DNA of 64,000 nt. It comes from an uncultured Acidimicrobiales bacterium. Lineage in GTDB: Bacteria > Actinomycetota > Acidimicrobiia > Acidimicrobiales > SZUA-35. Shown here piece after piece: positions 1 to 64,000 of this stretch. The position numbers and the translations under genes were made by a program. The number at the start of each line of letters is the position of its first letter. The first letter of the stretch is position 1. The notes beneath the pieces are model-generated. The model ran no database searches. It was not told the DNA's origin and worked only from the letters and a program-made list of their open reading frames with translations. Location: positions 1 to 64,000 of the forward strand of contig CALKTH010000036.1 in assembly GCA_937997485.1 (NCBI GenBank), written 5' to 3'.

Positions 1-2
1 CC

Positions 3-227
3 GAGCCGAAGCTTCGCGAAGACGGGATCGAGCGCCCGCACCCATCCCGGTTCGACGACACGCGTCCCGACTTCGCCGTTTGTATGGCCGCCCATGCGGA
101 GGCCGTCCAGGACGGGCAGATGGGCTACATGGACCCGACGACTGGCCTCTTCGTGATGACCGCCGCCCACCTCGCAGAGCGGCCGTGCTGCGAGCGAGGT
201 TGCCGTCACTGCCCCTGGGTGACGTAA
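3..227 (+). CDS. DUF5522-like cysteine-rich protein, C-terminal part (5' end outside window)
   Basis: Open frame from window edge ending ...GYMDPTTGLFVMTAAHLAERPCCERGCRHCPWVT*, with the CC-x3-C-x2-C ending typical of DUF5522 proteins. Confidence 0.75.
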   Translation, partial: EPKLREDGIERPHPSRFDDTRPDFAVCMAAHAEAVQDGQMGYMDPTTGLFVMTAAHLAERPCCERGCRHCPWVT

Positions 228-236
228 TCTCAGCGG

Positions 237-1070
237 ATGGCCAGCACCGACCGCATTGCACTTTCTATTGATGACCAGGGCGTCGCCGACGTCCGCCTGA
301 ATCGACCAGACAAGATGAACGCGCTCGAACGAGCAATGTTCTCTTCGTTGGTCGAGACCGCGGATGAGCTGGCCAAGGATGCGTCGTTGCGCTGCGTGGT
401 GTTGAGCGGCGAAGGCCGTTCGTTTTGTGCCGGACTCGACTTCGCCAGTTTCCAGGGAATGGCGGACGCCGATGACGCAACGGGTGGAGACAGCGCCGCA
501 ACAGCTCCCGACATGGGTGAACGCATCACCCATCACGGCCAACAAGCCGTCTACGGCTGGACCGACCTACCGGTGCCCGTGATCGCTGCCCTGCAAGGTC
601 ATGCGCTCGGCGGTGGGATCCAGCTCGCCCTTGGAGCCGACATCCGCATCGCGGCTCCCGACACGAAGATGTCCGTGCTCGAGATCCGGTGGGGCCTTGT
701 GCCCGACATGACTGGCACGCAGGCGTTGATCAACCTCGTGGGAATCGATGTCGCCAAGGATCTGACGTTCAGCGGTCGCATGGTCGGAGCAGAGGAGGCC
801 AAGGAGCTTGGCCTCGTCACCCACCTCGCTGATGATCCCCGGGCGATGGCGCTCGAGATGGCGGCCGACATCGCCAAGAAGAGTCCCCACGCCATTCGGG
901 CTGCGAAGCGCATTTTCAATGTGGCGCCCAAACTCTCGATTGCCGAGGGCTTCGCCATGGAGCGTGAAGAGATCGGCCGCCTCATCAGCTCACCGAATCA
1001 GAAGGAGTCCGTCGCCGCCTTCTTCGAGAAGCGCGACCCGGTCTTCGCCGATCCCGATCCCATCGACTGA
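237..1070 (+). CDS. Enoyl-CoA hydratase/isomerase (crotonase) family protein
   Basis: NRPDKMNAL, GRSFCAGLDF and ALQGHALGGGIQLALGADIRIAAP crotonase motifs. Confidence 0.9.
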   Translation: MASTDRIALSIDDQGVADVRLNRPDKMNALERAMFSSLVETADELAKDASLRCVVLSGEGRSFCAGLDFASFQGMADADDATGGDSAATAPDMGERITHHGQQAVYGWTDLPVPVIAALQGHALGGGIQLALGADIRIAAPDTKMSVLEIRWGLVPDMTGTQALINLVGIDVAKDLTFSGRMVGAEEAKELGLVTHLADDPRAMALEMAADIAKKSPHAIRAAKRIFNVAPKLSIAEGFAMEREEIGRLISSPNQKESVAAFFEKRDPVFADPDPID

Positions 1071-1094
1071 CCACCATTCCCCCTGGCCGCCCTC

Positions 1095-1116
1095 CTGTGG
1101 GTGCCTGACCCTCACC
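1095..1116. repeat. Inverted copy of interspersed motif (CTGTGGGTGCCTGACCCTCACC)
   Basis: Exact reverse complement of the 22-mer at 15809..15830. Confidence 0.9.
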
Positions 1117-1128
1117 ATCACACACCTC

Positions 1129-2160
1129 TCACCGCAGGCGCACGGTGACCACGACGGGACGGTGATCGCTCCCGTTGCCTGGCAGCGTCTGGACCTCGAG
1201 GACCTCGAGTTCGTTTGACACCAGCACGTGATCCAACCGCATCAGCGGCACGCCTCGGAGCGTCCAGCTCAGCCCAAGACCGCGACCCGCCGCTTGATGC
1301 GCGTCGACGAGGCCTCCGTTGATCAGCGCTCGAAACGGTTGATGGTGCACCGTGGCGTTGAAGTCACCGGCCACCAAAAGCGGCCGCTCCCGAACCGCAT
1401 GCCACTCGTCGATGAGATCGAACTGTTCCCGCCACACCTGGACGGCAACGGGCCGATTGGGAGCCGCGGCGTGCACGTTGTGAACGTCGACCGTGACTCC
1501 TTCAAGCTCGAGGACAGCGCTCACCATGAGCGAGAAGTCGGTGAACGGCTCCACTCGCAGATCAGACAGCGGCCAACGGGACAGCACGACGCGACCGCCT
1601 CGACCTTGGCCCTCGCCCACGCTCCCGGTCGATTCGCGCCACTCGTAGGCGGCCAAAGAGGGCAGAGCGAACAACTGGTCCTCGACGAAGGGAAGGACTT
1701 CCTGCAGGAAGATGACGTCGGGGTCAGTGGCGACGATCGCCTCAACGGAGCCCACAGGGTCAGAGTTCTCGACCCACAAGTTGGCGGTTGCGAGACGGAT
1801 GGTCACGACCTCAGAGGCTTCGGCCGGATCTGGTGATCGCAGGTTCAGGTCATCGAGGAGCCACACCACTTGAAGCACAGCCAGCACGGTCGAGAGGGCG
1901 AACAGCAGCCGTTGCCGATGCCGAGCGGCCACAACAGCGAGCGGCCATGCCAGCAGCAAGAGAAAGGGAGCGACGCCAACGAGGCCGATGACCAGGAAAT
2001 TGTCGGTCGGTCCCCTCCACCTCGAGGCAGCCAGCCATGCGAGACCGAGCGCAAGGAGCCACTGCGCTCCTACCCATGCCGTGTTTCGAGCGCTGCGTTC
2101 AGAGGCCAATGGCTGCGCCGGTGAGGGCGCGAGGATCGGCGACTCCGGCGAGCACGCCAT
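1129..2160 (-). CDS. Endonuclease/exonuclease/phosphatase family membrane protein
   Basis: N-terminal hydrophobic segments, then VIFLQEV, VAGDFNAT and GSDHRPVVVTV EEP motifs; start uncertain. Confidence 0.85.
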   Translation of the reverse strand: MACSPESPILAPSPAQPLASERSARNTAWVGAQWLLALGLAWLAASRWRGPTDNFLVIGLVGVAPFLLLLAWPLAVVAARHRQRLLFALSTVLAVLQVVWLLDDLNLRSPDPAEASEVVTIRLATANLWVENSDPVGSVEAIVATDPDVIFLQEVLPFVEDQLFALPSLAAYEWRESTGSVGEGQGRGGRVVLSRWPLSDLRVEPFTDFSLMVSAVLELEGVTVDVHNVHAAAPNRPVAVQVWREQFDLIDEWHAVRERPLLVAGDFNATVHHQPFRALINGGLVDAHQAAGRGLGLSWTLRGVPLMRLDHVLVSNELEVLEVQTLPGNGSDHRPVVVTVRLR

Positions 2161-3676
2161 TGTCGAGCACGTCGATCATGTGCGAGTGGCCGAATCCGTC
2201 GCCCCACGTCTTCTCGATCACGGCGTGGCCGCGCGAGCGGAGTCCATCAACCCAAGGAGCACCTCGCTCGACAGCGACAGTGAGCTGCCCTTTCGCTGAC
2301 CAGGTGTCGAAACCATCCGCATCGGGAACGGTGAGAGCAAAGCGATGATCGGTGAGCGAGCGGCCAACCGATTGTCCGGCGTGGAAGCGGCGAGCGGCCA
2401 TCTGGAGCACCACTTGTGGTTGAGCGTCGCCACCCATGCATCCGAAGACCGTTCTCAGTGATCCATCAGCATTGGTGGCCAGCGCGGGAGAAAGCGTGCT
2501 CGGCGGTCGCCGACCCGGTGCGAGCTCGGCCGGGTGTCCCTCTTCCACGCTGAAGCCAATTCCTCGGTTGTGGAGAAAGACACCGACCTCGGGCACCGCA
2601 AGGTGCGAGCCGAAGCCTGCTGCATTGGACTGAATCAGCGAAACACCCATTCCCGTACCGTCAGCGGTGCACAAGTAGATCGTGCCGCCGCCCTTAGTCG
2701 GCGGCGTGACGTCAGCGGCCGCGTCACGTGAGATCGCTGCTCGCCGAGGAGCGAGACGTTCCTCACTCACCAGACGCTGACCGTCAGCCCCTTCGAAGAG
2801 CACCTCGGGTCGGTCGAAGGCGGCCTGTTTGCATGCCTCGACGAGGAGGTGTGCCCAGAGCGGATCATTCGGGTCCTCCGGCAGATCCAAGCCATCGGCG
2901 ATCACGGCACCGGCCAGCGACAGGTACCCCTGGCTGTTCGGTGGGGCGGTCCACAACGTCTGACCGAACGCCTCAGCTCGAACGGGGGCGACCCAATCGG
3001 CCTGGCTTCGAGCAAGATCAGCGGGAGAGTAGAGGCCCTCGCCCAGGCGCTGCAGTCCGGCACCGAATTCGCCCTCGTACCAAGCGCTTCTGCCTTCCGC
3101 TCCAATCGCCGCGAGCGAGCGGGCGAGGCCCGCTCGGCGCACGACCTGGCCGGCAGCGACTGGCCGTCCGTTGTGGAGATAGTCATCAGCGCCATCGACA
3201 CCCGCCACCAGCGAAGACATGCGGCCCAGAATCGGACTCGCCGGGAAACCGTCGGCGGCAAGGCGACGGGCGGGTTCGAGAACGTCAGCGAGCGGCATGG
3301 AACCGAAGCGGTCCATCAGCGCGGTCCAGCCGTCGACACAACCGGGCACTGGGACCGAGCGCATATCGCCTCGGAAGGGCATCGCCCCGTGACCCTCGGC
3401 CCGCAGAGCGGCCGAATCCGAACCGGAACCGGCTCGACCTGATGCATTGAGAGCAAACGGCGCATCGTGGCCTGGGACGTGGACGAGCGCCCATAGGTCT
3501 CCACCCATCCCGCACATATGTTGCGTCGTCACGGCGAGAGCGGCCGAGGCGGCAACGGCCGCATCCACAGCGTTGCCACCAGCAGAGAGCATCTGCGTTG
3601 CGGCCACCGATGACAGGTGGTCCACCGTGCACGCCATGCCGCGCGTACCCATTCGTGCAGTCTCGGTTCTCACCAC
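2099..3676 (-). CDS. Gamma-glutamyltransferase family protein
   Basis: GMACTVDHLSSVAATQMLSAGGNAVDAAVAASAALAV, then GGGTIYLCTADGTGMGVSLIQSN nucleophile region. Confidence 0.88.
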   Translation of the reverse strand: MVRTETARMGTRGMACTVDHLSSVAATQMLSAGGNAVDAAVAASAALAVTTQHMCGMGGDLWALVHVPGHDAPFALNASGRAGSGSDSAALRAEGHGAMPFRGDMRSVPVPGCVDGWTALMDRFGSMPLADVLEPARRLAADGFPASPILGRMSSLVAGVDGADDYLHNGRPVAAGQVVRRAGLARSLAAIGAEGRSAWYEGEFGAGLQRLGEGLYSPADLARSQADWVAPVRAEAFGQTLWTAPPNSQGYLSLAGAVIADGLDLPEDPNDPLWAHLLVEACKQAAFDRPEVLFEGADGQRLVSEERLAPRRAAISRDAAADVTPPTKGGGTIYLCTADGTGMGVSLIQSNAAGFGSHLAVPEVGVFLHNRGIGFSVEEGHPAELAPGRRPPSTLSPALATNADGSLRTVFGCMGGDAQPQVVLQMAARRFHAGQSVGRSLTDHRFALTVPDADGFDTWSAKGQLTVAVERGAPWVDGLRSRGHAVIEKTWGDGFGHSHMIDVLDNGVLAGVADPRALTGAAIGL

Positions 3677-3736
3677 GTCGGCATCACCATCCTTGTCTCG
3701 ATCGATCGTGTCGGGGCGCAGCCGGAGCGACGCCGA

Positions 3737-4522
3737 TCATCCAGCGTGCCAGCTGTCGCGCTCAACGAGGAGCTGCCGAAGCAGATCGACCTCGTCGGTG
3801 ATGATGGCGTCGACGCCAAGGTCGAGCAGCCGAACCATCTCGGCCGGATCGTTGATCGTCCAGAGGTGGACTTGGAGCCCGAGTTCGTGAGCGGCCTCCA
3901 AGAGCTCGCTCGTGAGCTCGAACTGCCCGAACTGGGGCGGAATCTGCAGGCAGCCGTGGTCACCGAAGGCCTGCTCCGGGCGAGGATCACTCCCAAGCCA
4001 GGCGAGCAGCTCCATGGGTCCGGGCGAGGTGCAAAGCGCCGGACCGAGCCGCTCACGCAAGGCAACGATGCGGGCGTCGTCGAAGCCGCCAACACCGATG
4101 CGATCAACGGCGTCGTGGTCCTTGATCACTTTGGTCAGTGGCTCGACCGCTGCGTCGGCCTTCGCATCCACGTTGAACCGAGCCTCGGGAAATGTCGTGA
4201 GGAGATCGGCCAGCAATGGAATTCGCTCGCCATCGCCCACATCAACCTGCTGCACCTCGGCCCACGTCAGATCCGCGATGTTTCCCGCCACCCCCGCCAC
4301 TCTCATGAGGTCAGGATCGTGTGCGGCGACGATGCGCCCATCACGTGTGGCATGCACGTCGGTTTCGAGGTAGCGGTAGCCCAGCGAGACCGAGTGGGCG
4401 AAGGCAGCCATGCTGTTCTCCGGCCCGCCACCGTTGCCACCCCGGTGGGCCACCGCCAACGGCAGGTCGTGATCGAGGTAGGCGAACCGTTGGTGGGGCG
4501 CAGGTGTATCTGACAACGACAC
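3737..4522 (-). CDS. Glycerophosphodiester phosphodiesterase family protein
   Basis: AHRGGNGGGPENSMAAF, ETDVHATRDGRIVAAHDPDLMRV and DAIITDEVD; start set at VSLSDTPAPHQR. Confidence 0.88.
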   Translation of the reverse strand: MSLSDTPAPHQRFAYLDHDLPLAVAHRGGNGGGPENSMAAFAHSVSLGYRYLETDVHATRDGRIVAAHDPDLMRVAGVAGNIADLTWAEVQQVDVGDGERIPLLADLLTTFPEARFNVDAKADAAVEPLTKVIKDHDAVDRIGVGGFDDARIVALRERLGPALCTSPGPMELLAWLGSDPRPEQAFGDHGCLQIPPQFGQFELTSELLEAAHELGLQVHLWTINDPAEMVRLLDLGVDAIITDEVDLLRQLLVERDSWHAG

Positions 4523-4546
4523 ACGGGCGACCGTAGCCTCCCGAGC

Positions 4547-5770
4547 GTGAAGGCGCCTTCGAGGACCTCGGTCCGTGTTGCTCCCCAAACTCCCATGAAT
4601 GCTGCGGAGCGCCGAGTCGTTCTGGCCGGAGTGGTCGGAACCACCGCCAGCGTCTATCCGGCGTTCCTCACCGGCGCCGTGAGCGTTCAGCTTCGCCAAG
4701 ATCTCGGCCTCACCGAACGAGATATCGGCATCGCCATCGGCTGCTTTTTCGCCAGCGCTGCGCTGGGCTCAGCTCTGTTGGGCTCGATCGCCGAACGCCT
4801 CGGGGGCGTCCGGGCCATGAAGGTGGGGCTCTCGATGACACTGGTGAGCGCTGGGCTGTTGGCGCTTCTGGCCCGAAGTGCTCCTGTGTTCTGGGCGCTG
4901 CTGTTGATCGCTGGCGCGTCGAATGCGCTGACCCAGCCTTCAGCCAATCTGCTGCTCGCTGGCGGCATGCACCCGGATCGGCTCGGATCGGCACTTGCCG
5001 TCAAGCAATCCGGGATGCCGCTAGCCACCATGCTTGGCGGTCTTGCGGTTCCGGCGATCGCACTCACCGTCGGATGGGAGGCAGCCTTCGCGGCTGGCGC
5101 CGTCCTAGCGGCGGTGGCCTGGACCGCTCTGCTCGCCCTTGATCCCAACGCAGAACGGGCACCCCGACCACCGGGCGGCGCCGCGTCCCGCGGGCGCGTG
5201 CCGGACCTACCTATGGCCACCCTGGCCATGTATGCGCTCGTCGGCGGGTTGGCCGCGGCAGGCGCAGGGTCGATGGTCAGCTTCCTCGTCAGCGGTGCGG
5301 AGGCAGCAGGCATGGCACCCGGCCCTTCTGGGTTGCTACTCACCGCAGGTTCGATCGTTGGCATCACCTCTCGTCTGCAACATGGGCGTCTTGCTGACCA
5401 GGGACGTGTGGTCCCGCTCACCCGAGTTGCGCTTCTGCTTGCCATCGGTGGCGGTGGTCTGCTGCTTCTCGCCCTTGATCAACCTCTCATGTACGCAATC
5501 GGGATCGTGCCCGCGTTCGGAGCCGGTTGGGCCTGGCCGGGCCTCTTCAACCTGTCGGTGATTCGCACGAACCCGACCGCCCCCGCCGCAGCCACCGGAG
5601 TGAGCCAGACTGGCGTCTACCTGGGCGCCGGAACCGGCCCAGCTCTCGGCGGCGTCATCGTCGAACAGTTCGGATACGGCGCACTCTGGCTTGGCGGGGG
5701 AGCGGCGCTTTTGTTCGCCGCCGTTGTCGCCGCCAAACTGCACCGGATGTCAGGAGCTCACAATGTCTGA
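4547..5770 (+). CDS. MFS transporter
   Basis: About 12 hydrophobic segments, GSIAERLGGVRAMKVG loop. Confidence 0.85.
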   Translation: MKAPSRTSVRVAPQTPMNAAERRVVLAGVVGTTASVYPAFLTGAVSVQLRQDLGLTERDIGIAIGCFFASAALGSALLGSIAERLGGVRAMKVGLSMTLVSAGLLALLARSAPVFWALLLIAGASNALTQPSANLLLAGGMHPDRLGSALAVKQSGMPLATMLGGLAVPAIALTVGWEAAFAAGAVLAAVAWTALLALDPNAERAPRPPGGAASRGRVPDLPMATLAMYALVGGLAAAGAGSMVSFLVSGAEAAGMAPGPSGLLLTAGSIVGITSRLQHGRLADQGRVVPLTRVALLLAIGGGGLLLLALDQPLMYAIGIVPAFGAGWAWPGLFNLSVIRTNPTAPAAATGVSQTGVYLGAGTGPALGGVIVEQFGYGALWLGGGAALLFAAVVAAKLHRMSGAHNV

Positions 5771-6515
5771 AGTACGCATCGAACGCCGTGGACCGGTCGG
5801 CTGGTTGGTGTTCGATCACGAGGAACGCCGCAACGCCATGACCCTCGACATGTGGCGCGCCGTTCCCGCCCTGTGCGCCGAGCTGGAGCAAGATCCCGAC
5901 ATCCGGGTGGTTGTCCTGCGCGGAGCAGGCGAGCGAGCCTTCATTGCCGGCGCCGACATCAGCCAGTTCCAGACCTCTCGCAGCGGCTCGTCCGGTGGCG
6001 GCTACGAGCAGGCAACCGAAGCCGCCTACAACGCCATTGCGACGCTGGCCAAGCCGGTGCTGGCCTGCATCCACGGCTTCTGCATCGGCGGAGGGCTGGC
6101 CATCGCCCTGTGTGCCGACGTCCGCTACTTCGCCGACGACGTTCGTTTCGCGCTGCCTCCGGCCAAGCTCGGCATTGGCTACAGCCCGGACGGCCTGCAG
6201 ACGCTGGTCGACCTCGTCGGACCTGCCGTGGCCAAAGAGATGGTCTACGGGGCCGAGCTCTACGACGCCGAGACCGGTGTGCGCTGGGGTGTGGCGAACC
6301 ACATGCTCCCGAAAGACGAACTCGACGCCCACGTACAGGAGCGAGCAGAGATCATGGCCAGCCGTGCGCCGATGAGTCAGCTCGCGGCAAAGCTCGCCAT
6401 CGCCAAGGACCCACGCGCCGCCGACGTCGTCGCCGCCTGCTTCACCAGCGACGACTACGCCGAGGGCGTCGCCGCCTTCATGGAGAAGCGAACCCCAGAC
6501 TTCAAGGGCCAATAG
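5763..6515 (+). CDS. Enoyl-CoA hydratase/isomerase family protein
   Basis: MSEVRIERRGPVGWLVFDHEERRNAMT, IAGADISQF and GFCIGGGLAIALCADVRY; overlaps MFS stop. Confidence 0.9.
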   Translation: MSEVRIERRGPVGWLVFDHEERRNAMTLDMWRAVPALCAELEQDPDIRVVVLRGAGERAFIAGADISQFQTSRSGSSGGGYEQATEAAYNAIATLAKPVLACIHGFCIGGGLAIALCADVRYFADDVRFALPPAKLGIGYSPDGLQTLVDLVGPAVAKEMVYGAELYDAETGVRWGVANHMLPKDELDAHVQERAEIMASRAPMSQLAAKLAIAKDPRAADVVAACFTSDDYAEGVAAFMEKRTPDFKGQ

Positions 6516-6539
6516 CACCAAGACTGCGCCCTGAACGCG

Positions 6540-6587
6540 AACTGCCACCTCAGCGTCCGGTCCTCGCCGGATTCTGAGGTGGCAGTT
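6540..6587. terminator. Long perfect inverted repeat between convergent genes
   Basis: AACTGCCACCTCAG-(20 nt)-CTGAGGTGGCAGTT, 14/14 bp arms; no T-tract. Confidence 0.5.
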
Positions 6588-6597
6588 GTGAGTGGAT

Positions 6598-8439
6598 TCA
6601 GACGGGGAGCGTGTTTGTCACCGTGATGAACTCAGGGGACTCGCTGAAGCCCACCATCATCTCACCCCGAGTCACACCAGCAGAAAGCTGACCGATCCAG
6701 AAGTCGCGCCCTCCGGCATCAGCGGCTCGGCCCAGCACGTTCTGGTAGACCAGCTCGACGAACTCCGCGTCGGAGAGGCTTCCGTAGGTCGCGGTGAACT
6801 CCGCAGAGCCAGCAAAGCTGTTCGAGACGTCAGCCAGACTCGTGCGGTTGGCCAAACGGGCATACCAGAAGTCAAACCCGCCCTGATCAGCGTTCCGACC
6901 GAAGTAAGCGCGGTAGAGCCGCCAAAGCTGATGGGCAGAGGCCGGCGATGCAGCGGTCGTGCTCGTCGCATCCACGAGCTCGGGAGACTCGCTGAAGCCA
7001 ACCATCATCTCGCCCCGAGTCACACCGCCAGCAAGCTGCGCTGTCCAGAAGGCTCGGCCTCCCGCGTCGGCAGGGCGGCCGAACACGTTCTGGTACACCA
7101 GCTCCACGAACTCAGCATCGGACAAGCTGCCATACGTGTCGCTGAACTCGTCGGACGCAACGAACCCGTTCGCCAGATCGACAAGTGAGGCGCCAGCGGC
7201 CCGTCGCATCATCCAAAACTGGAGACCATCGGCGTCTGGTGGCCGCAGGAAGAAGGCCCGGTAGATCCGCGTGACTTGACCTTCGAGCTGCTTGCCTGCG
7301 AGATCGGCCACCGCAACCGGGTCCGGCACCACGTCTGGCTCTGGCTCGGGTTCCGGTTCGGCTTCAGGCCCCGGCTCCTGGGACGCGTCAATGGAAAGGA
7401 CCTGGTACTCGATGCCCGAATCGTCACCCTTGCGGCCGATCACTACGACCTCGGACCCGTCGTCTGAAGCCGCAAGGCTGTTCAGGCCGGTGCCGAGGCG
7501 ATCAAAGCTGCCGTCGGCTGGTCGCCAGCGATAGAGGTCGACGAAGTTGTCGTCGTCGGCCGGATCGAGGCCGTCGATCGTCGAGAAGAACACGGCACCA
7601 CCGTTCGCCGACATCGTCACGCCCTCCGGCCCATTGCGATTCACCTCCGACGGAGTTGGCGCGACACGGTCCGTGCCCGACTGGAGATTGTGAACCGCAA
7701 CTCCGGTCGCCGCTCCGTTGCCTGGCTCGAAGAACATCGAGGCCACAAGGTTCCCATCGTCGGACACGGCAACGAAGCTGCCCGGAATCTCTTGCTCGAC
7801 GTCGTTTGCGAGTTCCCAGCGAGTCGCTCCGGCATCAGCCTTCACATAGAAGATGAACCGTCCGTCGCCCGAGACAAGCGGAACGGGTCCTGACAGAGCA
7901 GCTCGCTCGACAACAGTGTTCGACGACGCCTGCCAAACATGCACCGTGACATCGCCGGTGTTTCGAGGATTGTCGCGCCACACGACCACCGAGCCGTCGT
8001 CGGAAATCGAGGCATGGTTCGAGGTGTTCGAAGTCGTCGCAAGGCGGCGGGAGGTGCCCGACGTGCGGTCCCAAAGGAAGACGTCAAAGGAGCCGTCGTC
8101 GAACTTCGAGAACGCAACCCAGCGCCCGTCGTCGGAGATGGCAGCATTGAAGCCATTGCTATCGATCAGGGTCGAGGCCCCGCCCGACGCTCGTTGCAGG
8201 CGAATACCTCCATCGTTCGGGACGTTGTAGACCACCCAAGCGCCGTCGCCCGAGATCGTTGCCGGCTGAAAACCGAACTCTGCGTCGTCAATCGACGTCA
8301 CATCCGGAGTGAGCTGAGCGAGCGGGTGAGGCACAGCGCCCGAGACAGGAGCGGCCATTGAGGCAAGCAAGATCGCCGTGGCACCGGCCCCGGCAATCCG
8401 TTTCCATCGCTGCGAACTTGGAGAGGGAATATTGTTCAT
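6598..8439 (-). CDS. Secreted protein with N-terminal beta-propeller (TolB/WD40-like) repeats and C-terminal DUF4214 repeats
   Basis: Signal-like N terminus (AGAGATAILLASMAAPVSG), repeated DDG(R/S)WVAF / DDGS blades, EPEPEPEP linker, two near-identical YGSLSDAEFVELVYQNV.GR.ADAGGR.FW units. Confidence 0.82.
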   Translation of the reverse strand: MNNIPSPSSQRWKRIAGAGATAILLASMAAPVSGAVPHPLAQLTPDVTSIDDAEFGFQPATISGDGAWVVYNVPNDGGIRLQRASGGASTLIDSNGFNAAISDDGRWVAFSKFDDGSFDVFLWDRTSGTSRRLATTSNTSNHASISDDGSVVVWRDNPRNTGDVTVHVWQASSNTVVERAALSGPVPLVSGDGRFIFYVKADAGATRWELANDVEQEIPGSFVAVSDDGNLVASMFFEPGNGAATGVAVHNLQSGTDRVAPTPSEVNRNGPEGVTMSANGGAVFFSTIDGLDPADDDNFVDLYRWRPADGSFDRLGTGLNSLAASDDGSEVVVIGRKGDDSGIEYQVLSIDASQEPGPEAEPEPEPEPDVVPDPVAVADLAGKQLEGQVTRIYRAFFLRPPDADGLQFWMMRRAAGASLVDLANGFVASDEFSDTYGSLSDAEFVELVYQNVFGRPADAGGRAFWTAQLAGGVTRGEMMVGFSESPELVDATSTTAASPASAHQLWRLYRAYFGRNADQGGFDFWYARLANRTSLADVSNSFAGSAEFTATYGSLSDAEFVELVYQNVLGRAADAGGRDFWIGQLSAGVTRGEMMVGFSESPEFITVTNTLPV

Positions 8440-8559
8440 CGTGCGAGAAGAACACACTTGAACAAGCTTGTGGTGCACCCCCTTGATCCCAAGCTTTCGC
8501 GACATCTCACGCTGAGGGCCGAGTCCGGGCAGCTCAGCTGACGTTCGGCGCTGCTGACC

Positions 8560-9333
8560 TCAGCTGACGTTCCAGCCGCCGCTCAGCGAGAAGAACTGGC
8601 CTGTTTGGAAGCGCGACGTGCCATCGAGAAGCGCGGCGCAGAAGTGTGCGACTTCTTCAGGTTGTCCAAGACGCTTCATCGGCACTCTTGATTCGTATCG
8701 AGAGCGCACGGCAGGATCGTCCGAGCCTGTTGCGGCTCGGAAGTTCGGGTAGTCAAGGAAGTTCGTACCGATGGCGTTGAGCGTGACACCCGAGTCGGCA
8801 ACTGAGAGTGCCGTGGAACGAATGAGCATGTTCGCCGCGGCCCGAGTTGCGCTGTAGAGCGGTGCTCCCGGAGCTGGCTTCTCACCGGTCGCACTCGTCA
8901 CAATGACCACCTGCCCTGACCCGGCCTCGAGCATCGGAGGCAGCACCGCTTGAATGACGTGCAAGACCGACTCGAGGTTGTCAGCGACCTGGCTTCGCAA
9001 TTGCTCCGTCGTCGCCTCGAGGACGGGGCCTGCCATGATCGTGCCGGTTCGAACACACGCAGCATCGATCCGACCGAAGCGCTGCAGGGCAGCTTCGACC
9101 AGGGTGGCGATCGAGGTCGGCTCGGAGAGATCAGCCACTCCGTCAACGGCGAGGACGGATGCCCCGGTCGCTTCCAGGTTCTCGATGAGGCCGTCAGCTG
9201 GTTGTCCGACCACGAGGTCGTGATCCCGCCGAGCCAGCTCCAGTGCCAAGTCGGGTCCAAGATGCATATTGGTATCGGTGACGAGAGCGACACGGCGCAT
9301 TCCACGACCTCCGATGTCTGAGTCCGTGCTCAT
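8560..9333 (-). CDS. SDR family oxidoreductase
   Basis: VALVTDTNMHLGPDLALELARRDHD, YSATRAAANMLIRSTA and C-terminal FFSLSGGWNVS; start set at MSTDSD. Confidence 0.85.
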   Translation of the reverse strand: MSTDSDIGGRGMRRVALVTDTNMHLGPDLALELARRDHDLVVGQPADGLIENLEATGASVLAVDGVADLSEPTSIATLVEAALQRFGRIDAACVRTGTIMAGPVLEATTEQLRSQVADNLESVLHVIQAVLPPMLEAGSGQVVIVTSATGEKPAPGAPLYSATRAAANMLIRSTALSVADSGVTLNAIGTNFLDYPNFRAATGSDDPAVRSRYESRVPMKRLGQPEEVAHFCAALLDGTSRFQTGQFFSLSGGWNVS

Positions 9334-9761
9334 CCCTTGACAGCCAGCGTCTGCGGAGAGGCATCGGTCAAGAACACAAGCTCCTGGCGCCCGTCGCTCT
9401 GGTCTTGCTGGTCCGAAACCGGGAAGGCTCGGAGTGCCCGCAACGTCGTCCAGGCATCGTCGCTGACCAATGGAACGCCGCACGCCAGCCAAGAGTCCGG
9501 CCCAGACTTCATTCGCTCCACGCCGCGCCTATGAACGGGCTCCTCGCTGCCCAGGGAGAGAAGCGACCCGCCGACGGCAGCGATCGTCTCTGCTGCGACC
9601 GCCGCGTACTCGCCGTACGTCGATCTTCCAGAGCCGGTGGCGTAGCGCAGGACGTTCAGCATGGCGATGGGACCGGTCGTTCCGAGAGCCGCCAGAGCCT
9701 CGAGACTCTGATGGCTGGGATTCACCGAAGTCGTCGGCTCGGGAGAAAAGACGTTGGGCAC
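9330..9761 (-). CDS. Hypothetical protein, possibly DUF1330/dimeric alpha-beta barrel-like
   Basis: PIAMLNVLRYATGSGRSTYGEYAAVAAETIAAVGGSLL; ATGA overlap with downstream SDR. Confidence 0.55.
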   Translation of the reverse strand: MPNVFSPEPTTSVNPSHQSLEALAALGTTGPIAMLNVLRYATGSGRSTYGEYAAVAAETIAAVGGSLLSLGSEEPVHRRGVERMKSGPDSWLACGVPLVSDDAWTTLRALRAFPVSDQQDQSDGRQELVFLTDASPQTLAVKG

Positions 9762-9775
9762 GACGCAGGTCGTCG

Positions 9776-11323
9776 TTAGATGATGCGGGAGTCGTGCCCC
9801 GCCCAGTACTCGTCCTTGAGCAGGCGCTTGTAGAGCTTGCCGGTGGGATGACGGGGGAGTTCGTCTCGGAAGTCCACCGATCGTGGGCACTTCACGTCGG
9901 CCAGATGCTCCTTGGTGAAGGCGATGAGCTCGCGCTCGAGCTCAGGACCGGGCTCGATGCCGTCGGCGACCTGCACCACAGCCTTCACTTCCTCGCCGAA
10001 GTCCTCGTTCGGCACACCGATGACGGCAACATCGAAAACCTTCGGGTGCATGGTCAGGACGTTCTCCGCCTCTTGCGGGTAGATGTTCACTCCGCCGGAG
10101 ATGATCATGTACGCCTTGCGGTCGGTGAGGTACAGAAAGCCGTCCTCATCAAGCTTGCCGACGTCACCCAGCGTGCTCCAGCCCTTGGGATGACGGGAGC
10201 CGGCGGTCTTCTCAGCGTCGCCGTGGTACTCGAAGCTCCCGCCGCCCTCGAAGTAGATCGTCCCCTCGTCGCCGACGTTGGGAACGTCCTCACCATCCTC
10301 ACCGACGATGTGCACGGTGCATCCGATCGGCATGCCGACCGTGCCCTTGTGCCCGAGCCACATTTCCGAGTTGCAGTAGACGAAGCCGTTGCCCTCGGTT
10401 CCTGCGTAGTACTCGTGGATGACGGGTCCCCACCAGTCGATCATCTGCTCCTTCACGGCCACCGGGCACGGGGCGGCTGCGTGGACGCAGAACTGAAGAC
10501 TGCTGACGTCGTAGGAGGCTCGCACGTCTGGATCGAGCTTGAGCAGGCGCACGAACATCGTCGGTACGACTTGCGAGTGCGTGACGCCGTGCGAAGCGAT
10601 GGCGGCGAGGTACTCCTCGGGATCAAAGCGTTCCATCACGACGACGGTTGCGCCGTTCACGTGTATACCCATGCAAAAGCGGAGAGGTGCCGCGTGATAG
10701 AGCGGGGCGGGGGAGAGGTACACACTCTCTTCGGTGAGACCGAAGAGCACGCCAAGCATGCCGCCGACGCTGTGAGGCGCTTCCTCGATGGGAAGGAACT
10801 CGCTGGAGGGCTTCACTCCCTTTGGCCGCCCGGTTGTTCCCGAGCTGTACAGCATGTCGAAGCCGGCGCGCCGATCATCCAGCGCTTCGGCGGGCTGCTC
10901 GGCAACAGCCTCCTCGTACGCCTCGTATCCATCGATCGTGCCGTCCAGCATCAACCGGAGCGAGACGTTGGGCATGCGGTCGGCAAGTTCTTCCGCCTGC
11001 TCGCGCTTGTAGTTGGAGGTGATGAAGCCCTTCGCCTCACAGTTTTCGATGATGTATGCCATCTCGTCGGTGGTGAGCCGGCTCGACATTGCCGTGTAGA
11101 TCAGCCCGGCGTAGTGGGCACCCCACAGGAGTGGCAGGTAGCGGGGGTGATTCTCGAGGCAGAGCGCCACGTGATCGCCGACTTCGAACCCGGCGGACCG
11201 AAAGAGCCGTGAGATGCGGTTCGCCTCGTCGTCGAGCTCTCGATACGTGATCACATCTCCCGTCGAGGCCATCACGATGGCGGGTCGATCTGGGTGTGAC
11301 GCTGCAAAGGTCCCTGGGAACAT
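9776..11323 (-). CDS. AMP-dependent acyl-CoA synthetase/ligase
   Basis: MLYSSGTTGRPKGVKPS, YYAGTEGNGF, STLGDVGKLDEDGFLYLTDRKAYMIISGGVNIYPQEAEN, PTGKLYKRLLKDEYW. Confidence 0.93.
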   Translation of the reverse strand: MFPGTFAASHPDRPAIVMASTGDVITYRELDDEANRISRLFRSAGFEVGDHVALCLENHPRYLPLLWGAHYAGLIYTAMSSRLTTDEMAYIIENCEAKGFITSNYKREQAEELADRMPNVSLRLMLDGTIDGYEAYEEAVAEQPAEALDDRRAGFDMLYSSGTTGRPKGVKPSSEFLPIEEAPHSVGGMLGVLFGLTEESVYLSPAPLYHAAPLRFCMGIHVNGATVVVMERFDPEEYLAAIASHGVTHSQVVPTMFVRLLKLDPDVRASYDVSSLQFCVHAAAPCPVAVKEQMIDWWGPVIHEYYAGTEGNGFVYCNSEMWLGHKGTVGMPIGCTVHIVGEDGEDVPNVGDEGTIYFEGGGSFEYHGDAEKTAGSRHPKGWSTLGDVGKLDEDGFLYLTDRKAYMIISGGVNIYPQEAENVLTMHPKVFDVAVIGVPNEDFGEEVKAVVQVADGIEPGPELERELIAFTKEHLADVKCPRSVDFRDELPRHPTGKLYKRLLKDEYWAGHDSRII

Positions 11324-11361
11324 CGTCGAAAAGTAGGAGGCATGCCCCGTAGGGTCAAAAC

Positions 11362-12162
11362 ATGTCGTGCCTGTATCGCTCAATGGATGGAGCTGCGCTC
11401 GAGTTTGCGTCCCAACCGTTGACCGGGGGGCCGTGGCGGAGCGACGCCCAGCACGGTGGCCCGCCTTCGGCGCTGCTGGGCTTCGTCGTCGAGTCCGCAA
11501 TGCCGGACAACCACGCAGTGGCGAGGATCTCGATCGAACTCGTCAAGCCGGTTCCGCTTGAGCGGCTGACAGCGTCGGTGAGCGTGCAGCAGACCTCGCG
11601 GCGCGTCACGCACATCAGCGCCGATCTCGCTCGGGAAGACGGCGCCGTGGTGGCACAGGCAGCGGCCCTCGTTCTTGCTCAGACCGATCTGCCAACTCCG
11701 GCATGGGAGCCAACTGTGGCAAACCATCCGGTGCCTGGCCCTCAAGCGGACGTCGTCCCGCCCTCTTGGGCGACCGAGGCTGCAGTGGCCTTCCATCGTG
11801 ATGCGGTGGATCATCGCTTCGAGTCCGGAGCGTTCACCGGACCCGGCCCTGCTGACGACTGGGTTCGCTTGCGCCAGCCCGTCGTCGATGCGATCGAACC
11901 GTCACCGTTGTGCCGGGTGCTCGCTGCAGCCGATCTCGGCTCCGGAATCAGCGCCGTGTACGAGCCAAGCGCTGGCTTTGGCATGATCAACGCCGATCTC
12001 ACCATTGCGCTACATCGTCCCCTCGAAGGCGAGTGGTGCCGCCTTCAATCGACCACCCGAATCGGTCCGGGACACGGGCACGGTCTCACCACGATCAGTG
12101 ACGAATCAGGGCCGATTGGCATTGCGAGCCAGTCACTCATTGGGTTGAAGGTGGGGCCGTGA
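11362..12162 (+). CDS. Thioesterase family protein (acyl-CoA thioesterase-like hotdog)
   Basis: GPWRSDAQHGGPPSALLGFVVESAM and ISIELVKPVPLERLTASVSV. Confidence 0.8.
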   Translation: MSCLYRSMDGAALEFASQPLTGGPWRSDAQHGGPPSALLGFVVESAMPDNHAVARISIELVKPVPLERLTASVSVQQTSRRVTHISADLAREDGAVVAQAAALVLAQTDLPTPAWEPTVANHPVPGPQADVVPPSWATEAAVAFHRDAVDHRFESGAFTGPGPADDWVRLRQPVVDAIEPSPLCRVLAAADLGSGISAVYEPSAGFGMINADLTIALHRPLEGEWCRLQSTTRIGPGHGHGLTTISDESGPIGIASQSLIGLKVGP

Positions 12163-12926
12163 TCGATCCCGATGACTTCTCGCTCATGATGCTGGCCGAT
12201 GAACGCCGGCTGGACTTGGTGGCCGCTGCCGTGGCATCCACTGATCCGCTGTTCATGGGAACCGAGACCGTTGTCCAACTCCTCGACTCGATGGCCCCGC
12301 CCGATGCTGCGTCCGTTGACGAGGTGCTCGGCCACGTTTTCGGCGAACTCGGATTCAGAGGGAACAGCGAGCACTATTACTCGGCCAGCAACTCCCTCTT
12401 CGATCGAGTCCTGATCCGGCGCGTCGGCAATCCTCTGAGCCTGGCTGTAGTCGCCGCCGAGATTGCTCGGCGTCGCGGGATTGCACTCGATGTTGTCGGG
12501 ATGCCGGGTCACGTGGTTCTTGGCGTCCCCGACCAGCCGATGTGGTTCGACCCGTTCGCCGGAGCGCGCCCGATGTCCCTGGATGATCTTCGTGGCCTCC
12601 ACGGACGGCTCTTTCCTGATGTCGAATTCGACCAGCGCGTGCTGACACCGATGACACCACCCGCGGTTGCGGCGCGGATGCTGCAAAACCTACGCGTCGC
12701 AGCTCAACGCACCGGCGATCGACGGCGCCTGGTCGATGTGGTCCGACTGCGCGTTCGGATCCCCGGCGCAGCCGTGTCCGATCGTCTCGACCTCGCCAAC
12801 CTCCTCATGCTGACGGGCCGGTGGGAGGAAGCGGCGGTCGAGCACAATCGGCTCGCTGAGTTACGGCCGAACCGTGCGGAACTGCACCAGCGAGCTTCCG
12901 CCCGCTGTCGGGCTCACCTGAACTAG
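12159..12926 (+). CDS. SirB1-like transglutaminase/TPR family protein
   Basis: NSLFDRVLIRRVGNPLSLAVVAAEIARRRGIALDVVGMPGHVVLG, C-terminal TPR-like segment. Confidence 0.78.
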   Translation: MIDPDDFSLMMLADERRLDLVAAAVASTDPLFMGTETVVQLLDSMAPPDAASVDEVLGHVFGELGFRGNSEHYYSASNSLFDRVLIRRVGNPLSLAVVAAEIARRRGIALDVVGMPGHVVLGVPDQPMWFDPFAGARPMSLDDLRGLHGRLFPDVEFDQRVLTPMTPPAVAARMLQNLRVAAQRTGDRRRLVDVVRLRVRIPGAAVSDRLDLANLLMLTGRWEEAAVEHNRLAELRPNRAELHQRASARCRAHLN

Positions 12927-12945
12927 GGGTGGAACGCAGCGGCCG

Positions 12946-13254
12946 TCAGGGGAGAAACGCATAGATCGCCCAGAGCGGAGCAAGACCCATGAGCGATGCG
13001 CTCATCACCCGCACGCCAGTGGAGAGCCGAACCAAGTTGTTGAGGAATCGGAAGCTTCCCGGAGGGAGCGGCGTCGTCCAACCGTCGACCTTGATGGCCT
13101 CGGCGGCGGACATGGGCATGTTCCGTTCGATGCGAACGAGCACGAGCAACCATCCGAGCAGCACAAGCGATACGAAGACGAGCATCAGCGCATGATTGTT
13201 GGCAAAGAAACCCGCAGCGGCCGTCATGTAGGCGAGAGAGCTGAACCTAGTCAC
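12946..13254 (-). CDS. Hypothetical small membrane protein
   Basis: Hydrophobic segments (ALMLVFVSLVLLGWLLVLV); convergent gap with 12926. Confidence 0.55.
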   Translation of the reverse strand: MTRFSSLAYMTAAAGFFANNHALMLVFVSLVLLGWLLVLVRIERNMPMSAAEAIKVDGWTTPLPPGSFRFLNNLVRLSTGVRVMSASLMGLAPLWAIYAFLP

Positions 13255-13465
13255 TCAATAAGCATCGACAAGCAGGGCCATCTTCTTGATGCTCGCTTTC
13301 GGGCAATCGCACCCAATCGACGGTCCTCACCCGGGTTCCCGACCGGCGTTGTTCGAAGCAGGACGGCGGGGCTGGATCGTGGAACATTCGCACTCGACTC
13401 GCTTCGCCTCACGCCGACGCGACCTCCTACGATCCGACACTCCCGAACCTTGGAAAGGGCTCGTT

Positions 13466-14083
13466 GTGCCCATCGATCGAATTCTCAAGCGCTCTATCGG
13501 CCACATGATCAAGGGCGTGCAAGTCGTGAGCGCCACGCACCAGGATGAAACGCGTGCCTACACATCGCACTGGGTGAGCCAGGTGTCCTTCGATGAGCCG
13601 ATCGTGATGGCATCGGTCTCGCCCAAGCACGACACCCACCCTCTGATGGTCGGATCCGGAGTCTTCGAGGTATCGATCCTCGCTGCCGACCAGATTGCTG
13701 AAGGTCAGTACTTCAGCTATCCGGAGCACAAGTTCAAGAGGGTTGCGACGGAGTTCCTCGAGACGGACGAATGGGGTCTGCCGAGCGTGCCGAACTCCAT
13801 TGCGTGGCTTCGATGTGAGATCTTCGACACGGTTGACCGTACGAGCAGCCGGTCCGAGCGATTCGATCACGATCTCTTTTTCGCCGAGGTCACCGACGTG
13901 CGAGAAGGCAGGCTTGACGCACCGCCGCTTCTGTACTCGGCCCGACATGGCTGGCGAACGACCGGCGAGAACGCCCGGGAGAAGGGTGTGTCCATTCGGG
14001 ACCAGCTTCTGGCCCGTGTTGCCGAGGCGGATGCGCAAGCGGGTGCTGAGGCGACCGCTGCGGACGAGAACTTGACCGATTAG
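13466..14083 (+). CDS. Flavin reductase family protein
   Basis: GVQVVSATHQDETRAYTSHWVSQVSFDEPIVMASVSPKHDTHPLMVGSGVFEVSILAADQ; GTG start inferred. Confidence 0.8.
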   Translation: MPIDRILKRSIGHMIKGVQVVSATHQDETRAYTSHWVSQVSFDEPIVMASVSPKHDTHPLMVGSGVFEVSILAADQIAEGQYFSYPEHKFKRVATEFLETDEWGLPSVPNSIAWLRCEIFDTVDRTSSRSERFDHDLFFAEVTDVREGRLDAPPLLYSARHGWRTTGENAREKGVSIRDQLLARVAEADAQAGAEATAADENLTD

Positions 14084-14117
14084 TCAAGAGCGCGCCTCCA
14101 GTTCTAGCGTTGCGCGC

Positions 14118-15320
14118 ATGACGGCCGTAGACGACACCACCACCTCCTCAGCCGAAGCGCAGGTTCTTGCGCTGTGCGACGCCCTCCTCGAGGCGCACGA
14201 TCCGAAGACGACCTCGGCGACAGCGTTCCTTGGCGCCCAATACGACGCCGGCCTGGCGTGGGTTCACTTCCCCGAGGGTGAGGGCGGCCTCGGCCTACCA
14301 CCCAAGCTGCAGACCACCGTCAACACTCGTTTGGCGAAGGCTGGCGCCCCCAGCCCGTACTACCGGAATCCGATCGGATACGGCATGGGTGCACCGACGG
14401 TGGTCGCTCACGGCACCGAGGAGCAGAAGCAGCGCTATCTTCGCCCCCTCTTCACTGGCGAGGAAGTCTGGTGCCAGCTGTTCTCCGAGCCGGGTGCCGG
14501 CTCCGACGTTGCCGGCCTGGCCACGAAGGCTGAGAAGGACGGCGACATCTGGATCTTCAACGGTCAGAAGGTCTGGACCACGCTGGCCCATCTTGCCAAG
14601 TGGGGCATGCTCGTCGCCCGCACCGATCCCGCTCAGCCCAAGCACAAAGGACTCACCTACTTCGTGGTGGACATGGAGCAGGAGGGAGTGGAAGTTCGTC
14701 CACTCCGCCAGATGACCGGTGAGGCGGAGTTCAACGAGGTCTACTTCACTGACGCTACGACCCCAGACGTCGAACGGCTCGGCGAGGTCGGCGAAGGCTG
14801 GCGTGTCTCGCTCACCACGCTCATGAACGAGCGGGTCTCGATCGGCGGCACGGTGCCGCCAAAGGGCAGCGGCCCCATCGCGACCGCCCTTGCCGAGTAC
14901 GGCAAGATCGACGGCCCGACCAAGGTGCAGCGCGACGAAGTCATGAAGCTGTGGGTCCGAGCTGAAGTGTTCCGCCTCACGAATATCCGTGCATCCCAGA
15001 ACCGCAAGTCCGGCACGCCAGGGCCTGAGGGTTCGGTCGGCAAGATGGCAAGCGCCGATCTGAACAAAGACATCTTCGCCTACACCATGAACCTCATGGG
15101 GACCGAAGGCATGCTCTACGGCACGTACGATCTGGAACAGCCAGAGACCTCGATGGACTTCTCTTCGCCCCAAAAGGCATTCTTGCGGAGCCGGGCCAAC
15201 AGCATCGAAGGTGGCACGACCGAGGTGATGAAGAACATCCTCGGTGAACGTGTCCTCGGCCTTCCTGGAGACGTGCGGACTGACAAAGAGCAGGCCTGGT
15301 CCGAGGTTCCTCGAAACTGA
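14118..15320 (+). CDS. Acyl-CoA dehydrogenase family protein
   Basis: WCQLFSEPGAGSDVAGLATKAEKDGD..NGQKVWTT and C-terminal SIEGGTTEVMKNILGERVLGLP. Confidence 0.92.
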   Translation: MTAVDDTTTSSAEAQVLALCDALLEAHDPKTTSATAFLGAQYDAGLAWVHFPEGEGGLGLPPKLQTTVNTRLAKAGAPSPYYRNPIGYGMGAPTVVAHGTEEQKQRYLRPLFTGEEVWCQLFSEPGAGSDVAGLATKAEKDGDIWIFNGQKVWTTLAHLAKWGMLVARTDPAQPKHKGLTYFVVDMEQEGVEVRPLRQMTGEAEFNEVYFTDATTPDVERLGEVGEGWRVSLTTLMNERVSIGGTVPPKGSGPIATALAEYGKIDGPTKVQRDEVMKLWVRAEVFRLTNIRASQNRKSGTPGPEGSVGKMASADLNKDIFAYTMNLMGTEGMLYGTYDLEQPETSMDFSSPQKAFLRSRANSIEGGTTEVMKNILGERVLGLPGDVRTDKEQAWSEVPRN

Positions 15321-15396
15321 TCGCGTCCGCCGCCGCCTTCGCCACATGCTCGGTGACCACCGACCATCGCGGTCCCAGCACTAGCCTCTCGACACG

Positions 15397-15807
15397 ATGA
15401 TCTTCGGCGCTCCAGAGCCAGAACCACCGGCACCGCTCGACGCGAAGGAAGCGATCGAGCGACGAGAGGATCAGAAGCGCAAGGGCCTGGCGGTTCTGGC
15501 GGCCTTCGCCGTGGGTGTCATCTTGGTCGCGCTCTGGGTCGTGCTCGCATCACCAGGAGACGGCGCAGCCGAGCGACAGCGGGCGATCACGGAGGATCTC
15601 TCCGAGCTGGGCATCGAAGCGAACTTCGTTTCGTTGGAGAACGGGATTCGCATCGGCGACCAGTTCCGCGTCTTTGACGACTGCGGTGGCAGTCGACTGG
15701 TGCTGTTCAACCGCATCAGCGACGAGTTGCTCATTGCCCGATGGAACGGCAACGAGGCGGAAGTCAACGTCGAGTCGGCGCCCCGCCTCACCGAGTGCGC
15801 CCAGTGA
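15397..15807 (+). CDS. Hypothetical single-pass membrane protein
   Basis: One TM segment (LAVLAAFAVGVILVALWVVLA). Confidence 0.55.
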   Translation: MIFGAPEPEPPAPLDAKEAIERREDQKRKGLAVLAAFAVGVILVALWVVLASPGDGAAERQRAITEDLSELGIEANFVSLENGIRIGDQFRVFDDCGGSRLVLFNRISDELLIARWNGNEAEVNVESAPRLTECAQ

Positions 15808-15864
15808 CGGTGAGGGTCAGGCACCCACAGCCAAGTGACGGTGAGGGTCAGGCACCCACAGCGA
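15803..15864. repeat. Two tandem copies (31 nt, 30/31 identical) of an intergenic motif containing GGTGAGGGTCAGGCACCCACAG
   Basis: Read directly; first copy overlaps stop codon of upstream gene. Confidence 0.9.
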
Positions 15865-15870
15865 GAGGGG

Positions 15871-16467
15871 CTAGTGGAGGATGAGCTCGGGGGTGGGGCG
15901 GAGGTGTCCGATGTCGTTGAGGCTCACGATCGAGCGTTCGCCGGACGACGCCACCATGGAGCGGTTGATACTCGTGTAGTGGGGATTGAAGAACATCGAG
16001 TTCTCGATGCCAAGGACATCGGCCGACCACGCATTGATGACACCACCGTGGCACACCACGGCAACGCGCTTGCCCCGATTGTCAGCCGCAATCTTGGTCA
16101 TCGCTTCCAGAACTTCGGCCTCGAACTCGGCGCGGGGCGAGTTCATTTGATCGGCAAGGAAGGCCTTCCATCGTTCCTTGTCGGCCTTCAGCTCTTCGAC
16201 CGGGATGTACTCGGCTTCCTCGGCATCGAACTCTCGAATGCCAGCCACCACGATCGGATCCAGGCCCAGGAGCTGCTCCAGAGGGGCGGACGTCTCCCTC
16301 GCTCGCACCATCGGACTCACGTAGATCGAGTCGATCCGTTCCGCCTTCAACCACTCAGCAGCAGCAACCGCCTGACGATGACCGGCCTCGGTCAGCGGCG
16401 GATCCGCCGGCCCCTCGGCGTTCTCCACTCGTTCGGGTCGTCCGTGCCTGACCATGATCAGCTCCAT
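15871..16467 (-). CDS. Histidine phosphatase family protein
   Basis: MELIMVRHGRPERVENAEGPADPPLTEAGHRQA and VAVVCHGGVINAW. Confidence 0.9.
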   Translation of the reverse strand: MELIMVRHGRPERVENAEGPADPPLTEAGHRQAVAAAEWLKAERIDSIYVSPMVRARETSAPLEQLLGLDPIVVAGIREFDAEEAEYIPVEELKADKERWKAFLADQMNSPRAEFEAEVLEAMTKIAADNRGKRVAVVCHGGVINAWSADVLGIENSMFFNPHYTSINRSMVASSGERSIVSLNDIGHLRPTPELILH

Positions 16468-16493
16468 AGGGCGGCGACGGTACCCTGCCGAGG

Positions 16494-17927
16494 GTGAACA
16501 GGCGAACCAAGATCATCGCAACCATTGGCCCGGCGTCTGACGACGAGGGCGTGCTCAAAGACATGATCGAGGCTGGCATGAATGTCGCCCGCCTGAACTT
16601 GTCTCATGGCACGCTCGAGGACTCTCTCGAGCGCTTTCACCGAATTCGGCGAGTCAGCGCTTCGATGAACACCGAGGTTGGCATTCTTGCCGACCTGCCC
16701 GGCCCGAAGGTCCGCATCGGCAAACTCGCTGGCCCCGTTGAACTCCCGACGGGAACCACCGTCCACCTGGTGCCCGGCTCGCCCTCAGACGTTTCAACGG
16801 CCGACCGCTTCACAGTCGACTACGAAGACCTGCTCACCGATCTGCAACTGGGCGACCGCCTGGCCATCGGCGATGGCGCCATCGTCCTGCAAGTCGCCAG
16901 CCACCAGGGTGACGCACTCGAAGCACACGTCATGCATGGCGGGATCATTCAGGGTCGACCTGGACTGCACATCCCGTCTGACCGTCTCCGCCTCAGCACT
17001 CCGACTGCGGAGGATCTCCGTCTGCTCGACGCCTTCGTCGACGTCGATGTCGACTTCGTCGCCGTTTCGTTCGTGCGCAGTGCGCACGACATCCGCCGGG
17101 TCGGCCTGGAACCGGCACCCCGCGGTCCGTTGGTGATCGCCAAGATCGAGACCAAGGCAGCGGTCGAGAACCTCGACGGCATCATCAGCGCCTCTGGCGC
17201 CGTCATGGTTGCCCGCGGCGACCTCGGCGCCGAACTGCCGATCGAAGATCTCCCGCACCTTCAGAAGGAGATCATCGAGCGCTGCGTGGCTCTTGGCCGC
17301 CCGGCGATCACGGCAACCCAAATGCTGGAGTCGATGATCACGGCGCCTTCGCCCACCCGGGCAGAAGCCTCCGATGTGGCCAACGCGGTGTTCGATGGCA
17401 CCTCTGCCGTGATGCTCTCGGGCGAAACGGCCGTCGGCCAGGATCCGGCCAACGTGGTCAACACGATGAGCCGCATTGCGGCCCGCGCGGACCAAGAATT
17501 CGACTACGACGGCTGGGCTCACCAGATCCGGCGAGACCGTTTGAACGAGCCGCAGAGCCAAGACTCTGCGGTCACCGATGTGATGACCATGGCCACCTGG
17601 CGGGCCGCATCGGAGATGGGCGTCAAGACGATCATGTGTATTAGCCGGTCCGGCTTCACGGTTCGAGCCATCTCTCGCTTCCGACCAGAAGCACAGATTC
17701 TTGGCTTCAGCCCTGAGCCCCGCACGGTGCGCCAACTCCAACTGAGTTGGGGCGCCACGGCGATCGAGATCGATCGGATCGAAAGCAACGACGAAAGCGT
17801 GCGCAACGTGTTGGAAATCGCAAAGTCTCGCGGTCACATCCGCAGCGGAGACATCATCGCCGTCCTCGGCGGCAGCTCTGCCACCATCGGGGCAACCGAC
17901 ACTCTGCGAATGGTGCGGTGCCCCTGA
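16494..17927 (+). CDS. pyk: Pyruvate kinase
   Basis: NRRTKIIATIGPASDDEGVLKDMIEAGMNVARLNLSHG, VMVARGDLGAELP and SGETAVGQDP. Confidence 0.96.
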   Translation: MNRRTKIIATIGPASDDEGVLKDMIEAGMNVARLNLSHGTLEDSLERFHRIRRVSASMNTEVGILADLPGPKVRIGKLAGPVELPTGTTVHLVPGSPSDVSTADRFTVDYEDLLTDLQLGDRLAIGDGAIVLQVASHQGDALEAHVMHGGIIQGRPGLHIPSDRLRLSTPTAEDLRLLDAFVDVDVDFVAVSFVRSAHDIRRVGLEPAPRGPLVIAKIETKAAVENLDGIISASGAVMVARGDLGAELPIEDLPHLQKEIIERCVALGRPAITATQMLESMITAPSPTRAEASDVANAVFDGTSAVMLSGETAVGQDPANVVNTMSRIAARADQEFDYDGWAHQIRRDRLNEPQSQDSAVTDVMTMATWRAASEMGVKTIMCISRSGFTVRAISRFRPEAQILGFSPEPRTVRQLQLSWGATAIEIDRIESNDESVRNVLEIAKSRGHIRSGDIIAVLGGSSATIGATDTLRMVRCP

Positions 17928-18358
17928 TGACCAGTATCGGATTCACCCCAAGCGGCCCACCAGAGACCGTCCTCGGAGCCGAGCCCGAAGCTGCTCGCGA
18001 GCGGTTGGCGCAGGCCCTTGCTCTCGAGGGAGACGCCCAGCGCGAGGCCATCGTCGCCGTGCTGAGCGACTTCCCCCGCTTCCTCGACGGTTGGGCCCGA
18101 CTTGGTGAGATCGGACGAGACCCGATCGAGCGCTACGCCGCCTTCCGGGTCGGGTATCACCGCGGACTCGACACGCTCCGCCAAAACGGCTGGCGTGGGT
18201 CGGGCTACGTGCGGTGGGAACACGAAACCAACCGTGGGTTCCTGCGAGCGCTCGCTGGTCTGCAGGCCGCAGCTGCTGAAATCGGTGAGAGCGACGAGGA
18301 TGAGCGCTGCGCGATCTTCCTCCGACAGCTCGATCCCACCTGGCCACCAGCGTCCTGA
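17927..18358 (+). CDS. DUF3151 family protein
   Basis: YAAFRVGYHRGLDTLRQNGWRGSGYVRWEHETNRGFLRAL; TGATG overlap with pyk stop. Confidence 0.85.
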   Translation: MTSIGFTPSGPPETVLGAEPEAARERLAQALALEGDAQREAIVAVLSDFPRFLDGWARLGEIGRDPIERYAAFRVGYHRGLDTLRQNGWRGSGYVRWEHETNRGFLRALAGLQAAAAEIGESDEDERCAIFLRQLDPTWPPAS

Positions 18359-18400
18359 CCGACATCAGCGGCTCACCTCAGCGACGAAAGCACTGACGGC

Positions 18401-19066
18401 ATGCAACTGGCACGAATGGGCACGCCGGCGCTGATGGGCGCCGTCATGGCCGGGGGAGCGAGCCGTCGGTTCGGATCCGACAAGTCACTTGTGATGGGCC
18501 CGGGCGTGATTGCGGCGCTTCGTGACGGTGGGGTTGATCCCATCGTGCTCGTTGGCGGCGTGTCCAGTGGTGCGCTCGGTGCGCCTACGCTTGCAGATCG
18601 ATACCCGGGGGAGGGACCCCTCGGGGCGGTGGCCACAGCACTGAGCTATGCCAGGCGAGGCCACGTCCTGTGTGTGCCGTGTGATCTCCCCCGCCTCAGC
18701 CCGGAGGCCGTTCGTACACTCTTGGCGCCGTTGCATCCGAGTGATGGAGCCTCCGTTGCCGACCATGCACCCGCTGTAGAGACCGCAGAAACGGCGATCG
18801 TCGCGACGGTCAACGGTGAGCCCCAGTACTCGGTGGCCTGTTGGCCTGCGTCGTGGGCCAATGCCGCGCATCAACGGTTGCGGCAAGGGGAACGGCGTTT
18901 ACGGGTGCTTCTCGAGCTCGGACCGTGGGTTGGTGTCGAGCTGGATCCCGACCTGCTGATCGACGCCGACGAGCCCGAGACGCTGGCCCACATTCGAGCC
19001 AAGCAGTCGGCCACCACTGACACCCCAGATGACCTCACCCCAGGTTCAGCGCCCGGTTCGGCCTAA
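18401..19066 (+). CDS. mobA: Molybdenum cofactor guanylyltransferase
   Basis: MGAVMAGGASRRFGSDKSLV and GHVLCVPCDLPRLSPEAV. Confidence 0.8.
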   Translation: MQLARMGTPALMGAVMAGGASRRFGSDKSLVMGPGVIAALRDGGVDPIVLVGGVSSGALGAPTLADRYPGEGPLGAVATALSYARRGHVLCVPCDLPRLSPEAVRTLLAPLHPSDGASVADHAPAVETAETAIVATVNGEPQYSVACWPASWANAAHQRLRQGERRLRVLLELGPWVGVELDPDLLIDADEPETLAHIRAKQSATTDTPDDLTPGSAPGSA

Positions 19067-19077
19067 GATCGCCAACC

Positions 19078-20259
19078 GTGCCCAACCTGCTCACGGACCA
19101 AGACGACGTCGATGCCCTTGTAGAGACGCTCCTGACCGTCGAGCGGTACGCACTCGACACCGAGTTTCATCGGGAGCGCACCTACTACCCCCAAGTGGCA
19201 CTGGTGCAGATCGCCTACCACGACGCCGACGGTGTCAACACCACCGTCCTGATCGATCCGTTGGAGACCGATCTCGCTTCCTTCCAGCCGGTAATGGAGA
19301 GCGACGCACTCTGCATTCTGCACGCCGGCATTCAGGATCTCGAAGTCCTTGAGCTCGCCTGCGGTGTCGTGCCCCAGCGACTCTTCGACACCCAGATCGC
19401 CGCTGGCTTCCTCGGGATCTCCAGCGGGTCCTTGGCCTCACTGCTCGATCGCTACCTGAACGTGCACCTCGCAAAAGGAGACCGGCTCACCGATTGGCTC
19501 CGTCGGCCACTCACTGAGGATCAGCTGGTCTACGCCGCAGGCGACGTTGACAATCTGCTCGAGCTGACCGACATTCTGGTCGGCCAGCTGGAGGAGCGGG
19601 GGCGCCTGGCCTGGGCCGAGGAAGAATGCCAGCTCCTTCTCGACCGGCCGCGCAACAAGCGCAGTCCCGAAGACGCGGTGAACCGCATCAAGGAGGCTCG
19701 CAGCCTCAAAGGGAAGGCGTATCGCGTCGCCACGGCCGTCGCCGCATGGCGTGAAAATCAGGCCTCCACCATCAACGTGCCCGTGCGTCAGGTCATGCCA
19801 GACATCGCCGTCGTCGCGGTCGCGCAACAATCGCCGACTTCGAAGACGCAACTCCGCAATATTCGCGGCCTCGACGGTCGACACCTCAAGAACGGTGCAG
19901 ACGAGGCGGTCTTGGCAGCCGTGCAGGAGGGTCAGAACGCCCCGACCGAGCGGACGAAGACTCCACGCCTGCCAGATCTGGCCCGAGAACTCCGGCCCGT
20001 GGTCACGCTGGTCACTGCCTGGATCAGCCAGTTGGCCCGCGATCATCAGCTGGATCCAGCGCTGCTGGCCACTCGAGCCGATGTCGAGGGCTTGTTGCGG
20101 GAAGATCCAGGCTGTCGTCTGCTCGAAGGTTGGCGGGCTGATCTGGTCGGGGAGCCCATTCGTCAACTTGTGGCCGGCGAAGCTGCGGTGGCCTTCGACG
20201 GTGGTGGACGCCTTGTTCTCGAGGCCCGGAGCCGCCAGCCGCTCATTACCGAGCGGTAA
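19078..20259 (+). CDS. rnd: Ribonuclease D (3'-5' exonuclease plus HRDC)
   Basis: ALDTEFHRERTYYPQVALVQIA, LHAGIQDLEVL and YAAGDVDNLLEL. Confidence 0.9.
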   Translation: MPNLLTDQDDVDALVETLLTVERYALDTEFHRERTYYPQVALVQIAYHDADGVNTTVLIDPLETDLASFQPVMESDALCILHAGIQDLEVLELACGVVPQRLFDTQIAAGFLGISSGSLASLLDRYLNVHLAKGDRLTDWLRRPLTEDQLVYAAGDVDNLLELTDILVGQLEERGRLAWAEEECQLLLDRPRNKRSPEDAVNRIKEARSLKGKAYRVATAVAAWRENQASTINVPVRQVMPDIAVVAVAQQSPTSKTQLRNIRGLDGRHLKNGADEAVLAAVQEGQNAPTERTKTPRLPDLARELRPVVTLVTAWISQLARDHQLDPALLATRADVEGLLREDPGCRLLEGWRADLVGEPIRQLVAGEAAVAFDGGGRLVLEARSRQPLITER

Positions 20260-20371
20260 CGGAGCAAAGAACCTTCCCCGCTGGTTCGCTCAAACGTCCC
20301 TCACAGGCTTACACTGAGGAGTCAGAAGCTGTGGGGGAAGCCTGCGGCGAATTCCATTTCAGGAGTGTCCC

Positions 20372-20545
20372 GTGAAAAAAGGGCGACACCGCCGCTACGA
20401 AGAAGCCCGAGCACTGAAGCGATCGAGCCACGACGACATTGAGTCGCTCATGGAACGCATCGATGAGGACCCGTTCGACTTGCCCGTCACCGCCGAAGCC
20501 GCCAGCGCCTTCGACGATGACGATGATGACGAGTACGACGACTGA
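20372..20545 (+). CDS. 57-aa small protein, basic N terminus and poly-acidic C terminus
   Basis: GTG start preceded by AGGAG; VKKGRHRRYEEARALKRSSHDDIESLMERIDEDPFDLPVTAEAASAFDDDDDDEYDD*; followed by a strong hairpin; below the apparent 60-aa cutoff of the supplied ORF track. Confidence 0.6.
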   Translation: MKKGRHRRYEEARALKRSSHDDIESLMERIDEDPFDLPVTAEAASAFDDDDDDEYDD

Positions 20546-20609
20546 CGTTCGCCGTCCGGCCCGCCGTTGACGCTGGGCCAGACAGACAGCAGCACGAAAG
20601 AAGAAATCA

Positions 20610-20636
20610 GGGCCTCGGGACTCAGTCCCGGGGCCC
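20610..20636. terminator. Bidirectional intrinsic terminator between convergent genes
   Basis: GGGCCTCGGGAC-TCA-GTCCCGGGGCCC 12-bp stem, followed on + by TGTTTCGTT and on - by a T-rich tract (CTGATTTCTTCTTTC). Confidence 0.75.
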
Positions 20637-22307
20637 TGTTTCGTTCAGAATCTCACCAAACTTCACGATCTCGGATTCGATCACCACGCCGATGAACGTG
20701 TTGCTCGAGTCGGTGACCGCGAGCATGTCGGCGTCGGCGTTTTCCATCGCCGCCACGGCGTCGCGCAACGACCAGCTGGGACTCGCCGTTGGCGCCTCCG
20801 CATCGATGACCTCGGCCACGGTGACCTCTTCCCAGCGATCTCGATCCACGGCTGTGCATGCGTCGACCGAACACAGGCCGAGATACTGGCTTCCGTCGAC
20901 GACGGGCACGACCCGCTCCCGGCGCCCCAGGGCATGAATCCATACGAACTCGGAGATCGTGGCGTCGGGCGGGACGGTGAACACGTCGGTAGTCAAGGCC
21001 GTGGCCAAGGGCATCGTGAACCGCTCCTCGAGGTGGCCGAGACGCTCGACCTGCTGTCCGAACGACACCGAGGAACGGCCGGCCACAAGCTGGGAGACGG
21101 CAGCGGCGATCAAGGCTGGGACAACCGCCTGCCCCCTCGTTGACTCCGCCACGAACATCACCGCTGCGATCGGCGTGCGATAGCCGGCGGCGAGGAAAGC
21201 GGCCAGACCCAGGATGGGCCAAATCTGCGTGTTCGCCGGCTCGAGTCCTGCCTGATCGAGCGCGCCAGCCACCAAACGTCCGAGCAGAACGCCTTGCACG
21301 GCGAGCGGAATGAAAAGCCCACCGGTTCCGCCAGCACCCACCGTGACCAGCGTCGAGATGGCTCGGAAAAAGAACAGAATGAAGATCAGTGTGAGCGTGG
21401 TCTCACCTTCGGTCAGCCAGGAAACGACGCTGAAGCCAGGACCGAGCGTGAGCGGCTCGTCGAAGATTCGGTCCGACGCTACGGCGAGAACACCAAGCAC
21501 CACGCCGCCAGTCACGACGAGCGCCACGGGGGAGTAGCGCTTGGCGATGGTCTTCGCCTGTCTCACGTTCCAGGCGTACACGCGCCCGCCGAACCCAGCA
21601 CCGACGCCCAGGGCGATGGCGCCAACAAGTTCAGGGGCGCCGAGACTGCTGCCAATCACCTGGCCGAGCAGCGGCTCTGGGTGGATAAAGGGCATCGAGA
21701 TGAACGTCAGGTACGCCGAGGCGGCGGCAACGAGCGAGGGAAGCAACGCTCGATGAGCGAGATCGTCTCGATACGGCGCCTCGAGGGCGAACAAAACACC
21801 CGTCGCAGGAGCCTGGAAGATCGCGGCAACACCTGCAGCAGCACCAGCGGTGAGCAGGAGCTTGGCTCCATCCCGACCAAGCCATCGGGAGACCCGCTTG
21901 TGCATCTCGAGACCGAAAACCGAACCGGTGTAGATCGACGGGCCCTCGAGACCGAGTGCGCCGCCGAAGCCGATCGTGCTCATCCCTGCGATCAGCCGAG
22001 CGGGAAGCAACCGCAACGGGAGGCTGGGATTGCGATCGTGATACGACGAGATGTACTCGTCGGAGGTGGAGTTGGAGGCTCCGTTGCCCAACGTGCGAAG
22101 CACCAGCGCGGCGATAGCCAAGCCAATCAGCGGAGCGATGGCCTGATAGCGCAGCGGAAGATCCTCGACGTTGTGGAGAATCAGCTCCACCGTGAGGTAT
22201 TCGAAGATGGCGACGGCGACGCCGACGAGTACGCCGAGGCCGAGAGACGCCAGCAAAAGCCGACTTCCCCTGCCTTCGGGCAGCAACGTTCGGAGCCGCT
22301 CGATCAC
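20622..22307 (-). CDS. ClC-type chloride channel/transporter with C-terminal CBS domains
   Basis: GFGGALGLEGPSIYTGSVFG, GAGGTGGLFIPLAVQG, CBS-like C terminus. Confidence 0.92.
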   Translation of the reverse strand: MIERLRTLLPEGRGSRLLLASLGLGVLVGVAVAIFEYLTVELILHNVEDLPLRYQAIAPLIGLAIAALVLRTLGNGASNSTSDEYISSYHDRNPSLPLRLLPARLIAGMSTIGFGGALGLEGPSIYTGSVFGLEMHKRVSRWLGRDGAKLLLTAGAAAGVAAIFQAPATGVLFALEAPYRDDLAHRALLPSLVAAASAYLTFISMPFIHPEPLLGQVIGSSLGAPELVGAIALGVGAGFGGRVYAWNVRQAKTIAKRYSPVALVVTGGVVLGVLAVASDRIFDEPLTLGPGFSVVSWLTEGETTLTLIFILFFFRAISTLVTVGAGGTGGLFIPLAVQGVLLGRLVAGALDQAGLEPANTQIWPILGLAAFLAAGYRTPIAAVMFVAESTRGQAVVPALIAAAVSQLVAGRSSVSFGQQVERLGHLEERFTMPLATALTTDVFTVPPDATISEFVWIHALGRRERVVPVVDGSQYLGLCSVDACTAVDRDRWEEVTVAEVIDAEAPTASPSWSLRDAVAAMENADADMLAVTDSSNTFIGVVIESEIVKFGEILNETGPRD

Positions 22308-23089
22308 GCCGTGCTGGTTCCCCGAGCAGATCCGAGTGTCACGGGCACGGCGCCGTCGAGGGCATCGGCAATCGCTCGGCGCTCGGCCTCCATGGTCGCC
22401 AGCTCAGACGCAAGCTCTTCATAGATGGGGGCGCCGACCAGCTCGATGAGTTCATCCCGTGAGGTCTTGTAGACGGGATCGGGGGCGGTGTAGGCCTCGT
22501 GCTCCTCAATGCACCACCAGTGGAAGTCCTCGCCACCCCCGCCCCAGTCACGACGTTCCCACGCCCGAACGAACACCGTGTCATGGCCGTAGTCGTCCGT
22601 GTGGATGTCGAACCGAATCGGCACTTGCCAACAAACGTCCGGCTTCCAGTCGAGCGGTCGGTGTCCCTTCTGCAGCGCTCCGAGGTGTAGAGCGCAGCCC
22701 TTGCCGCCTTCGAACCCGTCTCGATTCAGGAAGATGCAGGCCCCGTCGGCCTTGCGGGTGACCCAGTCGCCTTCCTTGTTCTTCTTGAACGCCCCGCCCT
22801 TCTTTGCGGCGCGCTTGCGGAACTGCCAGTTCGAGTCATCGAGGAGCGCAGCGGCGGCGGCCACGGTGGAGAGATCTTCTTCGTCAACGAAGTGGGCGCC
22901 GTGGACACAACAGCCGAGGGTTTCGGTGTGGTCGGGCTCCTCTTCGATGGAGGGACAGCCATTGCCGTAGATGCAGTGATAGCCCGACAGCAGGAAGGTG
23001 GCGTCGAAGAGATACTGGTCTCCGGCCTCATCGTGCAGCGAGATCCATCGATGGCCGTCCAACGGGGGGAGGAGCGCTTCGTTGGCCAC
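22304..23089 (-). CDS. Conserved cysteine-rich hypothetical protein (possible metal-binding)
   Basis: YGNGCPSIEE, GCCVHGAHF, DGACIFLNRDGFEGGKGCALH and KPDVCWQVP; overlaps ClC start. Confidence 0.7.
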   Translation of the reverse strand: MANEALLPPLDGHRWISLHDEAGDQYLFDATFLLSGYHCIYGNGCPSIEEEPDHTETLGCCVHGAHFVDEEDLSTVAAAAALLDDSNWQFRKRAAKKGGAFKKNKEGDWVTRKADGACIFLNRDGFEGGKGCALHLGALQKGHRPLDWKPDVCWQVPIRFDIHTDDYGHDTVFVRAWERRDWGGGGEDFHWWCIEEHEAYTAPDPVYKTSRDELIELVGAPIYEELASELATMEAERRAIADALDGAVPVTLGSARGTSTA

Positions 23090-23113
23090 TCAGCGAGGCT
23101 AGCGTCCTGCCCG

Positions 23114-23299
23114 ATGAGTCAGGAACGAATCGACGATGTTCGCCAGCGCTTGGAATCGATCGGGGAGGACCTCGTCGACATCGGCATGGATCTTCTTCGA
23201 GAGGCCGTCGATCAGGGAGCAACGCAACGCCCACCAGAGGAGAAGAAGCTGGCGGCTGCTCGTCGTGCCGTCGAGAAAGCGATTCGTTCTCTGGACTGA
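23114..23299 (+). CDS. 61-aa conserved hypothetical helical protein
   Basis: MSQERIDDVRQRLESIGEDLVDIGMDLLREAVDQGATQRPPEEKKLAAARRAVEKAIRSLD; internal ATG of ORF 22892..23299. Confidence 0.65.
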   Translation: MSQERIDDVRQRLESIGEDLVDIGMDLLREAVDQGATQRPPEEKKLAAARRAVEKAIRSLD

Positions 23300-23324
23300 G
23301 GCAGTCTCGATCGCGTTGGAGGGG

Positions 23325-24428
23325 TCAGTCGACCTCGGGCCCGGTGTCGATGTCGTGCACCATCCCTCGGAGGACCGCTTCGTCCCGACCGCCAAGATCG
23401 TTGATGCGGTGGATCATCTCGGTGAGGCGAGCGAACGAGCGATTGTCGAACTGCAATGACAGGCGGAACAGCGTGAGTTCGTCGTCTTCTCGCTGCTCGG
23501 AATCGGTCGCTCCGGCACTCTCGATGGCCCCTTCGGCACAGAGGTCACCGAACTCGTCGTTCAGTGCGGCGACATCCGACGCGTCGAGCGGCTGGTTCAG
23601 TCGCAAGATCAGCCGCTTTCCGACGTAGCGGAGCGAGTGATACGTGCTGTAGAAGTGGCAAATGTAGTCCGCTGCCTCTTCCGGGTCGTGCGTGTGGAGG
23701 TACAGCGCAGAGTCGGCGGCGCTCACCATGCCGCCCTCTGCCAACTCGTTCTGCACGAAGGTTTCCCAGCCGCTCCAGTACGTGGAATCTGGGGCATCGA
23801 GCAGCACCACGGGGGCCGGATACGTCTTGCCCGTCTGGATCAACGTCAAGAGTTCAAACGCCTCATCCAGCGTGCCGAAGCCGCCTGGGAACATGGCGAA
23901 GGCATCAGCCTCCTTGACGAAGAAGAGCTTTCGGGTGAAGAAGTACTTGAAGCCCGCGAGTTTCGGGTCACCATCAATGATGTCGACGGCCTTGGCTTCG
24001 AACGGCAGCACGATGCTGACGCCGTAGCTGTTCTCGACGCCGGCGCCTTCAATCGCTGCCTGCATGATCCCGGGGCCAGCGCCGCTGATCACCATCCACT
24101 CTCGCTCCGCCACTGCGGCCGCGAAGGCCGACGCCAACTGATAGTTGGCATCGTCCGGCTTCGTCCGGGCGGAACCGAAGATCGTGACTTTGGCGCAGTC
24201 GGGATCCTGGGCGAACACCTGGTAGCCGTTCAGCATCTCCGCCAATGTTTGCGACGCGATCTTCAGATCCAGCCGAGCCACATCGCCAGCGTCCATGTCC
24301 AATGCGGTCACGAGAAGACGCCGGATGAGGTCATCGTTTCGGTCGGGCCCAACCTTGCCCAGAATCTCGCTCAGCAGCTGGTCGACATCTCCCTCGCCGT
24401 AGGTGGATCGTGCTCGAGGTGCGCTCAT
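23325..24428 (-). CDS. LOG family / TIGR00730-type Rossmann-fold protein
   Basis: VTIFGSARTKPDD, VISGAGPGIMQAAIEGA and FPGGFGTLDEAFELLTLIQTGK. Confidence 0.88.
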   Translation of the reverse strand: MSAPRARSTYGEGDVDQLLSEILGKVGPDRNDDLIRRLLVTALDMDAGDVARLDLKIASQTLAEMLNGYQVFAQDPDCAKVTIFGSARTKPDDANYQLASAFAAAVAEREWMVISGAGPGIMQAAIEGAGVENSYGVSIVLPFEAKAVDIIDGDPKLAGFKYFFTRKLFFVKEADAFAMFPGGFGTLDEAFELLTLIQTGKTYPAPVVLLDAPDSTYWSGWETFVQNELAEGGMVSAADSALYLHTHDPEEAADYICHFYSTYHSLRYVGKRLILRLNQPLDASDVAALNDEFGDLCAEGAIESAGATDSEQREDDELTLFRLSLQFDNRSFARLTEMIHRINDLGGRDEAVLRGMVHDIDTGPEVD

Positions 24429-26809
24429 GCCGGGGACAGTACCGCCTCTGGTTCACCAGCGGACTGCGAGGGTCGGCCGTACAACGTCGTCCGTTGCACG
24501 AGTCGTCGACCGAGGGGCTCGACCAGGCGCTGGAAGTCGTCTGGTGTCACGTGCTGCCCGTGGGAAGCGCCGGCGGCGCGAGAGATGTTCTCGTCCATCA
24601 GCGTGCCACCCAGGTCGTTGCAGCCCGCCTGCAGGAGCTGACGCACGCTGTCGAAGCCGATCTTCACCCAGCCGGACTGAATGTTGTCGATCGTGCCTCG
24701 GTAGGCGATTCGAGCCACCGCATGAACGAGCAGATTCTCACGGAACGTCGGGCCTCGACGGGCCCGCTTTTGCAGATAGATCGGCGAGGCCATGTGCACG
24801 AACGGCAGACCAACGAACTCGGTGAATCCACCGGTTTCTTTCTGCAGGTCTCGGGTCAAGATGAAGTGCTTGGCCCAGTGTTCTGGATGTTCTACCGAGC
24901 CGTACATCATCGTGACGTTCGATCGAAGCCCGACCGAGTGGGCGATGCGATGCGCTTCGAGCCACTCCTCGGTGTTGATCTTGTCGGGGCAGAGGATCTC
25001 GCGAACGCCGTCGTCGAGAATCTCTGCGGCGGTACCCGGGAGCGATCGAAGCCCGGCTTCCATCGCTCGGATCAGATAGTCGGCAAGCGGCTCATCCAGC
25101 CGCTTGGCTCCCTCCGTCACCTCCAAGGCCGTGAAGCCGTGGATGTGCATGTCGGGAGCGGCTTCCTTCACCGCTCGAGCCACGTCGATGTAGTAGTCGC
25201 CATCGAAATCCGGGTGAATGCCGCCTTGGAGGCACACCTCGGTTGATCCTTCGCCGACGGCTTCACGAACGCGGTCCTGCATCTCCTCCAGGGTGAGCAG
25301 GTACGGCTTGCCCCGAAGGTTGAGGCTGAGCGGACCCTTCGAGAATCCACAGAAGCGGCACTTGAACGTGCAGACATTCGTGTAGTTGATGTTGCGGTTG
25401 ATGACGAACGTGACGTCATCACCAACGATCTCTTTCCGCAGATCGTCTGCCAGCTTTGCGACGGCCGCCACCTCGGGGCCGCGGGCGCTGAACAGGGAGA
25501 CGATTTCCTCCTGGCCCACCTCTTGCCCGGCTCGCACGCCGTCGATGACCTCACGCACTCGCCCGTGAATGGGCCCGTGGTCAGGATCGATCAGCTCAAG
25601 GGGTTTCACGGGCGCACCGGAATACCACTGCGTCGACCGGTCGCCGATCAGGATGACGTCGGCGCCATCGTCGCCCTGCTTCACGAACTCAGCCTTCTCG
25701 GGGAAGACGGCGCCCGGATCGTCTCGAGCGAGCAGCTCGGAGTCGGCACGGTCCAGCACCTGGAACCGCATCGGTTCATCCAGGAAGCGCTCGGGTTGCT
25801 TCGCGAATTCTGGGTAGATCGTCAGGCGGGGAGCGAGGACATGACCGGCACCTTCGGTGATCTCGCGCAGGCGGTCCAGCGCTGGCCACGGCCGTTCGGG
25901 GTTGACGTGGTCGGCGGTGACGGGCGAAACGCCGCCCCAATCATCGATGCCGGCATCAAGCAGCACACCGAAGTCGTCGCTCAGATTCGGCGGTGCCTGC
26001 AGATGAACGTCGCCAGGCAGGATCAAACGAGCGAGAGCGATGGAGCGCACATAGGCCTCTTCATCGCATGCCTCGTGCTTCCACATCGCAGTGCCGGCCT
26101 TCGGCAGGAAGTTCTGCACGATGACTTCCTGCACGTGACCATGCCGTTCGTGACTGGCGGCAATCGCCTCGAGAGCCTCGACGCGGTCAGCCTCGGTGTC
26201 GCCGATGCCAACAAGAATGCCGGTGGTGAACGGGATCTGGAGTTCACCGGCTGCTTCGAGCGTGGCCAGGCGTCGGGCGGGTTCCTTGTCGGGAGCGCCG
26301 CGATGAGCATCGAGATCGTCTCGCAACGACTCGATCATCATGCCCTGGCTCGGTGAGACGGCTCGCAGAGCCCGCAACTCATCTTCGTAGAGGGCGCCCG
26401 CATTGGCGTGGGGAAGAAGTCCAGTCTTGTCGAGCACGAGCTGACACATCGCCGCCAGGTAGTCGACGGTGGACTCATAGCCGTGTTCGGTCAGCCACTC
26501 GGCGGCCTGTGGGTACCGAAGCTCCGGGCGCTCGCCGAGCGTGAACAACGCCTCGTGGCAACCCTGCTTCGCACCCTGGCGAGCGATCTTCACGACCTCC
26601 TCCGGAGACAGGAACGGGCTCTCGAGTCGCGCCGGCGGTTGGGCGAAGGTGCAGTAGCCGCACTTGTCACGACACAACATGGTCAACGGGATGAAGACCT
26701 TGGGCGAGTACGTGACGCGGTTGCCAAACAGTTCGTTACGACGAGCCGCTGCTCGCGTCAGCAACGCAGCAGTCGACAGATCGACAAGGGCGGACGGGGA
26801 ATCAGACAT
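24425..26809 (-). CDS. fbiC: Bifunctional FO synthase (fused CofG-CofH), coenzyme F420 biosynthesis
   Basis: Two radical-SAM clusters: LCRDKCGYCTFAQPP (N-terminal half) and CTFKCRFCGFSKGP (C-terminal half); start at MSDSPSALVDL. Confidence 0.93.
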   Translation of the reverse strand: MSDSPSALVDLSTAALLTRAAARRNELFGNRVTYSPKVFIPLTMLCRDKCGYCTFAQPPARLESPFLSPEEVVKIARQGAKQGCHEALFTLGERPELRYPQAAEWLTEHGYESTVDYLAAMCQLVLDKTGLLPHANAGALYEDELRALRAVSPSQGMMIESLRDDLDAHRGAPDKEPARRLATLEAAGELQIPFTTGILVGIGDTEADRVEALEAIAASHERHGHVQEVIVQNFLPKAGTAMWKHEACDEEAYVRSIALARLILPGDVHLQAPPNLSDDFGVLLDAGIDDWGGVSPVTADHVNPERPWPALDRLREITEGAGHVLAPRLTIYPEFAKQPERFLDEPMRFQVLDRADSELLARDDPGAVFPEKAEFVKQGDDGADVILIGDRSTQWYSGAPVKPLELIDPDHGPIHGRVREVIDGVRAGQEVGQEEIVSLFSARGPEVAAVAKLADDLRKEIVGDDVTFVINRNINYTNVCTFKCRFCGFSKGPLSLNLRGKPYLLTLEEMQDRVREAVGEGSTEVCLQGGIHPDFDGDYYIDVARAVKEAAPDMHIHGFTALEVTEGAKRLDEPLADYLIRAMEAGLRSLPGTAAEILDDGVREILCPDKINTEEWLEAHRIAHSVGLRSNVTMMYGSVEHPEHWAKHFILTRDLQKETGGFTEFVGLPFVHMASPIYLQKRARRGPTFRENLLVHAVARIAYRGTIDNIQSGWVKIGFDSVRQLLQAGCNDLGGTLMDENISRAAGASHGQHVTPDDFQRLVEPLGRRLVQRTTLYGRPSQSAGEPEAVLSPA

Positions 26810-27248
26810 CAACGCCTGGCTTTCTGCTTCGGATGTGCCGTGGTGACACAGCTTCGTCGCATGTGGGACACGAAACTTCCTGGATGAGCGGCGTACCGCA
26901 GTGATCGTGGATGAGCACCGTGGGTGGCCCACCCTCGGCATACCAACGATCGCCCCAGCGCATGAGTGAAATCAGCGCCGGGGACAGATCGGCCCCCTTG
27001 GCGGTGAGCCGGTACTCGTAACGGACGGGTCGATCCTGATAGCGCACTCGCTCGAGGACATCGTGCTCGACCAATCGACGAAGACGGTCGGAGAGCAGAT
27101 TCTTGGCGATGCCAAGGTCCTCCTGAAACGCGCTGAACCGGTGCACACCTCGAAAGGCGTCCCGCAGAATCAGCAAACTCCATCGATCACCGATGATCTC
27201 CAGGGTTGCCGCAATCGAACAGTCCAACTCTTGTGGTGCGTCTGGCAT
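26802..27248 (-). CDS. HxlR-family winged helix-turn-helix transcriptional regulator
   Basis: CSIAATLEIIGDRWSLLILRDAFRGVHRFSAFQEDLGIAKNLLSDRLRRLVEHDVLERVRYQDRPVRYEYRLTAKG. Confidence 0.93.
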   Translation of the reverse strand: MPDAPQELDCSIAATLEIIGDRWSLLILRDAFRGVHRFSAFQEDLGIAKNLLSDRLRRLVEHDVLERVRYQDRPVRYEYRLTAKGADLSPALISLMRWGDRWYAEGGPPTVLIHDHCGTPLIQEVSCPTCDEAVSPRHIRSRKPGVDV

Positions 27249-27251
27249 CAG

Positions 27252-27296
27252 GGTTGCAAACCTAAACCGACTCGGTTGCGCTTTGCAACTGAGTCG
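27252..27296 (-). promoter_or_regulatory. Putative HxlR operator/promoter (dyad)
   Basis: GGTTGCAAA at 27252 and CGACTCGGTTGC-gcttt-GCAACTGAGTCG (one wobble mismatch) immediately upstream of the hxlR ATG. Confidence 0.45.
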
Positions 27297-27310
27297 CTTC
27301 GCACGTCACG

Positions 27311-27898
27311 TCAGAGGCTGGCGAGGACCGCCCGAATCCAGTCGGACTTGCCGTCGGTGTAGGCAACTCGATCGTCCGGGAAGCGCTCGGCGAGGTCGAC
27401 CTTGAGCGCCTCATAACCCTCACGCAGCCCGGGCTCGCCTCGCAGGGCGTTGCGGAACAGCACATAGTTGCGCCACTGATCATCGTTCTCGGCCACTGCA
27501 TGAGCATGGACGACCACAACGTCGGGCTCGGACTCCATCACGTAGAGCCAGCCACCTTCGGAGCCCAGATTCTCTCTCGGTTCGAACCCCAACGGAACGA
27601 GCAACTGCTCAACCTCCACGGGCGCCACACCATCAGGCATGGCAATCGCCAGGTCGATGACCGGCTTGGCCGCCAAGCCCGGGACCGAGGTGGAGCCCAC
27701 ATGCTCGACCGACATTCCGGGAAGGGCGGCCTCAACGAGGTTGGCAAGGATGTTCCCTGCGAGCATCCACTCGTCGCGGTGGGGGAGCACCTCGACAGCG
27801 CCGCGCCGAAGACCAAGCCCTCGGTCCACTACCGCTCGATCCACCACCGCACTATCCATGTTGGGCTCGTGGCCGCTCATTGTCCCTCGCTTGCCCAC
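27311..27898 (-). CDS. GrpB family protein
   Basis: GMSVEHVGSTSVPGLAAKPVIDLAIAM. Confidence 0.9.
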   Translation of the reverse strand: MGKRGTMSGHEPNMDSAVVDRAVVDRGLGLRRGAVEVLPHRDEWMLAGNILANLVEAALPGMSVEHVGSTSVPGLAAKPVIDLAIAMPDGVAPVEVEQLLVPLGFEPRENLGSEGGWLYVMESEPDVVVVHAHAVAENDDQWRNYVLFRNALRGEPGLREGYEALKVDLAERFPDDRVAYTDGKSDWIRAVLASL

Positions 27899-27985
27899 TT
27901 CAGCGCCGTCCCCTGACGGAGGCGATGGGCCGAACGCAAAGTCTGGCCTGGGATCATCGCCAACGCCAGCACTCAGGGATCAAAT

Positions 27986-28513
27986 TCAGACCGTTCCCCC
28001 AGAACGCCAGTATTCACCGTCTGCTCGGTCCAAGAACCCTTCATCGACCAGATACCGGCGGAGCGCTGCTGTGTCGTCGTCAATCTTCCCCAGGACGGCG
28101 TTGACTTCCCGCTCGGAGTAGTGAATTCCCGGCTCGAACAACTGCCCGAGATAGTCGAGCACGACGAGCCGCTTCGATCGCTTCGTCGGCAACTTGCGGA
28201 GGCGACCGTCACGGAACGTCGCCTGCAAAATGCGCTCCGCTTCGCCATCGACACCATCGAACGACTCAGGCGCCGCCACGGGGCGATGGCGAGCCGCCGC
28301 CTTGAACTCCTCGCTGAACAACACCCAATGCCGACCCGCACCCTCGACGAGGCCGCCGCTCTCCAGCCGGGCCAGCGCATCCGTCACGTCCCGCACAGAA
28401 AGACCAGCGCGATCAGCGATCTCGTCGAGTTCGGTCGCTCCAAGAATCAACGCGGCCACAACCGCCCGGCGGTCAGGTTCGGCCAAGAGCCCAGCAAGTG
28501 TCAACGCATCCAC
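27986..28513 (-). CDS. DUF2087 domain-containing protein with N-terminal HTH-like segment
   Basis: LRKLPTKRSKRLVVLDYLGQLFEPGIHYSEREVNAVLGKIDDDTAALRRYLVDEGFLDR. Confidence 0.88.
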   Translation of the reverse strand: MDALTLAGLLAEPDRRAVVAALILGATELDEIADRAGLSVRDVTDALARLESGGLVEGAGRHWVLFSEEFKAAARHRPVAAPESFDGVDGEAERILQATFRDGRLRKLPTKRSKRLVVLDYLGQLFEPGIHYSEREVNAVLGKIDDDTAALRRYLVDEGFLDRADGEYWRSGGTV

Positions 28514-28612
28514 GGCCCCTTCGTAGCAAAGGAGATGGCCGACCCGTCAGGAATTGTTCGGTCCGGCGGAAAGAAGGTTGACCCCGCAAACGAACGCGTG
28601 TTCGATACCAGG

Positions 28613-29203
28613 ATGCATCAGGCCAGCCTCTTCGCCACCGGACCTGCCAGCGCGGAGGTCGACTTCGGTCGAGTCGAGCGCCTCGAGATGGGGGCCGGAG
28701 CCTGGATCGATCACGGCCCACATGTCTTGGGCGGCGCAGATGCGTGGTTCGACGAGCTCACCCGTTCCTTGCCCTGGCGAACGGCCCAGCGTCCGATGTA
28801 CGACCGGGTGGTGGACGTCCCCCGTCTCATCGTCGACTTCAAGCGCCATGCCGCGCCGGCGGACCTGGCCAGACTCTGGTCGGCGTTCGAGAACTTCTAC
28901 GGCCGCAGCTTTCGATCCGTTGGCTGCAACTGGTACCGATCAGGGCGAGACTCCGTTGCATGGCACGCGGACAGGGTTCCTGATCCGAACGATGCAATCA
29001 TCGCCATCCTCGCGGTGGGAGAACGACGCCCGTTCCTGATCCGACCCATCGGCGGCGGGCCGTCAACCCGATTCATGGTGGGCGATGGCGACCTTCTCGT
29101 CCTGGGCGGAACGTTTCAGGCCCACTGGCAACATTGCGTCCCCAAAATCGCCCCCAGCGCACGGGGCGCTGGGGAGCGAGTCTCCATCATGATCCGAGGC
29201 TGA
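28613..29203 (+). CDS. AlkB-like 2-oxoglutarate/Fe(II)-dependent dioxygenase
   Basis: SVAWHADRVPDPNDAIIAILAVGERRPFLIRP, GDLLVLGGTFQAHWQHCVPK; start chosen at MHQASLFA. Confidence 0.87.
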   Translation: MHQASLFATGPASAEVDFGRVERLEMGAGAWIDHGPHVLGGADAWFDELTRSLPWRTAQRPMYDRVVDVPRLIVDFKRHAAPADLARLWSAFENFYGRSFRSVGCNWYRSGRDSVAWHADRVPDPNDAIIAILAVGERRPFLIRPIGGGPSTRFMVGDGDLLVLGGTFQAHWQHCVPKIAPSARGAGERVSIMIRG

Positions 29204-29220
29204 GGCTCCAGCCTGAGCCG

Positions 29221-30333
29221 TCAGGTAGAACGGAACTCTTCGGCGCGGGTTGCCAATGTCTGCAACACATCTTCGAACGCCTTGGCGAAGCTGGCGACGC
29301 CCTCGTCCTCGAGCTGTACGGCAACCTCTTCGAGATCAATACCGAATCCGGCGAGACCGTCCACGACGGCGTGAGCCGCGGCAACGTCCGCATCGACGGT
29401 GCGGGCCACAGTGCCGCGCTCTTCGAACGCCACCAAGGTCTTGTCCGGCAGCGTATTCACCGTGTCGGGACCGATCAGGGTGTCGACGTACAGCGTGTCG
29501 GGATAGTCGGGGTTCTTCGTGGACGTCGATGCCCACAACGGACGCTGCACGCGAGCCCCACGAGCGGCAAGCACATCCCATCGCTCTCCGCTGAAGGTGG
29601 CGAGGAAGTGCTCGTAGGCAATCTGCCCCTGCGCCACGGCGGCTTTGCCCATCAGCGCCTTGGCCTCGTCAGTTCCGATGTCTTCGAGGCGACGGTCGAC
29701 GTTCACGTCGACTCGGCTGATGAAGAACGAGGCAACCGACGAGATGTTCGAGAGGTCCGCCTCGGGGTTCGCCGCCGCGTAGTCCTCGAGGCCTGCGATG
29801 TACGCCTCCATGACAGCGGCGTAACGGCTCAGGCTGAAGATCAGCGTCACGTTGATCGAACGGCCTTCGCTGATCAGCGTGCGAATGGCCGGCACACCTT
29901 CGGCGGTCGCCGGCACCTTGATGTAGAGGTTGTTCGCTTCGATGCGATCGTCGAGTTCTCGGGCCGCAGCAACGGTCGCCGCTTCGTCATTGGCCAAGGT
30001 GGGGGACACCTCGATGGAGACGTAACCGTCTTCGCCTTCGCTCGAGTCGAACGTGGGCTTCAGCAACGCGAGCGCCGAGCGAATGTCGTCCACGGCAAGA
30101 TCCCAATAGGCCTCTTCAACGGACTTCCCGGCGCGGATGAAGGTCTCCAGGTCAGCGTCGTACTCGTCGCTGGAGATCATGGCGTTGGCGAAGATCGAGG
30201 GATTCGAGGTAAGGCCTCGCACGCCGCGATCAATCCAGTCCTGCATGGTTCCGTCGGCCATCCAGCCTCGACGGAGGTTGTCGAGCCAGGGGCTCTGGCC
30301 TTCTTGGTCGTAGAGATCGTGCAGACGGCTCAT
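29221..30333 (-). CDS. tal: Transaldolase
   Basis: MSRLHDLYDQEGQSPWLDNLRRGW, GVRGLTSNPSIFANA, NNLYIKVPATAEGVPAIRTL. Confidence 0.94.
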   Translation of the reverse strand: MSRLHDLYDQEGQSPWLDNLRRGWMADGTMQDWIDRGVRGLTSNPSIFANAMISSDEYDADLETFIRAGKSVEEAYWDLAVDDIRSALALLKPTFDSSEGEDGYVSIEVSPTLANDEAATVAAARELDDRIEANNLYIKVPATAEGVPAIRTLISEGRSINVTLIFSLSRYAAVMEAYIAGLEDYAAANPEADLSNISSVASFFISRVDVNVDRRLEDIGTDEAKALMGKAAVAQGQIAYEHFLATFSGERWDVLAARGARVQRPLWASTSTKNPDYPDTLYVDTLIGPDTVNTLPDKTLVAFEERGTVARTVDADVAAAHAVVDGLAGFGIDLEEVAVQLEDEGVASFAKAFEDVLQTLATRAEEFRST

Positions 30334-30386
30334 GAGTTGCGTTTCCTTTGGTTCAGTCGGACGGTTCGGAGAGAGGCAAGTGACGC

Positions 30387-32324
30387 TTAGTCCGCCAGGG
30401 CGGTGAGGAGCTCGTTCACCGTGGCCACCACGTTGTCGACGTTCATGCCGAGCTCGTCCATGGCGGTATCCCCAGGGGCCGAGGCACCGAAACGGTCGAT
30501 GCCGACGACTTGGTCGGCGTAGAGATCCCAACCGAGCGTCACACCAGCTTCAACGGCGACTCGAGGAAGGCTGAAGTCGATCACGGCCTGTTGGACATCC
30601 GAAGGCTGCGCCTCGAACGCTTCCCAACAAGGCATCGAGACGACCTTGGCCGTGACGTTGTGCTCCGCCAATGCATCTGCTGCGTCGAGGCACAACGACA
30701 CTTCGCTGCCGGTGCCGATCAACACGACATCGGCGTCCTCAGCATCACGGACCAGATAGGCCCCCTGGCTCACCGCATCGGCGGAGCTGGACTCGAGAAT
30801 GGGGAGGTTCTGGCGACTCATGATGAGCGCGGTAGGGCCGTCGTTCTCCAACGCGAGCTTCCAGGCCCCAGCGGCCTCGGTGGCGTCAGCCGGACGAACA
30901 ACAGCGAGTTCCGGAATCGCCCGCAGCGACATGATGTGCTCCACGGGTTGATGCGTGGGGCCATCTTCGCCAACACCGACCGAGTCGTGGGTGTACACAA
31001 AGATGCACTTGGCTTCGGAGATCGCAGCCATGCGAACCGCAGGCCGCATGTAGTCAGCGAACACGAGGAAGGTGCCGCCAAAGGGAAGCACACCACCGTG
31101 CTTCGCCGCTCCGACCAGGATCGATCCCATGCCGTGCTCGCGCACGCCGAAGTAGATCTGACGGCCCGCCGGGTCGGCTGCCGACTGCACGCCCATGTCC
31201 TTGAGCTGCGTCCCGGTGTTGCCAGTCAGATCGGCGCCGCCGCCGATGAGGCCGGGGACCACGTCGGCCAGTGAGGAAAGAACCGCCTGGGACGCCTTGC
31301 GAGTGGCCATCGAACCACCAGCCTCGAACGTCGGAAGCGCATCGGCCCAACCATCAGGCAGAAGCGGTGCCGGGTTCGGGTTGCGAGACTCCCACGCCTC
31401 ACGCTCGGTCGCACCACGCTGGCCGGCCTCGCGGTAGTAGGCGAGCACGGCGTCGGGCACCCAGAAAGGCTCGTCGGGAATCCCCATGACCTCTTTGGTT
31501 CGGGTGATGTCCTCGGCACCGAATGCCAGGCCGTGCGCCTCGTGCGTATCGGTGTGATCGGGGGAGGGGTAGCCGATGTGGCTCCGGAGCACGATGAGCG
31601 TGGGCTTGTCGGTGACGGTCTTGGCCCGGTCGAACGCCGCCTCCAGCGCGTCCAGGTCGTTCGCAACCTCGCCGATCTCATCGACGTCCCACCCGTAGGC
31701 CCGGAAGCGGGCCGGTTCGTCCTCGGTGAGAGACAGATCGGTATCACCGTCGATCGTGATGTGATTGTCGTCGTACACCACGACCAGACGACCGAGGCCG
31801 AGGTGCCCGGCGAGGGATGCGGCCTCGTGGCTCACACCCTCGGAAAGACAACCGTCGCCGGCGATCACGTACGTGAAGTGGTTCGTTGCGTCGTCGCCAT
31901 CACGGGCACGAAGCATCCGCTCGGCAATTGCCATACCCACACCATTGGCAAAGCCCTGGCCGAGTGGACCAGTCGTGACTTCGATGCCAGGAGTGTGCGC
32001 TTCGGGGTGCCCCGGTGTCTCCGAACCCCATTGGCGGAAGGCTTTGAGATCATCGAGCGTCAGTCCATGACCCGTGAGGTGCAGCATCGAATACTGAAGA
32101 ATCGAAGCATGTCCGGTCGAGAGAATGAAGCGATCTCGATCAGCCCAGGCCGGATCCGAGGCGTCGTACTTCATCACCCGGGTGTAGAGCACGTGAGCGA
32201 GGGGCGCGAGCGCCATCGCCGTGCCCTGGTGGCCGGACTTTGCGGCGGCGGGGGCATCCATTGCCAGGCCGCGGATCACGTCGATGCCGCGCTGTTCGAG
32301 GTCGGCGTCGGTCTGTGCGCTCAC
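30387..32324 (-). CDS. tkt: Transketolase
   Basis: SGHQGTAMALAPLAHVLYT, GPLGQGFANGVGMAIAERML, GDGCLSEGVSHEAASLAGHLGLGRLVVVYDDN. Confidence 0.95.
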   Translation of the reverse strand: MSAQTDADLEQRGIDVIRGLAMDAPAAAKSGHQGTAMALAPLAHVLYTRVMKYDASDPAWADRDRFILSTGHASILQYSMLHLTGHGLTLDDLKAFRQWGSETPGHPEAHTPGIEVTTGPLGQGFANGVGMAIAERMLRARDGDDATNHFTYVIAGDGCLSEGVSHEAASLAGHLGLGRLVVVYDDNHITIDGDTDLSLTEDEPARFRAYGWDVDEIGEVANDLDALEAAFDRAKTVTDKPTLIVLRSHIGYPSPDHTDTHEAHGLAFGAEDITRTKEVMGIPDEPFWVPDAVLAYYREAGQRGATEREAWESRNPNPAPLLPDGWADALPTFEAGGSMATRKASQAVLSSLADVVPGLIGGGADLTGNTGTQLKDMGVQSAADPAGRQIYFGVREHGMGSILVGAAKHGGVLPFGGTFLVFADYMRPAVRMAAISEAKCIFVYTHDSVGVGEDGPTHQPVEHIMSLRAIPELAVVRPADATEAAGAWKLALENDGPTALIMSRQNLPILESSSADAVSQGAYLVRDAEDADVVLIGTGSEVSLCLDAADALAEHNVTAKVVSMPCWEAFEAQPSDVQQAVIDFSLPRVAVEAGVTLGWDLYADQVVGIDRFGASAPGDTAMDELGMNVDNVVATVNELLTALAD

Positions 32325-32412
32325 GCTGGGTTCCTTGGTTCGGGGGTGCGGTGCGGAAGGTTCAGCACTCGGGGAGGGTGCTCGAGAAACGGGTTTCTGA
32401 ACGGCCGCCACG

Positions 32413-33531
32413 CTAGCCGTGGAAGACCGCCACTGTTGCCGTGAACCCGTGCACAGCGTTCTGGATTCCGATCGGGCCGATTTCGCCCGCGCAGAACATG
32501 CCGGCGACACCACCGCGCGTGAGTTCCTGAACCACCAAAGCGTCTTGGTGTGGCTCGTGGAACATGTGCGTGCCCCGTCCGTTGCAGGTGAACACCAGCG
32601 CTCCGTCCCCTTCGACCATCAGATGGGCCAGGTCTGCAGAAGCCGATTCAGCATCGCGGACTTGGAACTGCACGAGCTGACCCACTTCCACGATGGCGCT
32701 GACGGCAATGGCACCGGAGTCCCGCTCCACGCCCATCACGCCCCGGATCAGGAAGTCGCCTTGCGTATATGCCTCACGCTGTTCATTGGCGACGATCCCG
32801 ATGTGGAGCCCTCGGGCTGCGCATTCTCGGTCGGCTGGCGAGAGCTCCTCGATCAATGCCTGGAGCCGCTCCATCGCCGGCACACCAGCCAACTCGTGCA
32901 TCAGATTTCGCTCGGCCTTCGTGATGACCCAGGGCTCGCCAATCGGGCGGCACCCCTGGCTGACGACAGGGGTCACGGTGTCCGAGGGAAGGAGCACGCC
33001 AACGGCACCCTCGGTGAACTCTTCATCGTTCAGCCACAGACGATTCCCACCCGGTGTGTTGGATGCCGAGGCCAGCCCACCCAGCACCGGCACCCCCTGG
33101 GGCAGCGCCCCGAAGAGGGCGTCCATCGGGAACGAGAACGGCTCGGCGAGAAGCAACATCGTCGAGTCGTCGAGCTCCTCGGGTACACCGAGAATCGGCG
33201 TGTCTGGCCTCGGGTGGAGCGCCTCCATCCGCACCGGGATCACGGGACCAGTGGCCCCGGCCCAGATCGAGACCGACGGGCCGTTTTCGGCCTCGAGCCC
33301 GCCTCCAATACTGCCGATGGCAGTGCAACCGATGAGAGTCTCGGGAGCAATCAGTCTGTGGACTGCCTCGACGATCTGACCCATTTGGGCCATCGGCCCT
33401 CCAGCGACGAAGAGCACGGCCAGATCAACCGGTTGCTCGCCGAGCTGCTCAAGCACCGAGGCGATCGCTTCACCGGCGGCGTCGGCCGCAACGGGGTGCG
33501 TCGACATCCCAGCGACGAATCGTCGGTCCAT
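32413..33531 (-). CDS. FIST signal-transduction domain protein (FIST_N/FIST_C)
   Basis: LIGCTAIGSIGGGLEAENGPSVSIWAG, MGVERDSGAIAVSAIVEVGQLVQFQVRDAESA, C-terminal AGMFCAGEIGPIG. Confidence 0.82.
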   Translation of the reverse strand: MDRRFVAGMSTHPVAADAAGEAIASVLEQLGEQPVDLAVLFVAGGPMAQMGQIVEAVHRLIAPETLIGCTAIGSIGGGLEAENGPSVSIWAGATGPVIPVRMEALHPRPDTPILGVPEELDDSTMLLLAEPFSFPMDALFGALPQGVPVLGGLASASNTPGGNRLWLNDEEFTEGAVGVLLPSDTVTPVVSQGCRPIGEPWVITKAERNLMHELAGVPAMERLQALIEELSPADRECAARGLHIGIVANEQREAYTQGDFLIRGVMGVERDSGAIAVSAIVEVGQLVQFQVRDAESASADLAHLMVEGDGALVFTCNGRGTHMFHEPHQDALVVQELTRGGVAGMFCAGEIGPIGIQNAVHGFTATVAVFHG

Positions 33532-33543
33532 GTGCCGAGGCGC

Positions 33544-33948
33544 CTACGCCGTGACCGGCGGGAGCAGCGTGTAGGGCACCACTCGAGCAGGCCCCTGATC
33601 GATCCGACATTGGGCAACGACCGTGCCGTACTGCTCGAACGCGAGGTCGGCACGAACCAACCGGTAGTTGAATTTGCCGGGCTCAATCTCGAGTGCCTGG
33701 ACGTTGCGCGCCATCGGCTCGCTGTCTTCAGCCGCATCCGACATTCGGAAGGTCACTTCCAACGCACCAGTCGACTTGCCGTCGTCCGGGCACCACACGA
33801 GCACCACCAGGTGGGGCGCAACGGTGCACGGCACAGGGGCCGGCGCTGGAGCGGAGAACTGGATGCCGCCCAAATCGATCCGCGTAGAGGGACCGGGCAC
33901 CGGCCGCAGATTGATGTCGTCCATGAATAGTGCGGCAATGATCTCCAT
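33544..33948 (-). CDS. Hypothetical protein
   Basis: MEIIAALFMDDINLRPVPGPSTRIDLGGIQFSAPAPAPVPCTVAPHLVVLVWCP; overlapping alternative frames make start uncertain. Confidence 0.5.
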   Translation of the reverse strand: MEIIAALFMDDINLRPVPGPSTRIDLGGIQFSAPAPAPVPCTVAPHLVVLVWCPDDGKSTGALEVTFRMSDAAEDSEPMARNVQALEIEPGKFNYRLVRADLAFEQYGTVVAQCRIDQGPARVVPYTLLPPVTA

Positions 33949-33994
33949 CGGCGGAACGGTACCCAACGACGAGCAGGCTTTGTAGCGTCGGGTT

Positions 33995-34594
33995 GTGGCT
34001 GACCCTTCGACCCGAGATGTGATTCTGCGTGAAGCCCGGTCGTGCTTCGCAAACCAGGGCTTCGAAGGCACGTCCCTGAACGACATCGCGGCCGGCGTCG
34101 GCATCCGTCGCCCGAGCCTGTTGCACTACTTTCCGTCCAAGGAAGCGATCTACCGTCAGCTGATGGAAGAGGCACTCGCCGACTGGGGCCTCCGTATCCA
34201 AGAGGCTCGGGGACTCGACCTCGATGGCTGGGAGCTGGTCGACGTGGTGCTTGAAGCCAGCTTCGACTTCATGCGGACAAACCCCGACGTTGTCCAGATC
34301 GTGCGGCGCGAAGCGCTGAGTGATCAAGGCCACCTCGGTTTCAATCTCGGCACAGCCTTGCAACCCTTCTTCCGCCGGGCTGTCGCGTTCTTCGAGCGGG
34401 AGATGGCCAACGGGCGGTTCCGGGCCCATGATGCCGAGCACCTGGTGCTCACGGGCTACGGCGCTCTTCTCACCTATTTTTCCGATCGCAGCATGCTGGA
34501 GGGTCTCATCGACGACGACCCGTACTCGCAGAAGGCACTCGAGGCCCGTTTCACCCACATGAAGTCGTTTATCCGAGCGGCCCTCGAGCCCTAA
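33995..34594 (+). CDS. TetR/AcrR-family transcriptional regulator
   Basis: TRDVILREARSCFANQGFEGTSLNDIAAGVGIRRPSLLHYFPSKEAIYRQLM. Confidence 0.93.
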   Translation: MADPSTRDVILREARSCFANQGFEGTSLNDIAAGVGIRRPSLLHYFPSKEAIYRQLMEEALADWGLRIQEARGLDLDGWELVDVVLEASFDFMRTNPDVVQIVRREALSDQGHLGFNLGTALQPFFRRAVAFFEREMANGRFRAHDAEHLVLTGYGALLTYFSDRSMLEGLIDDDPYSQKALEARFTHMKSFIRAALEP

Positions 34595-34680
34595 CACCGC
34601 GACCGTCATCACGGTGCGTTTTCGTACCGCTCGGGCTGACATTTCGCTCTTCAGATCGGGTGGCCTACTGTCGGCGGCCA

Positions 34681-35324
34681 TGTCGAGAACACTCTCCGAA
34701 GCCGAGTCGAAGGCCCTGCTGGCACCGCACGGCGTACCGTTCCCCGCCGAGCACATCGTGGGCGACGCTGAGGCTGCCGTGGCCGCGGCTGAAGCGTTGG
34801 GAAGTCCCGTCGTCGCCAAGCTGAATGGCGACGCCATTGCCCACAAGACTGAGCGTGGTCTGGTGAGATTGAACCTGGCGTCTGCCGAGACTGTTCGCTC
34901 TGCCGCCAGTGACTTGCTGGCCGCCGCCCGGCCCGAGGACGGTGATGTGTCGGTGCTCGTGGCCCCCATGATCGCGTCGAATCGCGAGTTCATCTGTGGT
35001 GTGTCGACCGATCCTCAATTCGGACCCACGGTGCTGCTCGGTGTCGGCGGCATCCTCGCCGAAGCCATCGCCGACGTGTCGATCCGCTTGGCCCCCATCT
35101 CCGAACACGACGCTCACGACATGATCGACGACCTGCAAACACAAGACCTTCTCGGTGCCTTTCGGGGCGAGGCCGCCGTCGATCGAGCCGGACTCGTCAC
35201 GCTCCTCATGGCCCTGTCGGACACCGTCGCAGCCGTTCCTGAGATTCAATCCATCGATCTGAACCCCGTCCTGATTCACAACGGCAGTCCAGTCGCCGTC
35301 GATGCGCTCGTTGAGGTCGCCTGA
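34681..35324 (+). CDS. ATP-grasp acetate-CoA ligase (NDP-forming) beta-type subunit
   Basis: LSEAESKALLAPHGVPFP, SPVVAKLNGDAIAHKTERGLVRLNL, ECGVS-type loop (FICGVSTDPQFGPTVLLGVGG). Confidence 0.85.
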
Positions 35325-36811
35325 TGTCCGACATGATCACCGCGAAGCATTCCGCCGCACAGTTCCGTGCGCTCTTCGACCCTCGGGGCGTGGTTGTTGC
35401 CGGTGCTTCGACCCATCCCGGCAAGTTTGGCTTCGTCAGCCTGCACAACATTCTCGCCTCCGGCTACAACGGCAAGGTCTTCGGCACCAACCGTGACGGG
35501 TCGGAGGTCCTCGGTGTCCAGTGCGTTCCTTCGGTAGACGACCTGCCAGCGGGAGAGATCGACCTCGTCTTCGTTTGCACGCCGGCATCGGCGAATCCCG
35601 ACCTTCTTCGTTCGTGCGCGGCCAAGGGCATCACGGCAGCGTTCATCACCAGCGCGGGATATGGCGAAGCAGGGGATGAGGGCCGCATCGCCCAAGAGGA
35701 ACTGGTAGCCCTCGCCGACGACCTCGGCATCTTGCTCGCCGGACCGAACGGCCAGGGCGTCGTCTCCACCCCTGCCGGATTGTGCGCTCAGATCGTGGCC
35801 CCAAACCCACCAGCGGGTTCGATTGGTGTGGCGAGCCAGAGCGGCAACTTCGTCTCGAGCTTCCTGAATTGGTCTCGCCAGACCGGTGTTGGAATCAGTC
35901 GGGCGGTGTCCGCCGGCAATGCGGCCGCGGTCAACGTGCCGGACTTCCTGTCCTTCTATGCCCAAGACGATGAGACCAAGGTTGGCCTCGCTTACGTCGA
36001 AGGCATCGAAGACGGCCGCGGCTTCTACGAGGCGGTCAAGGCGGTTGCCGAGCACAAGCCCCTGGTTGTGGTCAAGGGCGGAGCCACCGCCGGAGGCGCC
36101 CGAGCAGCGGCCAGTCATACCGGCAGCCTCGCATCCGATGATCGGGTCTTCGACGGCGCCATGCGACAGGCCGGAGTCGTTCGAGCCGCAACGGTGGAAG
36201 AAGCTTTCGAGGCTGCGGCGACCTTCGCCACCCAGCCCATTCCATCGGGCAACCGAGTCGTGGTGATGACGACGGCTGGCGGCTGGGGCGTGGTCACCGC
36301 TGATGCGATTCACGCCAGCGACTTGGAGCTGGTGACGCTCCCCGAAGACCTCTTGGCGGAGATCGACACCAAGCTTCCGCCACGGTGGAGTAGGAACAAT
36401 CCGGTCGATCTTGCTGGTGGCGAAACTCGAGACACCATCCCTGAAGTGATGGAAATGATCGCCAGGCACGAGAGCGTGGACGCCATCGTCTACTTGGGGC
36501 TTGGCATCCAGTCGAATCAAGCACGGATGATGCGAGAGGGCGCCTACTACCCGGACCACGGCCTCGAACGAATCGTGGAATATCACGAGCGACAGGATCG
36601 GCGCTTCGCCGAGGCCGCTGCAGAGATCTCGGCCCGCACCGGCAAGCCCATCCTCACCGCCACGGAGCTCGGTACCGCCGATCCCGACAATGCCGGCCCC
36701 GCAGCCGTCCGCGATTCGGGTCGCCTCTGCTATGGCTCGGCCAACCGGGCCGTCACGGCTCTTGGGCATCTTTGGCGATACGCCAAGTTCCGTCAGGATC
36801 GAGCGGGCTGA
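35324..36811 (+). CDS. CoA-binding / NDP-forming acyl-CoA synthetase alpha-type subunit
   Basis: FDPRGVVVAGASTHPGKFGFVSLHNIL, GPNGQGVVSTP, SQSGNFVSSFLNWS, ASHTGSLASDDRVFDGAMRQAGVVRA. Confidence 0.9.
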   Translation: MSDMITAKHSAAQFRALFDPRGVVVAGASTHPGKFGFVSLHNILASGYNGKVFGTNRDGSEVLGVQCVPSVDDLPAGEIDLVFVCTPASANPDLLRSCAAKGITAAFITSAGYGEAGDEGRIAQEELVALADDLGILLAGPNGQGVVSTPAGLCAQIVAPNPPAGSIGVASQSGNFVSSFLNWSRQTGVGISRAVSAGNAAAVNVPDFLSFYAQDDETKVGLAYVEGIEDGRGFYEAVKAVAEHKPLVVVKGGATAGGARAAASHTGSLASDDRVFDGAMRQAGVVRAATVEEAFEAAATFATQPIPSGNRVVVMTTAGGWGVVTADAIHASDLELVTLPEDLLAEIDTKLPPRWSRNNPVDLAGGETRDTIPEVMEMIARHESVDAIVYLGLGIQSNQARMMREGAYYPDHGLERIVEYHERQDRRFAEAAAEISARTGKPILTATELGTADPDNAGPAAVRDSGRLCYGSANRAVTALGHLWRYAKFRQDRAG

Positions 36812-36867
36812 GCCGCACCCCAGCGGGGCACCGCGAACCCGGACCAGGGCGGCACTAGTCTGCTGGA

Positions 36868-38340
36868 GTGTCACTGGCTCAGTCCCTCCGACGTTGGATT
36901 CCGCCCGTCGTTTTGGCGGGAGTTGCCTTCGGCACATGGCAGGCAGCCAAGGCGGCAGACAGCGACAACGTCAGCGTCGACCGAGTCGAGCACGCGGCCG
37001 AGCTCGGCACCGCGCTTCTGTCCCCGCGTCGCATCCCGGAGACGTTGCAAGCCCCGGTGGCTGACGACGCCATCCAGCCAGCCATCGAGGCGTTCGTCCA
37101 ACGTCTGGGTGACAATCCCAGCTGCCTCGTGATCGAGGTCGACGGCCGAGTCTTGGCTGATGTCGGGTCGAATGTTGGTCTGATTCCTGCGTCAAACCAG
37201 AAGCTGCTCACCACGTTCGTGGCCTTGCGTCAGTTCGGGCCAGAGCATCGCTTCACGACTCGTGTGCTGGCCGACGGCACGACAACAGACGGTGTGCTCG
37301 AGGGGGACCTGTACTTCGTCGGCGGCGGTGATCCGTTCCTCACCACAGCTGAATGGCGAGCCCAGTACGACGTCCGGGATGAGGAGGACAACCTGATTCC
37401 TCCGGCATACCCGCGAAACTTCTCCTCCCTCGAGTCCCTGGCCGACGAGATCGCCGCGACAGGCATCACGCAGATCACCGGGAGCGTCGTGGGCGATGAA
37501 GCGCTGTTCGACAGTGAACGGCAGGGCCCGTGGGCGGGTCGGTTGATTGCCCAGAACCAGTCCGGACCCCTGTCGGCGCTCGCAGTAAATGAAGGGTTCG
37601 CGAGCTGGGGCCAAACGCCCCGAGCCGGTGATCGGATCAAGTCAGAGAATCCGCCGCTCCAAGCAGCGGACGAACTGGCTCGCCTGCTGTCCGAGCGAGG
37701 AATTGCCGTAGGGGGCACAACGAGCGGCACGGCGCCGCCGTCAGCCTCAGAGATCGCCGCAATCGAGTCCGCCACCATGCTGCAGCTCATCACCGACGTG
37801 AACAGCTACTCGAGCAACTACGGGGCTGAGGTACTGCTGAAGCACATCGGTGTCGCTGGCGGCCAGGCTGGAAGCACCAGCGGAGGAGCGGCCGCCATGA
37901 TCGCCGCACTGGATGCAACCCCGGGCCTGTCGACCGAGGGCCTCAAGATCCTCGACGGATCCGGCCTCTCAGAACAGAATCTGATGACCTGCGACTTCCT
38001 GAACGACCTGCTGCTCGCGGCCGGACCGAACTCCGACTTCGTTCGCAGTCTCTCCATCGGTGGCGAACGCGGATCGCTTGCTGGCCGCCACGTCGACACC
38101 TCCGTCGATGGGAACCTCTTCGCCAAAACGGGCACGTTGAATTCAGCGACGGCCCTCAGCGGGGTGTTGGAGTCTCCGCTCGACCCGGATGTCGACCTGT
38201 CGTTCAGCTACATCTCGAATGCCGAGCTCATCGCTCGTGAGCTCCCCGGCCTGCAAGAACCCTTCATCGAACAACTGGCGACATATCCGGATGCGCCATC
38301 GATCGACGATCTCGACCCCCTGCCGCCGTCGTCCTCATGA
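36868..38340 (+). CDS. dacB: D-alanyl-D-alanine carboxypeptidase/endopeptidase (PBP4 family)
   Basis: PASNQKLLTTFVAL (SxxK), SYSSNYGAEVLLKHIG (SxN), FAKTGTLNSATALSGVL (KTG). Confidence 0.9.
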   Translation: MSLAQSLRRWIPPVVLAGVAFGTWQAAKAADSDNVSVDRVEHAAELGTALLSPRRIPETLQAPVADDAIQPAIEAFVQRLGDNPSCLVIEVDGRVLADVGSNVGLIPASNQKLLTTFVALRQFGPEHRFTTRVLADGTTTDGVLEGDLYFVGGGDPFLTTAEWRAQYDVRDEEDNLIPPAYPRNFSSLESLADEIAATGITQITGSVVGDEALFDSERQGPWAGRLIAQNQSGPLSALAVNEGFASWGQTPRAGDRIKSENPPLQAADELARLLSERGIAVGGTTSGTAPPSASEIAAIESATMLQLITDVNSYSSNYGAEVLLKHIGVAGGQAGSTSGGAAAMIAALDATPGLSTEGLKILDGSGLSEQNLMTCDFLNDLLLAAGPNSDFVRSLSIGGERGSLAGRHVDTSVDGNLFAKTGTLNSATALSGVLESPLDPDVDLSFSYISNAELIARELPGLQEPFIEQLATYPDAPSIDDLDPLPPSSS

Positions 38341-38948
38341 CGATCCTTCCGCTCTTTCCCCTGGGGTCGCCGCTGCTACCGGCCATGGTCCTCCCGCTTC
38401 ACCTCTTCGAGGAGCGTTATCGCCAGCTCATCGCCGACGTCATGAACGGCGGAGAAGAATTCGGCGTCGTGCTCATCGAGAAGGGCTTCGAGGTCGGCGG
38501 TGACGATGTCCGAGCCGGTGTGGGAACGGTTGCCAGAGTGCTTGAAGCTGAAGAGTTCGATGACGGCCGATGGTTCATTGTCACGGTCGGCACCCGTCGC
38601 TTCCGGGTCGTGAACTGGCTCGAAGACGATCCGTACCCGCGAGCAGAGGTCGAGGATTGGCCGGACGAGCCGCTGCACATCGACTTGACCGAGCAGGTCG
38701 GTGAGGTCATCAAGACCTTCACTCGCTGCATGGGTCTGGCCGCCGAGGCGGGCTACGACGTCGGCCAAGTGCCAGAGATCAGCCCTGATCCCGAGATAGG
38801 CGTCACGCAACTGGCCGCGCTTGCGCCGGTGAACGCTCACGATCGTCATCAGTTTCTTTGTGCGCCAGGGCCGCCGGAACGCCTGGATCTCATCGCCTCG
38901 TCGCTGGAAGCAGCCGTTGATCGCTTCCGATTCGAATTGACCGACTAG
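38337..38948 (+). CDS. LON peptidase substrate-binding (LonN) domain protein
   Basis: MTILPLFPLGSPLLPAMVLPLHLFEERYRQLIADVMNGGEEFGVVLI. Confidence 0.9.
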   Translation: MTILPLFPLGSPLLPAMVLPLHLFEERYRQLIADVMNGGEEFGVVLIEKGFEVGGDDVRAGVGTVARVLEAEEFDDGRWFIVTVGTRRFRVVNWLEDDPYPRAEVEDWPDEPLHIDLTEQVGEVIKTFTRCMGLAAEAGYDVGQVPEISPDPEIGVTQLAALAPVNAHDRHQFLCAPGPPERLDLIASSLEAAVDRFRFELTD

Positions 38949-39038
38949 CGTCCGATTCGAATTGACCCGGAAGAGTCTTGCTCGCTGGGTCGAACGCCCT
39001 ACACTCGGCGGGTCCCTGACAACGGAAAGAGCAACAAA

Positions 39039-39356
39039 GTGGCGAAGGCGAGTCCATTCGAAGAGGCGCAGCAGCTCCAGAAGATGATGGTGACCTACGC
39101 CAAGCAGGAAACCGTCGATCCGCTGAAGACGCTGGCCAAGTACGTCGGCCTCGGCATTGCCGGTGCCGTCATGATCTTCATGGGTGCCCTCTTCCTCGGA
39201 ATGGGAACGCTCCGGTTCCTGCAGAGCGAGGTTTCCTCGTTCGAAGGCGGAGGCTGGGGATCGCTCGTGCCGTATCTCGGCGGACTCGGCACGTTGCTCG
39301 TGCTCATCCTCCTCACACTCTTCGGATTCCTCCGGGCCAAGAAAGCGCTGTCATGA
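39039..39356 (+). CDS. Hypothetical small membrane protein (holin-superfamily-III-like topology)
   Basis: Two TM segments, N-terminal MAKASPFEEAQQLQKMM. Confidence 0.6.
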   Translation: MAKASPFEEAQQLQKMMVTYAKQETVDPLKTLAKYVGLGIAGAVMIFMGALFLGMGTLRFLQSEVSSFEGGGWGSLVPYLGGLGTLLVLILLTLFGFLRAKKALS

Positions 39357-39562
39357 CTGAAACTTCCAAGATCACCCCGGCCGACATCGAGTCCAAATTC
39401 CGCGACATTCAGGGCCAGGTCGACACCGTGGCTGAAGACAGCAAGAAGAAGGTCGCCATCGCTGGCTCGGTCTTCGCGGTGATTCTCCTGCTCATCATCT
39501 ACACGATGGGCAAGAGCGCCGGGAAGAAGAAGAGCACCGTGCTCGAGATCCGCCGTCTCTAG
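39353..39562 (+). CDS. Hypothetical 69-aa membrane protein
   Basis: ATGA overlap with upstream gene; IAGSVFAVILLLIIYTMG TM segment. Confidence 0.6.
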   Translation: MTETSKITPADIESKFRDIQGQVDTVAEDSKKKVAIAGSVFAVILLLIIYTMGKSAGKKKSTVLEIRRL

Positions 39563-39862
39563 ATGCTGTCGAAGATTCTGACCTGGGGCGTCAAGACCGT
39601 CGTCGGTGGTCCCGCGAAGTCTTGGGTGTTCACGTCGGGCGCGATGATGCTCTTCAACTTCGTGAAGAAGCAGACCGGGCGCACTGAGATGATCGATCTC
39701 AGCAACACGCGTCCGGGCGACAAGATCGTGATCGAGCATCTCAACGTCACGCACGGCCAGCAGATGAAAGAGCACAAGGCGCTGGCCAAGGCCGACAAGC
39801 GAGACGCAAAGCACGCCAAGAAGCAGCGCAAGGCCGAACGCAGGGCCCGCCGCCGCTCCTAA
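39563..39862 (+). CDS. Hypothetical 99-aa protein with strongly basic Lys/Arg C terminus
   Basis: ATG directly abuts upstream stop; DKRDAKHAKKQRKAERRARRRS. Confidence 0.6.
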   Translation: MLSKILTWGVKTVVGGPAKSWVFTSGAMMLFNFVKKQTGRTEMIDLSNTRPGDKIVIEHLNVTHGQQMKEHKALAKADKRDAKHAKKQRKAERRARRRS

Positions 39863-39916
39863 GGCTCACCTCGCCGAGCCGTCGCTCTGGCGACCTCTTC
39901 CGAAAGTACTGATCCG

Positions 39917-40783
39917 TTGACTTCTGTTGGACCGCTCCAGGTTGGCGATGCCGTGCTGCTCACGGACAACCGCTCTCGCCGACACCTCCTGGTTCTGGAG
40001 GAGGGTGGCGAGTTCCACTCTCACGCCGGCATCACGAAGCACGATGATCTGATCGGTCGAGACGAAGGCCTGTATGTCCACTCGACGAAAGGCCAACGAT
40101 TCCGAGTCTTTCGACCGAGCCTGGAGGACTACATCCTCAACATGAAGCGTGGGGCTCAGGTCATCTACCCGAAGGACCTCGGACCCATGATGATGCTGGC
40201 TGACATCGGCCCTGGCATGGAGGTGTTCGAGTCCGGTATCGGATCGGGTGCGCTCTCCATGACCATGCTGCGCGCTGGCGCCAAGATCACCGGCTACGAG
40301 ATCCGCGAGGATTTCGCCAATCGAGCCAAGAAGAACGTGGTGGGCTTTCTCGGCGAGCAGATCATGGACCGCTACGACGTCCACATCCGTAGCGCGTACG
40401 AGCCCATCGATGGCGATTCCTTCTTCGACCGGGTGGTGCTCGATCTCCCCGAGCCATGGCAGGTGGTGCCGCATGCGGCGAACGCGCTTCGGCCCGGCGG
40501 CATCTTCCTGGCCTACACGCCGTCGATCACCCAGGCCGCACACCTCCAGGAAGTGCTCAACACCACGTTCTTCACCGAGCAGAAGACGATCGAGGTTCTC
40601 AACCGCGGCTGGCACATCGAGGGGCAGGCGGTCCGGCCCGACCACCGAATGGTGGCCCACACGGCCTTTCTGACTCGAGCACGCCTTGGCGTGGCCCCGG
40701 TAGTCGACGCAGAGCCGGCTCCCGCCACCGAATCGTTCGCGGACACAGCAACCGACGCTGCGACCGAACCGACAACCGGCTGA
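39917..40783 (+). CDS. trmI: tRNA (adenine-58-N1)-methyltransferase
   Basis: QVIYPKDLGPMMMLADIGPGMEVFESGIGSGALSMTMLRAG, RVVLDLPEPW; TTG start. Confidence 0.9.
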   Translation: MTSVGPLQVGDAVLLTDNRSRRHLLVLEEGGEFHSHAGITKHDDLIGRDEGLYVHSTKGQRFRVFRPSLEDYILNMKRGAQVIYPKDLGPMMMLADIGPGMEVFESGIGSGALSMTMLRAGAKITGYEIREDFANRAKKNVVGFLGEQIMDRYDVHIRSAYEPIDGDSFFDRVVLDLPEPWQVVPHAANALRPGGIFLAYTPSITQAAHLQEVLNTTFFTEQKTIEVLNRGWHIEGQAVRPDHRMVAHTAFLTRARLGVAPVVDAEPAPATESFADTATDAATEPTTG

Positions 40784-40786
40784 CCG

Positions 40787-42109
40787 TCAGGTCCAAGGGG
40801 CGGGCGCACCCCGTTGCACCGAATTGAATCGGCTCGCATAGCTCGGTCCGAGGTTGTCCTTCCGGGGACCGGAGAAGCCGAACAGGAACTGGGCGACACG
40901 GCGGATCTGAATCTCCTCTGAGCCCTCAGTGATCCGGTAGCGACGGTGATGCCGATAGATGTGCTCGAAGGGGAGGTGGCGGCTGTAGCCGAGGCCCCCG
41001 TGGGTCTGAATGGCCTGGTCGGCTGCGTTGCACACCAGCCGGTTGGCTCGGTAGTTGCACATGGCGACCTTGTCCGAGATCGAGGTGGGTTCGATGCCCT
41101 GGTCCATCTCCCACGCCGTCTTGCGAATCAAACCGCGAATCATCTCGGCCTCGGTGTGCATCTCGGCCAGCGGCCACTGGATGGCCTGGTTCGTGCTCAG
41201 CGGCTTTCCGAAGGGCTTGCGCTCACGGGCGTACTTGACCGACTCATCGATGCAGTACTGGGCAGCCCCCAGACTGCTCGCCGCCTGCCGAATGCGGTTC
41301 TCGTGCACGAAGGTTTGGGCAACGGCGAGACCACGCCCCTCAGCTCCCAGGATCGTGTTGTCATGGACTCGCACCTCATCGAGGGTGACCTCGGCGTGGT
41401 CTGTCGGCATGTTGTAGGTCCACCACATGAACTCGGTAGTGAATCCCGGTGTGTCCGTCGGGACGATGAAACATGTGATGCCATGCGCATCGCCGTCGTC
41501 ACCGGAGGTGCGGGCGAACACGTAGTCGTGCGTAGCGGCGTGCAGGCCCGTGTTCCAGCGCTTTGCACCATTGATGATCCATTGATCCCCATCTCGGACT
41601 GCACGGGTCTCCATCCACGTTGCATCCGAGCCGTGGAGCGGTTCGGTGAGTCCGAAGCCAATGCGGGCCTTGCCCGCCAGCATCTTGGGGATCCACTCGG
41701 CCTTCTGCTCTTCACTGCCATGGATGTCCATCATGAGGACGGTCACGAGGTTGCCGACGATCGATGATTCGTTCTGCAGGTCGTTGTGCAGCCCGAGTCC
41801 CTTGGCCGCGAGGTGCTCTCGGATGATGGCCATGCCCAAGTTGGAACCACCCTGGCCGCCGAACTTCTCCGGCAGGTGGTAGCGGTAGAACCCGGCGGTA
41901 TCAGCGCGGCGCCTCATTTCGCCAAGCAGCCCCTCCCATTCGGCGTTCGGCCAACCGTCTCGGTCGAAGTCGGTGCGCGCGTACTCCCGTCGGTGATCGA
42001 AGAAGCGCATGTTGTCGTTCTCCCGCTCCAGTGGTTTGATCTCGTCTTCGATGAACGCATCGAGTTGAGTGAGGAGGTTCTGGATGTCTTCGGGAATCAG
42101 AAAATTCAC
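40787..42109 (-). CDS. Acyl-CoA dehydrogenase family protein
   Basis: GFGLTEPLHGSDATWMETRAVRDGDQWIINGAKRWNTG, QTHGGLGYSRHLPFEHIYRHHRRYRITEGSEEIQIRRVAQ. Confidence 0.92.
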   Translation of the reverse strand: MNFLIPEDIQNLLTQLDAFIEDEIKPLERENDNMRFFDHRREYARTDFDRDGWPNAEWEGLLGEMRRRADTAGFYRYHLPEKFGGQGGSNLGMAIIREHLAAKGLGLHNDLQNESSIVGNLVTVLMMDIHGSEEQKAEWIPKMLAGKARIGFGLTEPLHGSDATWMETRAVRDGDQWIINGAKRWNTGLHAATHDYVFARTSGDDGDAHGITCFIVPTDTPGFTTEFMWWTYNMPTDHAEVTLDEVRVHDNTILGAEGRGLAVAQTFVHENRIRQAASSLGAAQYCIDESVKYARERKPFGKPLSTNQAIQWPLAEMHTEAEMIRGLIRKTAWEMDQGIEPTSISDKVAMCNYRANRLVCNAADQAIQTHGGLGYSRHLPFEHIYRHHRRYRITEGSEEIQIRRVAQFLFGFSGPRKDNLGPSYASRFNSVQRGAPAPWT

Positions 42110-42196
42110 GTCATCAACCTACGTCACCCTCAATTCCGAGTGCAGATCGTCGATAGAACCGACAACAAGGTTTCTGCTGGGGCAGAAGCGATCTTG

Positions 42197-42228
42197 GCTG
42201 TCCCGGTCCTGAACCGGACCGGGACAGC
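42197..42228 (+). promoter_or_regulatory. 13-bp perfect hairpin in ppc leader / divergent promoter region
   Basis: GCTGTCCCGGTCC-TGAACC-GGACCGGGACAGC, 34 nt upstream of ppc start; no T-tract. Confidence 0.45.
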
Positions 42229-42261
42229 AAATCGCCCAGCTCCTTTCGGTAGGTTGAATCG

Positions 42262-44973
42262 GTGCTCGACACTGACGCCCGTACCCAAGCCCTCCGCTCG
42301 GACATCCGCCGTCTCGGCCGCCAACTTGGCCAGTCGATCAATCGACAAGAGGGTGCGGATTTCCTCGATTTGGTCGAGCGCGTACGCGTGCTCGCTCGCC
42401 GTCTGCGGCAGAACGACCAAGACGCCGCTGGCGCCGAGCTTCGTTCGGTGCTGGCCGACGCTGATCTTCTCGATGCCATCCGACTTGTCCGGGCGTTTAC
42501 GACCTACTTCCACCTGGCCAACGTCGCCGAACAGGTCCACCGCATCGACGAGCTGAACGTCAAGAAGGCCGAAGAGGGCCGGTTCCACGACACGGTGGAA
42601 CGTCTCATGGGCGAAGGCTTCTCCGCCGCTGATCTTGTCGAGGCGTTGGCTCAGACCAAGCTGAGTCCGGTCTTTACCGCTCACCCGACCGAGGCGTCTC
42701 GACGCTCCATGTTGGACAAGCTGGCGGAGGTCTCGAATCTGATTGATCAGCGGGGGAGCGGTCGCTGCACCAGCGCTGAAACCCGACGCATCGATCGCCG
42801 AGTCGATGAGCTGATCGACGCGATGTGGCAAACCGACGAGATCCGCCGAGAGCGCCCGAGCCCCGGCGACGAGGCCCGTACCACTCTGTACTACCTGGAT
42901 CAGATGGCTCGGGACGGCCTGCCCGAGCTATGGACCGACATCAGCACGTCGCTCGAGGCGGTGGGCGAGACCTTTGACGCCGAGATGGCGCCGATCGTGT
43001 TTGGCAGCTGGGTCGGCGGCGACCGAGACGGCAACCCAAACGTGACGCCGGAAACGACCGTCGAGGTCATCGAGCTGCAGAAGGCTCGAGCGCTCAAGCT
43101 GCTGTTCGAAGAGCTCGAAGCGCTCCGGGCGGAACTGTCCACGACCGAGCTGATCCGACCGGCCACCGACGAGCTGCGGACGGCCGTTGATGCTGACCGA
43201 GAGCCGTTCGCTGACGTGTTCGGACGCATCGGACGGATCAACGACGGTGAGCTCTACCGCCTACGCCTTGGTGTGATGATGCAGCGACTGGCAGAGGCCG
43301 CCCGCACGCCCACCGGCGCTCGGGCCTACCACCGGCCCTCGGAGTTGGCAGACGACCTTGCAGTCCTCGACCGTTCCCTGCGGGCCAACGACGCCACATT
43401 GTTGGCGGATGGCCGCCTCGCACGAGTCCGGCGTCTTGTCGCGACGCTCGGGTTCCACCTGGCCCAACTGGACGTTCGCCAGCACGCGCGGGAACACCAT
43501 GCGTCCCTCGGGCGGCTGTTCAGCGCCGCAGGCACCAGCTATCCCGAAGACCGGGCGGGCCGCACCGCTCTCCTCCTGAGCGAACTCAACTCGCGGCGGC
43601 CCCTCGCTCCGCCGAACACCCCGCTCGAGCCGGGCGACACTCTCGGCTTGTTCCGGACGCTCCGCTCCGTGCTGGACGAGCATGGAGACGACGTGATCGG
43701 GAGCTACATCGTCTCGATGACCGTCGGCGTCGACGACATCCTCGCCCCGGTGCTGTTGGCCCGCGAAGTCGGGCTCGTCGATCTCTCCGCTGGCGTCGCT
43801 CGGCTCGGCTTCGTTCCGTTGTTCGAAACGATCGAGGACCTTCGCAGCATCGACGACACGCTCGAAAGGCTTCTGACCATTCCTTCGTATCGCCGGATCG
43901 TCGAGCTCCGAGGCGGCGTGCAAGAGGTCATGGTCGGCTACTCCGACTCCAACAAGGACGGCGGCATCGCCACCAGCCAGTGGGAGATCCACAAGGCGCT
44001 CCGGGTGATCCGGGACGTCGCCGCTCGCCACAACCTTCGGATCCGAGTCTTCCACGGACGTGGCGGCACCGTTGGCCGCGGCGGTGGCCCAACCAACGAC
44101 TCGATCCTGTCGCAGCCGTCCGGCGTCATCAGCGGACAGATAAAGATCACCGAGCAAGGCGAGGTCATTTCTGACAAGTACGGCCAGCCCGAGATCGCTC
44201 ATCGCAACCTCGACCTCGCGCTCTCGGCCGTGCTCGAAGCCACCGTTGCCCGCAAGAACTCGCGCCACGATGCACAGAAGATGGCCCGCTGGTCCGAGGT
44301 GATGGAGCTGGTCTCCGCCGAGTCGTTCGCGGCGTACCGCCGATTCGTCGAAGATCCCGATCTTCCGGTCTACTTCCAGACCTCCACACCGGTTGAAGAG
44401 CTCGGAGCGATGAACATCGGTTCCCGACCAGCCCGTCGAAGCGGTTCCGGAGGAGCGAGCATCGATGACCTCCGGGCCATTCCGTGGGTCTTCGGTTGGA
44501 CCCAAAGCCGCCAGATCATCCCCGGATGGTTTGGTGTCGGTTCCGGGCTGGCCGCAGCTCAAGCCGCAGGACACGGCGAGACCATTCTCGAGATGTTCGA
44601 CGAGTGGACGTTCTTCCAAACCTTCTTGGCGAACGTCGAAATGACCCTCGCCAAGACCGACCTGGACATTGCCGCCCGCTACGTCGACGCGCTGGTCTCG
44701 GACGAACACCGACGCTTGTTCGATGTGGTCAACACCGAGCACGCCAGCACGCTCGAACAACTCACCGACGTGACCAGACGTGCGCCACTTGACAACCTTC
44801 CAGTGCTGAAGCGAACACTGCAGATCCGCGACGTCTATCTGGATCCGCTGCATGTGTTGCAGGTCGATCTCTTGGCCCGGGTTCGGCAGGGCGAAGAGAT
44901 CGAACCACGCCTCCAGCGAGCGTTGCTGCTGACGGTCAATGGCGTCGCCGCTGGCATGCGCAACACTGGCTGA
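42262..44973 (+). CDS. ppc: Phosphoenolpyruvate carboxylase
   Basis: PVFTAHPTEASRRSMLDKL, SWVGGDRDGNPNVTPETT, VMVGYSDSNKDGGIATSQWEI, VFHGRGGTVGRGGGPT, MNIGSRPARR. Confidence 0.97.
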   Translation: MLDTDARTQALRSDIRRLGRQLGQSINRQEGADFLDLVERVRVLARRLRQNDQDAAGAELRSVLADADLLDAIRLVRAFTTYFHLANVAEQVHRIDELNVKKAEEGRFHDTVERLMGEGFSAADLVEALAQTKLSPVFTAHPTEASRRSMLDKLAEVSNLIDQRGSGRCTSAETRRIDRRVDELIDAMWQTDEIRRERPSPGDEARTTLYYLDQMARDGLPELWTDISTSLEAVGETFDAEMAPIVFGSWVGGDRDGNPNVTPETTVEVIELQKARALKLLFEELEALRAELSTTELIRPATDELRTAVDADREPFADVFGRIGRINDGELYRLRLGVMMQRLAEAARTPTGARAYHRPSELADDLAVLDRSLRANDATLLADGRLARVRRLVATLGFHLAQLDVRQHAREHHASLGRLFSAAGTSYPEDRAGRTALLLSELNSRRPLAPPNTPLEPGDTLGLFRTLRSVLDEHGDDVIGSYIVSMTVGVDDILAPVLLAREVGLVDLSAGVARLGFVPLFETIEDLRSIDDTLERLLTIPSYRRIVELRGGVQEVMVGYSDSNKDGGIATSQWEIHKALRVIRDVAARHNLRIRVFHGRGGTVGRGGGPTNDSILSQPSGVISGQIKITEQGEVISDKYGQPEIAHRNLDLALSAVLEATVARKNSRHDAQKMARWSEVMELVSAESFAAYRRFVEDPDLPVYFQTSTPVEELGAMNIGSRPARRSGSGGASIDDLRAIPWVFGWTQSRQIIPGWFGVGSGLAAAQAAGHGETILEMFDEWTFFQTFLANVEMTLAKTDLDIAARYVDALVSDEHRRLFDVVNTEHASTLEQLTDVTRRAPLDNLPVLKRTLQIRDVYLDPLHVLQVDLLARVRQGEEIEPRLQRALLLTVNGVAAGMRNTG

Positions 44974-44987
44974 GCCAAGATCCCGGG

Positions 44988-46124
44988 GTGCAGATCACTC
45001 CGTTCACCGTCCACTTCTCCGATGACGATCTTGACGACCTCCGTGGTCGACTTGCCAACACCCGCTGGCCCGACCAACTGCCCGGCCAAGAGTGGGTGTA
45101 CGGGGCGGAGCTCAGCGAGGTCCAGTCCATCGTTGCGTACTGGCTCAACGAGTACGACTGGCGAGCAGCCGAGGCCGAGCTCAACCGCTGGCCACAATTC
45201 ACCGCCACGATCCAGGACGAGCAGGTGCACTTCCTGCATGTCGAATCCGAGCGTGAGGGAGCAGTGCCGCTCCTCCTCACGCACGGGTGGCCCGGCTCGA
45301 TCGTCGAGTTCCTCCACCTGATCGACGGGCTCACGTCGCCGTCCGATCCCAACGATCAGCCGTTCCACGTGATCGTGCCCTCGCTTCCTGGCTTCGGTCT
45401 CAGCGGCCCGACCGTGACCACCGGGGTCTCTCCCAAACGCATTGCATCGATGTGGGTCGAGCTGATGGCAGGACTCGGCTACGAGAGCTACGTGGCTCAG
45501 GGTGGGGACTGGGGGGCCATCATCACCGCCTGGATTGGTCAGCTTGACCCGGACCACTGCGCTGGAGTCCACCTCAACATGGTCGTGGCCCCACCGAACC
45601 AAGAAATGATGGCAGAGGCGACCCCACAGGAACTGGAGATGCTCGGCCAGCTCCAACACTTCCAGGCTCAGGAAACGGGCTATCAGGCCATCCAGGGGAC
45701 CAAGCCTCAGTCCTTGGCCTTCGCTCACGCCGATTCGCCTGCCGGATTGTGCGCCTGGATCTACGAGAAGTTCTACACGTGGTCCGACTGCAATGGTGAG
45801 GTGTTTTCCGTTCACGATCGCGATCGATTCTGCACGAATGTGATGCTCTATTGGCTGACCAACACCGCGGGGTCGGCCGCTCGGATCTACTACGAGTTCC
45901 AGCAGCTGGGTCGCGAGACCGCCGACGCCGTGCCCGTACCCATGGCCGGTGCGGTCTTCCCGAAGGAGATCTACCGAGCCAGCAGGCGCTGGGCCGAGCT
46001 CCGCTACCAGATTGTGCACTGGAGCACCCCGGACCGCGGTGGCCACTTTGCGGCCCTCGAAGTGCCGGATCTGCTCATTGCAGATGTCCGATCGTTCGTC
46101 GCCGAACTTCCGCTGTCTGACTGA
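44988..46124 (+). CDS. Epoxide hydrolase family protein (EHN domain plus alpha/beta hydrolase)
   Basis: FSDDDLDDLRGRLANTRWPDQLPGQEWVYG, LLLTHGWPGSIVEFLHLIDGL, QGGDWGAIITAW. Confidence 0.93.
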   Translation: MQITPFTVHFSDDDLDDLRGRLANTRWPDQLPGQEWVYGAELSEVQSIVAYWLNEYDWRAAEAELNRWPQFTATIQDEQVHFLHVESEREGAVPLLLTHGWPGSIVEFLHLIDGLTSPSDPNDQPFHVIVPSLPGFGLSGPTVTTGVSPKRIASMWVELMAGLGYESYVAQGGDWGAIITAWIGQLDPDHCAGVHLNMVVAPPNQEMMAEATPQELEMLGQLQHFQAQETGYQAIQGTKPQSLAFAHADSPAGLCAWIYEKFYTWSDCNGEVFSVHDRDRFCTNVMLYWLTNTAGSAARIYYEFQQLGRETADAVPVPMAGAVFPKEIYRASRRWAELRYQIVHWSTPDRGGHFAALEVPDLLIADVRSFVAELPLSD

Positions 46125-46248
46125 CAAAAACGGCTTCGGCCAGCATGCCCACCGAACCGGCTGAGGATGCCCTATCGTCACTGGCCCGTGCTTCGGATCC
46201 TCCGCGAGCATTCCCCCTCTGCTGAGTCGAAAGTGAGACACTCCCAAC

Positions 46249-46779
46249 GTGGATCGAATCGAACGTCACGACTTCGTCAATGCCGTGATTCTCGCAGCTG
46301 TGCTGTTGCTCTTGGCCTTTGCGTTGGTCACCGGCACGCGGGCGCTGTTCGACACCGTGGGAGATGAGGGCGGCATCATCGATGCCGAGAAGGCCGAAGA
46401 GGTCACCATTCCCGCCCAGGCCACACCAACAACCGTGGCCGCCGCTCCGGAAGAGACAACCACGTCGACAACACCGCCGAAACCGCCAAACGAGGTCACC
46501 GTGCGCGTCGGCAACGGCGCCCAGAAGAGCGGCGTTGCGGGGCGAGGGACGGACATCTTGGAAGGTGCGGGTTACCTCACACTCGGGGCAAAGACCTCAA
46601 CCATCAAGCTCGAAACCAGCACCGTCTACTACGTCGAGGGCTTTGCGGCCGACGCCGAAGTCATCGCCAGCCTGCTCAACGTGGACCCGGTAAACATCGC
46701 CCCGATGCCAGCCGACACCGGAATTGCCCAAGACACGGCCTTGATCGTCGTCATCCTGGGCGGCGACACCACCCTGTAG
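46249..46779 (+). CDS. Membrane-anchored LytR C-terminal domain protein
   Basis: N-terminal TM; VTVRVGNGAQKSGVAGRGTDILEGAGY...STVYYVEGFAADAEVIASLL. Confidence 0.82.
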   Translation: MDRIERHDFVNAVILAAVLLLLAFALVTGTRALFDTVGDEGGIIDAEKAEEVTIPAQATPTTVAAAPEETTTSTTPPKPPNEVTVRVGNGAQKSGVAGRGTDILEGAGYLTLGAKTSTIKLETSTVYYVEGFAADAEVIASLLNVDPVNIAPMPADTGIAQDTALIVVILGGDTTL

Positions 46780-46819
46780 CAAGCCGTGCAGCAGCGCTTT
46801 GCTGCTGGTCGGGTACCGG

Positions 46820-47377
46820 TCACGCCTCGTTTGGGTGACCGCTGGTGCCGTCGTGGCGAATGTGAACCGGCGGGTCAGGAAAGTCTCCGGCGACGAGACG
46901 GGGGAGCAACTCGGGAAGCTCTGGGGGGAGGAAGGGTTCGGTTGATGCCTGGACCTCGTCGACTGTCCACCAGCGCGCCCCTCGAAAGGCCAGCGCTTCG
47001 AGGTACTCAAGACCCTGTGGCTCGGCGATTTCGGTCTGTTCGGTGTGAGCAACGTGAAGCACTTCATGTTGCTCGAAGTCGTACCCGCCGAAGCTGAACT
47101 CGACGTATTGCGTGTACACGACCGGACCGACCTCGACCTGCTCGATCCCGGCCTCCTCTCGAAGCTCCCGAGCCACCGCGTCGGCGGATGGTTCGCCGGG
47201 ATCGATACCCCCACCCGGGATCTCCCACCACGGCGTCTTGGAGGAGTCTCCGGGGTCGGCGGAGTTGATCAAGAACACTCGACCGTCCGGATCCAGAAGA
47301 ATGACGCGCGCTGCCTGTCGACGAAGAACCCAGTTCACCGCCGGGACCGTAGGGCACGGCCGCCGGTGTGCGCACAT
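46820..47377 (-). CDS. NUDIX hydrolase
   Basis: WWEIPGGGIDPGEPSADAVARELREEAGI Nudix box. Confidence 0.9.
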   Translation of the reverse strand: MCAHRRPCPTVPAVNWVLRRQAARVILLDPDGRVFLINSADPGDSSKTPWWEIPGGGIDPGEPSADAVARELREEAGIEQVEVGPVVYTQYVEFSFGGYDFEQHEVLHVAHTEQTEIAEPQGLEYLEALAFRGARWWTVDEVQASTEPFLPPELPELLPRLVAGDFPDPPVHIRHDGTSGHPNEA

Positions 47378-47452
47378 GAGCTCCACGCAGGCCGGCTCGA
47401 CGCAGTCGAACGGCAACTCGCAACCCACAGCGAGAGATGGCACCATGCCGGA

Positions 47453-47656
47453 GTGTTCGATCCCCTCGAAGGCGTCAAGGTCCTGCTCGTGCAATCGCCG
47501 TATCACTTCTCCAAAGCCCGATCCGAGGTTCGAGGTGGGCCACCATTCCGTGGCGAACACAACACTGAAGCGCTGTACGACTGGCTCGATCTGGCGACTG
47601 ACCAGATCAACGTCCTGGTCCAAAACGGCGTTCTACTGGATGAGGAACGACCGTGA
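47453..47656 (+). pseudogene. Orphan C-terminal fragment (67 aa) resembling CaiB/BaiF (family III) CoA transferase
   Basis: [60 protein letters not shown] resembles the end of family III CoA transferases (GEHN.EVL..LG....I..L...GV); no catalytic part upstream; 4-nt overlap with coaA. Confidence 0.5.
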
Positions 47657-48606
47657 GCGCCGAGAGCAAGGTCGGTGGCCGACTCTCGCCGTATCTCGAG
47701 TTCACCGCACACGAGTGGTCCAAGCTCCGTGCTGCAACGCCGCTTTCACTCTCCGAGGACGACCTGGATCGTTTGCGAGGCATCAACGTCGAGCTCAGTC
47801 TCGACGACGTTGCAGAGATCTACCTGCCGTTGTCCCGCTTGCTGAACCTCTACGTGAACGCCTCCCAAGAGCTCTACCGAGCGAGTGACACGTTCCTAGG
47901 GCAGCTGCCGGCCAAGGTCCCGTACGTGATCGGTGTCGCCGGCTCGGTCGCCGTTGGAAAGTCAACCACAGCTCGTGTGCTTCAAGCCCTGCTCGATCGA
48001 TGGCCCGATCACCCAAAGGTCGATCTCGTCACGACCGACGGGTTTCTGCATCCCAACCGCATTCTGACCGAGCGCGGTCTCATGGATCGCAAAGGCTTTC
48101 CCGAGAGCTATGACCGTCGCAAGCTCCTGCAGTTCATGAGCGACATCAAGAGCGGTGCGCCAGAGGTGCGAGCTCCCGTGTACTCACACCTCGTCTATGA
48201 CATCGTCGACGATGAGAGCGTGGTCGTGGCCCAGCCAGACATCGTCATCGTCGAGGGCCTCAACGTATTGCAGACCGGGGTCAGCGATGGCGAGAACCCG
48301 CTCTTCGTGAGCGACTTCTTCGACTTCTCGATCTACGTCGATGCCGATCTGGATGACGTGCGGGACTGGTACGTCGAGCGTTTCTTCACGCTTCGGGCGA
48401 CGGCGTTCCAAGACGAGCAGTCGTTCTTCCGACGATTTGCTGATCTCACCGATGCAGAGGCCACGCAGACAGCCACCGACATCTGGACCACCATCAACGA
48501 GCGGAACCTGGTGGACAACATCCTGCCCACCCGAGAACGGGCCGATCTCATTCTTCGAAAGGGATCGGACCATCGAGTCAAGCGGGTCGACTTGCGACGC
48601 CTGTAG
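47653..48606 (+). CDS. coaA: Pantothenate kinase (type I)
   Basis: [55 protein letters not shown]. Confidence 0.95.
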
Positions 48607-49636
48607 CCGCCGGCGCTTCGCTCGGTAGACGTCCAGTGGCAACAAAGTGATTGGCGATCGTCAACAGGTCCTCGGCTCGCCGCTCCGCCGTTCCGATCTC
48701 CAGCAGCCGGTCAAGGTTTCGATCGACGAGGTCTTGGAAGGACCCGGGGTTCGCGGAGATGTCGGACATGAGCTCCACAGCGGCCGTGGGCTCGGTCGCT
48801 TCCAAGCAGGGGTCGTAGCCAAACAGGTCCACCAACTCTGAGGGGGAATGGCCAACGAGTACACACCCGGCAGCGATGCCCTCGAGGTAGCGAAGCGTCA
48901 TCGTCTCCAACCCTCTCGCCTTTTCGGGGTGTGTCATCGTCCGGGGAAAGCAGGCCAGGCTCTTCGATGCCCCCATCAGACGACGGAGCTCGGTGTGAGA
49001 GACGCCACTCGGCGCAATCGCTGCGAGATCGACGGTCCGGGCGTTGGAGCGCAACGCCGCTTCGAACGGTTGATAGCGACGCCCCATCAGCATGAGATCG
49101 TGGGGCCGAGAGCTCAACGGTAGAGCGGAGCGGTAACCAGCGGGGTCGACGTACTCAGGAACCCACGCCGTGGTGAGCTCAGGCATACGTCGAGCGAACT
49201 CCTCGGCGCAACTGCGGGCGGAGAACATCGCCAGTTTGGTACCGGAAGAGCGCAACAGCGCTTCCCATCGGTCGTAGTCACCGGGCCAGCAGTCGATGGC
49301 GTAGACGATGGGCTCGCGCCACCAGGAGTGGGGAAAGAAGCGGTGCGACTTCGCCCAGGACGTCAGAATCAGAACGTGACCCTTGCGGCGCCCCCGACCG
49401 ATCGGGAGCGTCGACGGTAGGTATCGGTCTAACCCCCTCACCGCTCGATGGTCTCGCGCCCGAAGCGGCTCCACCGATCGCCGCAGCAGCTCGCCGTGCA
49501 GCGACTCGAACCAGAAACCAGCGTCCGCGGTGTGGGTTTGCAGGCCGATCCGAGACGACGCATCGCTTCGGGCGCTGGTTCGAGAGCCGGACTGCCACAT
49601 CCAAACATTGTGACAGTTCGCTTGACAAAGGCGCAT
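48578..49636 (-). CDS. Glycosyltransferase-like protein
   Basis: C-terminal [33 protein letters not shown]-like; start uncertain. Confidence 0.65.
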
Positions 49637-49711
49637 CTGGCAAGTCGCCCAGCGACGAAGGGGCAGTGAGGCCTACACTTCCCCCGCTGTCTTGGCGCAG
49701 ACAGTGACCGA

Positions 49712-50800
49712 TTGCCGTCGGTCTCTCGCCCGAGCGTCGTTCTACCCACGCTGCTCAAGCACCCAATCCCTCGAACCGAAACTGCGAGAGCCATGTTCTA
49801 CGCGCCAACATCCGCCAGCACTGCCGATCCCGTGATCGTGATCGGCCTGCCTCGCAGCGGGAGCAGCTATCTCGCCCACGTTCTGTCGTGCCTCAGAGGT
49901 CTCTGGGTCTTCGACGATCTCTACGCATACCAAAAGGCAGCTGCCATCACCTTCGGGCCGATGAGCGATCACCAACTGGCGACCTTTCTCGATCGTCTGG
50001 CCTGGGAGACAAGGGCTCGTGTCATCTGGGAGCGCGACTTCGGCGTGCCCGCCCTCGACCGCGCAGGCATCGATGCGCTGGAAGCAGAACTGCTCGCGGA
50101 GTGGACTGGGCGACACCCAACGTGGTCCGAGATCACCGAGCAGTGGATGTCCGCACTCGCCACCGCCAACGGCGCGCAACGCTGGGGCTACAAGACACCG
50201 CAGGACTTCCTCCACATCGGGGATCTGCTCGTGACCTGGCCCCAGACCCAGTTCCTTCACCTTCTTCGTGACCCTCGATCGATTCTCAAGAGCTACAAGA
50301 ACCTCGAGGCGGGCAAGGGCACCGACGGAGATCCTCGCTCCTACCACCCCGTGATCACGGCCCTGTACTGGCGCACCGCACAAGAGAAGATCCGCCTCGC
50401 CCAGGAGCGAACGGACGCATCAATCACGGTGATCCGGTTCGAAGATCTCGTTGCCGCGCCCACAGCAGCGGCTGATGACCTCGCCTCCGTTCTTGGCACG
50501 ACAGTGATCGGCGACGTGGAAGTCTCGAGCTTCAACTCCTCAGCGACGGGTTCGACCGCCAGACCGAAGAAAGCCCTGACCGATACCGAGGTCTGGCTGT
50601 GTGAGCGGGTCATCGGTGACGAGCTCACCCTGGCCGGTTACGAAAGCAGTGGCAAGCGGCCCCGCGTCCGAGACGTGCCCGAACTCATCGCGGTTTCGTG
50701 GCGGTTCGCTTTCTTCCAGCTCGTCCGCAGCGTGCGAGATCCAGAGAAACGCTCGTCTGTCGTGTCGTTCGCGAAACGAACGCTCACGCGTCGAGGCTGA
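49712..50800 (+). CDS. Sulfotransferase family protein
   Basis: VIVIGLPRSGSSYLAHVL (PAPS P-loop-like), FLHLLRDPRSILKSYKN; start may be 49793. Confidence 0.83.
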   Translation: MPSVSRPSVVLPTLLKHPIPRTETARAMFYAPTSASTADPVIVIGLPRSGSSYLAHVLSCLRGLWVFDDLYAYQKAAAITFGPMSDHQLATFLDRLAWETRARVIWERDFGVPALDRAGIDALEAELLAEWTGRHPTWSEITEQWMSALATANGAQRWGYKTPQDFLHIGDLLVTWPQTQFLHLLRDPRSILKSYKNLEAGKGTDGDPRSYHPVITALYWRTAQEKIRLAQERTDASITVIRFEDLVAAPTAAADDLASVLGTTVIGDVEVSSFNSSATGSTARPKKALTDTEVWLCERVIGDELTLAGYESSGKRPRVRDVPELIAVSWRFAFFQLVRSVRDPEKRSSVVSFAKRTLTRRG

Positions 50801-50841
50801 ACCGTCACTCCAGGAAGCCGTTGCAGAGCCGATTGGTTACG

Positions 50842-52965
50842 GTGACGAGCGTGTCTGAGATCGAGATTTGGCCGGGAACGGCTTACCCACTGGGCGCGAC
50901 CTGGGATGGCTCGGGCACAACGTTCGCGGTCTTCAGCGAGAACGCGGATCGAATCGAACTGTGCCTCTTTGACGAGGATGGCTCCGAACGACGAGTCACG
51001 TTGCCCGAAGTGACGGCGTTCGTTCACCACGGCTACCTCCCCGGTGTCGGCCCGGGCCAACGCTACGGCTACCGAGCACACGGCCCGTGGGACCCCCAGC
51101 GTGGCATTCGCTGCAACCCTGCCAAGCTGTTGCTCGATCCGTACGCCCGAGCCATCGAAGGCGGCGTCACCTTCACACGGGCGATCTATGACCACCTGGG
51201 TGACGCCCCCGATCATCCCGACACCACCGATAGCGCACCGTTCGTTCCTCGGTCGGTCGTGGTCAGCCCGTACTTCGACTGGGGGAGTGATCGTCGACCC
51301 AAGCGCCCTCGTCGCGACACGGTGCTGTACGAGGCGCACGTCAAGGGTCTGACCATGACGCACCCGGACGTTCCGGACCACCTTCGGGGCACCTACGCCG
51401 GCCTCGCTCACCCGGCCATCATCGAACACTTGAAGTCGCTCGGCGTCACTGCCCTCGAGCTGATGCCCGTCCACCAATACCTCGATGAGCAGTTCCTTCA
51501 TGACAAGGGCCTGACCAACTATTGGGGCTACGCCACGATCGGCTACTTCGCCCCCCACAACCAGTACTCAGCGTGGGGCCAAGCAGGGCAGCAGGTGCAG
51601 GAGTTCAAGCACATGGTGCGAGCACTCCACGAAAGCGGCATCGAGGTCATCCTCGACGTTGTCTACAACCACACCTGCGAGGGCAACGCGTGGGGGCCGA
51701 CCTTCGCTCACAAGGGCCTCGACAACAAGAGTTACTACCGACTCTCACCAGAGAACGGCAGGCACTACATCGACTACACCGGAACCGGGAACACGCTCAA
51801 CGTGTCGGCTCCCGACGTGCTCCAGCTGATCATGGATTCGCTGCGCTACTGGGTCGAGGAGATGCACGTCGACGGCTTCCGCTTCGACCTGGCCTCAGCC
51901 CTCGCTCGTGACACACACCACGTCGATCAGTTCGCCGCGTTCTTCGACATCATCCATCAGGACCCTGTCCTGCGAACGGTGAAGCTGATCGCCGAGCCGT
52001 GGGACGTAGGGGAGGGTGGCTACCAGGTTGGCCGCTTCCCACCATTGTGGAGCGAGTGGAACGGGCGCTACCGGGACACCATCCGAGACTTCTGGCGGGG
52101 TGAGCCCGGCACGCTGGGCGACTTCGCATCGAGTTTCGCCGGCAGTTCCGATTTGTACGAAAAGACCGGGCGCCGCCCCTCGGCCAGCATCAACTTCGTC
52201 ACCGCCCACGACGGATTCACGCTCGCCGACCTCGTGTCCTACAACGAGCGAGACAACCTGGCGAACGGCGAAGACAATCGCGACGGCGAGTCTCACAATC
52301 GCAGCTGGAACTCCGGCGCCGAAGGCCCGACCACGAATCCCGAAGTGCTGGCGAGACGGCGATCCCGCATCAAGGCCGTCCTCACCACGCTTGTCCTCTC
52401 CCAGGGCGTGCCGATGCTCCTGGCCGGGGATGAGTTCGGCCGATCACAGGGCGGCAACAACAACGCCTATTGCCAGGACAACGAGATCTCGTGGATGGAT
52501 TGGGAGTCCGTCGATGCCGATCTTCTCGCGTTCACTCAACGCCTCTTGAAGCTCCGCAAGGAACACCCGGTCTTCCGCCGCCGCCGTTTCTTCGAAGGCT
52601 CCGCCGTCCTCGGCGGCGACCTGGCAGACATCGCCTGGTTCTCCCCTGAAGGCAAGGCCATGACCAGCGAGCACTGGGAGCGACCCCTCGCTCGATCCCT
52701 CACCGTGTTCCTCAACGGCCACCAACTTCCGTCTCAGGGCTCTCGAGGCGAGGCCATCACCGACGCCTGCTTCCTGGTCCTGTTCAACGCCAACAACACG
52801 CCGAAGCGTTTCTCCGTCCCGCCCGAGCTCGCCGACCGCTGGTGGCGTATCGAGCTCGATTCCGCCAGTCCAAAGACTCCGGACCGTCCGGTCGTCGGCA
52901 GCGTCACCGCCGATCCCTGGTCAGTCCTCGTCCTGCGAGAAGCTCCCCGAGAGGACGCCACATGA
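50842..52965 (+). CDS. glgX: Glycogen debranching enzyme
   Basis: [70 protein letters not shown] start 50842 or 50851. Confidence 0.94.
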
Positions 52966-54386
52966 CCGGCTTCGCCCCGCCGGCTGTGCTCTTCGCTGCC
53001 GCCGAGTTGGCACCACTCGCACGGGTCGGTGGCATGGCCGAAGCGGCCTCCGGGCTGGTTCGGGCGTTGCGAGACCTCGGCACCGACGTTCTTCCGGTGC
53101 TCCCGGACTACGGGACCGCCGACGGGCCAATCGCACTTTCCGACGAGGTTTCCATCGAGCTTTCCATGCCCGACTGGGCTGGCCCGACCCGAGCCCGCCG
53201 CGGAACGCCAGAGGGCGTCGACAACGAGGTCATCTTCGTCGACGCACCAGGACTCGCTCGCCCCCACCCATACGTCGACCCGACCACCGGGATGGGCTGG
53301 CCCGACAACGACTACCGATTCTTCGTTTTCTCGGCCGCCATCGCCGAGCTCACTCGGCTGCTGAAGCCGAACGTGCTGCATCTGAACGATTGGCACACGG
53401 CCGCGGCACTCGGCTTCCTCAGCGCAGACGAGACGCCATCGACCGTGCTCACCATCCATACGCTCGGTTACCAGGGTGTCTGCAGCGCCGAGTGGCTCCA
53501 GCGCATTCCGCATGAGTCGTGGCGGTTCGCCTGGTACGACGTGGCGAACCCGCTGGTTGGCGCCATCCGTAGCGCCGATCGCATCATCGCCGTGAGCCCG
53601 AACTATGCCCGAGAGATTCTGACCGAAGCCGACGGTATGGGTATGCACGACGAGCTCGCCCGCCGAGGGGATGCCCTGGTCGGCATTCGCAACGGCATTG
53701 ACGCGTCGGTATGGACACCGGTCGACAATCCCCACCTCGCAGTGCCGTACGGCGTGAAGGATCGCGAGTCCGGCAAGGCCGCCGCCCGAGCCGCACTGGT
53801 GAAGCAGGCGGGTTGGGACGACGATGGCTCGCTGTTGATCACCGTGGTGTCCCGGCTCGTCGACCAGAAGGGCATCGACCTCGCAATGGCGCTTGCGCCA
53901 TACCTGGCCTCTGTGCCGGCAAGGATCTTCGTGCTCGGCAGTGGCCAGGCGAACATTGCCGAGCTTGTGCGTGAGACCGCAGACGCCAATCCGGACCGCA
54001 TCTTTGCTGTGACGGACCGCTACGACGAGCCGTTGGCTCACCGCCTCTTCGCTGGCGGCGATGTGTTCATGATGCCGAGTCGCTTCGAGCCTTGCGGATT
54101 GGCTCAAATGCAGTCGATGGCATTCGGAACACCAGCAATCGCCACACCCGTTGGCGGGCTGGTCGACACGATCATCGATGTTGACGCTGAGCCGAAGATG
54201 GGCACAGGTTTTCTCGCCCAATCCAACGACGTGGCTGGATTGGTTGACGCTGTGCATCGGGCGGCTCGCACGATGCGCGCCGCCCGCACGCGCAAAGCCA
54301 TTCAGAAGCGAGGGATGACCCATGACTGGAGCTGGGTCAGACCTGCGCAACATCATCTCGATCTCTACGCAGAGATCAGCAACTGA
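52962..54386 (+). CDS. glgA: Glycogen synthase (GT5)
   Basis: LAPLARVGGMAEAASGLVRAL, HLNDWHTAA, PSRFEPCGLAQMQSMAFGTPAIATPVGGLVDTI; ATGA overlap with glgX. Confidence 0.94.
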   Translation: MTGFAPPAVLFAAAELAPLARVGGMAEAASGLVRALRDLGTDVLPVLPDYGTADGPIALSDEVSIELSMPDWAGPTRARRGTPEGVDNEVIFVDAPGLARPHPYVDPTTGMGWPDNDYRFFVFSAAIAELTRLLKPNVLHLNDWHTAAALGFLSADETPSTVLTIHTLGYQGVCSAEWLQRIPHESWRFAWYDVANPLVGAIRSADRIIAVSPNYAREILTEADGMGMHDELARRGDALVGIRNGIDASVWTPVDNPHLAVPYGVKDRESGKAAARAALVKQAGWDDDGSLLITVVSRLVDQKGIDLAMALAPYLASVPARIFVLGSGQANIAELVRETADANPDRIFAVTDRYDEPLAHRLFAGGDVFMMPSRFEPCGLAQMQSMAFGTPAIATPVGGLVDTIIDVDAEPKMGTGFLAQSNDVAGLVDAVHRAARTMRAARTRKAIQKRGMTHDWSWVRPAQHHLDLYAEISN

Positions 54387-54410
54387 CGCCCTTTGGCTCG
54401 GGTTGCTGGC

Positions 54411-55649
54411 TCAGGTGAAGCGATAGCCCTTGGGGACGGCGACCACCCCGCCGTCCGAGACGGTGAATCGAGCAGCGTCTTCTTCCGGATTGACACCAAT
54501 GCGAGTGTTCGGGGGAACGATCACGTTCTTGTCGATCACCGCTTTGTTGATGATGCAGCCCTCGCCGATCTGAACATCGTCAAAGAGAATGGCACCGTGC
54601 AATTGCGCATGGCGCTCCACCCGGACGTTTGGTGAGATCACCGATTCTCGGACGGCACAACCGCTGAGAATGGCACCGTTGGACACCGCGCTGTTCTCCA
54701 CGTGGGGCGGCGTCACTCCATCAGTGACGAACTTGGCCGGTGGGAGCGACCGCCCAAGCGTAAAGATCGGCCACTGGCTGTTGTAGAGGCTGAACTTGGG
54801 CAGCGGCTGCACCAGATCCATATGGGCGTCGAAGTAGGCGTCGAGTGTTCCAACATCTCGCCAATAGCCGCGCTGCTCGTCCTCATCACCCGGAACCATG
54901 TTGGCGGAGTAGTCGTACACATGGGCCTCACCCTTGTCGACCAAGGCGGGAATGAGGTCGCCACCGAGATCTCGGCTGGAGTCTTCGCTGTCTGCATCTT
55001 CGTGAAGGGCCTGGAGCAGCGCCTCCACGTCGAACACGTAGTTGCCCATGGACACGAACGACTCATCCGGGGAGTCGGTCAGACCCGGGGGATCGGCTGG
55101 CTTCTCCAAAAACTCGCTGATCTGCGTGCCATCGGGCGCGTCGATCACGCCGAATTGGTGCGCCTCGGACCGAGGAGCCCGCAATGCCGCCACGGTGACT
55201 CCGGCGCCGCTCTTGATGAGCTGGTCCAGCATCTGCCGAGGATCCATCCGGTAGATGTGATCGGCGCCGAACACGAACAAGTACTTCGGTTGCTCGTCAT
55301 GGATGACATTCAGATTCTGGAACAGCGCATCGGCTGAGCCGAGAAACCACTGCGGACCGGTGCGCATCTGTGCCGGTACGGAGGTGACGTAATTTCCGAG
55401 CATGCTCGAGAGGCGCCACGTGCGGGACAGGTGCACGTCGAGCGAGTGGCTCTTGTACTGGGTCAGCACAACGATCTTGCGATACCCACCGTTCGCCAGG
55501 TTGGAGAGGGCGAAATCGATGAGCCGATAGGGGCCTCCGAACGGGACGGCCGGCTTTGCCCGATCAGCGGTGAGTGGCATCAGACGCTTGCCTTCACCTC
55601 CGGCGAGAACGACGGAGAGAACGCGTGGTCGGGAGCCCGTTTCAAGCAT
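54411..55649 (-). CDS. glgC: Glucose-1-phosphate adenylyltransferase
   Basis: [72 protein letters not shown]. Confidence 0.95.
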
Positions 55650-55789
55650 CGTCCCATCCTGCCTCATCTCGATGTGCGACGCCGGAATGGGTGGGGGATT
55701 TGTCTCCCATTGAGTCGATTGACCCGGTTGAGCGGATCGGGTTTGGCCCGAACGCCTCATGTGCGACCAGTCACCAGTGAGGTCTACTG

Positions 55790-55882
55790 ATGTCTGCGGG
55801 TACCGAGGGCAGGACCAGCGGCCGCTTCTGGCGGGCGGAACCGGCCGCATACAACATGGTTCTTCGCTCTCGCACGGGGTGA
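55790..55882 (+). CDS. Putative 30-aa small protein or leader peptide
   Basis: GTGAGG-7nt-[33 protein letters not shown]; stop lies in the 5' arm of an intrinsic terminator. Confidence 0.45.
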
Positions 55883-55901
55883 CTCCTTTGGAGTCACCCC
55901 G
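55875..55901 (+). terminator. Intrinsic terminator hairpin in divergent intergenic region
   Basis: CGGGGTGACTCC-TTT-GGAGTCACCCCG, 12/12 bp stem, then ACCTCCTTTTCC. Confidence 0.75.
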
Positions 55902-55978
55902 ACCTCCTTTTCCCTGGCCACGGACGCTCGACGACTCCTTTCGATCATCTTTCACCAACGCCTGGGCATGATGGGGAG

Positions 55979-56689
55979 ATGTCTGGAGCAAAGAAAACCC
56001 TTCTCGGTGGCGCCCTCGGTCTGGTCGTGATTCTCGGAGGCCTCGCGTGGTGGCTTGGATTCTTCGAACAGGCGGCCGAAGAAGTCACGACGGAAGCGGC
56101 GGTCGAAGCTGCTGCTGAGGTGCAGGGCGATGCCGTCGCCGATGGTGTCCTCACCGACTTGACGGGCAGCTGGACGATCGTGGCCGACGGCGCATCGTTC
56201 GTGGGCTACCGGATCGACGAAGTGCTCACGACGGTCGGTGACTTCACAGTGGTTGGCCGAACCGATGGCGTGACCGGCGCCGTCGAGGCTGACGGCACCA
56301 CCATCACAGCAACCAACCTCGTGGCCGACATGACCACGATCACGACCGACAACAGTGGACGAGACGCCGCCATGCGGGGCCAAGCGCTCGAGACCAGCGA
56401 GTTCCCCGAGGCAACGTTCGTGCTCACCTCGCCGATCGAGCTCGGCACGCTGCCCGGTGATGGCGAGAGCGTGGATGTGGTCGCCAACGGGGACCTCACG
56501 ATCCATGGCGTGACCCAGTCTGTTGAGTTCCCATTGACCGCAACGGTGACCGGGCAGACCTTCGTGGTCATCGGCCAACTCGGCATCGCCCTCGCCGACT
56601 ACGACATCAGCACACCCAGCGCACCGATCGTCGCCAGCGTCGAAGACGAAGGCATCCTCGAGCTCCAGCTGATTTTCCAGCGGAGCTAG
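55979..56689 (+). CDS. YceI family protein with N-terminal membrane anchor
   Basis: TM ([17 protein letters not shown]), [54 protein letters not shown]. Confidence 0.9.
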
Positions 56690-56720
56690 CGCGGTCGTCC
56701 CCCAAGACCACGAAAACGCT

Positions 56721-56745
56721 GGTGTTGGGGGTCAGGCACCCACAG
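56721..56745. repeat. Copy of interspersed motif GTTGGGGGTCAGGCACCCACAG
   Basis: 17-nt core GGGTCAGGCACCCACAG identical to the copies at 15809 and 15840. Confidence 0.85.
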
Positions 56746-56903
56746 AAGCAGGTGGCCTCAGGGGTTCAGGGACGCAGTCCCGACGGGGTTCGAGGGGCAG
56801 AGCCACAAACAGCCCGAGCGTCAGCGAGGCCCACCAGGAACTCGGGTGAGTGCGCGGAGGGCTCCGAGGAACGAGGAGCCCGAGCACACGAACCCGAAGA
56901 GAC

Positions 56904-57941
56904 CTACTCCGCCCAAGCTTTGACCTTTTCGATGATCTCGAGTGGGTTCTCGCCAACGGGAGTGATGGAGAGTCGGGTGACGCCGGCTTCGCGGTAGGCC
57001 TCGATCCGCTCGCGGACGAAGCCTTCGTCGCCGGCCATGGTGGTGGCCTGCAGATAGTCGTCGGGGATCAGGGCCTCGGCTTCGCCCCGATGGCCGCTGA
57101 GATAGAGGTCTTGGATCTTCTCCGCAGCGTCCCCGTAGCCGTACTTCTGGAAGAGGGTGTTGTAGAAGTTCTTGCCCTTGGCGCCCATGCCGCCGACGTA
57201 GAGCGCAGTCATGCCACGGGCTGCGTCGCGCAGGCCCTGTGCTCCTGCTTCATCGGTGATGGAAACGACACCACCGGCCACGACTTCGAGTTCGCCCAGT
57301 GAGTCGTCGCGGTTGGCGGTGCCGATGGCGATGTCTTCGGCCCACACGTCGTTGGCCTTCTCGGGGTGGAAGAAGATCGGAAGCCAGCCCTCGGCCTTCT
57401 CTGCGGTCATCTGGATGTTCTTGGGGCCAAGCGAGGCGACGTAGATGGGGATGTTCTCTCGAACGGGCCGGTTGATGAGCTTCAGGCTCTTGCCGAGGCC
57501 GGTGCCTTGATCAGCGGGGAGGGGCAGCTGGTAGTAGCGGCCGTCGTGTTCGACCTTTTCCCGCCTCCAGACCTGTCGGCAGATGTCAATGATTTCTTTG
57601 GTTCGGCCGATCGGGGCGTCGTATTTCACGCCATGCCAGCCTTCGATCACCTGGGGGCCAGAGGCGCCGAGACCGAGGACGCAGCGACCGCCGGACAGCG
57701 CGTCGATACCAGCGGCAGTCATGCCGATCAGTGTGGGTGTACGTGAGTAGATCGGGAGGATGCCGGCGCAGATCTCCATGCGCTCGGTAACGGCGGCGAG
57801 GTACCCCATGAGGCTGACGGCATCGAAGCTGTACAGCTCGGCCACCCACACCATGTCGACGCCGGCGGATTCGTAATCCTTGGCCGTTTGGGCCGTGGCT
57901 GCTGGGTCCCCGCCGTAGTTCAGGGTCATGCTCAACTTCAT
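56904..57941 (-). CDS. LLM-class (F420-dependent-like) oxidoreductase
   Basis: MKLSMTLNYGGDPAATAQTAKDYESAGVDMVWVAELYSFDAVSLMGYLAAVTERMEICAGILPIYSRTPTLIGMTAAGIDALSGGRCVLGLGASGPQVIEGWHG. Confidence 0.92.
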   Translation of the reverse strand: MKLSMTLNYGGDPAATAQTAKDYESAGVDMVWVAELYSFDAVSLMGYLAAVTERMEICAGILPIYSRTPTLIGMTAAGIDALSGGRCVLGLGASGPQVIEGWHGVKYDAPIGRTKEIIDICRQVWRREKVEHDGRYYQLPLPADQGTGLGKSLKLINRPVRENIPIYVASLGPKNIQMTAEKAEGWLPIFFHPEKANDVWAEDIAIGTANRDDSLGELEVVAGGVVSITDEAGAQGLRDAARGMTALYVGGMGAKGKNFYNTLFQKYGYGDAAEKIQDLYLSGHRGEAEALIPDDYLQATTMAGDEGFVRERIEAYREAGVTRLSITPVGENPLEIIEKVKAWAE

Positions 57942-58936
57942 TGGTTTGTTGCCTTTCTCACGGCCGGAACGACCTGGGTCAGATATGCGTCGAGGGCCGC
58001 ATTGTCAAACGGAGCCCGGAGGGCCACGTTGACGAGATCGGCGCCTGCTTCGTGGTAGGCCAGCACGCGCTCGACCGCCTCTTCGGGGGTACCGAGGAGG
58101 GCGCCTCCCTTGATGCGACTCGCCATGGGGCCCCACTGGTTGTCGAGTTCAGCCTCGATGGCGTCGGCTGATGCTTGGTCGGCACCCATGGAGAAGAGGA
58201 GGTTGATGGATCGCTCGATCTCGGCGCCTTCACGACCCTCCCCTTCACACCAACGGTCCAGCACCCCGTTGAGCCGCCCGAACTCCTCGGCGGAGATGTA
58301 GGCCGCATTCCAGCCGTCTGCGTGTTTCGCTGTGGTGCGGAGCGTGCGCTTCTCGCCAACACCGCCGATCCACAGCGGCATGTGCCCGTTGTAGGGGCCG
58401 GGGAGACAGGAGGCATCTGCGAGCTTGAAGTGTTTGCCGTCGTGACTGGTCCGGATCGGCTCGGCATCGGGTGTGGTGGCAAGGCCAGCGTCGACGTCAT
58501 CCGGGCAGCGGAGCAGGCCGGTGATCAGTTCAGCGGCCTCGTCGAGCATGTCGAGACGGGTTCCCACTGAGGGGAAGTCGTAGCCGTAGGCCTCGGCTTC
58601 CCATTCGTGCCAGCCCCCGCCGATCCCCAGCTCGAATCGGCCGTTCGCCAGGTGATCGATGGTGACGGCGGCTTTGGCGAGCAGTCCGGGGTTTCGGTAG
58701 CCCACGTAGAAGACCAGGCACCCGATGCGGGCATTGGTCGTCTCCATCGCCAGCGCGGCAAGCGTGGCCACGGCTTCGAAGTGCGGCACTGTGCCACCGG
58801 CGGGCGGGGCCTCGTAGATGTGATCCCACGCAGAGATCCAGTCCATACCGGCATCGTCGAGCATGCGCCAAAGGGCTCGCATCTCGTCCATCTTGAGGTT
58901 CTGTTGGCCCACGTGGGCGCCGAGTGAGAGGCTCAC
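57938..58936 (-). CDS. LLM-class (F420-dependent-like) oxidoreductase
   Basis: VSLSLGAHVGQQNLKMDEMRALWRMLDDAGMDWISAWDHIYE, LGIGGGWHEWEAEAYG; GTG start inferred at 58936. Confidence 0.9.
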   Translation of the reverse strand: MSLSLGAHVGQQNLKMDEMRALWRMLDDAGMDWISAWDHIYEAPPAGGTVPHFEAVATLAALAMETTNARIGCLVFYVGYRNPGLLAKAAVTIDHLANGRFELGIGGGWHEWEAEAYGYDFPSVGTRLDMLDEAAELITGLLRCPDDVDAGLATTPDAEPIRTSHDGKHFKLADASCLPGPYNGHMPLWIGGVGEKRTLRTTAKHADGWNAAYISAEEFGRLNGVLDRWCEGEGREGAEIERSINLLFSMGADQASADAIEAELDNQWGPMASRIKGGALLGTPEEAVERVLAYHEAGADLVNVALRAPFDNAALDAYLTQVVPAVRKATNQ

Positions 58937-58975
58937 CGGGCAGAAGATAGGCGCAACCGAGACCGAGGCCCAAAG

Positions 58976-59770
58976 ATGCTCAGAACCTTCGACGAACCCT
59001 TCCTGGCAGAGACGCTGTCCGCCAGCATCGATGCGGCGGGAATCGGTCGGCTCACACTGACGCGACCCGAGAAGCTGAACCCCCTGTCGTGGCAGTGCCT
59101 GGAGGAGATCACCGAGGCTGCGAACTGGTTCGATCACCAGCGGGGGCTCAAGGTGGTTGTGGTCAGCGGAGACGGGCGGGCGTTCTCCGCCGGCGCCGAC
59201 CTGTCGACCTTCTCCGGTCCGAGTGAGCTGTCCACCCGGGAGGTGGCCGAGCATGGTCAGCGCATGGCCGACGCGCTGGAGCGGATGCGGCCGCTCTCGA
59301 TCGTGCGGCTTCAGGGTTGGTGTGTTGGCGGCGGCTTGGTCGTTGCTGCAGCCTGCGATCTGCGCATCGCGGCGGACGACGCTCGGTTCTCGATCCCGGA
59401 GGTCGACCTCGGCATTCCTCTGGCCTGGGGCGGGATTCCGCGGCTCGTCCGGGAGATCGGACCCGCCTTGACCAAGGAGCTGGTGCTGACCTGCCGCCCG
59501 TTCGATGCGGCTGAAGCGAAGGCTGCTGGATTCTTGAACCGAGTGGTGGCCCCAGACCAGCTCGACGCCGAGGTGGAGGAGTTGGCGACGTCGATTGCTG
59601 CCAAGGCGTTGCATGCGGTGTTCTCCACCAAGCAGCACGTCAACGCTGTCACCGATCAGATGGTCGGCACGATGCGGAGCTTCGCCGACGCTGACGGCCT
59701 CGTGACCGCATTTCAAGATCCCGAGTGCGCTGAGGTGCGCAAGAAGTACCTGGCCGATCGCCAAAAGTGA
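58976..59770 (+). CDS. Enoyl-CoA hydratase/isomerase family protein
   Basis: GRAFSAGADLSTF, GWCVGGGLVVAAACDLRIAADDARFSIPEVDLGIPL. Confidence 0.92.
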   Translation: MLRTFDEPFLAETLSASIDAAGIGRLTLTRPEKLNPLSWQCLEEITEAANWFDHQRGLKVVVVSGDGRAFSAGADLSTFSGPSELSTREVAEHGQRMADALERMRPLSIVRLQGWCVGGGLVVAAACDLRIAADDARFSIPEVDLGIPLAWGGIPRLVREIGPALTKELVLTCRPFDAAEAKAAGFLNRVVAPDQLDAEVEELATSIAAKALHAVFSTKQHVNAVTDQMVGTMRSFADADGLVTAFQDPECAEVRKKYLADRQK

Positions 59771-59805
59771 GCGCCGAAGCCGAGTGAGTCCGGCAGACTC
59801 CTCAG

Positions 59806-60978
59806 GTGTATCGGCTCGCCTATCTCGCCAACTTCATTCTGACGGCGGGCGCCGGCGTTGTTTTTGCTCTCCTCAGCAATCTTCAGACCGAATTCGGCGT
59901 CTCCGATGCAGGCATCGGCTTCATCGCAGCGTCCGGGTTCTTGGGTGCGCTGATCACCCAAGTCGCTCTCGCCCCGTTCGCTGATCGCGGTCAGGTCACC
60001 CTGGTCGCCGCCGTTGGCCTGATTGCCGGCGCGGCTGGCTCGTTTCTCTTCATCGTCGCTGACGAGGTCGTCGGGTTTTCGGCCTCTCGGGCGCTGATCG
60101 GCGTCGGGATCGGCCTGTTCATCGTCGCCAGCCGCAAGGCGGTGATCGGCCTGGATGAAGAAGGGAGCGGCACCCAACTCGGGACGCTGCTTTCGTCCAA
60201 CGTTGCGGGCTTCATTCTCGGGCCCGTGTTGGGCGCCTTGCTCGTCGAACGCTTCGGTATCGATGCGCCCTTCGTCGTGCTCGGGGTTGCCACGCTTCTG
60301 GTCACGCCGCCGGCTCTGTGGTGGATCAAGGACGCACCCGTCGCCACCTCCGAGGTTCGCTACCGCGACATGATTCCGTTGGTGCGCCGCCCGGGAGTGC
60401 AGGCAGCGATGGCCGCTCAGGTCGTGTTCTTCACCAACATCGGCATCTTTGACAGCACGCTCGACGTGTACTTCACCGACCTCGGCGCTTCAGACACGAT
60501 GGTCGCTCTTCTGCTGCTTCTCATCGGGCTACCGCTGCTGATACTTCCGACCTTCACCGGACGACTCGTCGATCGGGATGGTGGGGAGCGGGTCATGCTG
60601 TTGGCGTTGGCTGCGACCGTTCCCGCTCTTCTGGGGTACGGAATCGCACCGATCCTGGCCGTGGTGGCTCTTGCCGGTGTGTGCCAAACCACCGTCGAGT
60701 CCTTCGCCTTCCCCGCCACCCAGGTCGTGGTGGTGAAGGAGACCGGAGCGAGTGAAGCGGCGATCGGTCAGGCCTTGCTCGACATCGTTGGGAGCAGCAT
60801 GGCGGCCAGTTCATCGTTCGTCGCTCCGCTCATCTATTCCGCGCTCGGCGCTCGGGGCCTGTTCAGCCTGGCTGCGCTGAACGCTGCTGCCATGCTCGCC
60901 TTGAGTGCGCAGCGGCTTCGCGTTCGAGACCGTCAACCGCACGACCCCGTGCCGGCAGGCTCCATCTCCGGTCTCTGA
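59806..60978 (+). CDS. MFS transporter
   Basis: About 12 hydrophobic segments; APFADRGQVTLVAAVGLIAGA. Confidence 0.87.
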   Translation: MYRLAYLANFILTAGAGVVFALLSNLQTEFGVSDAGIGFIAASGFLGALITQVALAPFADRGQVTLVAAVGLIAGAAGSFLFIVADEVVGFSASRALIGVGIGLFIVASRKAVIGLDEEGSGTQLGTLLSSNVAGFILGPVLGALLVERFGIDAPFVVLGVATLLVTPPALWWIKDAPVATSEVRYRDMIPLVRRPGVQAAMAAQVVFFTNIGIFDSTLDVYFTDLGASDTMVALLLLLIGLPLLILPTFTGRLVDRDGGERVMLLALAATVPALLGYGIAPILAVVALAGVCQTTVESFAFPATQVVVVKETGASEAAIGQALLDIVGSSMAASSSFVAPLIYSALGARGLFSLAALNAAAMLALSAQRLRVRDRQPHDPVPAGSISGL

Positions 60979-60996
60979 CAGCGGTACGTTGGCCGG

Positions 60997-62181
60997 GTGT
61001 CAGGATCACTCGCAACGCCGGGAGAGCAGATACCTCCGTTCCACGTGATGGAAGTCATGCGAGCAGCCGCGGAGCGAGAGGCTGCAGGCCTGGATGTCCT
61101 CCACCTCGAGGTGGGGCAGCCGTCGACCGCAGCACCAGCCTCGGTGAGGAGGGCGGCCAAGGCGGCGCTCGACGAGGATGTGCTTGGCTACACCGGCGCG
61201 CTTGGGCTCCCGGCGCTACGCCAGCGCATCAGCCAGCACTATCTCGACACCTACGGCGTTGCTGTCGACCCGAGGCGGGTCGTGGTGACCACAGGGGCAA
61301 GCGGCAGTTGCGTCCTTGCTTTTCTGGCCATGTTTCGCCCCGGCGACAGAGTGGCCGTGATTGAGCCCGGCTACCCGTGCTACCGCAACGATCTCATGGC
61401 CTTCGGCATCGACGCGGTGCCCGTTCCCGTCGGTCCCGCCGAACAGTACCGACCCTCGGCCGCGTCCCTTGAGGCCGCCCGTCTCGAACACGGCGAACTT
61501 GCGGGACTGATTCTGGCCAGCCCCTCGAACCCGACCGGCACGGTCTTGTCGGCCGGTGACCTCGACGAACTGCTGGCGTGGTCAGAGACGCACGGAGTGC
61601 GAGTCATTGTCGATGAGATCTACCACGGCATCACCTACGGCCAAGCTGCGCCGACCGCTCTGGCACGCTCGACGAGCGCTGACGTGTCGGTTTTTGGATC
61701 GTTCAGCAAGTACTGGTCCATGACCGGATGGCGCCTCGGCTGGATCGTTGCCCCGGACAGTCGTATCACCAGCCTGGAACGCTTGGCGCAGAACCTCACG
61801 ATCTCAGCACCAACGCTCTCACAGCTGGCCGGCATCGCCGCGTTCGACGCAGCAGCAGCTTGCGAAGAGAATCGAGCTCGCTATGAGCGGAACCGCGCCA
61901 TTCTTCTCGACGGACTTCCCGCCGCTGGACTCGGTCAGATGGCACCCGCCGACGGAGCGTTCTACATCTGGTCCGATGTGTCAGACCTGCTCACGAACCA
62001 ACTCCCAACGAGCCAAGCGCTGTGTACCCATTGGCTCGACTCGCTCGGAATCGCCGTCACCCCCGGCATCGACTTCGACCCACAGCGCGGCGACCGCTTC
62101 GTTCGGTTCTCGTACGCGGGGTCGGAAGACACCATGCGAGAGGCCGTCCGCCGCCTCACCACGTGGTCGGCGCAACGATGA
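60997..62181 (+). CDS. Pyridoxal-phosphate-dependent aminotransferase (class I/II)
   Basis: ILASPSNPTGTVL, VIVDEIYHGITYG, VFGSFSKYWSMTGWRLGW. Confidence 0.93.
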   Translation: MSGSLATPGEQIPPFHVMEVMRAAAEREAAGLDVLHLEVGQPSTAAPASVRRAAKAALDEDVLGYTGALGLPALRQRISQHYLDTYGVAVDPRRVVVTTGASGSCVLAFLAMFRPGDRVAVIEPGYPCYRNDLMAFGIDAVPVPVGPAEQYRPSAASLEAARLEHGELAGLILASPSNPTGTVLSAGDLDELLAWSETHGVRVIVDEIYHGITYGQAAPTALARSTSADVSVFGSFSKYWSMTGWRLGWIVAPDSRITSLERLAQNLTISAPTLSQLAGIAAFDAAAACEENRARYERNRAILLDGLPAAGLGQMAPADGAFYIWSDVSDLLTNQLPTSQALCTHWLDSLGIAVTPGIDFDPQRGDRFVRFSYAGSEDTMREAVRRLTTWSAQR

Positions 62182-62194
62182 CGTCGGCGCAACG

Positions 62195-62710
62195 ATGAAC
62201 ACGTCGCGACGCTCGTCGCCGCAGCGTCCCTCGCCCAAGCAACAGCGGCTTCAGTCCGATGTCGTTCGGCGGGGCCCAAGCATCGCAGTGATGCTCTGGC
62301 GAGGAGCCACGCTCGGGTGCGCGGCATGCGGCACACGCGGTCTGTTTCGCCGTTGGGTCGTCATGAAGGACGATTGCCCCCGTTGCGAACTCCATTTCGA
62401 ACGGATCGAAGGGCACTGGATCGGGGCGATTGGTATCAACACAATCGTGAGCTTCGGCCTTCTGGCGCTCACGATCGCTGGTGGTTTGATCGCCACCTTC
62501 CCCGACTTCAAGACCACCCCGTTGATCATCACCGGAATCCTGGTATCGATCCTGGCGCCGACGGTGTTCTTCCCCGTCAGCAGAACGCTCTGGACCGCCA
62601 TCGACATCTCGATGCGGCCACTCGAAGATGACGAAGCCGACTGGTCCATCGTGGATCCCGAAGGCACCACCCCCGCCAGCACGGCACCGGCAAGCAAGGA
62701 CACACCATGA
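62195..62710 (+). CDS. DUF983 domain-containing membrane protein
   Basis: LWRGATLGCAACGTRGLFRRWVVMKDDCPRCELHFERIEGHWIGAIGIN, two CxxC pairs plus TMs. Confidence 0.85.
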   Translation: MNTSRRSSPQRPSPKQQRLQSDVVRRGPSIAVMLWRGATLGCAACGTRGLFRRWVVMKDDCPRCELHFERIEGHWIGAIGINTIVSFGLLALTIAGGLIATFPDFKTTPLIITGILVSILAPTVFFPVSRTLWTAIDISMRPLEDDEADWSIVDPEGTTPASTAPASKDTP

Positions 62711-64000
62711 CGACCCAAGACACCCCAGTCGACACCTCATCCGAGGTCGAGACGTTCGACCTGATCATCATCGGCAGCGGCTCAGGCAACTCGATTCCGG
62801 AGTACATGAGCGATTGGAACATCGCCCTCGTTGAGCGAGACGTGTTTGGTGGCACCTGCCTGAATCGCGGCTGCATCCCCTCCAAGATGTTCGTACTCCC
62901 GGCCGACATCGCGGAGTCGGCCAAGCATGGCAAGCGTTTGGGTGTCAACACCGAGTTCCACGGCGTGGACTGGATCGGCATTCGCGATCGCGTATTCGGC
63001 CGCATCGATCCCATCGCTGCCGGTGGTGAGGAGTATCGAGCCACCGGGTCGCCGAACGTCACCCTGATCCAGGGAACGGCCCGCTTCACCGGCGACAAGA
63101 CCTTCGATGTTGACGGCCGCATGATCACGGCGCCGCTTGTTCTTCTCGCCGCCGGAGCGCGTCCCACCACGCCGCCCATTCCCGGGCTGTCCACGGTTCG
63201 CTCCCACACCTCTGACTCGATCATGCGGCTCGACACCTTCCCGCGCCGCCTCGGCATCATCGGTGGCGGCTTCATTGCCGCCGAGATGGGGCACGTCTTC
63301 GCCGGCTTTGGTTCTGAGGTCACGATCTTCAATCGATCTGGAGCGCTGCTTCGGGCCCAAGACGGCGAAGTCAGCGAGCGCTTCACCGAAGTGTTCGCCA
63401 AGCGGGCCACGCTGTGCCTCGGTCACGTCCCGGAGAAGATCGAGCAAGAGGGCGAGACGATCGTGGTCACCAGCAAAGGGAAGCGCTACGAGTTCGACGA
63501 GCTGCTCGTCGCCGCCGGGCGTCAGCCGAACTGCGATCTCCTCGACGTGGCGTCCGGCGGGGTGGAAACCCACCAGCAGGGGCATGTTCAGGTCGATGAA
63601 TACATGCGCACCAACGTCGAGGGCGTGTACGCCATCGGCGACCTCGCCAACAATTGGCAGCTCAAGCACGTCGCCAACAAAGAAGCCAAGGTCGCCTTCT
63701 GGAATCTTGCGCACCCAGACGAGATGAAGACGATGAGCTACAAGGCGGCACCGAGTGCGGTGTTCTCTGAGCCTCAGGTGGCAACGGTCGGGTTGACCGA
63801 AGAGCAGGCCAAGGCCCAAGAGATTCCGTACAAGGTGGGCAAGCGTGACTTCGGCGGCACGGCCTACGGATGGGCGCTCGAAGATGACACTTCGTTCGCC
63901 AAGGTCCTCGTTCATGCCGAGACGGACCTGATCATTGGCGCTCACATCATCGGGCCGCTCTCTGCCACGCTCATCCAGCCCCTCATCCAGGCTATCCAGT
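62707..64000 (+). CDS. mtr: Mycothione reductase-like pyridine nucleotide-disulfide oxidoreductase (3' end outside window)
   Basis: FDLIIIGSGSGNSIPEYMSDWNIALVERDVFGGTCLNRGCIPSKMFV, GGGFIAAEMGHVFAGFGSEVTI, YAIGDLANNWQLKHVANKEA; open to window end. Confidence 0.8.
   Translation, partial: MTTQDTPVDTSSEVETFDLIIIGSGSGNSIPEYMSDWNIALVERDVFGGTCLNRGCIPSKMFVLPADIAESAKHGKRLGVNTEFHGVDWIGIRDRVFGRIDPIAAGGEEYRATGSPNVTLIQGTARFTGDKTFDVDGRMITAPLVLLAAGARPTTPPIPGLSTVRSHTSDSIMRLDTFPRRLGIIGGGFIAAEMGHVFAGFGSEVTIFNRSGALLRAQDGEVSERFTEVFAKRATLCLGHVPEKIEQEGETIVVTSKGKRYEFDELLVAAGRQPNCDLLDVASGGVETHQQGHVQVDEYMRTNVEGVYAIGDLANNWQLKHVANKEAKVAFWNLAHPDEMKTMSYKAAPSAVFSEPQVATVGLTEEQAKAQEIPYKVGKRDFGGTAYGWALEDDTSFAKVLVHAETDLIIGAHIIGPLSATLIQPLIQAIQ

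Follow-up and report, generated by a model that had tools for sequence, protein, structure and literature searches.

The window analysed here, a stretch of 64,000 nucleotides from a contig of an uncultured Acidimicrobiales bacterium, contains a gap from which glgC (glucose-1-phosphate adenylyltransferase; 54411-55649, minus strand) and the gene for a YceI-domain protein (55979-56689, plus strand) diverge. Within this gap, on the plus strand, lies an intrinsic terminator hairpin at 55875-55901, a perfect 12-bp stem (CGGGGTGACTCC-TTT-GGAGTCACCCCG) with ACCTCCTTTT directly after it. First-order Markov simulations gave about 0.05 perfect stems of at least 12 bp (loops of 3-8) per 64 kb and none with a T-rich tail; the hairpin is far beyond what chance would produce in 64 kb. 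The surrounding sequence is also unusually stable, and folding of 55793-55912 gave z = -5.5 relative to shuffled sequence. A dispersed genomic repeat was ruled out as the source of the palindrome, which is present as a single copy. A first-pass annotation of the gap had placed here a Shine-Dalgarno-like GTGAGG, a 7-nt spacing, an ATG at 55790, a stop codon and the perfect 12-bp hairpin, and all of these are where it placed them. One other perfect stem of at least 12 bp occurs in the window, a 13-bp palindrome lacking a T-rich tail at 42197-42228 (GCTGTCCCGGTCC-TGAACC-GGACCGGGACAGC). The two genes that diverge on either side of it, both named from reading their translations, are acyl-CoA dehydrogenase-like (40787-42109, minus strand) and phosphoenolpyruvate carboxylase-like (from 42262, plus strand); the palindrome is perhaps an operator or another structured RNA.

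A plain DNA search with the glgC/yceI gap returned no match in 60 relatives, since the RNA encoded there drifts too fast for BLAST to see it, and it was revealed only by lining up syntenic gaps. Searches with the YceI protein, followed by comparison of glgC, showed that ten further family genomes have the divergent pair as well. The ten gaps are very unlike in length and sequence, yet each contains the same series of blocks: a TTGCCA-like element, a TTCACT-like element, GCGGGTA, GCGGG, and a terminator hairpin with a T-rich tract. Two of the longer gaps (L008 in genome G001 and L009 in G022) carry tandem and dispersed repeats (GGCCATCCAACT... and GACTCCCTCCGGGGGCCGTT...) beside the RNA. A covariance model built from eleven sequences (R1) found members in other genera at other genomic places, and divergent members were added using the promoter pattern and two broader models (R2 and R3). 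By these searches, 33 of the 39 genomes of this Acidimicrobiales family have a homologue, which covers 10 of its 11 genera; as a rule it is present once per genome. The RNA was not found in genus g6 or in five further genomes of the family, one of which is only 55% complete. Genome G062 gave a second match (L145), which over the stretch printed does not differ from L128 of genome G030; with contamination of G062 at 8%, it is probably on a contaminating contig. Nine further matches within the family (L101, L103-L105, L107-L109, L131, and L136) were treated as chance.

Outside the family, R1 recovered no homologue in 239 other genomes of the order, nor did R2 in samples from the class and the phylum, each of about 400 genomes, or the promoter pattern in about 380 genomes from elsewhere in the order; filters on these large sets were stricter, so that very divergent relatives could escape. 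With the most sensitive model, R3, 24 genomes from as many other families yielded no match under E = 0.01. A scan of 84,980 GTDB species with the pattern gave true matches exclusively in Acidimicrobiales or Acidimicrobiia MAGs, and pattern matches lacking model support were taken as chance. The same was concluded for weak model matches outside the family (L132-L135, L138-L140, and L142-L144), of which those printed had no accompanying promoter and terminator.

The members share one architecture, described here by its plus-strand coordinates in the window. An unpaired 5′ end, GCGGGUA (55796-55802), is invariant in all 33 members. It is followed by helix P1 (55804-55816 with 55858-55872), helix P2 (55818-55824 with 55842-55848), both drawn from folding and covariation, and hairpin P3 (55826-55840), whose apical loop is GCGGG (55831-55835) in 32 of 33 members. 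R1 scored the window at 60.3 bits (55794-55874) and R3 at 63.7 bits (55754-55877). The three body helices covary strongly. Across the 33 sequences, standard pairs filled 85.7% of pair cells; shuffling lowered this to 65.4%, and sliding the partner strand to 39-47%. Two-sided changes numbered 136 against 43 in shuffles, a value reached in 0 of 500 of them; the 21 closer sequences gave 91.2% against 73.8% and 73 two-sided changes against 22. Alignments fitted to a model are biased towards the model's own structure, but two-sided changes were present too in an unfitted MAFFT alignment of the first 11 sequences. Single-sequence folding returned the same architecture for most members, with L038, L128, and L130 folding otherwise. 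The terminator hairpin stands at the same place in every member while its sequence and loop vary, is followed in most by a clear T-rich tail, and in the 25 members folded had a pairing probability of 0.91-1.00 alongside the folded body.

Upstream of the RNA, a -10-like element (TCTACT, 55783-55788) lies 7 nt 5′ of GCGGGTA, preceded by a -35-like element (GTGCGA, 55761-55766) where relatives carry C-Y-A-TTG-N-N-A. Among the 25 members examined, the -35 TTG was kept in 24, the -10 sequence TTCACT in 21, a spacer of 17-18 between the two in 23, and a distance of 6-7 nt from the -10 element to GCGGGTA in 24. The window's -35-like element is the most degenerate of these, and its promoter as a whole the weakest of the set. 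Judged by these motifs and their spacing, the RNA gene appears to have a sigma-70-like promoter of its own, and from their constant arrangement the RNA should start at GCGGG or one base earlier. The predicted small RNA would span 55796-55911 on the plus strand, a length of about 110-116 nt that runs from the conserved 5′ terminus through the whole T-rich tract, with both ends putative. An inverted repeat of the type CCAC-N5-GTGG occurs in the promoter region of genera g7, g2, and part of g9 and is absent from some genera; in L036-L044 and other members it falls within the spacer between the -35 and -10 elements, and a regulator of the RNA might use it as an operator.

These observations strongly support, at the level of sequence, a small RNA gene. 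It has what is predicted to be its own promoter, its own terminator, a structure conserved independently of any reading frame, and no tie to one particular neighbour. Among the readings offered by the first-pass annotation, an independent sRNA transcription unit is the one well supported, since 33 genomes conserve the promoter, the covarying structure, and the terminator. We conclude that the gap holds a structured RNA gene that makes no protein and was undescribed before. In the proposed course of events, a sigma-70-like promoter would start the transcript at about 55795-55796; the RNA would begin with single-stranded GCGGGUA, fold into one long interrupted hairpin (P1-P2-P3) that exposes GCGGG in its apical loop, and end at the hairpin at 55875-55901. 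These steps describe a predicted transcript and draw on sequence, covariation, and conservation.

Because the two exposed G-rich motifs are the sole constant sequence while the helices around them change, the GCGGG copies at the 5′ end and in the apical loop are most likely contact sites. The reading we favor, and consider likely, is a stand-alone regulatory sRNA gene acting in trans through these two sites. The RNA may do so by base-pairing to C-rich regions in several messages, a mode of action inferred from the conservation pattern and by analogy, and preferred over protein binding because it is the commonest way in which such RNAs act. Near-universal presence in the family, usually in a single copy, suggests a role that is general and constantly kept rather than tied to a neighbouring gene. 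Pairing with 16S rRNA, for which we took the segment CCGCCCG to be a possible partner, was dropped as a candidate, given that only GCGGG is conserved and not CGGGCGG.

The main rival to message pairing is a partner protein that recognises GCGGG. The two copies could bind or titrate an RNA-binding protein or the polymerase, in the manner of a Csr sponge or of 6S/Ms1 RNA, and the arrangement is suggestive: the same five-base motif occurs twice, in exactly the two unpaired places, nearly invariant while the rest drifts, in an RNA present in almost every genome of the family. Against this, no partner of GCGGG specificity is known, Csr-type sites consist of GGA in loops, which is not required here (the loop being GCGGG), and the RNA bears no resemblance to 6S or other Rfam families. 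We regard protein binding as possible but distinctly the less probable mode. A shade less probable still is its more specific form, in which both motifs of this family-wide RNA bind an RNA-binding protein or RNA polymerase and the RNA represents a new sponge or polymerase-binding type, in bacteria that are not known to have Hfq.

A cis-acting role fares worse. The hairpin could belong to a leader, a riboswitch or attenuator with a terminator that governs whether transcription continues into yceI (an attenuator had also been proposed in the first-pass annotation), and yceI is indeed the next gene on the same strand in genera g1, g5, g7, g8, and g9; a leader would also be compatible with the short distance, no more than about 150 nt, that separates the RNA 5′ end from the start of the next same-strand gene in several genomes. 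The neighbours, however, vary by genus, which shows that the RNA unit has been rearranged independently of any one gene. It is flanked by glgC and yceI in g1, g5, g7, and g9, by coaA and yceI in g8, by coaA and glpD in g2, by a 3-hydroxyisobutyrate dehydrogenase-like gene and an aminotransferase in g11, and by an ABC transporter ATPase and a GH13 enzyme of the alpha-amylase family in g3 (L106). In g10 it mostly lies between coaA and a convergent gene for an LLM (luciferase-like) oxidoreductase, so that there is usually no downstream gene to control, and once a histidine kinase gene follows. The downstream gene is thus of at least five types, in addition to the convergent neighbour in g10, and no constant downstream gene or pathway of the kind expected for a riboswitch or attenuator accompanies the RNA. 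Nor was a competing strand visible in the alignments, and in the thermodynamic model of the 25 folded members body and terminator form together, with the terminator probability near 1 beside the folded body. With the downstream gene differing by genus, g10 usually offering a convergent gene only, and no competing structure visible, we find the attenuator proposal unsupported and consider cis control of yceI improbable.

The hairpin might instead be a terminator or palindromic operator and nothing else, for example one that blocks antisense transcription into or out of glgC. A perfect 27-bp palindrome in a divergent gap would fit such a role, but the palindrome is where a conserved and covarying RNA, preceded by a promoter, comes to its end, and the hairpin persists among members with changed sequence; this reading is very improbable.

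The remaining possibility is the 30-aa small protein or leader peptide that the first-pass annotation had proposed for the ORF at 55790-55882 (plus strand), whose appeal lies in an ATG with the Shine-Dalgarno-like GTGAGG 7 nt upstream. As an ORF it is unremarkable, since 76 ORFs with a length of 25 aa or more overlap the surrounding 5.5 kb. Its ATG falls between the -10 element and the predicted start at about 55796, so the transcript should lack it, and the GTGAGG lies within the promoter spacer. An ATG at this position occurs in 2 of the 25 members examined, and across these 25 no start codon and frame are kept within the transcript, as a leader peptide would need. Measured from GCGGGTA to the loop, the spacing among the members examined falls into all three residue classes modulo 3, the encoded peptides are unlike between genera, and frames shift even within genus g2. 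The check on conservation of the reading frame in relatives that had been suggested went against the ORF, with indels breaking the frame. A second candidate, the frame opening at an NTG in NTGCGGGTACC (MRVPGT...), was also rejected; it breaks within and between genera, and g5, g9, part of g10, and part of g11 no longer have its start codon. With its ATG upstream of the RNA start and neither start codon nor frame conserved, the ORF is judged spurious and a peptide product is scarcely credible. More generally, an RNA gene can show up as an apparent small ORF that stops in a terminator, the start codon in this case standing between promoter and RNA.

The sRNA gene is defined well enough for a named family, having 33 members, a promoter, covarying helices, a terminator, and two nearly invariant motifs, and a family definition of this kind opens specific and cheap tests. 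Comparison of 12 sequences with Rfam 15 at permissive thresholds assigned no family, the best unrelated matches lying far below gathering; ARAGORN detected no tRNA or tmRNA, and text searches of the published literature found no sRNA described for Acidimicrobiia. Riboswitches and attenuators that end in a terminator resemble it in combining a structured RNA with a terminator 5′ of a same-strand gene, as in many members here, but the new RNA has no constant downstream gene or visible alternative structure, and in most of g10 its neighbour is convergent. Csr/Rsm-type protein-titrating RNAs such as CsrB and RsmZ carry many GGA sites; they share the repetition of a G-containing motif in unpaired places, whereas the new RNA has two GCGGG sites and a dependence on GGA is not seen. 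The 6C RNA of Actinobacteria (Rfam RF01066) is likewise a structured sRNA of this phylum whose exposed loops present motifs of a single base type, but its loops are C-rich, its structure is another one, and the members of the new RNA that were searched had no Rfam match.

The general-stress sRNA GsrN of Caulobacteraceae uses a C-rich loop to pair with G-rich message sites, and relatives with an unpaired 5′ G-rich loop have been predicted in Rhizobiaceae (PMC5869019). GsrN too is a stand-alone sRNA of one family in which an exposed loop is the most conserved part (PMC5869019). The two RNAs showed no homology by any test run, and the new RNA differs in that its motif is G-rich and present twice, in that it comes from the phylum Actinomycetota, and in having no known stress promoter. 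By analogy, its manner of action would most resemble that of family-restricted sRNAs with one conserved exposed loop, of which GsrN is an example.
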